NCBI GenBank assembly: GCA_030267965.1
Contig: BRYA01000486.1
Location: 19,525-64,825, forward strand
Direction: 5' to 3'
DNA from: Triparma columacea
Taxonomy: Eukaryota > Sar > Bolidophyceae > Parmales > Triparmaceae
Length of the DNA stretch: 45,301 nt
Both the position numbers and the translations under genes were made by a program. Every line of letters begins with the position of its first letter. The first letter of the stretch is position 1. Positions 1-45,301 of the stretch are shown in pieces. The notes below the pieces were generated by a model. The model saw only the letters and a program-made list of their open reading frames with translations, had not been told where the DNA came from and ran no database searches.

Positions 1-1
1 C

Positions 2-3000
2 GCGAACATAGCCCTCGAGTTGTACTGGATTTGCAGTGAGGGTAATGACAAGCAGGCTGACCTAGACGTGGGCCTCCTTCTTTTCAATAACAAGGGTGTC
101 AAGCTGGTGAGATAAAATGCCGTTGACGCCCCCCCCCCCTCCCCCCTCCGCTCCCCCTCACACCTTTGAGCCTCCCCCAAAAAATCCCAACGCAGGAGGA
201 AATTACCTTTTCCAATCCCACCTCCTCCTGCAACTCAATATCCCACCTCGGAGATGCCCTTGGCGGAGGCAGCGATGGCGACTCTGAGACGATAATCTGC
301 GACTTAAAGTCGGTAAACCGCCGCGTCTACTGTATAATGCTAGTAGCCACCGCATCAACTGGAACCTTTGATGACGTTGAGGTGAGTGAGGAAGGAAGCA
401 AAGGAAAAGAAAGGACACACACACACAAACGCTAACCCGGTCATTTGCCACCCCCCCCTCCCCCTGCTCCTCTCCCCTCCTCCTCACCACCTAACCTGTC
501 TCGTAGCAATTGGGTTGCAGGCTCCTGCAGCGTTACTCAAAGTCCCGGGGGGGCGGGTTTGTCTCCAAGGAGATGATTCGTTTCCGTATGGACCCCTCCG
601 ACCCCAAGGTGTCTTCCTCCAACGCGTGCGTGCTCTTCAAGCTCTACAGAAGGGAGCAGGCTGCCACTCCCAACGGGGCGCCTCCACCGGGCTGGATTTT
701 GAACACTGTCGGGGATTGCTTGCAGGCGAAAAACGTGGACGACTGCGTGCCGACTGCGCAGGTTAATCTGAGGGACATTATACCCACGGTTTCCGTGCGG
801 GGTCAGGTGAGAGTGTGCTCAACGCATACACGAGGCGCTAACCTTTTCTGTTAACCCGCCCCCCTCCCCCCTCTCCCGCAGGAAATGCCCATAGTGAAAG
901 TCACCGATATAATCGCCTTCATCCACCCAGTCACGCTCGCCTTCCTCCGAAGCCACTTTCCCCAGGAGGGTTTCACCCCCTCCTCCTTCGTCGAGACCAT
1001 GACCCGCGCCCTCTTCCTCGAGAACCCGGAGCTTCACGAAGAGCGCCAATCCACCCTCCTCGTCCGTCTCCTTTACGAGCTCTTTGAGCAGATCGACGTG
1101 CACGGTGTCCACATTGTTACGTGGGCGGAGTTCACGTCCTTCTGCGTTGTGGCTGGAATGTCGGAAGCATCGGCATCATCCCTCCAGTGCGCGCCGGACA
1201 TGGAGTACTACTACAAGTCAATTGAAAAGTTCAGCCACCACGGGAACAAGTACGCAAAGGTTGAGGTCTGGGACGATGTGGGGAAGGTCTGCCTCGTTGA
1301 AGAGAGGAGCAGCAAGGTTAGGATTTTAGACTGGAAGACTGGCAAGATCCAGAATGTTATTTGTGTGCAGAACAAAAAGTGTTATGAGCAGGAACCGAGT
1401 GAAATGAACGACGGCTCCTCTTATAACTCCGTTTTTGACTGCATCCACTTTCGACACAACTCCCAGAACAACATCGTTATTGCCGCATCTGATTACTCCC
1501 TCTCCTTCTGGAAATACGAGCCTCACAAAAGGTCGATAACTTGGAGCGCCAGTATAAATTGCGAGTTTGTGCAGGTGAGAGCGGAGGAGAAGTTCACCAC
1601 GAAGGCGACCCACTTCTAACCCTACTCCTCCCCGTGGCTCGCCTCACTTGCCTCGCTTCTTGCAGCGGCGTCTCCTCTACCTCCCCCCTACTCAGCACAC
1701 CAAGGCCGCCCTGGTTTCAGCAGGCGTCGACAAGGTCCTATCGCTTTGGGACATACACACAAAGAAGCGAAGGTACCACGCGGATGACGCTCACAGCGAC
1801 ACTATCACGGAATTACATTATGTGGGGCACCTAGGCTTGGTAATATCTGTTTCCATTGACAAGAATGTCAGACTTTGGGACATTGAGACTCTCCGTAGCC
1901 GCGGAAAGGTGGGTGATATAATTGGGCACCTACCCTCCTCAGACCTTCTTCCACCGAAAATACTAACCCACCCCCCCCTCCTCCCTCCTTCCCCGCCACC
2001 TCTCAGCCTCTGCACCATGGCGAACCTATCAAGAGCATATGTTCTACTTCCGAGAAGCTTCTTACCTGCGGCCCCTGCTGCCTGGTGCTTTGGGAGTTCC
2101 AGTCAATGTCAGAAATCCTCAGGTACACCATTCCAACCAATTCCGCCAACTTCGTCAAGGCCAGGCTGGTCTTCTACGACGACCTGGTCAATGGCCCTCA
2201 GCTGCGAGTAGTGACTGCAGATGTTGCGGGTTGCATTAAGATATGGACGATCAGTAGCAACGCGACAGCTGGGGATGGAAAGTGCGACCTTCTTAATAGT
2301 TTTCAGTGCAAGCTTACCCTGGGGGCCCTCCTAGACTTTGCGATCGCCCCTCCCACCGCGCCATGCCCTTGGCCTTCGATCTATGTTTCTGGGTCCGGCC
2401 GCGAGACCCAACTCTTCAATAGCAGGAGGGTCAAGAAAAAGCACCTCACCATGGGTTACATGGTTTGGTGCAAGAGCCCTGGGAGCTTGGTCACTGTAGA
2501 GGGCGGAGATGTTAGGGCTTGGGACGTCACCACGGGCAAGGTGGGTATACAATACAAGAGGATATTAATGCTGCATTGACGATTCAACTCACCCCCTTCG
2601 TTCGTCGCTTCGCTCGTCCCCCAGGAAACAATGACGATTACGTCGGCCTTTTCTAGCGAGGTGACCTGTCTAACCACCGATTGGCCACTGAATCGCAAGC
2701 TCTACATCGGCGATTCGTCCGGGAATGTTTCAATTTTCACCTCTTTCAGTGGGAGCAAATTAAGCACGCGAAAAATCCACAAGGGGGCAGTGTCGAAGAT
2801 TTTGTACTGCGCCTACAACAAGCACATCATAACGGTGGGGCACGACCAGTCGATCCGAATCTTCATTGAGGCAGAGGGACAGTTGCTTGACATGAGATGC
2901 GTGATCGACGCTCATGCGGGTCCTATCGTCGAGGGAGGGTACTGCTGGAGGAGCAGGTGAGAGCTGACGAAGAGTGGAGGCGCAACAATTCTAAATACTT

Positions 3001-5693
3001 ACGCTACGTAACCCACACCCCACACTCGCAGCCTGCTTGCTACTGTCTCAGGCGATGAAATAAAATTGTGGGACTTCCAGGACCTCCAGCTCCAGGACTC
3101 CCTCCCTCTCCATGAAACGGAAGTTACGGCCCTCGCTTTTTTATCCCCGCTCCCTCTGCTGCTGTCAGGCGATATCCAGGGAAGGATATTCTTGTGGAAG
3201 ACTGAAATGAGAGGTGCTATGAATTCCGCCAACGCCACCGTCCTGGCTGTCCTGTCACTGGAGAGCGAGTACATGCATAACGTGAGGAATCTCTCCCTCT
3301 TTTACGATGCGAGCGATGCTGACATGAGAAGCGCACCCAAGAAGATCATCGCGACCGACTTTGCTGGGGCCATCGCCTTCTGGAACGTCGAGGACGTCCT
3401 CGCCTCCCTCTCTGGGCCGAAGATAGAAGTGATAAAGGAGAGCGAGTGTAGAACCTCCGACGAGGGCTACAACAGCACCCTCCGATACGAGAAGAACGGG
3501 TCCTACTCAACATGCCGCCTCAACACTAGCAACTTCCCTACGCTCACCATCCCCTGCTCCGTCTCGTGGGAGGGCCACTCTGAATGCATCCTCTCCCTAA
3601 CGACCCTCAGCGGGAGCAACATGGTTGCTACAACTGCGGCAGATTGTATGCTGAGAATCTGGGCCGCCGAAGAGACCAAAGTTGGGATAAGGGAGTACAA
3701 GGAGGGGGCTCTTTTTGGGGAGATCGATAGGTAAGAATGGAGGGGAAGCAAAGGGGTGTCACAAAATGATGACCAGCGCAACGAGACAGCTCACTCAAAA
3801 CCCTTGCCCTGCCCTCTCTGCGCTCCTCTCAGCATGGACTACCAAGAAGTGAGATTCGAGAGGCTGGAGCACTGGAACTGCCCGGTTGTGGGCGTTCATT
3901 CGGTGGGCGATGAGCACAGGGACATTGCCAAGAGGATCTTGAATGAGATCAAAGAGGAGGCGGAGGCGATAAACAGGAGACAGTCACTAATGCACTTACT
4001 CCCTACCGAGGTGCTCATGCAAAGCGCCGGGAGCCCAACGAATGGCGGTGGAGGTGGCAGGATGGGTCGGAGGAGGAGCAGCTCTTATCAGGAATCCAGG
4101 AAGAAATTGCGGCAGAAGAAGGCAATGACTGCCAAGGATAGTTTCATAAGGTCGGTGTTGACAAAGATTATAGACAAAAAGAAGAATAAGGCGACAAGCC
4201 AGAAGCGGGCTTCCATCATTATGAACGACGACAACGCCAACGCCGCCTTCATGGAGCTGTTCGACGACGGGAAGAAGGCTGCCGAGGAGGAGGACAGGAA
4301 GAAACGCATCCAAGTCAGGAAGATCGTCGAGAACATGCGCCTGGTTCTGCGCACAGCAAACGACTCCAAGACGAGGGGGGGAAAAGTAATATATGGGCAC
4401 CTTTATGGGGAGCTGAAGCAGAGGGAAAGGGAACGAGGGATGTCGTTCCATGAGACAGACACCAGCTTGGGAGAGTTCGCGACTAAGAAGCTGAATGAAG
4501 AGAAGGAGGAGAGGAGGAAATGGAGGATCATGGAGAGGATGAAGAGGGAGGAGGAACACAAGATCAGGAAAGACATGCTCAGAGAGAAGTATGATGACGA
4601 CTATGTGGATGAACCCATCCAGGCGATTGACAACGACGGGGAGGAGAAGAAGCTGGCAGAGGAGAAGGAGGAGGTTCAGGATTTGGACTCCTTCTTCATT
4701 ACAACTCGGCCCAAGACGCCCCAGTTCGAGTACAATCTGGGTGACATGTACGACAATTCTTCCGTCGGCTCCGTGGGCTCCATGGGCTCCACGGGCTCTA
4801 CTTGGACAAAGAGGGACGAGACTGATAAGGAGGCAATGGGCAGGATCGGTGAGAGAATAGAGACCACGGAGCTGAAGATCGAGCAGGAAGATAGAATCGA
4901 CGGCACATTGGGTGGCAGGCGGAGGCGCAAGAACAGCCCTTCGAAGACAAGGATGGGTAAGAGGATGAGCCTGGTCGCCTTGCAGACCGAGTTCAGCCGT
5001 CGGAGCAGCCACAGCATGACTGCTGACAAGAAGCACGAGCTGATGGAGATGAAGAACAGGAGCATAGCCAACGCAACGCACTTCGGGACTTACACGAGGA
5101 CGGAGGTTATGGAGCTCGCGGAGCTGCTTTACACGATGGACGTTGACGGGGACGGCACGATCGCGGCGAGCGAGTTTGAACACTACATCAAGAAGGGGAA
5201 GTACGGGCAGACGTTCGCGCATCTACAGTTCGAGGTCATGGACACGGACAAGAGCGGGGAGATCACACCGAAGGAGATTATCGCACTGGTTTTTCACAAG
5301 GCGAGCGTGTTCGAGCAGAAGAGGATTGGGGTGGCCATTGGCTCGGAAATGAAGAGAAGGAGGGAATTGTTGGAAAAACGCCGTACCAACAAGCCCAAGT
5401 ATCACAGGATTAGTTCACGGAATATGGAATCTGCTGCTGCTCTGTTTGATTTCTTCGACGTGAAGAAGAAGGGGAGGGTGAAGTTGGAGGATTTCGCCAA
5501 GGTACTTCGTTCAGAGGATGGCATGGGGACGGTGTTGGTGCCGCAGGACGTAACTGAAATGCTCGGTGGGGTGGCAAAGAAGGGGTATGTTGATTTGGAT
5601 GGATGGGTCATGTACAGCTACGACTTTAGGGGACCGTACGAAGTAGTTGATAGCAAAACAGGGGAAGTTTTCGAGAGGAGGAATGAAGAGTAA
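2..5693 (+). CDS. TerD / WD40 / EF-hand multidomain protein (5' end outside window)
   Basis: Nine visible exons: 2-106, 196-381, 507-806, 882-1574, 1666-1908, 2007-2540, 2625-2956, 3032-3730, 3833-5693. All junctions keep frame and the visible part is about 1650 residues. Exons 1-3 read as a TerD domain, the calcium-binding fold of bacterial tellurite/stress proteins: DLDVGLLLF, then ISHLGDALGGGSDGDSE, then a stretch ending FDDVE. Exon 4 holds a degenerate EF-hand-like region (about 200-280). Exons 4-8 carry WD40 blades ending in LWD, IW or FW motifs (for example VLSLWDI, NVRLWDIE, IKLWDFQD, LRIWAAE). Exon 9 is a long charged segment followed by two good EF-hand loops, DVDGDGTIAASE (about 1467-1478) and DTDKSGEITPKE (about 1501-1512). 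WD40 plus EF-hand resembles the WDR49/WDR64 group; TerD in the same chain is unusual. A calcium-responsive scaffold is my inference. The start codon lies left of the window. Confidence 0.85.
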
Positions 5694-5859
5694 TCTCGGT
5701 TGGGGTGAATATTGTAATTGTTTGTACACAAAAGAAAAGTGATGATTGCGTATTTTATAAACTAATGTGAGTGTTCCTAATGCGCTCACTGTCAATTCCG
5801 TTTTTATTCCGTCTCATACCTCATACCCTCGGATAATTTAATCTTCCCTCCCCTTACTC

Positions 5860-6592
5860 TCACTCGTAAATCCAGTCATCACTATGGCTCTCCCACTCCA
5901 TAACCTCCCCATCCTCGAACCAAAGGCCGATCTCCTTCTCCGCGTTCTCCACACTATCGCTCCCGTGGCAGATGTTCCTCCCGACCTCTAGGCAGAAGTC
6001 CCCCCTGATGGTCCCTGGTGCCGATTCCACGGGGTTGGTAGCCCCTAGCATGTTGCGTCCAGTCTTGACTGCGTTGGTGCCTTCCCAGACCATGCAGCAG
6101 ACGGGGCCGGAGAGCATGTAGTCGCGGAGCTTAGGGAAGAAGGGCTTGGAGACGAGGTCGGAGTAGTGGGTCTCTAGGAGCTCCTTTGAGGCCTGCTTCA
6201 TCTTGAGACCGGAGAGGTGAAGACCCTTGGATTCAAACCTCTCGATAATGCTTCCAACGAGACCACGCTGGACTCCGTCAGGCTGTATAGCGGAGTTGAT
6301 TAGGCGTTAGTTCGATTTCTTAAAACAAGGTAGTGATACTCAATTTAGTTCCCATTAAAAAACAACACTGATGTCGTCAATGCCGACGCCTCACCTTGAT
6401 CATAATGTATGTCCTCTCTCTCCCAGCATTAAGGGCACCTCCTCTAGCGAAAGAGGTGGTGGGCGTCGCAAACGAGGACGAGAATGCAAAGAACGCAACG
6501 AAGAGAAGGAGATTGAATAACATTTGGGGGAATGAGTTGGATTTCCTCCACTTCCTCGGCGAGAAGAACTCATGGCAGGACATATGCCACAT
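5860..6592 (-). CDS. Nucleoside diphosphate kinase, probably organelle-targeted
   Basis: Two exons, 6592-6395 and 6282-5860, separated by a 112-nt GTGAGG...CAG intron in phase 0. NDP kinase moves the gamma-phosphate of NTPs onto NDPs through a phosphohistidine. The joined sequence runs [16 protein letters not shown], the family's opening strand and helix, with the catalytic loop [16 protein letters not shown] (active His in HGS) and the usual GTIRGDF segment. The mature part matches normal group I length (about 150 aa). Upstream is an extension with a hydrophobic run ([14 protein letters not shown]) followed by [15 protein letters not shown], resembling a signal peptide plus an AF-type transit motif. 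Two start codons are plausible: 6592 (used here, about 206 aa) or 6523, which places the hydrophobic run directly at the N-terminus. Catalytic identity is certain; plastid targeting is inference. Confidence 0.9.
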
Positions 6593-6829
6593 TTTCTCAC
6601 CCCTTTTAAACGTTAAATAGATAAAGATCGTACTTAGACCCATAAACACCTTATTCGCTTCGGTTAGTCAATTTTTCATAGCCTTTACAACCGATCCCCA
6701 TTTAATAATCCTCCCACCCTTCTGCCAGCCGCACCCTTTCAACTTCTCTTCATATAACCATCCTCTCTACAATCCTAATATCCCTTCCCCCCTCCCTCCC
6801 CCTTCTACCCCTCCTAAAGTATCTTAATA

Positions 6830-7132
6830 ATGCCAAAGTATTCCGGTTTACAATTAGATGTATTCTCCCTCTACCGTTCCCTTCTCCGTGTATCATACTC
6901 AAAATCCTCCCTCCCTTACCTCCGTGTAAACTTCAAAAGAGAGGCGGGGAGGTTGGAGAGGAAGGAGTTTAAATTGATTGAACATAAATTAAGATGGGGA
7001 CATAAACAACTTAAAATACTGAGAATGGACGGGACTAAAGTTATCGGTGGTACAGGTGGTGTTGGTAGTGGGGAGGGGAAGGAATGGGGTAAGGGTCAAG
7101 GGTGGGGTAAGGATTGGAGGGAGGATGTGTGA
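6830..7132 (+). CDS. LYR-motif protein, SDHAF1-like succinate dehydrogenase assembly factor
   Basis: Single-exon gene of 100 residues starting at ATG 6830. The N-terminus reads SGLQLDVFSLYRSLLRVS, giving the LYR tripeptide in the expected position. A later basic segment (RLERKEFKLIEHKLRWGHKQL) matches the layout of SDHAF1/Sdh6, including the arginine-rich second helix. SDHAF1 works in the mitochondrial matrix and helps mature the iron-sulfur subunit of complex II by engaging the Fe-S transfer machinery; this is family knowledge. The C-terminal third is a Gly/Trp/Lys-rich tail without recognisable homology. The upstream region is C/T-rich and holds only about 240 nt between this start and the divergent NDP kinase start. 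Other LYRM proteins are possible, but length and motif spacing favour SDHAF1. Confidence 0.75.
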   Translation: MPKYSGLQLDVFSLYRSLLRVSYSKSSLPYLRVNFKREAGRLERKEFKLIEHKLRWGHKQLKILRMDGTKVIGGTGGVGSGEGKEWGKGQGWGKDWREDV

Positions 7133-7316
7133 AGAAATATTATTGTAGATCGTTTGAACATTGTGAATTTATTTTGAAGCCTTTCTTTGCAAACACAAAT
7201 TGCTGACCAAGACTGCCTCTTCAAAATGCTACACACTCCCTATCCTAGCAAATACTCCCCCCCCCCCCACCTCCCCACCCAAACATCTCTCTCTCCCTCT
7301 CTCTCTCTCTTTCTCT

Positions 7317-8054
7317 CTACGCGTCCATTTCAGCGATATCATTAAGGTGTCTTTCAGTTTCCTCTTCCGTCAATTTCTTAAACTTTCCCCCCCTCTCCAC
7401 CGTGCAAACCTCAATCTCCGTCCCCCTGAAGTCGCTCCCCAGCACGCTCCCTAGGCACATGATCGCGCAGCGGACAGTCTCGTCTGGGGTGTACGTTGGG
7501 AGGTCGGTTACCTTCTTCTCAAAGTAGTTGGTTGCCTCCTGTTCCTTAGCTCCGCTCGCAGTCGCCTTGAAGGGGAGGAAGTGACCGGCTGGGTCGACCT
7601 TGTATAGACTAGGGCCCTTCTCGTCGTCTACGGATACGAGCATAGCGGTGCATGCTAACGGTCTGAAAGACGCCTTCTGCGTGTTGACCTGTGCGATGTC
7701 CGCGATTCTCTGGGCGAGGCTACCGACTGGGATGGGGTACCCGTACTTGTACTGGAAGTCGTTAGCCTCGTACCTCATCCTGCTTACCAGGGCCTTGCAG
7801 TCGGGGGAGTGGCCGGTCATTAGACAACCTATGGAGGGGATTATGGTGTACACGTTGGAGACGGAGGAGGGGTCGATTAGACGCTCGGGGACCTTCTTCT
7901 GGGTTACCATGGCACAGGTGGAGGCACCGCGACAGGCGACGGAGGTTAGACCGGAGGCGGAGGCGGCCGCCTTGAAGGCGTACTCTACCTGGTAGAGTCT
8001 ACCATTTGGAGAGAATATTGAGATGTGATGATCGTAGTTAGAGTCGCGTGACAT
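7317..8054 (-). CDS. 20S proteasome subunit alpha type-6
   Basis: Single exon of 245 residues. The N-terminus SRDSNYDHHISIFSPNGRLY followed by QVEYAFKA is the alpha-subunit signature (H-helix extension plus YQVEYA). VTQKKVPERL, GCLMTGHSPD, RYEANDFQYKYGYPIPV and RIADIAQVNTQ match alpha-6 (PSMA6, yeast Scl1) more closely than other alpha types as I remember them. The subunit forms part of the alpha ring that gates the proteolytic chamber and is non-catalytic. I chose ATG 8054 because an upstream in-frame extension is only a low-complexity His/Thr/Tyr/Pro run from a TG-repeat (8056-8104) and is not family-like. The C-terminus ends normally. Confidence 0.95.
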   Translation of the reverse strand: MSRDSNYDHHISIFSPNGRLYQVEYAFKAAASASGLTSVACRGASTCAMVTQKKVPERLIDPSSVSNVYTIIPSIGCLMTGHSPDCKALVSRMRYEANDFQYKYGYPIPVGSLAQRIADIAQVNTQKASFRPLACTAMLVSVDDEKGPSLYKVDPAGHFLPFKATASGAKEQEATNYFEKKVTDLPTYTPDETVRCAIMCLGSVLGSDFRGTEIEVCTVERGGKFKKLTEEETERHLNDIAEMDA

Positions 8055-8613
8055 GCTGTGTGTGTAAGGGTGTGTGTAAGGGTGTGTGTAATGGTGTGTG
8101 TGAGTGATAAGGATCAAATGGTGAGTAAATAATAGTGTTTGATTGAGGTGGAGGGAGAGAGTCGTGGAAGGATGTGACTCTCATAAATACTTCATAGGGG
8201 TTATATATGTGTATGTATGTATATACGCACTCATACGGACTCAAAACCCCCCATACACCCCCCTTACACCCCCCAATATCCCCATATAGCTCAAAATGTC
8301 CCTCAATGATCCACGGAGTCCGGGAGGGGAACTTGAATTAATTACTCATTATTTCCTCATCCAACTACTGTATACACATATACACACTATGTACACCTCA
8401 ATATACTATACAGCAACACACTCATACCATCGTAAACATCATACAAACGTCACAACAAGAGGGACCTTACATTCAGTTTATAATAATCCTCATCTCAGAA
8501 ACCCTCCCCACTTTCCTGCTTTCGAGCTCAGCTTGGACTTGGCAAGCGAGTCAAGACTGATTCTTTAATAACTTCTTTCCCCATCCCTTCCACCAAATTC
8601 CCTTCCGTTCCCT
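8055..8613. promoter_or_regulatory. Divergent intergenic region, proteasome alpha-6 / ANKIB1-like gene
   Basis: About 560 nt between two divergent starts. It contains the TG repeat, A/T-rich stretches with several TATATA-like and TATACA-like runs (about 8205-8222 and 8365-8410), and C-rich runs (about 8246-8275). I see no credible coding exon or RNA gene. Shared promoter function is inferred from gene orientation only. Confidence 0.5.
8056..8104. repeat. TG-rich tandem repeat in the proteasome alpha-6 5' leader
   Basis: Three to four copies of a GTGTGTGTAAGG-type unit (one AATGG variant) lie immediately upstream of the ATG at 8054, read on the minus strand as CACACAC-rich leader. The run stays open in frame with the CDS and would add a spurious His/Tyr/Pro-repeat extension if an upstream start were chosen. 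It is probably 5' UTR or core promoter. Confidence 0.8.
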
Positions 8614-11600
8614 ATGTCCCCTCCCCTCCCCTCCTCTTCCTCCACCTCATCCTCTTCCTTCCCCACCCCTCTCTACCTATACATGTACAATGAATTATAC
8701 TCGTCCTTCTTATCAGAAACCCCTTCCCTATCCTCAACTCTATACCTCTCCCCCCCCCCCCTTTGTGAGGAGGCATACAAATACAACGAGAGGAAGAACG
8801 GGGGAATGTTAGGGAAGGTAAAGAAGGTCTTCGGTCGTAATCCTAAAACTTGGAAGGGTTTCTTAGACCATGGTGGGGAGGTTAGGGTGAAGGAGGGCTT
8901 TAGCGAGGAGGGGTATATGGAGAGGATACTTGGACCTAGTGAACCGATGCTTAGACCGAGAGGGAAGGTTGAGAAGGGGAATAATGAGACTTTTGACACG
9001 GTGAGGACGAAGATAATATCATAAAAGGATGTGGGGGGGGGGACACTTTTTTAACTTATTTAAACACAAGGCTAATACAAACCCCCCCTCCCTCCCCCCC
9101 TCACACACACTTACACGACCCCCTCCCACAGTTCATGGACGTGATATTCAACACACCTAAAAAGTCAGCCTCAATATACTACCCTTCCCCCTCCTCCTCC
9201 CCATCTGATATGTCAACCGCTCTCCACCAAGCCTGCAGGCTCGGTGATTTATCGTTCGTTAAGTTGCTACTTGAAAGAGGGGGTGAACCTGACTTTAGGG
9301 ATGGTAGGAATAGGACTGCTTTACATATGGCTGTTGGTGGTATGACAAAGTCGGAGTTTCATTTACGCGGGATATTAGGGGCCGGTAAAGACAGGGGGGG
9401 TAATAAGAATAGGATGGAATCAACGGGTATAAAGAAACGGAATGGTGGGGTTGGAAATTCGAACGGTAGTAGGAGGAGTTTGATTAGTAAAATATTCAAG
9501 ACAACACAGTCTGAGAAGAACACAACAACAGGCCCAGAAGTCCACGATAAAGACCTCCTGAAAAAATGCGATGATGAGATCCACATGCTCTCAATGAGGC
9601 GTTACGATTTAACCCTCCTCCTCCTATCCTTCACTCCCTCCTCCTCCTCCCCTAGTCCCCTACAAATGAGTACCATTGGTGTAAACACAGTAGATTCCCT
9701 CGGTCGTACCCCCTTACACTACGCCGCCCAGTTAGGTAGGTGTGAGGTCTGTAAGTTGTTAGTACGTCAAGGTGCTATACTTACGATTATCGAAGAAGAA
9801 GGACAAAGAACACCGGCGGAACTAGCGAGCGAAGAAGGGTATGAGGGGATTAGCGCATGGTTGGAAGCGGTGGCGGTTTATGAAAATGAGGAGGGGATTG
9901 GCGGACAGGGGGAATGGGAGGAGGGAGGAAGAAGATATAGGAGGGGGGGGGGGAAGTGGTTCGAAAATCTTAGGACGGAGGACGTTGATAAGGAGAGGTG
10001 AGGATATTAAGGGGAGGGAATTCAGGGGAGGGATTAAGAGGAGGGATCATACGTAATTATGCGATTATACGATTATACTTATACGACCAGCTAACCCCCC
10101 CTCCCCCCCACACCCTCGCAGATGTCGAAGAATTGAGGAGACGCTGATGAAGATCAGCAACACAGCAGCCAACAACGTGCCGATTAACGAGCTGAGAATA
10201 GAGCAACCGCAGGCTATCGCCAACTATATACCTAACACGTTCTCCAAGGAGAAAGTTATATTGATGCTCAACGAAGTGGGATGGGACACTGAGACACTTG
10301 TAGATAAGTTCAATGAAAACCCAAGGAGGTTTCTAACTCAAGTCAACCAAATGCCGACTGCGGAGGAAATCAGGGAGGAAGCCGAACTATCTAGGGCGAG
10401 GGCTGCCAAGGAGAAAGCTGACGCAGAGGAGGAGAAGAGTACAAAGCAGGAGAGAGCATTTCTCGGATCTCAAACTCAAGCTGAAACGCCCTCAGAGTCG
10501 TCTGAATATGAGTGCTCGATATGCATGGATGACTTTGACGTCTCGAGCCCCTCCTTCACATACCTCGGTGCCACTCACAACCACGCGGGCTTCTGCAAGG
10601 AGTGTCTCTCAGCCTACCTAAACTCCGCCTCAGCATCAGGATTGACTATCCCTTGCCCACAGCACGGATGCCAGGTTGTACTGACGTCTGAAGTAGTAGC
10701 CTCGCACGCCCCCCCATCCCTTATGGATAAGCTGACACGCATAGAGAACGACACCTTCATATCAGCGGCCAAGGACACCACGTACTGCCCGGTTGACAAC
10801 TGCAGGTGCATTGTAAGGAGGAGGACGCCACCGGAATACCTTATGAGGTGGGGACCGGAATGCCTAGCGTATGTACCGGCGGTTTGCAATAGAGACTGCG
10901 ACGATTCACCGATAACATGTGGGGGTGAGGAGAATAAGGACAATAGGACTTGGGAGGGTGTTTACGATGAGAATTACAGGAAGGACTCCTCCTCACAACC
11001 GAAACTTGCGCACAGGTTCTGCTGGACGTGCAGGGGGGAACCGCACTGGCCGGTACCGTGCGATATGAGGAGCCAGTGGGTGGAGAAGTTGAAGGACGAA
11101 GGGGTTTACAAGGAGGACGAGGTGAGAAAGGGCAAGCAGAGCAGGATTGCTTTATTGAATATGCACTAACCACTCCTTACCCGCTCATCGAAGGCTTCGA
11201 AAGGCGGTAACTACGAGGAGATAGCGCATTCCCTTTGGCTGAAAGCCAACACGAAGCCCTGCCCCAACTGCAAGTCCCCGGTGGAGAAGAACGACGGTTG
11301 CAACCACATGACGTGCTCGAACAGACACTGCAGGCACGACTGGTGCTGGATATGCGGGAAACCGTGGGACGCACACACGACGCAGACGGGAGGATACTAT
11401 AGGTGTAACATGTTCAGCGAGGAGGAGGAACAGGTAAGAAGAAAGGAATAGGAGACGAAGATTACACACTTTGGTTGCGCAGCGCTAAACAATGCAAACG
11501 ATTCACAACCCAAACGATCTCTCGCTAACCACTTTTGCTCCTCCTCGCAGAACTTGACCAAGGAGGAGAAAGAGAAGCGGAAGCTTGACCCTAACCGAGG

Positions 11601-13690
11601 CACGGCCAAGTCAGCATCTCGCGAGCTTCGTTTAAAGAAGGCGCGAATGGCGCGCTTCCTACACTACTACACACGCTACGCCGCACACGAGGAGTCGGGA
11701 ATCTTGGAGAGGGAGATGAGAGGGAGCGTTTGTAAGAGACTTGAGAAAGTCGTTAAGGCCGCACAGGATATGACTGAGGAGGAACAGGTGAGGAAATAAT
11801 TCAACTAAGACGGAGGGGGGCAACCGTCTTGAGCGAAAATTTTTACACTCACAAAGCAACTTTCTAACTCGCCCGCAACTTTCTGACCCCGCTTCACATA
11901 TGAAGGCTATGCTGGCGGAGGTGGACAGGGCTCGGAACTTTGAGGACCTATCATTCATTCACGTTGCGTTCTGCGAGCTCGTTGAATGTAGGGAGTTTTT
12001 GAAGAACTCGTACGTGCTGGGGTACTATAGATACGCGAGGGCAAGGAAGAGACAGGCTGGGAAAACGAGGTCGAGAATCGCTAGAGCTCTGGAAAGCGAA
12101 AAGGAAACATTTGAAGAGATGCAGGCGGAACTAGAAATGATCACGGAGACACTTAGCGACATTGTTGCGAGGAAACACATGAGGGCCAGCAAGGTGAGAG
12201 GAAGAATATGGAAGAGCGAAAAACACAACACGACTTTGTTACAAGACACCTTACCCTCCTCTTCTCTCACCACTTACGACTTGTCGCAGTCTCAAGTAAT
12301 AGCCGCAACGAATGCCGCCACGGAGAAAAGATCCGAGATCAATGTAAGACAAATCGGGGTACTGGCTGAAGTTAGGGCTGAGATGGAGGCAAAGATAATC
12401 GCGGAAAGGGGCAAGGTAGATAGATCTGCCGCTGGACCAAGTGGCAACACGCTACCCGAAAGAAGAGCCATGTACGACGACGGCGAGAGATCCTTCGACG
12501 ATGGCAACGACAATAGCTCGGAGATACAAAGCCTTGGCAGTGACGACCTCGGAGCAATGATGACCGCCATCCTTGAGGTTGCAGCAGGAGGTAACCCAGA
12601 CAATCTAACGCAAACATCGAGGAATTCAAGCAGGAGCAGCGAGACAACACGCACTCGGGGGTCAAGGCATAACCCAAGGAACCTGTCAGAACAGCAAATG
12701 CTCGAAAGGGCCATACAACAAAGCCTGGCTGAAGAGAGAGTTAGGGAAATGTCACGTCCGAGCCCCCCGTCATCGCCCCCTAACGAAGCTGTCGAGTTCT
12801 ACGGCGAGAACGAGGATTTTGAAGACGACGAACCTGCAGCAACAGCCCGGACTCTAAAAACAGCAGCATCAATTTCGCTCAACAATGAAATTGTACTTGA
12901 ACCATTTCAGTGCACGGCTTGCACGTTCTTCAACGAATACGGGGACGCGTGCTCGCTGTGTAACACACCGAGGCCAAAGACGGTAGAAGGGGAAATCACC
13001 GACGGAGCTCTTCTCACTCCGCCACCACCTCCAAACGCGGGAGAAGAAATTCACAGGGAACATGACACACCATTGCCCTCATGCTCTCCGTTGAAATATG
13101 ACGCCAATTCAATCCTACCCGACGACGAGCCTTGGTCGTGCTCAGTGTGTACTCTGATAAACGACCCTTCCGTAGCGTCTTGCGTTGCGTGTGATACCTC
13201 CAGAGTGTTTGTTCAGGGTACGAAAAGGCCTTCTCAACTTCCACCTCCTCCTCCTCCTCCTCTGCCGTCCTCGGTCCCTTGTGATACGTGCGGGAAACCG
13301 TTCGCGAGGTTCAGGTGCTCGAACTGCAAAAGGACGTACTACTGTGGGAGGGAATGCCAGTTGAAAGGATGGAAAGAACATAGGCTATTATGCCATTATG
13401 CTAAGGCTGAGGATGAGCGAGGCAATGAAAAAGGAGAGACGATGGAGAAGGAGAAAGTTGAGGAGGGCGGCGAGGACGTCACGCAAGGGTACGCAGGGGA
13501 ACAAGAAGATACGACTTTCCTGCCTCTTGAAGACCATGCAGGGGAACAAGAAGATATGACATTTCTGCCTCTTCAAGACCAAGGCCAGATTCAGAATCTA
13601 GACGAAAACAACGACAACAGCTACGACAGTGGGGAGGACTTAGGTTCACCTAAAAGCGTCGACACGGACGGCTACGACGGCGCGGAATAA
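8614..13690 (+). CDS. ANKIB1-like RBR (Ariadne-type) E3 ubiquitin ligase with UIM, two RanBP2 zinc fingers and MYND finger
   Basis: Proposed exons 8614-9000, 9132-9997, 10122-11121, 11194-11433, 11551-11787, 11906-12193, 12290-13690; phases agree at every junction and give about 1472 residues. Domains in order: a Ser-rich start; ankyrin repeats in exon 2 (TALHQACRLGDLSFVKLLL and TPLHYAAQLGRCEVCKLLV); a UBA-like helix; RING1 (CSICMDDF, about 547-600); IBR; RING2 in exon 4 with CPNCKSPVEKNDGCNHMTC, whose Cys in DGC is the catalytic position in RBR ligases; TGGYYRC and the FLHYYTRYAAHE Ariadne domain. Ankyrin-RBR-Ariadne-UIM is the layout of animal ANKIB1. A UIM-like helix (EQQMLERAIQQSLAEE) follows. 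The C-terminus adds two RanBP2-type fingers (FQCTACTFFN, WSCSVCTLIN) and a MYND finger (CDTCGKPFARFRCSNC). RING2 would form a thioester with ubiquitin before transfer. The 12194-12289 intron is stop-free and in frame, so retention is possible. Confidence 0.85.
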
Positions 13691-13763
13691 GCGGCGTTGT
13701 AGTTTTCATGCAAGGAACATTTCTATTTTTTATTTAGGAGGATTCACACAACCCTCACGGCCG

Positions 13764-15489
13764 CTACCTTCGCGTAATTTCCGCCCACGACTTCAACATC
13801 CTAGCCTCGTTGGATTCTCTCTCCTCTTTACGCTTGCCGCATTCGTCTGCGATTGTTTCGAAGAGCGTGCTATCAACCTCTGTGTACATCTTCTCTACCG
13901 ACTGAGCCAGGCCCTCGACCGTCTGGTTCCAGTGGGTGGTTTTGGAGTGGAGGGCCTCGTAGATGTAAGGGAGGATGGACTCGGCGAGTTGCCGCGAGAG
14001 GCACCCTGAGTTGACGAGGTGCTCGTTGTTCCACAGGAAGAGCGTGCGCTCTGTGACCTGGAAGTGGTCGCTACCGATGAGCCTGGCTAGAAAGGAGTAG
14101 AGCTCCGACTGGATGATTTCAAGCTGCTGGTAGCCGAGCAGCTCAAGGAGCTCCTCGAGCTCGTTCAGGAGGGTGACCTGCTTCTGGGACGCGCTCCAGG
14201 GCCACATTGACATGAGACTGCGGAGGATCGTCACTCCCGTCTCCGGGTCCTTCTCGCAGTATTGAATCACGCAGTAGGAGAGCTGTTGGTGGTAGAGCTG
14301 GATCGTCGAGGGCTTGTGAAGGGGAAGGAGGGCCTTGGAGAGAAATGTCAGGTGCTCCTTCTTGAGAGGGACAGCAAAACCATTTATGATGGATCCTAGG
14401 ATCTCGAGCAGCTCCCCGATACCATTGTGCTTACTGTCCTCGTAAATGAACTTGTAGAAGACGTTCGAGATGTTCTTCCTGATGAAAGAGCGGTGACTCA
14501 TGAACTTTCCGTATATTCTGTGAAGGATGGTCTTTAAGTAGTCCCTCTCACGGGGGTCCTCGGAGTCGAAGAGGTTTATGAGGATGAGGCACATTTTCGT
14601 GTCAACGTGCCTCTTGGCAACCTTGGCCTGTACTTCTCCGCTCACGATGAAACGGAGAAAGAACTCATACACCACCTGGAGGTGAGGCCAGCTGTGCTCG
14701 AGGGCCGGCTCGTCTTCCTCGGGGTCAAAGTCGGGGGTTGGAGGAGGCAAGCTGCAACGAGAGAAATCAAGCAAGCCGCCAGATTAGGTTAGCGAGGAAG
14801 AGGGCGCGTGTTGTGCGAGCGCTTTGACGCGCGGATTGTGACATTCGCGACGCCCTTTTACGTCTCGTCCATTCTCACCTCCTGCCCAAATTCGCCTTCA
14901 CCATCGAAACTACGTCAGACATGACGGCTTCGGTGAAAATCTGCTGGCCCGCCGGGGTGTTGACATAGTCAACAAGCTCTAAGAGTGTCTGGCGTTTTCT
15001 ATCCTTGTTGTTCACCTCACTTTCTGGGTCGTTGAAATTGAAAATGGTGCTGCAAAGGGCCAGTTTCCGCCGAAACAGCTCCTCACGCTTCGTCGGAACT
15101 TCGTCCCGAAGTGTAGGAAGATCCTCCAGCACAATCGGCAGATTACGCTTGGGGCCCATGGGCGAAGGCGGCGGAATGACGGGGGAGGAAGCACTGGCAC
15201 TGGGAGGAGGGGGGGAGGTCATCTCAGTCGAAGCTTTGGTAGGGGTCGAAGAAGCACTAGGGGGAGGGGAGGGGAGTTCGTGCAGAGGCAGAATTTGGGT
15301 AGAGAATAGGGGGATTGGGGTGAGCAAGGTTCAAATCAAAGGTAGTAGGAATGAGGGAACGGGGGGGAGACAAGTTACTACTGAACCAATTAATTTCAAG
15401 CGCGTAGGCGCAATATCAGCCTCAGTCAGGGCACCCTCCAAGTCGTATACTCACTCTGCGACAAGCACCTCGGCGTCACTCCTGCGCAT
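13764..15489 (-). CDS. PP2A regulatory subunit B' (B56 family)
   Basis: Clear exons 15256-14879 and 14751-13764, joined in phase 2 across a GTGAGA...CAG intron. A short first exon, 15489-15455, is my best guess for the start because its phase fits and the downstream reading frame lacks an ATG before a Pro/Ser-rich stretch. This gives about 466 residues. The core is a typical B56 HEAT-like solenoid: LRDEVPTKREELFRRKLALC, FDPEEDEPALEHSWPHLQVV, RIYGKFMSHRSFIRKNISNV, LLPLHKPSTIQLYHQQLSYC and LFLWNNEHL all match family blocks. B56 subunits direct the PP2A catalytic core to LxxIxE-containing substrates. The N-terminal Pro/Ser region and C-terminus are short compared with animal B56 isoforms. Family assignment is certain; the exact start is not. 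Confidence 0.92.
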
Positions 15490-15890
15490 GTGAAGAAGAG
15501 ATGGACAGATATGGGAGGGATATGGGTTAAGAATACTAGTTGTCAGCAGAAGGGAGCGGCCGTGGGGGATATAGAGTAGAGACGATGGTAGAAAGTGCCA
15601 GATCTATCAGTTGACCCCATTAACACTTGACTTCAGCGCCACAGGAAGGACAACAAGGACAATCCCGGCACATACAGCGGCGGGAGACCAACAGGCTGAT
15701 TTAGGGGTGGGGGGGGGTAAAAGGGGGAGATAACAAACCGACGCACCTTGGGGAGGACTTCCGAGAGAAGAATTTCTTCATGTGCTAACGAGACGATCGC
15801 CAACGGACGAATTATTGGAAATATCCAATATCAGGTTTTGCGAGGTAAGGTTTGATAACAGGGATAACAGTGGGAGGGGCAAGGAGAAAC
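15490..15890. promoter_or_regulatory. Divergent intergenic region, B56 / coiled-coil gene
   Basis: About 400 nt between divergent genes, with G-rich and purine-rich runs (about 15700-15730). A GCGAG|GTAAGG donor-like site at about 15846 could end a non-coding or short coding first exon of the coiled-coil gene, because an open frame precedes it from about 15782. No other feature is evident. Confidence 0.4.
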
Positions 15891-18518
15891 ATGTCAGCAG
15901 TCCCTGTCTCGCCGGTCCAGCCCGCACCCGTTCGCAACGGGAGGAGAAGGAGCTCCGTTGGGAGGAGGGTGCGAACGTCCTACGATGGGGGGATGTTGGT
16001 TTCGGCAGGGATGGACAAACAAGGTGAGGGGGAGTTCATATATGGGAGGGAAGGGGATGGGATGCAGTTACGAGTAGGCTTATACGTTTTGGGAAGGTTC
16101 TTTGACCTTACGTTTGGCTTGGCTTGGGTGTCGGGCTTGACTTTACTTCATCATTCTCATCCATCTCTCTCATGTTGCCATCCCCCTACCCCCCCTCTCC
16201 CCTCACCCCGCCTCCTAAAAGCCATCCTCGAAGAACAACTCGAACAATCGAGACTCCTACGAAAGAAGAACACCGAGGTGGCGTCCGTCAGGGAGAAATA
16301 CAAATCGGAAAAGGTTCAGTCTGCCCTGAATTTGCTTGAGAAGGATCTTACGTTTCTGAACGAAATAATGACGCACTTTGCGTGGGAAGAGGACGTGATA
16401 ACGAGTAAGGCAAGCATCGTCAATAGTAAAAATGAGGTCGATCCTGCGGAGGAGAACGAGAAGGAGAAGGACAAGAAATCGACAACACCAACCAAAAAGT
16501 ATTTGGGCAATGGAGAGGGGGGTAGGAGGGGGTCGAGGCGTGGATCAGCGATAGTGACCGGGGCGAGGCGGGGATCAGTGTTAGTGACCAGTGTAAACGG
16601 GGTAGCAGAAGAGTCGAAGGAGGCTGCAAAGCCGAAGATGATGACCATGTCGGAAGCCTTGGCAAAGGCGAACAAATTGCAGGAGGGTTTGAAGGGGGGG
16701 GACGGCGAGAAGGAGGAAAAGAACAAGCAGGGGACCAGAAAAACTATAGCGGAGCAGCAGGGTTTGGGGGCGGACGAAGTTCTGGTGGATAAACTTTTGG
16801 TGGCAATCGAGAAGCGGCGGGACTTTGCCACTCAGATTTCCTCTCGTGTTATGAGGAACTTAAAGTACAGCGGCTTCCCTTTAGAAACTTTTGCCAATAC
16901 CACCGCCAAGCATGGGAGGTTAACCTCTTGCGATGACGAGCATGGAGGGCAGCTGCACGAGAGTATAAGGACATCGCTCCCCCTTAGGAATCGAGCGAGT
17001 AGTGCACAGGGGCGTTTCACGGTCCCAACGACGGAACAGTGCAGCCTGGAGGTCAAGAATTTGATCAAACTGATGCGGCTTTACGAGGGGCTGCTGAAAG
17101 GAATGTACCACACAAGGGCGACTAACGAGGGATTTTGGACCGAGGCTATGTCAAGAATGTTGCGAGATGAGCCAGCGAAGCTGACGGCGAAGCTCCAGTG
17201 GTATGACAAGAGGAAGGAGGACATGAAGCAGGGGTTCGAGCAAATACTCAAGAACGATACAAGGGAAAACAAGGGCTTGCTTGATTACAAGACTCTGGAG
17301 TCTCGAGAGGCCATCCTCGAGCACAAAATGAAGGAATACGAGAGCGGCAAGACCTCCTGCGCCAGAATACAGAGCTCCGTGGGGCACTTGAAGGACACAG
17401 TATCAATGCTCTCTGGGGCGTTTCACCAGTCGCTAAAGTTCTTCGATAATGAAATTAGCTGGCTCTCGCCTCGCATCGCAGAGGCTGACAAAATCGCTGC
17501 CACGCTGAGGGAAACCGTGGCGTGCGTGCAGTCTTCAACGGCATCGCTGACCCAGCTATTCAAGAAGAAGGGGAAGGAACTCGTGGAGCTGGAGAAGCAG
17601 TCGACGAACGAGGACGCCGACCGGGAGCTCCTGGCCCTCGAGAAGTCGATGTGGGCAAGAAAAATGAGAGAGCTGGAAAAGCGTATGGAGAGAAACACGA
17701 GGATGGCCAAGGTGGCGGCCTCGGCCTACGCAATCACGAAAGAGGAGACATTGGAGGTGGCAAAGAAGGCGGACGCATCGTCAATGGAGATCCGCGGGTT
17801 GAGCGAGAAGCTTGACAATGAACAGAGGATCGTCGAGGCCATGTACGACGAATTCCAGGAGCTCATCAAGGTGCATGACGAGGAGACCAACGAGTGCCAC
17901 GAGAGGGAGAGGGACGTGAGCAGCATGAAGAGCCAGGTGAATATAAAGAAGGTCGAACTCGAGGAGTTGACAGCGAAACTCATGAAGAAGGGGGGGGGCA
18001 TGGGAATGAGGCAGGACATAGAAGTTGACTTGAAGAGGATGAACAGGAGGCTCGGGGAGAAGGAGAGGGATCAGAAGAACATGGAGGCTGAGCTGTCGCA
18101 CTTGCAGCAAAGGCTTTTCGAGCTCGAGTTGGTCAAGATGGAGGCGAGGCTGGAGAGGATGGCGAACGGGGAAGACGAAGACAGTGGGGACGACGACGAC
18201 GACGACAACGACGACGACGACGATGACAGCAGTGAGAACTCGGATGGGAGCGAGGATGTAGAGGGGGGGGGGTATGGCAGCGATGTCAGTGATGCGCAAC
18301 AAGACGCAGAGGAGAAGGGAGTGAAGCATATGGAGGGGGTGAAGGAGAAGGAGAAGATGGAGGAGGAGAGGAGGGAGGCGGTTAGGATGGACATCGCAAA
18401 GGACATCGAGAGACCGTGGGCAGAATCGGAGTCCGAGAAGGAGAAGGAGGAGAAGGAGGAGCCAAAATTACAGCCCCAAAAGTCGTTTCACGAGGCTATA
18501 CTCAAAGGCATGTTTTGA
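15891..18518 (+). CDS. Long coiled-coil protein with acidic C-terminal tail
   Basis: Proposed exons 15891-16023 and 16222-18518 (about 809 aa). The donor CAAG|GTGAGG and acceptor AAAAG|CC agree in phase 1. The intervening 198 nt is stop-free and in frame, so an unspliced 875-aa form also reads open. I do not recognise the family. The N-terminus is basic and Ser/Arg-rich (NGRRRSSVGRRVRTS). From about residue 50 to 740 the sequence is mostly charged heptad-like helix (for example EKRMERNTRMAKVAASAYA, DLKRMNRRLGEKERDQKNM). Two near-repeats of a GSRRGSAIVTGARRGSVLVT type lie around 16530-16590. The C-terminal part holds an Asp-rich run (about 18180-18230) and then Glu/Lys-rich sequence. A structural or cytoskeletal (axoneme/centrosome-like) role is only a guess from composition. 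Confidence 0.75.
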   Translation: MSAVPVSPVQPAPVRNGRRRSSVGRRVRTSYDGGMLVSAGMDKQGEGEFIYGREGDGMQLRVGLYVLGRFFDLTFGLAWVSGLTLLHHSHPSLSCCHPPTPPLPSPRLLKAILEEQLEQSRLLRKKNTEVASVREKYKSEKVQSALNLLEKDLTFLNEIMTHFAWEEDVITSKASIVNSKNEVDPAEENEKEKDKKSTTPTKKYLGNGEGGRRGSRRGSAIVTGARRGSVLVTSVNGVAEESKEAAKPKMMTMSEALAKANKLQEGLKGGDGEKEEKNKQGTRKTIAEQQGLGADEVLVDKLLVAIEKRRDFATQISSRVMRNLKYSGFPLETFANTTAKHGRLTSCDDEHGGQLHESIRTSLPLRNRASSAQGRFTVPTTEQCSLEVKNLIKLMRLYEGLLKGMYHTRATNEGFWTEAMSRMLRDEPAKLTAKLQWYDKRKEDMKQGFEQILKNDTRENKGLLDYKTLESREAILEHKMKEYESGKTSCARIQSSVGHLKDTVSMLSGAFHQSLKFFDNEISWLSPRIAEADKIAATLRETVACVQSSTASLTQLFKKKGKELVELEKQSTNEDADRELLALEKSMWARKMRELEKRMERNTRMAKVAASAYAITKEETLEVAKKADASSMEIRGLSEKLDNEQRIVEAMYDEFQELIKVHDEETNECHERERDVSSMKSQVNIKKVELEELTAKLMKKGGGMGMRQDIEVDLKRMNRRLGEKERDQKNMEAELSHLQQRLFELELVKMEARLERMANGEDEDSGDDDDDDNDDDDDDSSENSDGSEDVEGGGYGSDVSDAQQDAEEKGVKHMEGVKEKEKMEEERREAVRMDIAKDIERPWAESESEKEKEEKEEPKLQPQKSFHEAILKGMF

Positions 18519-18664
18519 GGGCAAGACCTCGATTGCAGAGTTTATGCAAGTTGAGGTGAAAAGAGCATAAGGGGCTATATATCTCTTGTAGAAAAAATGA
18601 TAAAACCAGATAAAGGCAAGCCGTAAAGAATGTTGTTTTTGAAGAAACAAACAAGTGGTAATAA

Positions 18665-21163
18665 TTACACGACAGTGGGATCGTTCATGTTGAGTTCGTT
18701 GAAAAGGTCCTCCATCTGCCTGACGATTGGTTCTAGGGTCTCGAGGAAGTACAGCATTTGATCCGTCGCAATGTCGTGGGCGGTAGCTTTGAAAGCCTCC
18801 GAGCTATCGTCGTCAGGGTTGAGGCTCGCGGCATTGTGGCCTTCTTTGCTGACGTTGTCGTGGTCGACGTTATAAGGGGGGTCCACTTCGTCGATAATTG
18901 TCCGACCTTCCTGACGCTTTTGCTTGTCGAAAATCTTGGCGACGTTCTTACCAAAGTCATCGAAACCCTTCTGAACGTTCTTACCAAAGTCATCGAAACC
19001 CTTCTGAATGTTCTTACCAAAGTCATCGAAACCCTTCTGAACATTCTTCCCTACTCCGTCCCAGAAGGACCCCCAGTTGTGCGCGAACTCCTCGAACGGA
19101 TTATTGTTGTTGTTGTCATTCTTGCTATTGTTGTCATTGTCGTTTTGGGTGTTGTTGGTATCCAATTTGACATTTTCCTCCTTCACCTTCTCCGTCTTCC
19201 CGTCTTCATCGTCCAGTTCCTTCTCTTTCCTCCCCCCCCCCCGCAAATCCTCTCCTTCTGCCTCCCCCAAAACGTCGCCTTCCTTCCTCAACGTCTTCTT
19301 CTCTCCCCCCCCCCCCTTCGCCCGCTCCCTAAGTTTCTCCCTAGCCTCGTCCCCAACCATGACCTTAAAGATGGCGTCCGGTTCAGGTGCCGCCTTAAAG
19401 GACGTCATGAATATCTTCCTAACGATCCACCCATGGTACTTCCCATATACCTCTTCATACGCCCCCCCAACCCCCTCCTCCACCCCCATCCCTAGCCTCG
19501 CGAATTTCTCGTATATACACCACTGGTATTTCAGCTGCCGTAACATCCAAAGCAACCCGATAGCACCGCTAGGGTCGCGGAGACGGGGGAGCCTGCCGGA
19601 GCCGTGGTAAGGGACCTCGAGGAGGAGGATTTCACGAACTGTGGGCCTGTGACCGGAGACGCGGACAAACTCAGCCACAGCGCGCTCCACCTTTTGAGCC
19701 AAGGGGGAGGGGGGGAAGAGGGGGAGGTAGGGTATGTCAGAGAGGAGGAGCGGGCCGGGAAGGCGAAAAATGGGAGGCTCGCATTAGCGGCGTGTGCGAC
19801 GTCGGCATCTAAACCTTCCTTCCCCCCACCCCAATAATTTAGTCGTCTTCTCACCTTGGCGATGTTCTGTACTACGTCCTTCCTCCCAAGTTCCATCCCT
19901 ACATTGTACCCCTTGTAACCCTGGGGTACGTTACGGAGGAGCCTCCAGTCAGCGAAAGCCCTCATCACTGCGCAGAACGTTAAGGCGTCGGGGGTAGAGT
20001 CGGGGTTTGGGGAGAGGGGAGCGTCTTTGGGGGATGACTTTTTTACGGAGGAGGTGAGGACACTGGCGAAAAGGGGGTTGACAATTGCTGTGGGGGGACT
20101 CGAGGGGTCGGAAGAGAGATTGCCCCAAGCGAACTTGAAGGCGTCGGAGAGCTCCCTTAGGTTGAAGTGTCCGATGTCTTTACCCTCACTCTCCTCCTCA
20201 TAGTTTTCAAAAATGTCCTTTAAGGAGGAGGAACCTAAGACGGGTGACCAACCCTTAGTCTTCTTTGAGGGGTCGTAGACGGAGGTGTCGGGGGGGGAGG
20301 AGGGTAGAGATCCGCCCCTGAAGTTTCCAACAAAATCACGGAATACTTTCAGGAGGAGGGAAGGGAAGAGATAGATTTTCGGTGTGAGGTATTAAGTATG
20401 AAACCCCCCCTTCAGATATTCGCCCCCCCCCTCTCCCCCCCACCCCTCCTACATCGCGCTCACCTTCCTCGCCTTTGTTCCCTACTCCCTTCCTTCCCAT
20501 ATCGTACCATCCCTCACTCCATATTCTCCTCAGGTCCATCCCCCCCGCAAACGGTAAGTAGGGGCTTAGTTGTCCCGTCGCTGTCTTGATGCCTTTCGAT
20601 ATAATCCTATCCCCCAGGCGTGATAGGTAGGCTAAAGGTTGGGGGTATCTTGTCGGTCTTGACCGTCTGGACGAGAGGTGGAGGGAGCGGCGGTGGGAGC
20701 GTGGGATAGGACGGTCGTATTGGGTCATTAGGAAGTTGGCATTGAGGGCTGATAGAAGGAGGAGGACGAGAAGGTAGAGGGAAAGCAACAATGTACGGGA
20801 CACGGGCTGTGGGGGACGTGAGGGACGTGGTGATAAGAGACGACCGGGGAGGGAAAAACGGGAGGATGAAAAGCGGGAGGCGGGAAGACGGGAGGTTGGG
20901 GTTGAGGCTTGAGAGGGGGTGGATATTGAGGGAGGACGGAGGCGGGGGGGAGTACTAGAGTTTGAGGAGGTGGTTGAGAAAGTTTCTTCAATGATTACAT
21001 CATTAGTATTTGTATAAGATGATGGATCGTCGTGGTTTTTGTTCCAACGTCTCCGGAGAGAAGCAACGCTGGCATGTCCGTAGCCGTAGTTAGGAGGATC
21101 GAGGACAGGGGAGGACTGAGGGTGGAGTGAATGGAGGATGTCAAGGCTCCTGCTCTTTAGCAT
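18665..21163 (-). CDS. Membrane-anchored GLTP-domain (glycolipid transfer) protein
   Basis: Three exons: 21163-20464, 20345-19855, 19690-18665 (738 aa), with matching phases (1, then 0). Exon 1 encodes a Ser/Pro/Arg-rich N-terminus and one hydrophobic helix (about 124-141, TLLLSLYLLVLLLLSAL). Exons 2-3 hold a GLTP fold: the headgroup-binding motif D-V-V-Q-N-I-A-K (about 390-397) supplies the expected Asp, Asn and Lys; GLLWMLRQLKY supplies the stacking Trp (about 445); YGKYHGWIVRKIF supplies the His (about 483). GLTP domains carry single sphingolipids or ceramide-1-phosphate between membranes. The C-terminal third is unrelated: acidic/Asn-rich, then three 11-residue repeats (KNVQKGFDDFG type), then a helical end. 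A fixed membrane anchor suggests lipid transfer at a contact site (inference). Confidence 0.8.
18942..19040 (-). repeat. Three tandem 33-bp units coding FGKNVQKGFDD repeats
   Basis: Three contiguous 33-bp copies at 18942-18974, 18975-19007 and 19008-19040, differing at only a few bases. They lie inside the GLTP gene and encode an 11-residue unit (KGFDDFGKNVQ in circular register). A further degraded partial unit continues on each side. The 11-residue periodicity suggests an amphipathic helix (three turns per unit) that could lie on a membrane. That function is inference. Confidence 0.9.
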
Positions 21164-22274
21164 GGTGGCTGAGAAAGGTGGGATGTATGTATTTGGGGGT
21201 AAGGAGTTAGAGGAGAGGGTTTCTGAAAAGGTGTGTGTATGGATGAGGAAAATAAGGCGAGAAATTAGGAAAAGAAATCAAGCTCGGGGAAGGATGGCAT
21301 CTATTTGGTCTCAATTTCGCCTTAATTTGATTTTAACGACAAAATGATAGCCTACAGTTGACTAACAACAACTGCAACGCAACATCTCACCTAAAGTAAA
21401 GCTAGAACAATCAAAACGATCAAAAGTTTCCCAAGTGAAAGAGGCAAGGGAATTTTCTCAAGAAAAGATGGCTTCCGACTTCTGTCTGAAAATTAAACCT
21501 AGGTTCCTACTTTAAAACCCAAACCTCTAAACTTTTAGATGTTGTCTGCTGTTTCTGGGAAGATCCAAAAACGCAACGACAAAAAAACAAAAACATAATA
21601 TCCGTTCAATGGATATATATGTAACCATAGCCTTTGAACAGGATGCCATCATATTAATTTGCCCTAATTTGCCCATTCACAACCCATCGCGCCTGCCCCA
21701 TCATCCCTCCGCCCCCCCCCCAATTCCCAACCCCCATCTCTAGCTCATAGATTTGAAAACAAAAATCTTCCTTTTTTGGAATTCTTGAGTGCGAAAGTCT
21801 GGAGCATCAGCAATTCTCAATCATTCCAACTTCTCGGGGTTTGAAGCCCACAATCATTTCCGCCTTCTCTGCTCTATCAAGTAAGTTACGTGTTTAAAAT
21901 ATCGAAATATTTCCGGAACATACCGCTACATCGGTCGTTGCCCAAACGTTACAACGGATAAATGACGAGAAGCTCAAAAATCAAGGCCAAGATATGACGT
22001 CAATCGAGGTAACAGTTCCCTTTTTATGCCAGTTATGGACAGAATAAGAATGAACGAACCGATAATCACACCCTTCTATGATACATGAGCGTATATCCGC
22101 CCTCTTTCTCCGATTTCAAAGCCCCAGCTCCATAATACAATGCTGAGGTCAGCGCCGTCACTTGGATTCACCATGTCTTTTCAAACCCATCTCTTCTTCC
22201 TCTCCCCATCTGACCCCCGTTCCCCCCCCCTCGCCCCTATTCCGCCCCACTAACCCATCTCCAAAACAACCAGC
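21164..22274. promoter_or_regulatory. Long divergent intergenic region with possible 5'-UTR intron of TPT copy 1
   Basis: About 1.1 kb, the longest non-coding stretch here, between the GLTP gene and TPT copy 1. It is A/T-rich around 21340-21660, with TATATAT near 21612, and C-rich around 21700-21740 and 22215-22250. A TCAA|GTAAGT donor-like site at 21881 and an AACCAG acceptor ending at 22273, one base before the ATG at 22275, could bound a 393-nt leader intron. Leader introns are common in highly expressed genes, but here this is only a motif-based suggestion. I see no RNA gene or further ORF worth calling. Confidence 0.4.
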
Positions 22275-23447
22275 ATGAAATTCGGACAGACTCTCATCGT
22301 AACGGCCCTTGCCCTCTCGCAGTCCTCTGCATTTGGCCTTTCCAGGACCTCCCCCAAGGTCAACACCCTCGCCTCCCCCATCAACGGTGCCTTCTCTCCC
22401 CCCAACATGGACACGAGCCCCCTGGTGAAGCCAATCGGCCTCACCAGCCTCAACAACTCACCCTCCATGGATGCAGTCCAGGCCACCCCCAGGGGAGGAG
22501 TCCTCAGTTCCCTCAAGAACGTCGACATCCCTCTCATGGCATACTTCTTCTTCTGGTACGTCGGTAACTACTACTACAACATCACCAACAAGCTCGCCCT
22601 CAAGGCTGCCGGTGGATCCTCTGGTTACCCCATGACAATCTCCTCCCTCCAGCTCGGCGTCGGTTGCATATACGCCCTCTTCATGTGGGCCGCCCCTGAC
22701 GCAAGGTCGACGCCTAAGATCTCCTTCGACGACGTCATCAAGATGCTCCCAGTCGCCTTCTGCTCCATGGGAGCTCACTCCGCCTCAGTCTTTGCTCTTT
22801 CCGCCGGGGCTGTATCCTTCGGACAGATCGTCAAGTCTGCCGAGCCCGCCTTTGCCGCTGTCCTCTCCCAGTTCGTTTACGGGAAGAAGATCTCCAAGGC
22901 CAAGTGGCTTTGCCTCCCCATTGTCATTGGTGGTGTTATCCTCGCCTCCGTCAAGGAGCTTGACTTCGCCTGGTCCGCCCTAATCTCCGCTTGCATCGCC
23001 AACCTCTTCGCGGCCTTCAAGGGTAACGAGAACAAGAAGCTCATGGACACCGCTGGACTCAAGGACCGCCTAGGATCCGTCGGGAACCAGTTCGCCGTCA
23101 CCTCCATTCTCTCCTTCCTCATGTCCATCCCCATCCTCGTCCTCAAGGAGGGCTCCAAGTGGGGAGGTTTCGTCGAGCTCTGGAAGACCAACCCTATCGT
23201 ATCCTTCAACCTAATCGCCTCCGGCCTTTACTTCTACGGATACAACGAGCTCGCTACTATGACCATCAAGAAGACCTCCGCTGTTACCGCGTCCGTTGCT
23301 AACACCGCTAAGCGCGTCATTGTCATTGTTGGCGTTGCCATTGTTCTAGGAGAGTCACTCGACCCTATCAAACTCCTCGGATGCTCCATCGGTATCGGCG
23401 GTGTACTTCTGTACTCCGTTATCGACCAGCTTGTCGCTAAGAAGTAA
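22275..23447 (+). CDS. Plastid triose-phosphate/phosphate translocator, copy 1
   Basis: Single exon, 390 residues. The first about 22 residues (MKFGQTLIVTALALSQSSAFGL) form a signal peptide ending at an AF motif, the bipartite plastid address of secondary red-plastid algae; a Ser/Thr/Pro-rich transit stretch follows. From about residue 90 it is a ten-helix drug/metabolite-transporter-type phosphate translocator: FFFWYVGNYYYNITNKLAL, KSAEPAFAAVLS, ISACIANLFAAFKGNENKK, and the C-terminal substrate-site region with TAKRVIVIVG (Lys-Arg pair). TPTs swap triose phosphate or 3-phosphoglycerate for inorganic phosphate across plastid envelope membranes. A second, nearly identical gene lies at 27528-28703. 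The gene is intronless within the CDS, unlike most neighbours. Confidence 0.95.
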   Translation: MKFGQTLIVTALALSQSSAFGLSRTSPKVNTLASPINGAFSPPNMDTSPLVKPIGLTSLNNSPSMDAVQATPRGGVLSSLKNVDIPLMAYFFFWYVGNYYYNITNKLALKAAGGSSGYPMTISSLQLGVGCIYALFMWAAPDARSTPKISFDDVIKMLPVAFCSMGAHSASVFALSAGAVSFGQIVKSAEPAFAAVLSQFVYGKKISKAKWLCLPIVIGGVILASVKELDFAWSALISACIANLFAAFKGNENKKLMDTAGLKDRLGSVGNQFAVTSILSFLMSIPILVLKEGSKWGGFVELWKTNPIVSFNLIASGLYFYGYNELATMTIKKTSAVTASVANTAKRVIVIVGVAIVLGESLDPIKLLGCSIGIGGVLLYSVIDQLVAKK

Positions 23448-23830
23448 ACACTTCTTTGGGGGGACCGAGGAATTTGTCGTGTGTTATATTCGGCAGTTCA
23501 CAAAAAAGTTAAAAAGGGAGCTCTCACACAAGTTCCCGTACATACATTATCGGGAAGTGTGATGGATGGGGGGGGGGGTTATAAAGATATATATAGGACG
23601 AAACGGACAACCCTGAGAGGGAACGACGTTAACTCCTTCGTAAGAAAAAAGCTTGGAAAAAGAAAAAACCCTATTTCTTTGATAGTTCCGCAACAGAAGA
23701 AGGGCTCTTGGGAGGGGCAAGTGATTAGGGGCGAATTCTCAGGTGTGAGACACTCTTGACCTCATTGTACGCTCCTTAGAAAGTTATAAAGTGAGAAAGT
23801 GCTCCCGACGACATCCGATACATAGATATC
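23448..23830. other. Intergenic region after TPT copy 1
   Basis: About 380 nt holding the 3' UTR of TPT copy 1 and the leader of the GNAT gene. A 92-codon open frame (23481-23759) lacks any recognisable domain, is Lys/Gly-biased and lies where UTRs are expected, so I do not call it. A G-run of about ten lies near 23569. Confidence 0.4.
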
Positions 23831-24725
23831 ATGTATGTGGAATGGATAGGGTCCGATATTGAGGTTGTGAAGGCCAGTATAAGCCAAGAACGGTATGCGC
23901 CAAGAGGCTACGAGTCCAGTGTGGATTATGAGGACTTCTTGGGGATTCTTGACAGATGCGACAAGCGAATAACGCGAACATCGATCATCGTCGGCTGGGA
24001 AGGTGACGAGATTGCCTCCCTCGTGATCGTAGAGAAGATAAGAGGCCAGGAGAATGGAGCGACCCGGAATCTCCTCTTTGTCTGGACTCAGCCCAAGAGC
24101 AGGAGGAGAGGATTCGCGAAAAAACTCATCAAAACCGTTGTTGATGGGCTACCAGGCGGCGCAGGCGACATATTCGTCGACCTTGGCGAGTCCCCCACAG
24201 GGGAGAGCAGGGCTCTGTTCGAGGCTCTGACATTTAGACAGTCCCCCCAGAGAGGGGGGGGATCGAAGTACTCCGCGACTGTAGGAGCGCTCCGAGCGGA
24301 GTTCACGAGGAGGAGCGCCGCTTTATTGGTCGCCAAGGACGCGAATCTGAAGACTACTCTGGCCAACTTTCAGTCAGAGTATAATAGGACTGAGGCAGGT
24401 GAGATGAATATAGGCGAGGAATGGATGTGTGTGAAGGGGGGGGGGGTTGGGGGGCAGGTAGCGCGTTGGCTCCGTGCATGAGCCAAATCATTTCAATGTG
24501 GGAGTGAGGACTTGTTGTCTGCTTTATTGCTTGTTGTCAGTCTTTTGCCAACCCCCCCCCCCCCCCCTTCTTCTCTCCCCTCGCCACCCGACCCTCGTAG
24601 CCTCAATATTGTCATCCATGCAATGCCATGCTGTCTTTACAGGAGGCGGACCTACTTTCGCGAAAAGAAAGTACACGAAGTCGGTAATGAAGAAGGTGAG
24701 AATGAACAACAACAAAGGTTTTTGA
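23831..24725 (+). CDS. GNAT-family N-acetyltransferase-like protein
   Basis: Exon 1 is 23831-24398 and exon 2, 24643-24725, is proposed from a GCAG|GTGAGA donor and TTTACAG acceptor in matching phase 1 (216 aa). Reading through the intron instead also ends after 216 residues at 24481, so the 3' end is uncertain. The central part looks like a GNAT fold: a beta strand NLLFVWTQP followed by KSRRRGFAKKLIKTVV, the motif-A pattern (Q/R-x-x-G-x-A) that binds the acetyl-CoA pyrophosphate, and a later ESRALFEALTFRQSP resembling the final helix-strand. GNAT enzymes move an acetyl group onto amines; the substrate cannot be guessed. The intron contains a long C/T tract. The last exon may splice on into the zinc-finger gene (see findings). 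Confidence 0.65.
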
Positions 24726-24897
24726 GTGACAGGTCAAGCACAAACATGCTAACATATCGCATCGTTATTTCTCGTCCTAGACGTACAACCCCAGCTCCTC
24801 TCAGAAGTACAGTTCTAGAAATTCAACAAAACAACCCAATCAATACACCCACAATATACAACCAACGCCGCTCACGCCCAACAAGTACAGTTCGACA

Positions 24898-26271
24898 ATG
24901 ACCAACATGCCTTCTATCAAGGTGATTTCCAAGGCTTCCCTTGGAGCCTCGGCAGCCGCGGCGGCAAGACGTGCGCTTCAAGAACTCTCCTCTGACTCTG
25001 ACTCTGACTCTAACTCTGACTCCGACTCAGACTCTGACTCCGACTCCGACTCCGACTCCGACTCTGACTCCGATTCTGCTGAACATGGCGACAAATTCGA
25101 TGCTTACAGTGCCTTCGCCCCTGTCTGTCAGGTCATTCTCGACGACGACAAGATGGACTCCAAATCGAAACCCGCTCCAGTAACGCCAGTCACAATTAGT
25201 AGGGGGGGGAGGACGAGGACGCCCTCAACTAAGGTGCAAGATATGAACAGGATCCAGGCTATGACAAAGGCAGTCGCGGCCAACAAGAAGGCCCTCAAGG
25301 TGCAGAAGAAACAAGCAATAGAGCACGCCAAATCCATGGTGGACGCTGCGATAGAAGAGGCCGGTGACTTGGAGCTCATCCTCCCCAACAATCCGGACCC
25401 TAACGATACCAGGCAGTACGTTTGCGAGGAGGAGGGCTGCTTCTACAAGGCGAAATTTCCCAGCGATTTCAGGAGGCACAGGTGAGAGCGGAGGATGGGA
25501 TAGGGTGGTAACTGGCTGCTCTTGCAATGCTAAGTCTCATTATACCCCATCCCCATCCCCATCCCCATCCCCATCCCCATCCCCTCCCTTCTACGCAGAG
25601 CCGTGGTGCATGATATAGATGTGGTGTGGTACCCCTGCACGGAACCTAGCTGCGACTTCAAGGCAAAGCAACGGTTCCACTTGAAGAGGCACCTCGCCTG
25701 CGTGCATGAGATCGACGTTGTTTGGTTCAACTGCACTGAACCTAACTGCACGTACAGGGCAAAGCAGAAGAGCCAGCTCAAGCAGCACAAGGCGTTCACG
25801 CACAACATCGATGTCATCTGGTACCCCTGTGGTGTCCCAGGCTGCAACTACAGCGCGAAGCACAAGAGCCACCTCAAGAAGCACCGCTCCCGCTCTCACA
25901 ACATCGACGTCGTCTGGCACGTCTGCCAAGAGCCCTCCTGCGACTACAAGACCAAGCTAAAGCAACACCTGAAACAGCACAAGTCGAGCGTGCATGACAT
26001 TGACGTAGTCTGGCACAAGTGCCCCGTCGCAGGCTGCGACTTCGAGAGCAAGAAGAAGAGCCACCTCAAGCGACACGAGAAGAATGTTCACGGAGTGAAA
26101 CAAACCAAACAAAAACCAAATAATCACGATGGAGCGAACGAACCCACCACCAAGGCCAAACCCAAGGCCAAAAAGACCAAGGTTGCAGACCGTTGGGAGT
26201 GGGTGGAGAAGTCTGATGTGGAGAAGTCTGATGATTCCGATGCGGAGGGCGAGCAGAGCCACGCAGGTTGA
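24898..26271 (+). CDS. C2H2 zinc-finger protein with six fingers and a Ser-Asp repeat
   Basis: Exons 24898-25481 and 25599-26271, phase 2 (AG|A), about 418 aa; the frame is open back to 24781. The N-terminal part has an Ala-rich helix, then a run of alternating Ser-Asp (about 24988-25079), then a basic coil. Six C2H2 fingers follow, of the form C-x4-C-x12-H-x4-H. The first spans the splice junction (YVCEEEGCFYKAKFPSDF RRH). The linkers are nearly invariant, centred on IDVVW (VHDIDVVWYPC, VHEIDVVWFNC, THNIDVIWYPC, SHNIDVVWHVC, VHDIDVVWHKC), unlike the TGEKP linker of typical DNA-binding arrays. The C-terminus is basic, with PKAKKTKVADRWEW. A nucleic-acid-binding role is likely from the fingers and basic tail; targets are unknown. 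The stop codon falls inside a 29-bp tandem duplication. Confidence 0.85.
24988..25079 (+). repeat. Ser-Asp dipeptide-coding repeat
   Basis: About fifteen repeats of TC(T/C)GAC, imperfect only at the third base of the Ser codon apart from a single Asn substitution. It codes an (SD)n tract in the zinc-finger protein. Such tracts are usually disordered, highly acidic and possible casein-kinase substrates. Copy number is likely variable between strains. Confidence 0.9.
25545..25584. repeat. (CCCCAT)n microsatellite in the zinc-finger gene intron
   Basis: Six or more perfect 6-bp units lie within the intron 25482-25598, just before the acceptor at 25598. The pyrimidine-rich repeat may double as the polypyrimidine tract. 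Confidence 0.95.
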
Positions 26272-26316
26272 AAGTTGATGGATGGGGCCACGCAGGTTGA
26301 AAGTTGATGGATGGGG
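26259..26316. repeat. Perfect 29-bp tandem duplication spanning the zinc-finger stop codon
   Basis: The unit CCACGCAGGTTGAAAGTTGA... at 26259-26287 is repeated without change at 26288-26316. The first copy contains the TGA stop (26269-26271). The duplication is therefore nearly all 3' UTR and looks very recent. Confidence 0.95.
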
Positions 26317-26400
26317 AGGGTGGATACATTACATGTGCAAGAAACGAACTAATAAAAGAACGAACGAACGGAAAAGCAAACGTACGCACTTAAATCGATA

Positions 26401-27218
26401 TTATCTTGATCTTGGCGACCGCATCAGGGAGTAGGCAGCAAATGCGGGGGCAAAGTTTGTCAGCAGCATGGTCTCCCTTTCCTTGCTCCCGGAAGAACTA
26501 ATCGGGACGTAGCACATGTCGAGCCTTCTCCCCTTGACGAAGTCGTCTGCTGCAAAAGGTTCATCGTTGATCCACTTCGCCTGGGACCAACGGCTGTAGT
26601 GCTCAATGAGGGGCCTTGCCTCAGTGTTTACCATTCCAATAACTGTTGATACGTTGTTCCTCATGAACCAGTCAAGGGAGTGGAGATACATCAAAGGTAC
26701 AACGTTTGTACCACGGACCGATTTGCAAGCCACGACTCTACTAGGCTCAGCGATGTTCTTGACATCCTCCAAGAATGGTTGTAAGGAACCCCGAACGAAG
26801 CAAATGTAGTGCTCAGCCTCAAGAGGAACGTGATTGCCGTTTACAATTCTTGTGGACGCCACCGCACGACCATTGTGACGAATGAGGAGGTGACCCGTGG
26901 ATGGGAGGTAATCGTAGTCGTCACGGAACTCATCGCCCTTGATGCAGAAATGGTCGGGGGGAAAAAGGCACCCCCTCTTGCTCGTCTTCGCGTCAGTCAC
27001 CAACACCTTGTACCTGAGAAGATGAGTTGAGACAATGAATTAGATTTTTTTGCGGGATGCGTCGCTTAACATTCATTAATGTCACACCTGAGCTGAAATA
27101 TTTCCGACAGGGTGTCGAGGTCAGTCTGATTTACCCACTCAGCAGAGAGAGGAGAGGAAGCAAACGTTGTCTGAGCAAGACGATTACGAATCAACTTCTT
27201 AGCCGCGTTGGCAATCAT
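26401..27218 (-). CDS. LuxI/FeeM-like N-acyltransferase (acyl-homoserine-lactone or N-acyl-amino-acid synthase fold)
   Basis: Two exons, 27218-27088 and 27013-26401, joined in phase 2 (CTCAG|GTGTGA...TCTCAG|G), 247 aa. The junction restores the family's opening motif, FQLRYKVLVTDAK (Arg-Tyr about 44-45). Then come DDYDYLPSTGHLLIRHNGR (the Asp-x-x-Asp and His of the acyl-synthase fold), the strand GRAVASTRIV, the E-x-S-R motif (AEPSRVVACKS), and a C-terminal half with LDWFMRNNVSTVIGMVNTEA. These are the conserved positions of the LuxI, FeeM and PEP-CTERM-associated acyltransferase group within the GNAT superfamily, which is mostly bacterial. The N-terminus MIANAAKKLIRNRLAQTTFA is basic and amphipathic like a mitochondrial presequence. 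Substrate (acyl donor and amine) cannot be told from sequence. Confidence 0.7.
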
Positions 27219-27527
27219 GGTCAGTCGTGGACGGAGAAGAGAGGGAAAAAAGATTGTATCTTTTTGGCTTTTTTGGAGTTGCTGATTTTGGGATTGTCAA
27301 AAAATTCGACCACAGTGAGTAGCTTTGCGGTACAATACGACCTATACGTTCCCAATACGAGATATATTAGGCAATAATTGTTGAACATGCACCCTTTTTA
27401 GGACATCAATGACCCTCGTTGTGCGATATTTGCTGCTGACAAGTTTGAACGTTGATTGTATCTTTTGTTGATCTTTCTGCATTTGTCACCATAATACATA
27501 CACTCACAGCCACATATTCATTCGAAG
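27219..27527. promoter_or_regulatory. Divergent intergenic region, acyltransferase / TPT copy 2
   Basis: About 310 nt, A/T-rich, between divergent starts. It shares no obvious sequence with the region upstream of TPT copy 1, so the duplication or conversion did not include the promoter. No other feature is seen. Confidence 0.5.
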
Positions 27528-28703
27528 ATGAAGTTCGTTCACACAGGACTACTTACAGCTTTAGCGCTTGCCCAATCATCAGCATTTGGGCTATCAACCT
27601 CCAATGCTGCAACTTCCCTCCGATCCATTGTCCATCCTCCCTTCCTCCACACCGGCGTCCACGACGAGACCAACCCCCTTGTCAAGCCAATCGGCCTCAC
27701 CAGCCTCAGCAGTTCACCCTCCATGGATGCAGTCCAGGCCACCCCCAGGGGAGGAGTCCTCAGTTCCCTCAAGAACGTCGACATCCCTCTCATGGCATAC
27801 TTCTTCTTCTGGTACGTCGGTAACTACTACTACAACATCACCAACAAGCTCGCCCTCAAGGCTGCCGGTGGATCCTCTGGATACCCCATGACAATCTCCT
27901 CCCTCCAGCTCGGCGTCGGTTGCATATACGCCCTCTTCATGTGGGCCGCCCCTGACTCGAGGTCGACACCAAAGATCACCTTCGATGACATCATCAAGAT
28001 GCTCCCAGTCGCCTTCTGCTCCATGGGAGCTCACTCCGCCTCAGTCTTCGCTCTCTCCGCCGGGGCTGTATCCTTCGGACAGATCGTCAAGTCCGCCGAG
28101 CCCGCCTTTGCCGCTGTCCTCTCCCAGTTCGTTTACGGGAAGAAGATCTCCAAGGCCAAGTGGCTCTGCCTCCCCATTGTCATTGGCGGTGTGGTCCTCG
28201 CCTCCGTCAAGGAGCTTGACTTCGCCTGGTCCGCCCTAATCTCCGCTTGCATCGCCAACCTCTTCGCAGCCTTCAAGGGTAATGAGAACAAGAAGCTCAT
28301 GGACACTGCGGGAGTCAGGGAACGTCTAGGCACCGTGGGCAACCAGTTCGCTGTCACCACCATCCTTTCCTTCCTCATGTCCATCCCCGTCCTCGTCCTC
28401 AAGGAGGGTTCCAAGTGGGGAGGTTTCGTCGAGCTCTGGAAGACCAACCCTATCGTATCCTTCAACCTAATCGCCTCCGGCCTTTACTTCTACGGATACA
28501 ACGAGCTCGCTACTATGACCATCAAGAAGACCTCCGCTGTTACCGCGTCCGTTGCTAACACCGCTAAGCGCGTTATTGTCATTGTTGGCGTTGCCATTGT
28601 TCTAGGAGAGTCACTCGACCCTATCAAGCTACTCGGATGCTCCATCGGTATCGGCGGTGTACTTCTGTACTCCGTTATTGATCAATTGGTAGCCAAGAAG
28701 TGA
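27528..28703 (+). CDS. Plastid triose-phosphate/phosphate translocator, copy 2
   Basis: Single exon, 391 residues, paralogue of 22275-23447. The signal peptide (MKFVHTGLLTALALAQSSAFGL) keeps the AF motif but the next about 40 residues differ. From about residue 62 the two proteins are almost identical; the visible changes are conservative (for example DARSTPKISFDDVI versus DSRSTPKITFDDII, LKDRLGSV versus VRERLGTV). At DNA level long blocks match base for base while shorter stretches between differ at several sites, a mosaic typical of gene conversion. Function as for copy 1: phosphate/triose-phosphate antiport at a plastid membrane. Different transit regions could place the two copies in different envelope membranes or simply reflect drift. 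Confidence 0.95.
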   Translation: MKFVHTGLLTALALAQSSAFGLSTSNAATSLRSIVHPPFLHTGVHDETNPLVKPIGLTSLSSSPSMDAVQATPRGGVLSSLKNVDIPLMAYFFFWYVGNYYYNITNKLALKAAGGSSGYPMTISSLQLGVGCIYALFMWAAPDSRSTPKITFDDIIKMLPVAFCSMGAHSASVFALSAGAVSFGQIVKSAEPAFAAVLSQFVYGKKISKAKWLCLPIVIGGVVLASVKELDFAWSALISACIANLFAAFKGNENKKLMDTAGVRERLGTVGNQFAVTTILSFLMSIPVLVLKEGSKWGGFVELWKTNPIVSFNLIASGLYFYGYNELATMTIKKTSAVTASVANTAKRVIVIVGVAIVLGESLDPIKLLGCSIGIGGVLLYSVIDQLVAKK

Positions 28704-28839
28704 GGAGATACGGAAGGTTTTGGGGAGCAAGTAAGGCTGAAACTAACAGAACTTTCGAAGATAGGATATCGAAGGATTGTAATAAAAGCGAATTACAGAT
28801 AGGTAGTGAAATAAAGAAGCTTTTCTATAGCAAAATATA

Positions 28840-30661
28840 CTAGAACTCGTCGTTCCCTTTGCTATTCTCATTCTGTTTCGAATTCCCGCTTCCACCCTTC
28901 TCCTCTTCCTCAATTCCCTCCCTTTCTCCCTTGTCCCTACCTTCCGTCTCCTCTTCCCTTTCGCACTTCCATTTCTTAACCAATCTCTTCCTGCTCCCCC
29001 CGTACCCCATGTCCCTCTCTGTCATCGCCTTAACCATCCAGAACTCGTACTCCACAAGCCCCTCATTCTCCCCACACATCCACCCCCAGAGCGCTTCCTC
29101 CTGTTCCGCAGTCCCCTCTGCAAGGTACTGGAACGACCTCCACCTCCCTCCCCTTTTCTTAATCCCTCCCACATCCGGTAATCTCCAGTCAACCTCCCCC
29201 CCCTCTCCCCTCCAAACATCCTCAACCCTCCCATCATTGAACGTTCCAACCGCAACCTCCCAAGTTACGTACTCCTCGCTGCTAGTGAATACGTTCCATC
29301 TATTAAACATAACAGTCGGTACCCAGCTAGTCGTTTGACTGCACGTACCCACCTCGAACACGTTGTAGTAAACACTCCCCGTAACGTACGCTGTAAGAGC
29401 AAGGGTTGGAAGGTAACCACTTCTCTTAAAACCACTCACTTTAGGTACGTCCTCACCACCATTACTGACGGGGTATAAAGAGAAGAGAACACCTGCAGCT
29501 GCAACTGAAAGTGCGCCCGCGTTACGTACGGATACACCTATACCTACGTGTAGCAACTGAGTCAACAGTACAAGACATGATCTTGCTTTCGATATTGTAC
29601 TAGATAAATACTTTGGGAGGACGTAGTTCTGTAGTAGTTCTAATAATATCGCCGTTGGTACCAACAACATCTCACCGTACACTACGGTAGGGGTTAGTTG
29701 CGCGAGTAAATCAGGGCCTAGTATAGTGTAGATAATCCTCGCAAAGTACGTGTGTCTTGTGTATGTGTCTAATGCAGGGAGTGTTGGGGGAGTTGGGTTA
29801 GATGTCCAACCACGGGAGGGGTCGTTGTATTTTGATAAGGAGGCATCGAGGTAGAGATGAAGGAACTGGATACGGAGAAGGATTGTTGATATACGATTAT
29901 GGAGATATACGGATGGAGGAGATGAGGGAGAGGGAAGGGGGGAAGGGGGGGAGGACTTTGAGGAGGACTTTTTGGAGGATTTTGAGGACTTCGAGGGGGG
30001 GAGGGGGTTGACGGGGTGGGGGGAGACAGTGGTGGAGGTAGGGGAATTAGTAATTCTGTGTGCAAGCAGGTCGTTCTGTTTGGTATTGTCCCTTTGTGGC
30101 ATTACTTAACTCCCCCCCCCCCATCCATTGCCTCTCACCTTTTCCAATCCCATCTCCTTGTCCCCCCTCCCTCTCTCCGGCATGCCGTAATCCGCGAATC
30201 CCAGCAGGAGGCCGAAGACGATAATGTACCTGTCTAGTATGTAAGCAAGCCACGTGTTCCTCAAGGTTAGGGAAACGTATAGGTACCACGATAGGAGCCT
30301 GGAGACCGCGTCTGAGGTGGGGAGGGTGATTAGGTCCACAACGTTACCGAGCTCTAAAAGGGCGTGGAGAAGGAGAAGGAGGAGGAAAGGGTAGTACTGA
30401 TCGAGGGTGAGGATTGTGTGGGGGAAGGAGAGGATCGAGTAGGTTATGGAGGTTGAGGGGAGAAAGACTGATGTTGGCCATGTTGAAGTTGACGTGTAGA
30501 ATGCTTGAATTAAGGGAATGCGTGTAAGCACCTCTTTGGGGGTGGGGAAGTGTGGTGGAGAAGTGGGTTAGGAACTGGGTTCTGCCGTGGTAGAAGCAGT
30601 CGAGATAGTTTTGGTGGTGTTCGCGCTGGATGGCGCGCATCCTAGAGTAGGTTCCTGGCAT
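28840..30661 (-). CDS. HTTM-domain multi-pass membrane protein (vitamin-K-carboxylase-like), apparent frame break near the N-terminus
   Basis: Exon 30075-28840 joins exon 30548-30139 across a 63-nt intron (AAAAG|GTGAGA...AAACAG). Several hydrophobic helices (for example YYPFLLLLLLHALLELG, RYIIVFGLLLGFADYG, ARIIYTILG) and the signature RISTILLRIQFLHLYLDASL then a Trp-containing SKYNDPSRGW match HTTM, the membrane domain shared with vitamin-K-dependent gamma-carboxylase. A later segment FNRWNVFTSSEEYVTW is also family-like. The first coding stretch (ATG 30661, MPGTYSRMRAIQREHH...) lies in a different frame; the frames meet in a C-rich tract at about 30536-30548, where one inserted or missing base would fuse them. 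I read this as a sequencing indel or a real frameshift. Enzymatic activity is not implied: the carboxylase Lys/Cys features were not identified. The C-terminus is Glu/Lys-rich. Confidence 0.65.
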
Positions 30662-31067
30662 TCTCCCCCCTTGACACCCCTTTCCTCAGGTCGATGTAGT
30701 GGGCAGGGCAGAAATCACCTAAAACACGCTCATTTACTTTTATTATACATCTCACTATTCACTTACCCCATATAATTACACAACCGAGTGTGATTCGGGC
30801 CAATTTAACGCCTGAAAGCATTTTTTTAAAACTAATACAAGGAAAAAACCAATTTTGGGACTTGTCCGAAACGCCCAGATCTTTTCCGACTTCCGATCCA
30901 CAACAGCGTTGGTTTTGCAAAACCAGTCTCATTTCTTTGCTTCACCACACCCCCAACCTAAGGACTCTCACCGATACATTGGTCTACCACCCTCCCCCCT
31001 TTCCTTCCGGCGCTATTAGAGTTATTCAAAAACACGATCACCGAACTTGGAGACCATTTTCTTCCCC
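30662..31067. promoter_or_regulatory. Divergent intergenic region, HTTM gene / receptor kinase
   Basis: About 400 nt, A/T-rich, between divergent genes. An open stretch on the minus strand (about 30668-30725, reading FCPAHYIDLRKG) has no start and could be an unrecognised leader exon of the HTTM gene, but I cannot place splice sites for it. Nothing else is seen. Confidence 0.4.
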
Positions 31068-34000
31068 ATGTTAGAGCGAGTCCTCTTCACCTTGGGGATA
31101 TTTCTCCTCCTCTCCTCTAACTACGTTGTTTTGGTTTGGGGATTTGGGGAGGAGGGTCCCCCATGTATTGATGTTGCCAATAAGAGGATCCGCATTGGCG
31201 ATAACATGGGAGTTGCCAACCCTTGGGGCCTTACTGTTGCCGCTAAATATGTTGAGCAACTCACAGGATGGGACATCACATGGCAGAGGATTTACGGAGG
31301 TGAGAGGTCGGGCAATGAGCGGAGTGACGAGCTGACGATGCTAGTTTGTGAACAAAATTCATGTGTGCTGAGGTTTTTCTCATCCCGGTTGCTTCGCTCG
31401 CCGCTCTTCACTTGGCTCGCCGCAGGAGGACACGCCATTCGTATGCTTGACGAGGGCCAGCTTTGCATGAGCTTGGTTGGGTCTTCACCAATTGCGACGG
31501 CCCAGCTAAGAGGCTCCAAGATGGAGGTGAGGATGGGCAAGAATTGAGGCAGAGTCACGTCCGCTTTATTGTCAATAATACGCCCTCTTCTGCAGCTCGA
31601 TTTGCTCGCTTTTCCAACCCTTTTCAATCCCTCCTTCACTCGCGGCACGCTCGTCGCAGCTCATTGGCATGCTAGATGTAATCGGAGACGCCGAGATGCT
31701 GGTAGTCAAGGAGAATATCATCTCCCCCATGGACCTCGAGGGGACGACGCTCGTTACTGTGCCGGATTCGACTGCCCAGTTCCACCTCCTCCTTATCGAG
31801 GAATTTTTCGGGGTGAAGTTTGGGAAAGTTTTGGACGTCAACAGCATCGTGGATGCGGACGGAAATGCCATAACCTTCCAAGAGGCTTGGGACAACAATC
31901 TCGTCGATGGGATCTATATGTGGGGAGCAACCCAAGCACATGCTGTCAAGAACGGAGGGCACAAGTTGATAGGCAGCAAGGAGCTTGGGGAGTGGGAGCC
32001 AGCCAAGGTCATCTTTGATGGTTTCGCATCCCGCACCGACGTATCCGGCCTTGACCCTGTCTTCACGGCGACACTTGTCGGTGTCATGGCAACTCTGAAC
32101 AAGGCATACGTCAGTAAGACGCCACGTGAGTGGGTGTTTGACTCAAGTGAGATGCAGGTAAGAAATGAAGTTTCGAGAAATCAAGAAGTATCGCAAAATA
32201 AAATAACAATCCTCTAACCCGACTTCCTACGCTCTTCGCAGGCCTCCTTGGCTACAACTGGCAGTATCACTGACGCTGCATACGAATCTTATCTTGTATA
32301 TTTGAATGGACTGATTTTCCACGATCTCGATGAGCAGCGCTCCTGCTCCCGCATCGGTTGCGGGTTGCAGGGGATGGATGCGCAAGCCTTGAAGGCAGTC
32401 AACACCTTCAAGATGGGCATCAAAGCAGCCACGAACATGCGGTCGGACGATGTCTGGGAGATTTCCACGAACGCTAATTACCTAGACCTTGCCGCATCCC
32501 AAGGTTACGGAGTTATCGCAAATATAGACGATTGGGACCAGGTGAGAAATGGAAATCGGACACGGTTTAGTTCATACATCCTTTCTACAGTGATTCCAAC
32601 CCTTTCCCCCCCGTGCTCCCCGCTATCTGCAGTCCGCAAGAGACAACATCATTGCAAACTATTCCACAATGAACCACCACGGCTACGCCTGGCACACTGG
32701 TGTGCATAGCGGGACCGCACCTCACGATAACCAATGTTCTGGTACGGTCACCATCTCATCTGACGGGACATTCTCCGACGGTCACCTGCCTGGCCTCAGC
32801 TACCATGACAACGCAGATTGCACTTGGGTCCTCGACAGCGGAACGGCATCCGACACGACTACAGTCTCTGTGTCATTCCTGGACATTGCAGGCGGTTGGG
32901 ACACTCTCACGATCTCTGACTCCTCTGGAGACGTCTTGGCCATCTTCTCTGGGCTTCAAACCCCTCCGCCGATCTCGGCTGTTGGGCCTGTGACTGTCAG
33001 GTTTGAGACAGACGGGAGACCTCAAATTTTTGCAACAGACAAAGAGGCTGGTTTCATCGCTTCTGTCGCATTTTCATCAACCCCGCCTGCAACTTGTCCT
33101 TCAGGGAAGTACGGCGCAGACTGCTCGAGCGACTACTGTTATGGTAAAACTGCATTGAGCACTTCCGGCACAATTACGACGCAACATCGCAACCTTGCTA
33201 GATGCTCCTGGGAGCTAACGGCTTCCGACGGCAAGGTTGTCCTACTTGATTTCAGCGCTATGGCACTTGAATATCTGTATGATTTTGTCGAAGTGTTCGA
33301 CAGCGATGGCACTATCCTTGGAAAATTCAGTGGCTTCTCGCCGCCACCTAAGCTCGTGTCAAGTGGGGCAACAATGACCTTGCGTCTCACTGCCGACGAC
33401 CTTGTATGGCAAGATCAGGGATTCACGGCGTCTTTCACTAGCGTTGACAGTCCCGAATTGACACCTTGCGAACCTGGGCAGTTTGGTCCCTACTGCGATT
33501 TCGATTTCTGCTTCGGATCAGTGGCAATCGAAGCGAATTCCAACGACAAGGAGGGGATCATCCTGAGTGGTAATAATTTCCCCGGGGGGTTGAACTGCGA
33601 CTGGGTGCTTGGAAAAGATGCTTCATCGTCATACGAATCGATAATTTTCTCCTTCAACGAAATCGATATGGAACCTGACCCGCAGCTTGAGGGCATCGTC
33701 CCCGACCAGCTTGTCTTCAAGGACGGAGCTTCGGATAGTGTCCTGTACACTGTGAGGGGTAAATCGTCTCAGTGCTCGAGGTCGACAGATTGCAATCCAA
33801 ACAGCGGCACAGCATCTCCTTCGGATTGCGTTTTTTCTGACCAGGCTGACGTCTTCGGAGTTTGCGTTTGTGAGGAGGGATTCGTTAATGGAGACTGTTC
33901 CGAGAGCGTTGTAACTCTCACACCGACCGAGGGCTTTGTAACGGTCTCGTATGCGACTGACATCAACGACCCTTCCGTCTTCAACGGATGGAACATGACC

Positions 34001-35707
34001 TATTCTTTCTGTGGGGGGGATGGATACGGTCCTTGTGAAGAGGTGAATACGAACCCTAGTGAAGAAAAGCTTCCATACATTGCCATTATTGCCGCTCCCG
34101 CTACTGTCATTTTCATCATCGTGATTTACTTCAGATCGCAGAGCTCTAAAGACAAGTCGCGATTGACTTTTCTAAAAAGCGAGAACGACAAGCTACATGA
34201 GGACTTGAAGATGCTTCAAAAGTATTCAAAGGAGGAAATTGACATGATCGAGGGTCAGATTCTTTCTTTTAAGTCCAACCTCGATACAAAGAAGGCTCTG
34301 GCGGCTCGAGGGAGAGCAGGCAAGCAGGCGGATGGGACTGCAAATTCTAGGAAGCATGATATTGACAAGCTCTTGATTTTGGCAATCGAATTGGAGAGCG
34401 AAGAAGTTCTCGGGAAGGGTAGCTTCGGGGAAGTACACAAGAGCAAGTACAGGGGTCTTCACGTTGCCGTGAAGACTCTCCATAGTATTGACAAGGAGAG
34501 CCTGGAGAGGTTTCAGGCCGAAATCTTGTTGATGGCTGGCTTGCATCACGAGAACGTCGTTCAGCTTGTTGGGGCGTGCTGGGAGAAAGACCTAATGGCT
34601 TTGGTCATGGAATACTGCAGCAAAGGCATGTCGTCTGATGTCATCAGAGCCGAGGGGATGAACTTCAGCTGGGATGATCCTCTACTGAAGTGGGCCATGG
34701 ACACAGGAAGAGCGATGAGGTACCTTCACAGTGTCCACTATGTCGATTTTAAGAACGAAAACAAAGAGGTGTTGGGTATAATGCACAGAGACTTGAAACC
34801 CGACAACTGTTTGGTGACGGAGACGTACACAATCAAGGTTGCCGATTTTGGGGAAGCGAGAGCGTTTAATGAGAACCTTACCATGACGCAGGTGGGAACT
34901 CCTTTGTACATCGCTCCTGAGATTGTAAAGGGCGAACACTATGATGTGAAGGCGGATGTGTTCAGTTACGCTCTGACGATTTTGGCGTGGGGACTCAAGA
35001 GGCAGAGTTTGCTCAATTGTTTATTTACAATTCTGCAAGAAGATAGGGGTAGAAAAATGACTGTAAACCCGAAGCAGAGTACTGCAAGAGTCAGCCACGC
35101 GATGATCAGCAAGGGATGGAGGCCGGGAAGGAAAATGTTGGAGGAACTCGACATCCCTGCTACTATCGTTGATCTCATCCTGCAATGCTGGAAGGAGGAT
35201 CATAAGATGAGGCCATCATTTACTGAAGTTCTGGAATATCTTGAAAAAGAAGCAAGAGCGGAAATCATGCCGTCTGCTTCGCCCGATGGAACAGATAAAA
35301 AGCATACAACAAGACGTTCCAGTACGTCGGGTGCGTTGCGGCTGCGGATCCTCGCTCAGAAGAGGGAGGAAAAAGGGTCGAAGGGGGAGGAAGAACTGAC
35401 GGTTAGGATTGATGAGGGTGCAAGAGGTCTGATGGAGCTGGAGGAGCTCTTAACGGAGAACGAAGAGAAGTACTTGGATAAGCTCAAGGGAGTCGACCTT
35501 GTGAAAAGGATGGAGAAGGACGAGAAGGTGGAGATGGAAATGGAAAGTGCGAGCAAGCTCTTGAAGGAGAGGATCGAGAAGAGGAAGGAGAAGAGGGAGA
35601 AACTGCAGCGGGAGATGGATGGGGAAGAAGCGAAATATGGGGAGGAAGGGGGGGAGGGGGGAGCAACTGAACATAGAAGTGCGATTAAGGTCGTTCCTGT
35701 TATCTAG
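31068..35707 (+). CDS. Receptor protein kinase with TauA-like solute-binding ectodomain and CUB domains
   Basis: Five exons: 31068-31299, 31426-31526, 31660-32157, 32242-32541, 32633-35707; all phases fit (1401 aa). Residues 1-27 are a signal peptide. About 35-400 match the TauA/NMT1-type periplasmic binding protein of bacterial ABC importers: GHAIRMLDEGQLCMSLVGSS then PIATAQLRG, and QEAWDNNLVDGIYMWGAT then LIGSKELGEW. Three CUB-like domains follow from about 412 (for example YDFVEVFDSDG, LGKFSGFSPPP), with Cys-rich EGF-like pieces (CPSGKYGADC, CVCEEGFVNGDC). The transmembrane helix is about 857-877 (YIAIIAAPATVIFIIVIYF). The intracellular kinase, about 965-1250, has GKGSFGEV, AVKTL, HRDLKPDN, DFGEAR and GTPLYIAPE, so all catalytic residues are present; style is TKL. 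A charged coiled tail ends the protein. I infer that it senses a small extracellular solute. Confidence 0.9.
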
Positions 35708-35746
35708 GGTTAAGGGGGGGAGGGGGGAGCAAGTGAACATAGAAGT
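35646..35746. repeat. Imperfect tandem duplication around the receptor-kinase stop codon
   Basis: A 35-nt block (35646-35680) recurs at 35712-35746 with one mismatch, and the sequence after each copy is also similar (CTGTTATCTA at both). The unit of about 66 bp spans the TAG stop at 35705-35707. The second copy lies in the 3' UTR. Confidence 0.85.
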
Positions 35747-36067
35747 TCTCTGTTATCTATGTTGATGTAGTTAGCTGACGTAGAAAATATATTCATAAGT
35801 AGTCCGTAATAAGGCAAATTCTTGGTATTTTTTTTCAATCAGTAGGGCAGGCAATATTTGGAAGGGTGCAGGGGTTTGGACGTAAAGAAAGGATTCTGGA
35901 AGGGGAGAATGATTGAATAAAAAATCACTTTACATGAAAAACATTTGAAATTTACATTGAGGTCAATCGCTGACACGTACCTCAGGGGTCCATTTCGCCC
36001 CGTCATCAACGTTTCAACCATCACCTCTATCCACCGTCCTACTACTCCTGTCCTCTCCCTTTGTCCC
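35708..36067. other. Convergent intergenic region: 3' UTRs of receptor kinase and selenoprotein genes
   Basis: About 360 nt between convergent stops. It holds the duplicated block described separately and then A/T-rich sequence. On the minus strand it is the 3' UTR of the ubiquitin-deiodinase gene, where a SECIS element would be expected (see the candidate at 35959-36027). Confidence 0.5.
35959..36027 (-). promoter_or_regulatory. Candidate SECIS-like hairpin in the selenoprotein 3' UTR
   Basis: Read on the minus strand from 36027, GAGGT pairs with a downstream ACCTC, TGAAACGT pairs with ACGTGTCA (one mismatch), and an inner GGGG/CCCC stem closes a loop containing AAA. ATGA lies 5' and TGA lies 3' of the inner stem, the kind of bases that form the non-canonical SECIS core. 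The inner stem is shorter than in canonical eukaryotic SECIS elements and AA comes too soon after ATGA. I therefore give it low confidence. It starts about 40 nt after the stop codon. Confidence 0.25.
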
Positions 36068-37978
36068 TTACTTGAATCTCTGCTCCAACCAAGCTCTGAG
36101 ATCGCCGACATTATGACTGCACTCAGTTGGAGCAGAGATGAACTCCATCTTTCCGTCCTCGATAACGTACATCCTCACCGGCCAAGGAGCGAAGGCCTTT
36201 TCGAAAGGGTTGCCCGCCTCCGGAGAATCGACGACTACACTCATTGCCCCATCAGTGGGCACTCCGTAAGTGCCGAGGAATTCCTTACAGACCTCGACTC
36301 TTCTCTCCGTCGTCTTGGGTTGCTCAATTTCAACGGGCTTTCCGTCGGGAACGTACCTCCCTGACCTCACAGGCCACTCGTCATTTGCATGTGCCTCCTC
36401 TATGTACACCATCAACCAGTCCACACTCCAATCCTCTGATCCGACCATGTCCTTGAAGACAGCGGGGAGAATAGCGCGGAAGGGGGGTCAGGAGAAGGAT
36501 CCAGCGAGGACGACTAGAGGGCGCGAGGGCCTCGCGTGAGCAAGCAACGTTGTGGAACTTCCATCGAGATGGGCGAGGGGAACATCAGGAGCGATGGTAC
36601 TGGGAGAGAGATCACCAAGTCTTGCTCGGTTAAACCGGATGTAGAATGACGTTCCGATGCGACCCGCGGCAAGGCGGAGCTCATGGAGTGCGTCTGGAGT
36701 CGGGTGGATTCCAAACTCGAGGAGGGTAGTTGCCTGAATGTTCTCTGCGACTTCGATCCAATCACTTTCTCCAGATGCCTCCGCCTCTGCATAAAGGACT
36801 TGCGCCGCTTCACTCTTGCGGAGGAACTCCTCCCGAGAGAGGATACGCCTGATTCGATCGTCGTCTCCAAGGATGGAGCCCTTGAGTGCCCCGTCCTCAT
36901 CACCTCACTCGCTTCGCCCTCGCTTCTTTCCTCTCATTTCCGCAAATTTATCCTTCATTTGACCAAGAATGGCCTCTTGGTCCTTGATTTCCTTCGCGAG
37001 AATTGCGCTGTCCATCAACATTTTGACGGTATCAAATGGGGATATGGGGACAACGACAGTCTCACCGTCAATTGTAACTTTGACCTCAGGATCGGGTACG
37101 GTTTCTGCCAATTCCTTAAAGTCCGAACGGGATGCACACGCAGAATACATGCCACCACGAAGACGGAGCACAAGGTGGAGGGTGGACTCCTTCTGGATTT
37201 TATAGTCGGAGAGGATCCTGCCGTCCTCAATCTCTCGACCGCCGAAGATGAGACGCTGCTGGTCGGGGGGGATTCCTGTTGATACTTTGAGCATCTGTTT
37301 GGCGACTAAGATTGTGTCGGAGGGCATGGGATTGATAGTAATGGTCTGACCAGTTAAGGTTTTGACGTATATTTGCATGCTGCCTGGTGAGGGTGGTTGG
37401 GGTAGTGGCATACTAACTTCAGCTCTTATATCCCCGTGGGCAAGCTGCCTCTCAGTTAGCTGCTGATCCGTCTGAAGATCAAGTTTACCATGTCTGGCAA
37501 AGATACTATCGCCCTCGATTATATACTCATCATAGAGAAGTCGAGCCTTCATGGAGACCAGCAAGGGCTGCGATTGGGGTTTCGACAATAGATCCAATAA
37601 TTCTGGGTTACCCTTCCGCTGAAAATCTCCATGGCCCAAACCGCAATCGCTGGGTCGAAGGTATAATTTCTCGTAAGCATCCGTCCCTCCATGAGCATTC
37701 TCAGGACAGAGCTTTTTATCTCGAACATCGTTGAGCTCATCCTCAGGAAGGAGGTGTTTGAAGTGAGATCCGTAGAGGCCACTTAGACTGCCACCGGGAA
37801 ATTTCTCGGGAATATTGAGAGCTGAAGAGACAAGCTGAAAGAGGTCCATACCTTTGATGCGGTTGCTCACATTGAGAGGAACCGCATAACACGTGCCTCC
37901 AAGGTCCGTTTCGACATTAACCTTGATAGAAATCGAATTTGGTGGTATTGGAAGGTCTTGCGTAGCTGCTGCTGCCAT
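36068..37978 (-). CDS. Ubiquitin - deiodinase-like selenoprotein fusion (in-frame TGA = selenocysteine)
   Basis: Exons 37978-36909 and 36848-36068 (616 aa), start at ATG 37978 ([10 protein letters not shown]). Residues 201-276 are a complete ubiquitin: [10 protein letters not shown] start, [19 protein letters not shown] end, exactly 76 residues, with the Leu8/Ile44/Val70 patch, Gly75-Gly76 and Lys6, 27 and 63, but Gln11, Met29, Ser33 and Arg48. The C-terminal part is a thioredoxin-fold iodothyronine-deiodinase-like domain: [13 protein letters not shown] at 36490-36488, [11 protein letters not shown], then [15 protein letters not shown] and a C-terminal [12 protein letters not shown]. The TGA sits exactly where family members carry selenocysteine (before Pro-Pro) and the frame stays open to a TAA. 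A first in-frame TGA (36907-36905) is removed by a 60-nt GTGAGG...AATCAG intron. Deiodinases reductively remove iodine; the algal substrate is unknown. Confidence 0.8.
36488..36490 (-). other. In-frame TGA read as selenocysteine (codon 477)
   Basis: The codon follows GSFS and precedes PPF, the deiodinase active-site context (Ser-Cys/Ser-Thr-Sec-Pro-Pro in animals). Both flanks show deiodinase-type sequence in the same frame, so treating it as a stop would discard a conserved domain. Confidence 0.8.
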
Positions 37979-38077
37979 ACTGCGTTTTGCTGTTGCCTGG
38001 AAACTGGAAACCCACAAATTAATAAATCTGGAAAAAGGAACCCACCCCAAATCTCACCACAAATCTAGAAGTAAAAA
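37979..38077. promoter_or_regulatory. 99-bp bidirectional promoter, ubiquitin-deiodinase / PPR-TrmB
   Basis: Only 99 nt separate the two divergent ATGs. Both leaders and promoters must fit here or overlap coding sequence. No TATA box is evident. Co-expression of the two genes is a reasonable but untested inference. Confidence 0.6.
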
Positions 38078-40326
38078 ATGAATGATAACGCCAATTTCAC
38101 GCAAAATAAGCGTCAAAAGAACAACAACAAACAACGAAACACGACCACACATTTCAAATCATCCTCACATACCTCATACTCCAAACTCTCCCCCACCTCT
38201 CGATCCCCCTCTCGCTCACCTTCCAAAACCCCTCCCTCAAAGTCCTCCTTATCCTCCACCACCCTAGCCTTAAACACCACCCTCCAATCCTGTTCCCTTC
38301 GTAAAGATGGTCTCCTAGCTCTAACAACCCTCCAATCCACCCCGACCTCTCTTTACGATAACCATCATTGTACTATGACTGTAAACGCATTAGTACGATC
38401 CGGTCGTACTAACGAGGCTGAGGATGTAGTTAGAAGTGGTAAGTACTTCAAAGGTATAGTACCAACACAAGCATGGTGTGCGTTAATAAAGGGGTACGCA
38501 CACGAAGGGAATCTCGGGAAAATCGAGACTTGTGTTAACACCGTTTGTGAGAAGAATAGGAAAGGGGTGTTTGGGCCGAACGTTAGGGTTATTAATACCG
38601 TACTTAGAGGAATACTATGGGGTGGTGGGGGTGGGAAGGGTGGGTGTATGGATCGGTGTATTAATGTATACGAACAGTGGTTTGGGGGGGAGGGGATGTA
38701 CGATGGGAGTAGTATAGAGTATGTTGTCAAGGTGCTGGGGAGGGTTGGAAGGATGAAGGAGGCTGAGAGTTGGGTCAGGAAATACGGGAAGGTTAGAGGT
38801 TGGTGTAAGGGTGTGTTCAAGCCTGGGGAGGAGAACGTTGAGGGGGGGGTGGGGGAAGAGGAGGGGGAAACGTGGTGCGTGGCTAGTCTGGCGATTGGGA
38901 GAGGGTATATGGTTGAGGGGAAAACTAGGAAGGGAGTGGAGTGGTGTAGGAGGGGAGAAGCTTGTGGGAGGGCAATGGGGGAAGGGGGGGAAGGGAAGGA
39001 TGGACATTCTAATGGGGGAGAGAAGAAGGGGGAGGAAAAGAAAGGGGGCGATAAAATTGGAGGGAAGAGAGGGAGGGGGGAAGTCGATGAGGGGAGAGAG
39101 GAAAGCAACAGACTCTACAGGGGATTCAGGATCAAGGATGTCATGGCTGACCTTAAGGAGGCACGGGAGTGGGGGGAGAGAAAGATGAAAGAGGAGGAGG
39201 AGGAAGAGGAGGGCAATAAGGATGGTGGAGGGAATAAGAAAAACGACAAGGGCAAAAGGGCTGATAGTAGGAGAAGGCTAATCTTCAGAGGGGGGGGAGG
39301 GAGCACCATGGTAAAGGGGGAGAAGGAGGAGGCAAGGGAAGCCGTGGAGTGGGACAAAGTATGGGAAAGGGAAGGGAAGGGGGAGAGGAAGAGATTTGTT
39401 GAACTTGGATGCGGGGGGGGAGAATGGATCGTTAATCAGGCAAAGGCTAGGTGAGGGGAAGAGAGGGGGGGGGGGAGATGGAGAGACACAAGACACAAGC
39501 AGAACATAGGATTATTTGCGCAGTCCAGTCATCCAACCCGCTTTCCCCTCATCACCCACGCTCACCTATAAACAGGAGTGATTCCAACTGGGTAGGCGTA
39601 GAGATGCGTCGCGACCGTCTCTACAACGGTTACGTAAAGTCGATCCTCCACCCTTCCGGCCCCTTAACGAACGTCGCCTTCGTCGGTGACGAGGCCGGTG
39701 CATTCCTGGCCGGTGAAAGGGAGGGAACGTGGGACGGAGCTTTTGTTAACCACCCGGAACCACCGACTCAGGCGAACGGGGAGGGGGAGAACCATATGTG
39801 CAACGAGGGGAATTTGAGGGAGATATGGAGGGGGCTTAAGGGGGGGGGGAAGCTGGTCATCGTCGGGGACAACGCGGGGTACGTGAGGAGCATAGCTCGG
39901 AACATCAGCGGGATGGTCGGAGAGGGTATGGGGTGGGCCAATGACGAAGGGGCGGCTGTGGGGGGGGGGGGACTTAGGAGAATGGAGAGCGTTAAGGGGA
40001 AAGGAGGGTACGGGGTAGACGTGCTTAGCGGTAAACCGGGGAGGGCGGTGGGGTATGAGGAGGGGGGACAGAGCTACTTTGACGGGCTCTGGAAGACGGG
40101 GGCGGGGAGCTTTAGTAGTAGGGAGATTAGGTATGTTGTGGCGGTTAGGAAGACGGGGAGGGTGGAGATGGGGGGAGGGGGGAAGGGGGAGAAGGGGGAG
40201 GGGGGGAAGAAAAAGGGGAAAAAGAAAAACGCGGCGAAACAGGCGAGGAGGAATCAGAGGAGACTCGAGAAGAAGGGGGAAGGGGAAATCGCGAGACCGA
40301 TATTGACAATGCCGTCGGGGAAGTGA
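38078..40326 (+). CDS. PPR - tRNA (guanine-N7) methyltransferase (TrmB) fusion
   Basis: Exons 38078-39450 and 39576-40326, phase 2 (CTAG|GTGAGG...AACAG|G), 707 aa. The N-terminus is Asn/Lys/Ser-rich. Next come pentatricopeptide-like helices (YDNHHCTMTVNALVRSGRTN, TQAWCALIKGYAHEGNLGKI, SIEYVVKVLGRVGRMKEAES). A low-complexity Gly/Glu/Lys region follows, then a class I methyltransferase: FVELGCGGGEWIVNQAKAR is the SAM-binding motif I, NWVGVEMRRDRLYNGY is motif II, and WDGAFVNHPEPPTQ replaces the INFPDPW catalytic-loop motif of TrmB. TrmB makes m7G46 in tRNA. The fusion suggests that the PPR part guides the methyltransferase to an organellar RNA; I recall PPR-TGM proteins of this kind being described from diatoms. 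The C-terminus is very Lys/Gly-rich. Confidence 0.8.
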
Positions 40327-40838
40327 AAGCAATTCACCGTTTTAATGAATCTAATGGTTTTATCACGCTTCGACTTCATCAACATCTTGCTCCTTACAAA
40401 CTGGGCGACGGTTTTTGGTTCTCTGTCGCCGAATCGCCACGGGGACCCTGATGTTGCAAATTTGCAATAACACAAGGGAAAGGTACGGAACAACCTGCCG
40501 TTTGCCGGGCTGGACGGCCCACCCGGAGAGAGGGAGAGCTCGTAATTAAAGACTTGCGGGCAGCGGTAGCTCAAGTTGCATGGACAGGTCCAACAAACAA
40601 CAACAGATTCGTGTCTTTGTGCCTTTGGTGTTGTTACTATTGGGACCTGTAATTCACGACTGATAGCGCTATTCTCCCCAGACGATATACTGATGCTATC
40701 TTCTCTCTTTGTCATCCGTTTTGTAACGAGACTAAGTCTAACCCCCCAACCCCACCACCCTCATCCCCTCGCTTATTGCTCCACCTTGGTTTAACAGCCT
40801 TCAGCGAACATATACAATAAATTATTGTTTACACCCCG
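40327..40838. other. Intergenic region between PPR-TrmB and the repeat gene
   Basis: About 510 nt. A minus-strand open frame (40254-40715) has a Cys-rich segment but no recognisable domain and overlaps the TrmB 3' end, so it is not called. A perfect 14-bp palindrome, TTGCAAATTTGCAA, lies at 40454-40467. No tRNA or other RNA gene is recognised. Confidence 0.4.
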
Positions 40839-43800
40839 ATGACGAGCATTGTTATCCTAAGTTGCCTCGTGTTCGTCGCGCATTACTCGTTTGAAAGTCT
40901 TAAGCATGAAGATCTCACGCATGTCCAAAACCAAGGGTATGCAGTTGGCCACGATGCTTCGGTCGTCGCGTGTATAAACGGGAAGGACGTCGAAGGCATT
41001 CTGAATGGTAGCGCCATGGAGGGCGTCCTGAATGGAGCCGCTGTTGACAAGAAACCTAACGCTCCCGGTGGACAATCACTCACGTGGGAATGGAAGGCGT
41101 CTGGAGCACTCTCGACGACCGCCGACCAATACACCTCCGACCTATTCGACGAGGAGGAGATATACAAGCTGTTCGAAGGAAATTCCTTACTTCTCGACGA
41201 CAGATGTAGTTTAGGAAAGCCGAAAGTTCTGTCAAAACGACGAAACGACGAGACTGATTTGGCCTTTACGGCTCTCCCGACGAGAGGTGGCCACACCAAG
41301 CCCCTTGCCCTCCACACGTATCAGTGTAGGGAGCTTCGAGGAGGCGAGCTGTCGCTTTTCGACGGCAGTGGCGAAAGTCCATCTCCTAGGCTGCTCGGTG
41401 CTTGTGAATTGGAGCAAGTTGAGTGGGATTCCGGAGCGCTTTCGACGGGATATTCTCAAAAAGGTTTCTATGCCGATGTAAGCGACGGGGAGATCGAGCT
41501 CTCGCTGATACTTGGCGACCGCGCAGGTTGCGAACAGCTTCTTTATGGGCTGAAGGACGGTCATAATTTCAAGACTGTCAAAGCATCAGACTTACCAACG
41601 ACGGGAGATGTTTATGGCGAGACTGTTGCCGACCTCCGTAATAATGAAGGCGACCTCAGTTTCATCTATAATGAGCTCGAGCAGGTGAGACCGCGATACG
41701 TCTAGAATTCTCTAATCAACAGTCCACCTGTAATTAACCCCTCCCTTCTGATTCAATCCCTCGCAGCACACCGACACGGTCGAAGGAATGTTGCAGAGCA
41801 TAATAAACTATATCATAACGCTAGACAAGATGGGCCAACTCAGTACTTCCAACCATTCGCTCGCCCCCAAGGCACATATGGGGAGAAGAATTTTGGGAAA
41901 CGCTGTCCTGTATAATCTGTCAGATCCGATCTCGGCGGCCGCTGCTCCAAAGGGCACCAATGCAGACCCTAGTATAGCGCGCGACAAGCTGTTAAGGGAA
42001 CAGCTGCCACCCCCCGACGACGAATATTGTAGAGCAGGCCGGGCGATTCTTGTTGAGATAGGTAAGAAGCTCAAGTGCGGCATGGATAACGACAGCTTTC
42101 GCGCAGCACGGCAAGATGGTCACGCCACCACTTTCTTCCCAAAATAGAACTGTGCTGCCGTCCCGATGTGACTGTAACCCAACTAATGAAAATGTTCGCG
42201 ATTTGTTTCGCTGCTCGCTCTGCTCCTCACAGATAATAAGAAGGATGACAAGTACTTTATGACACTGGCGGCATACCGTGGACCCTTTAAGCTCGCATTT
42301 AACGGTAGAAAGAACGAACTCTTGGAAGGATGGGTGTTACTTCCCGACGAAGGCATCGCAATTGGCCACGATGTTTCGGTCGTCGCGTGTATAAACGGGA
42401 AGGACGTCGAAGACATTCTGAATGGTAGCGCCATGGAGGGTGTCCTGAATGAAGCCGCTGTTGACAAGAAACCTAACGCTCCCGGTGGACAATCACTCAG
42501 ATTGGATTGGAAGGCGTCTGGAGCACTCTCGACATACGCTGACCAATATACCTCCGACCTATTCGACGACGAGGAGATGGACAAGCTCTTCGAAGGAAAT
42601 TCCATACTTCTCGACGACGGATGTAGTTTAGGAAAGCCGAAAATCCTGTCAAAACGACGAAACGACGAGACTGAATTGGCCTTTACGGCTCTCCCGGCGA
42701 TAGGTGCCCATACCAAGCCCCTTGCCCTTCACACGTATCAGTGTTGGGAGCTTCGAGGAGGGGAGCTGAAGCTTTTCGACGGCAGTTGCGAAAGTCCATC
42801 TCCTTGGCTGCTCAGTGCTTGTGAATTGGAGCAAGTTGAGTGGTATTCCGGAGCGCTTTCGATGACATATTCTCAAGAGGGTTTCTACACCGATGTAAGC
42901 GACGGGGAGATCGAGGTCTCGCGCGAGGAGCTGATACTTGGCGACCGCGCAGGTTGCGGACAGCTTCTTTATGGGTTGAAGGACGGTCATAATTTCAAGA
43001 CTGTCAAAGCATCAGACTTACCGACGGGAGATGTTTATAACGAGACTTTTGTCGACCTCGGTATTAATGATAGCGACCTTTCAGGGGACAGGCTGCCACT
43101 TCTCGACGACGAAGATTGTAGATCAGCAGTGCGAATTATTCTCATTTATGAAGGTGAGCATCGAGGAGAAGTTTAAGTGCGTCATGAATAATGACAACCG
43201 TGACGGAGCAAGGCCAGATCACCCCGATGTCTTCCTTCAAAAAACACTGCTACCGACCCGATTCGACTGTAACGCAAACTAATGAAAACATATCGTGATT
43301 TGCTTCGCTCCTTGCAGAGTTTGGGGAGGACGGTATTTCGGACGTAGAGGAGCCCACTGTCGACGTAGGTGTGTGCAAGGCGGATAGTTCCGTTGCCGAT
43401 GAGGCTGAGGAGGCCGTGAAAGGTAAGAAGAGGGGGAGAGGGGGAGATGGGAGAAGGGTTGACTTGGAAGGTGTCTTGACGAAACCGCCGACAAGGAGGC
43501 CAGTCTGGAGGGCCTGTTGAACAGGCAGCAGTTGACGATGAGGAAGGGGTCGACAGCTTGTATCTTTGCATGCCCTCATTAACCCTTACCTTCACCTTCT
43601 AACCCCTTCGACCTCCCTCAACCCCCCCTTTCCCCCACCCCCCCTCCGACCACCAACAGCCATTTATCCCCCCGTTGTTGACGAGACCGTCCCTATGAAC
43701 ACTAGCCTCCACAATGTGATTGACAAATACCTTGTTGATCCTCAAGTCAAGAACGACTACTCTCAAAGAAAAGGATCCCGCGACTTTGAGGAGAGGAGGA

Positions 43801-45140
43801 CTGGCGTTCTCAACAACACCTGTCAAACTACTTTCGTCCAAGTCATGGCCGCCCAAATCCCACGTCAAGCCAGTCTCGGTCGACCCCATCGAGCACATTG
43901 TGGAGGGTTAGGAGAGGACAGCAGTCCCGACGTGGAGGAGACTGATGTCGACGTCGAGGTGGGCAAGGCGAAACGTATCGCGGTCGAGGAGGCTGCGGAG
44001 GTTTTGAGAGGTGAGAAGAGGGGAAGGGGGGAAGGGGGGAAGGGGGGAGGAGCCTGTGCTTTGCAAATCGTCCACATCCTCGTCCGTCCCGCATCCTCAT
44101 CCACATCCTCATCCACGTCCTTGTTCATGTCCTCCTTAACGTTCATGTTCTCACCCACATCGAACGCCGCACCCCCCGCACTCCACCTACCTTACAACCC
44201 CCTTCCGCTCCACAGTCGTCTCCCCCTTTGTGGCCGACGAAGCTATTCACGTAAATACGCGCCAGGGTGATGTGTGTGACGAACATTTCCACGGCATGTC
44301 TGACGTGAAGAACAATCTTCCTCTCTACAGCATTCTCAACAAGGATCATGCGGAACTCAACGCTGCTGCTGCTCCGACTGACTCATCTGAGTGGTTGCAG
44401 CACATAATTGAGACTGCGAAGCAAGAGTGTGGGCGCCTCACTGCACCCAAACTTGTAGTGCGTCATGAGGAGGGGGACAGCTGCTTGGACAAGAGCAGGG
44501 CTTTGAATGAGCTCAGTGTCGACCAGGCTTTACGAGTGAGCCCTTCAATGCTTGGAATGGTTCACGGACCACCACAGCTAGTCTCTAATTTGCTTGAGGA
44601 TAATGCACTCATTCAAGTGACCCCCCCCTTGCAGCTGAGGATCGAGGACGGAGGTTGCGTGGGTTTAGGAGCTGAGTACAAAGCGCTGCCAGGCTTTGAG
44701 GTGATGGGGTATCTTCGCTCGAGCTCTATTCCCTGGTCGCCATGTCCGCAGGAACGACTTGCAGCTCCTGGTGTCGCCGTCGGTGCTGCTTTGGGCAACG
44801 AGCACCGAGAAAACGTGTCTGGGAAAAGGGCCGGTGAAGGGGAAGGACGAGGTGAGTACGCAGGAGGTAAAGGAGATCATTCAGCGCTATTCAAGACCCC
44901 GAAAGAGCAATTCATTGGACGCTAACCCACAAATCCAACTCATTTTGCTTCGCTCATCAGAAACAAATGTCAAGGACGTTAAGGCCTTTAGGGCAGCATT
45001 ATCGAAACGCGATGCCTACAGCGCCCTCCTTGCAGGGGGGATGGGCGAGCTCCTGCTTGCTGACGAGTTGACACCACTCGACAACGAAATTGAAAAGTGT
45101 GGGCTGAATGCAGCAGAGCGGATTATTCTCGTTTATGAAG
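40839..45140 (+). CDS. Internally repeated multi-exon gene of unknown family (3' end outside window)
   Basis: Exons 40839-41684, 41767-42061, 42233-43153, 43318-43422, 43660-44010, 44216-44851, 44961-45140; more follow beyond the window. Junction phases are 0 after exon 1 and 1 at every later junction, so exons 3-7 are symmetric 1-1 modules that can be duplicated without frame change. I do not recognise the family. Exon 1 (after MTSIVILSCLVFVAHYSFE, possibly a signal peptide) and exon 3 are close paralogues (shared VVACINGKDVE, LSKRRNDET, YGLKDGHNFKTVKASDLPT). Exon 4 resembles the end of exon 5 (GEDGISDVEE versus GEDSSPDVEE). The starts of exons 5 and 6 resemble each other (VVDETVPMNT versus VADEAIHVNT). 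Exons 2, 3 and 7 end alike (RAILVEIG, RIILIYEG, RIILVYEG). The protein is acidic and Leu/Asp-rich, with no enzyme motif seen. Confidence 0.65.
40930..43060 (+). repeat. Direct repeat: exon 1 and exon 3 of the unknown gene
   Basis: About 700 nt of exon 1 (40930-41640) matches exon 3 (42355-43060) closely, with scattered substitutions. Exon 3 has a small in-frame insertion (SREE) and exon 1 has one extra Thr codon near DLPTT. The repeat includes coding sequence only; the first 90-120 nt of the two exons differ. Confidence 0.9.
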
Positions 45141-45301
45141 GTAAGCATCGAGGAGAAGTTTAAGTACGTCATGATAATGACAACCATGACGGAGCAAGGC
45201 CAGATCACCCCGATGTCTTCCTCAAAAAGCACTGCTGCCGTCCCGATGCAACTGTAACGCAAACTTATGAAAAATAATCGTGATTTGCTTCGCTCCTACT
45301 C
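43154..45301 (+). repeat. Homologous introns (after exons 2, 3 and 7 of the unknown gene)
   Basis: Intron 43154-43317 and the intron starting at 45141 (truncated by the window end) are about 90% alike by eye over 160 nt, from GT(G/A)AGCATCGAGGAGAA through GATCACCCCGATGTCTTCC to CGTGATTTGCTTCGCTCC. Intron 42062-42232 shares the distal half (ACTGTAAC...AATGAAAA...CG.GATTTG.TTCGCT). The flanking exons are much more diverged than these introns. Confidence 0.85.

Follow-up and report, generated by a model that had tools for sequence, protein, structure and literature searches.

A ubiquitin-like module and a deiodinase-type selenoprotein module in one reading frame, parted by an in-frame UGA, in the bolidophyte Triparma columacea

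Triparma columacea, a bolidophyte of the order Parmales, is a tiny marine alga with silica scales. The genome assembly comprises 37.85 Mb in 789 contigs, and the stretch of DNA analysed here (the window, 45,301 nucleotides) comes from a contig of 64,825 bases. On the minus strand of the window a reading frame runs from an ATG at 37978 to a TAA at 36068-36070 (636 codons plus the final TAA) and contains exactly two internal stops, both TGA, namely at codon 358 (UGA1, 36905-36907) and at codon 497 (UGA2, 36488-36490). An earlier note on this DNA had proposed that ubiquitin and a deiodinase share one frame; this holds for the minus strand, which the note had left unspecified, with two TGAs inside the frame, while the plus strand has many stops between 36068 and 37978. 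The encoded modules are, in order, an N-terminal extension (codons 1-200, 37379-37978), a divergent ubiquitin ending in RLRGG followed by Met (codons 201-276, 37151-37378), an 81-residue extension ending KKRGRSE (36908-37150) and, after UGA1 at the border between both halves, the deiodinase part (36071-36904), in which UGA2 is the Sec codon of a catalytic site reading GSFS-U-PPFR. A SECIS-like hairpin lies in the 3′UTR on the same strand (35959-36027), with a core of the form ATGAC...AAA...TGAG at 35981-36006. The deposited protein for this locus (TrCOL_g9636, here P0124) is identical over its 276 residues to the translation of this frame minus a 60-nt segment with GTGAGG...AATCAG borders (36849-36908, minus strand) that includes UGA1.

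About 100 bases (37979-38077) lie between the ATG of the frame and a divergent ORF (38078-39454) that matches PPR weakly, and given this short gap one promoter may serve both genes. A receptor-like kinase ORF with CUB and protein kinase domains (32669-35707, plus strand) is convergent with the deiodinase gene. Farther away on the plus strand are two similar tandem ORFs (40839-41705 and 42259-43176), both with a GGELxLFDGS stretch and neither with a Pfam match at E 0.01.

The C-terminal part of the frame is of the iodothyronine-deiodinase type, as it matches PF00837 (approximately 36077-36601) with 87.8 bits against a curated cut-off of 27 and resembles the DIO3 chain 4tr3 (E 2.5e-16). The TGA read by the earlier note as the selenocysteine position was corroborated by alignment, in which UGA2 falls opposite the Cys of P0133-P0140; the window site GSFS-U-PPF corresponds to GSYT-C-PPF in P0133-P0139 and to GSIS-C-PPF in P0140, and one of these Cys-bearing relatives, P0134, is named as bacterial. 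The short environmental ORF P0131 has Gly opposite UGA2 and an upstream part unlike the family. A PF00837 search of the genome returned three matches, all three with a TGA inside. The YIEEAH motif is retained in the window protein, and the QHR stretch of DIO3, whose His presumably has a role in iodothyronine use, reads QPK; because of this replacement, iodothyronine is a doubtful substrate for the window enzyme. Overall, the predicted structure was poor, with a mean pLDDT of 44.6, and it was better solely over the deiodinase domain. Protein searches with the joined ubiquitin-deiodinase query were swamped by polyubiquitin, whereas a search limited to the C-terminal extension plus deiodinase retrieved P0121 and P0122 only, and a deiodinase-only search retrieved 18 proteins, P0124 being the only one named as algal. 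A scan of viral contigs turned up no relative.

The ubiquitin-like domain was recognized by PF00240 with 78.3 bits. A complete 76-residue ubiquitin with an RLRGG-Met end had been reported in the earlier note, and such a domain is present, but it is identical to canonical ubiquitin at 54 of 76 residues and is preceded by 200 others. The substitutions listed for it were all found, with K11, K29, K33 and K48 replaced and K6, K27 and K63 retained. In the five ubiquitin copies compared, the hydrophobic patch and the GG end (L8, I44, H68, V70, G75 and G76) are invariably kept and position 48 is occupied by R (four copies) or T (one copy), so that the K48 used for degradative chains is absent. Because K48 is replaced in all five, the module is, judged by its residues, ubiquitin-like rather than bona fide ubiquitin. 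Since it sits internally, cleavage by a deubiquitinase at the retained GG-Met would free the C-terminal extension joined to the deiodinase and not the enzyme alone. The N-terminal extension has no Pfam family at E 1 and no further match in the genome at E 0.001, including in the second locus described below, and is found in frame also in the environmental relatives P0121 and P0122. Elsewhere in the genome (C241:16429-19062) four clustered matches to divergent ubiquitin domains were detected, with 43-55% identity to the query, two of which have an in-frame TAG inside the matched stretch.

The second deiodinase locus (L002, on contig C708) repeats the order found in the window from the ubiquitin on, with a ubiquitin-like domain, an extension ending KRKRE, a TGA and a deiodinase containing a TGA, and has TGA also as the final stop of the deiodinase. 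Between the window and L002, dN was 0.46 and dS 1.99 for the ubiquitin part plus extension, and dN 0.19 and dS 2.93 after UGA2; between the two UGAs dN was 0.30 and dS was not computable. As the synonymous sites are saturated, the similarity that remains between the two loci is likely to be under selection. The order from ubiquitin onwards and the place of UGA1 recur at this synonymously saturated locus, which by comparison of the copies means that the frame common to the ubiquitin-like part and the deiodinase is kept and not a product of chance. Contig C708 also carries a tandem duplication of the ubiquitin-like gene (L025, 909-2161 and 3638-4894), with 93% identity over 1,257 aligned bases. 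The tandem copy, upstream of L002, has UGA1 at the same place and breaks off after the SLL of SLLGDD; a tblastn search of it with the deiodinase part matched the first 23 residues only, besides a chance match at E 5.3. Its ubiquitin ORF compared to that of its sister gave dN 0.097 and dS 0.228. Extensions related to the 81 residues of the window were found in L002, in its tandem copy and in P0121 and P0122, and the environmental relatives P0121-P0123 were 87-97% identical. Another environmental ORF of 140 residues, P0132, spans the UGA1-to-UGA2 part of L002 and has an initial Met in place of a Ser of L002; since the corresponding codon of the tandem copy is TTG, this Met may be an alternative start assigned by the gene-caller.

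The part of the frame between the two UGAs is also partly conserved. The window encodes SILGDD (36860-36877, minus strand) and L002 encodes SLLGDD, equally far upstream of its deiodinase, with LGDD codons that differ at third positions only. When the bases of the window segment were shuffled, none of 20000 shuffles equalled the observed SxLGDD score on the anchored diagonal, and 1 of 4000 did so when any diagonal was allowed. This stretch is therefore conserved as protein, which suggests that it is translated in both copies, and an intron at this place would prevent its translation. The residues directly after UGA1 were not conserved between the window and L002, and the LGDD codons start 36 nt (window) or 51 nt (L002) from UGA1. 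Neither locus has an in-frame Met between UGA1 and UGA2, and initiation at AUG is thus impossible in that interval.

The third deiodinase locus (L003, C78:28813-32130, minus strand) has a different upstream partner, with two ZZ zinc-finger stretches (PF00569) followed by an in-frame TGA and then a deiodinase that carries a Sec TGA of its own. An ATG stands 12 nt after the junction TGA, and an apparent intron of 63 nt, inferred from frame and spacing, lies farther downstream with a GTGAGG donor that contains an in-frame TGA. Because the junction TGA of L003 is not at the position homologous to UGA1 relative to the deiodinase, it is taken as a separate event.

The earlier note had made a selenoprotein reading depend on the presence of Sec machinery in the genome, and tRNA-Sec, SepSecS and a Sec-type glutathione peroxidase were all detected. 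Two tRNA-Sec loci scored above the cut-off (64.5 and 61.7 bits), both with a UCA anticodon arm, although ARAGORN called no tRNA in either; a third candidate below the cut-off reads as tRNA-Ser. SepSecS is present in three pieces. The glutathione peroxidase (L030, C173:50431-50751, minus strand) has an in-frame TGA in the context NVASRUGATSREY, and its 3′UTR, which has no match to the compact hairpin pattern described below, contains a long hairpin starting with ATGAC that is likely a type II SECIS. A genome search with TIGR00475 for eEFSec gave 23 matches, none above the cut-off, the best two of which we take to be EF-Tu and EF-1alpha like. Among other candidate selenoprotein families, no TGA-containing match was found in the genome for Rdx, Sep15_SelM or AhpC-TSA_2, and 2 of the 14 AhpC-TSA matches had a TGA, with one of the two looking like a normal intron.

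Compact SECIS-like hairpins were found 3′ of all three deiodinases, each combining AUGAC and a GA on the opposing side with a short stem and a loop rich in A. Shuffled sequences matched the pattern as well in 6, 1 and 4 of 300 cases for the three loci, respectively, counts that are biased since the pattern was written after the hairpins had been seen. The window and L002 hairpins have the 12-mer GTTGATGACGGG in common (8 of 2000 shuffles) and folding z-scores of -4.2 and -2.9, respectively; the energy of the L003 hairpin is weak (-7.0), and a different fold was preferred with the shortest flank. The Rfam SECIS_1 model retrieved nothing in the whole genome up to E 10, nor did any Rfam SECIS family match at E 10 around the window gene, L002, L003 or L030. 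An eSECIS-like search model given in excerpts of PMC11227280 has an upper stem of 7-15 bp; compared to that model, the stem of the window hairpin, about 5 bp, is too short, and those of L002 and L003 just reach its minimum and contain a bulge.

The case for recoding of UGA1 is made by the frame common to both halves, by the absence of a Met between the UGAs and by the conserved LGDD. Also counted in its favor were the SECIS-like hairpins after all three deiodinases and L003, likewise an ORF (there with ZZ fingers) followed by an in-frame TGA and a deiodinase. We infer a single minus-strand gene in which recoding of UGA1 would occur part of the time and one mRNA could yield either a ubiquitin-like protein or a fusion with two Sec residues, an explanation we hold to be evenly balanced between right and wrong. 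Ribosomes would start at the ubiquitin-like part or upstream of it, and those stopping at UGA1 would release a 357-residue protein made of the N-terminal extension, the ubiquitin-like domain and the C-terminal extension. The 3′UTR hairpin, acting as a SECIS element, would permit UGA1 to be read as Sec or as another residue, and translation would then run on into the deiodinase, which would be fused to the upstream modules and have its catalytic Sec at UGA2. Selenium supply could set the ratio of both products, and the fusion enzyme would presumably dehalogenate some substrate. Counted against recoding were the unconserved residues right after UGA1, the short stem of the window hairpin, the negative Rfam SECIS_1 and eEFSec searches and the terminal TGA of L002, with which UGA would be both Sec codon and terminator in the same mRNA. 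A broader proposal, that UGA1 is a selenium-dependent stop/go gate used at two module junctions (ubiquitin and ZZ finger) through compact SECIS elements, is tentative and more probably wrong than right. If it were true, a shortage of Sec-tRNA would give the ubiquitin-like protein and a plentiful supply the two-Sec fusion.

Other observations counted against recoding are those expected if UGA1 were a plain stop, with the ubiquitin-like protein and the deiodinase as separate products and the latter expressed from a nested promoter or an alternative first exon, by initiation at a non-AUG codon or, for L003, by reinitiation. The tandem copy keeps its ubiquitin ORF, at the dN and dS given above, and ends at the same TGA without a deiodinase, hence UGA1 can function as a normal stop; the ORFs of P0121 and P0122 stop after ...KKRGRSE, as the window frame would at UGA1; the junction TGA of L003, not homologous to UGA1, is followed by an ATG within 12 nt; and P0132 starts with Met near UGA1, where a true ATG would favor separate products. 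In the scanned loci, ORFs with 300 codons or more ended in TGA in 15 cases, TAA in 12 and TAG in 5, hence a TGA at the junction is in itself unremarkable. However, the frame is shared in all three deiodinase loci and the two ubiquitin-type copies lack an in-frame Met before UGA2. Acceptor candidates upstream of LGDD, as an alternative first exon would use, are unlike in phase or quality between the window and L002, and a promoter with its 5′UTR would not fit outside the ubiquitin ORF, because of the 36 and 51 nt that part UGA1 from LGDD. Separate products thus appear unlikely.

Removal of UGA1 by the 60-nt intron (36849-36908), which would leave a spliced mRNA for a ubiquitin-like/deiodinase fusion made constitutively and with a single Sec, seems to us improbable but is a genuine rival. 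The segment put forward as an intron in the earlier note does exist and does keep the frame, but its status as an intron is doubtful since it encodes the conserved SxLGDD. Also counted against recoding, the deposited P0124 splices UGA1 out at an identical junction, and the GTGAGG donor is that of three of four reference introns (the apparent 63-nt intron of L003 and the two in SepSecS; that of L046 is GTGAGT). These reference introns were themselves inferred from frame and homology, with one SepSecS acceptor uncertain. The deposited model, in turn, was built from protein hints, as the gene predictions for T. columacea came from BRAKER2 supplied solely with a protein database, according to excerpts of PMC10328945. 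The 20 bases before the acceptor include 8 pyrimidines in the window vs 11 in L003, 14 and 16 in SepSecS and 19 in L046, the short L003 intron being close to the window segment. We enumerated in-frame GT-AG introns of 20-899 nt whose donor is at most 700 nt upstream and whose excision eliminates UGA1 and leaves the frame open to UGA2. LGDD was kept by 39 of the 321 possibilities in the window and by 40 of the 378 in L002, and just one of these 79, a 162-nt window intron with a GAG acceptor, has a GTRAG donor; no well-formed intron present in both copies keeps LGDD. With GTRAG donors, the introns of up to 320 nt that could remove UGA1 in frame from L002 measure 90 or 105 nt and would delete still more conserved codons. 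An in-frame L002 intron of 276 nt, whose GTATGT donor coincides with the GG-Met codons and whose CAG acceptor precedes LGDD, would connect ubiquitin with the deiodinase; it was set aside as less probable because it removes the constrained C-terminal extension and nothing like it was seen in the window. A pseudogene or assembly artefact, to which two in-frame stops and the fragmentation into 789 contigs might point, is very improbable given that both halves are constrained in two loci, that close environmental relatives (P0121-P0123) exist and that the internal sites of the window and L002 are always TGA, never TAA or TAG.

If UGA1 is recoded, as in our preferred reading, a single codon would choose between a signalling-type module and a selenoenzyme fusion, and Sec decoding would be used for regulation, outside the active site. 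Even if UGA1 is spliced out, a ubiquitin-like/selenoenzyme architecture in the sister group of diatoms would be new to the open-access PubMed Central literature, in which we found, in line with the earlier note, no description of a ubiquitin-deiodinase or ubiquitin-selenoprotein fusion. The locus also illustrates how, at an in-frame UGA on a module border, automatic annotation placed an intron without RNA support.

Several known systems share individual features with this gene. Ubiquitin-ribosomal protein fusion genes encode ubiquitin ending in RLRGG followed by a C-terminal extension, an arrangement also seen in the window; here, in contrast, the ubiquitin is internal and divergent (54/76), K48 is missing and the enzyme comes after an in-frame UGA. 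With DIO1-3 (PF00837) and the algal DIO selenoproteins, a family listed among algal selenoproteins in excerpts of PMC7539508, the window protein shares the profile match, the Sec before PPF and YIEEAH, but differs by the modules placed upstream (ubiquitin-like in the window, ZZ in L003) and by QPK instead of the QHR of DIO3. Domain fusions of algal selenoproteins, namely SELENOM-pVHL, SELENOM-ShKT and GST-MSRA, likewise join a selenoprotein module in frame with another domain; the excerpts of PMC7539508 that describe them mention neither a ubiquitin or DIO partner nor a junction UGA, and neither Triparma nor Bolidophyceae is named in its main text. Selenoprotein P, according to excerpts of PMC5133445, has several UGAs per frame, and early termination gives shorter proteins in a manner regulated by selenium availability. 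By analogy, the window gene would resemble it in its multiple UGAs and in the proposed product of an early UGA, with the difference that UGA1 would here part two unrelated modules, outside the redox site.
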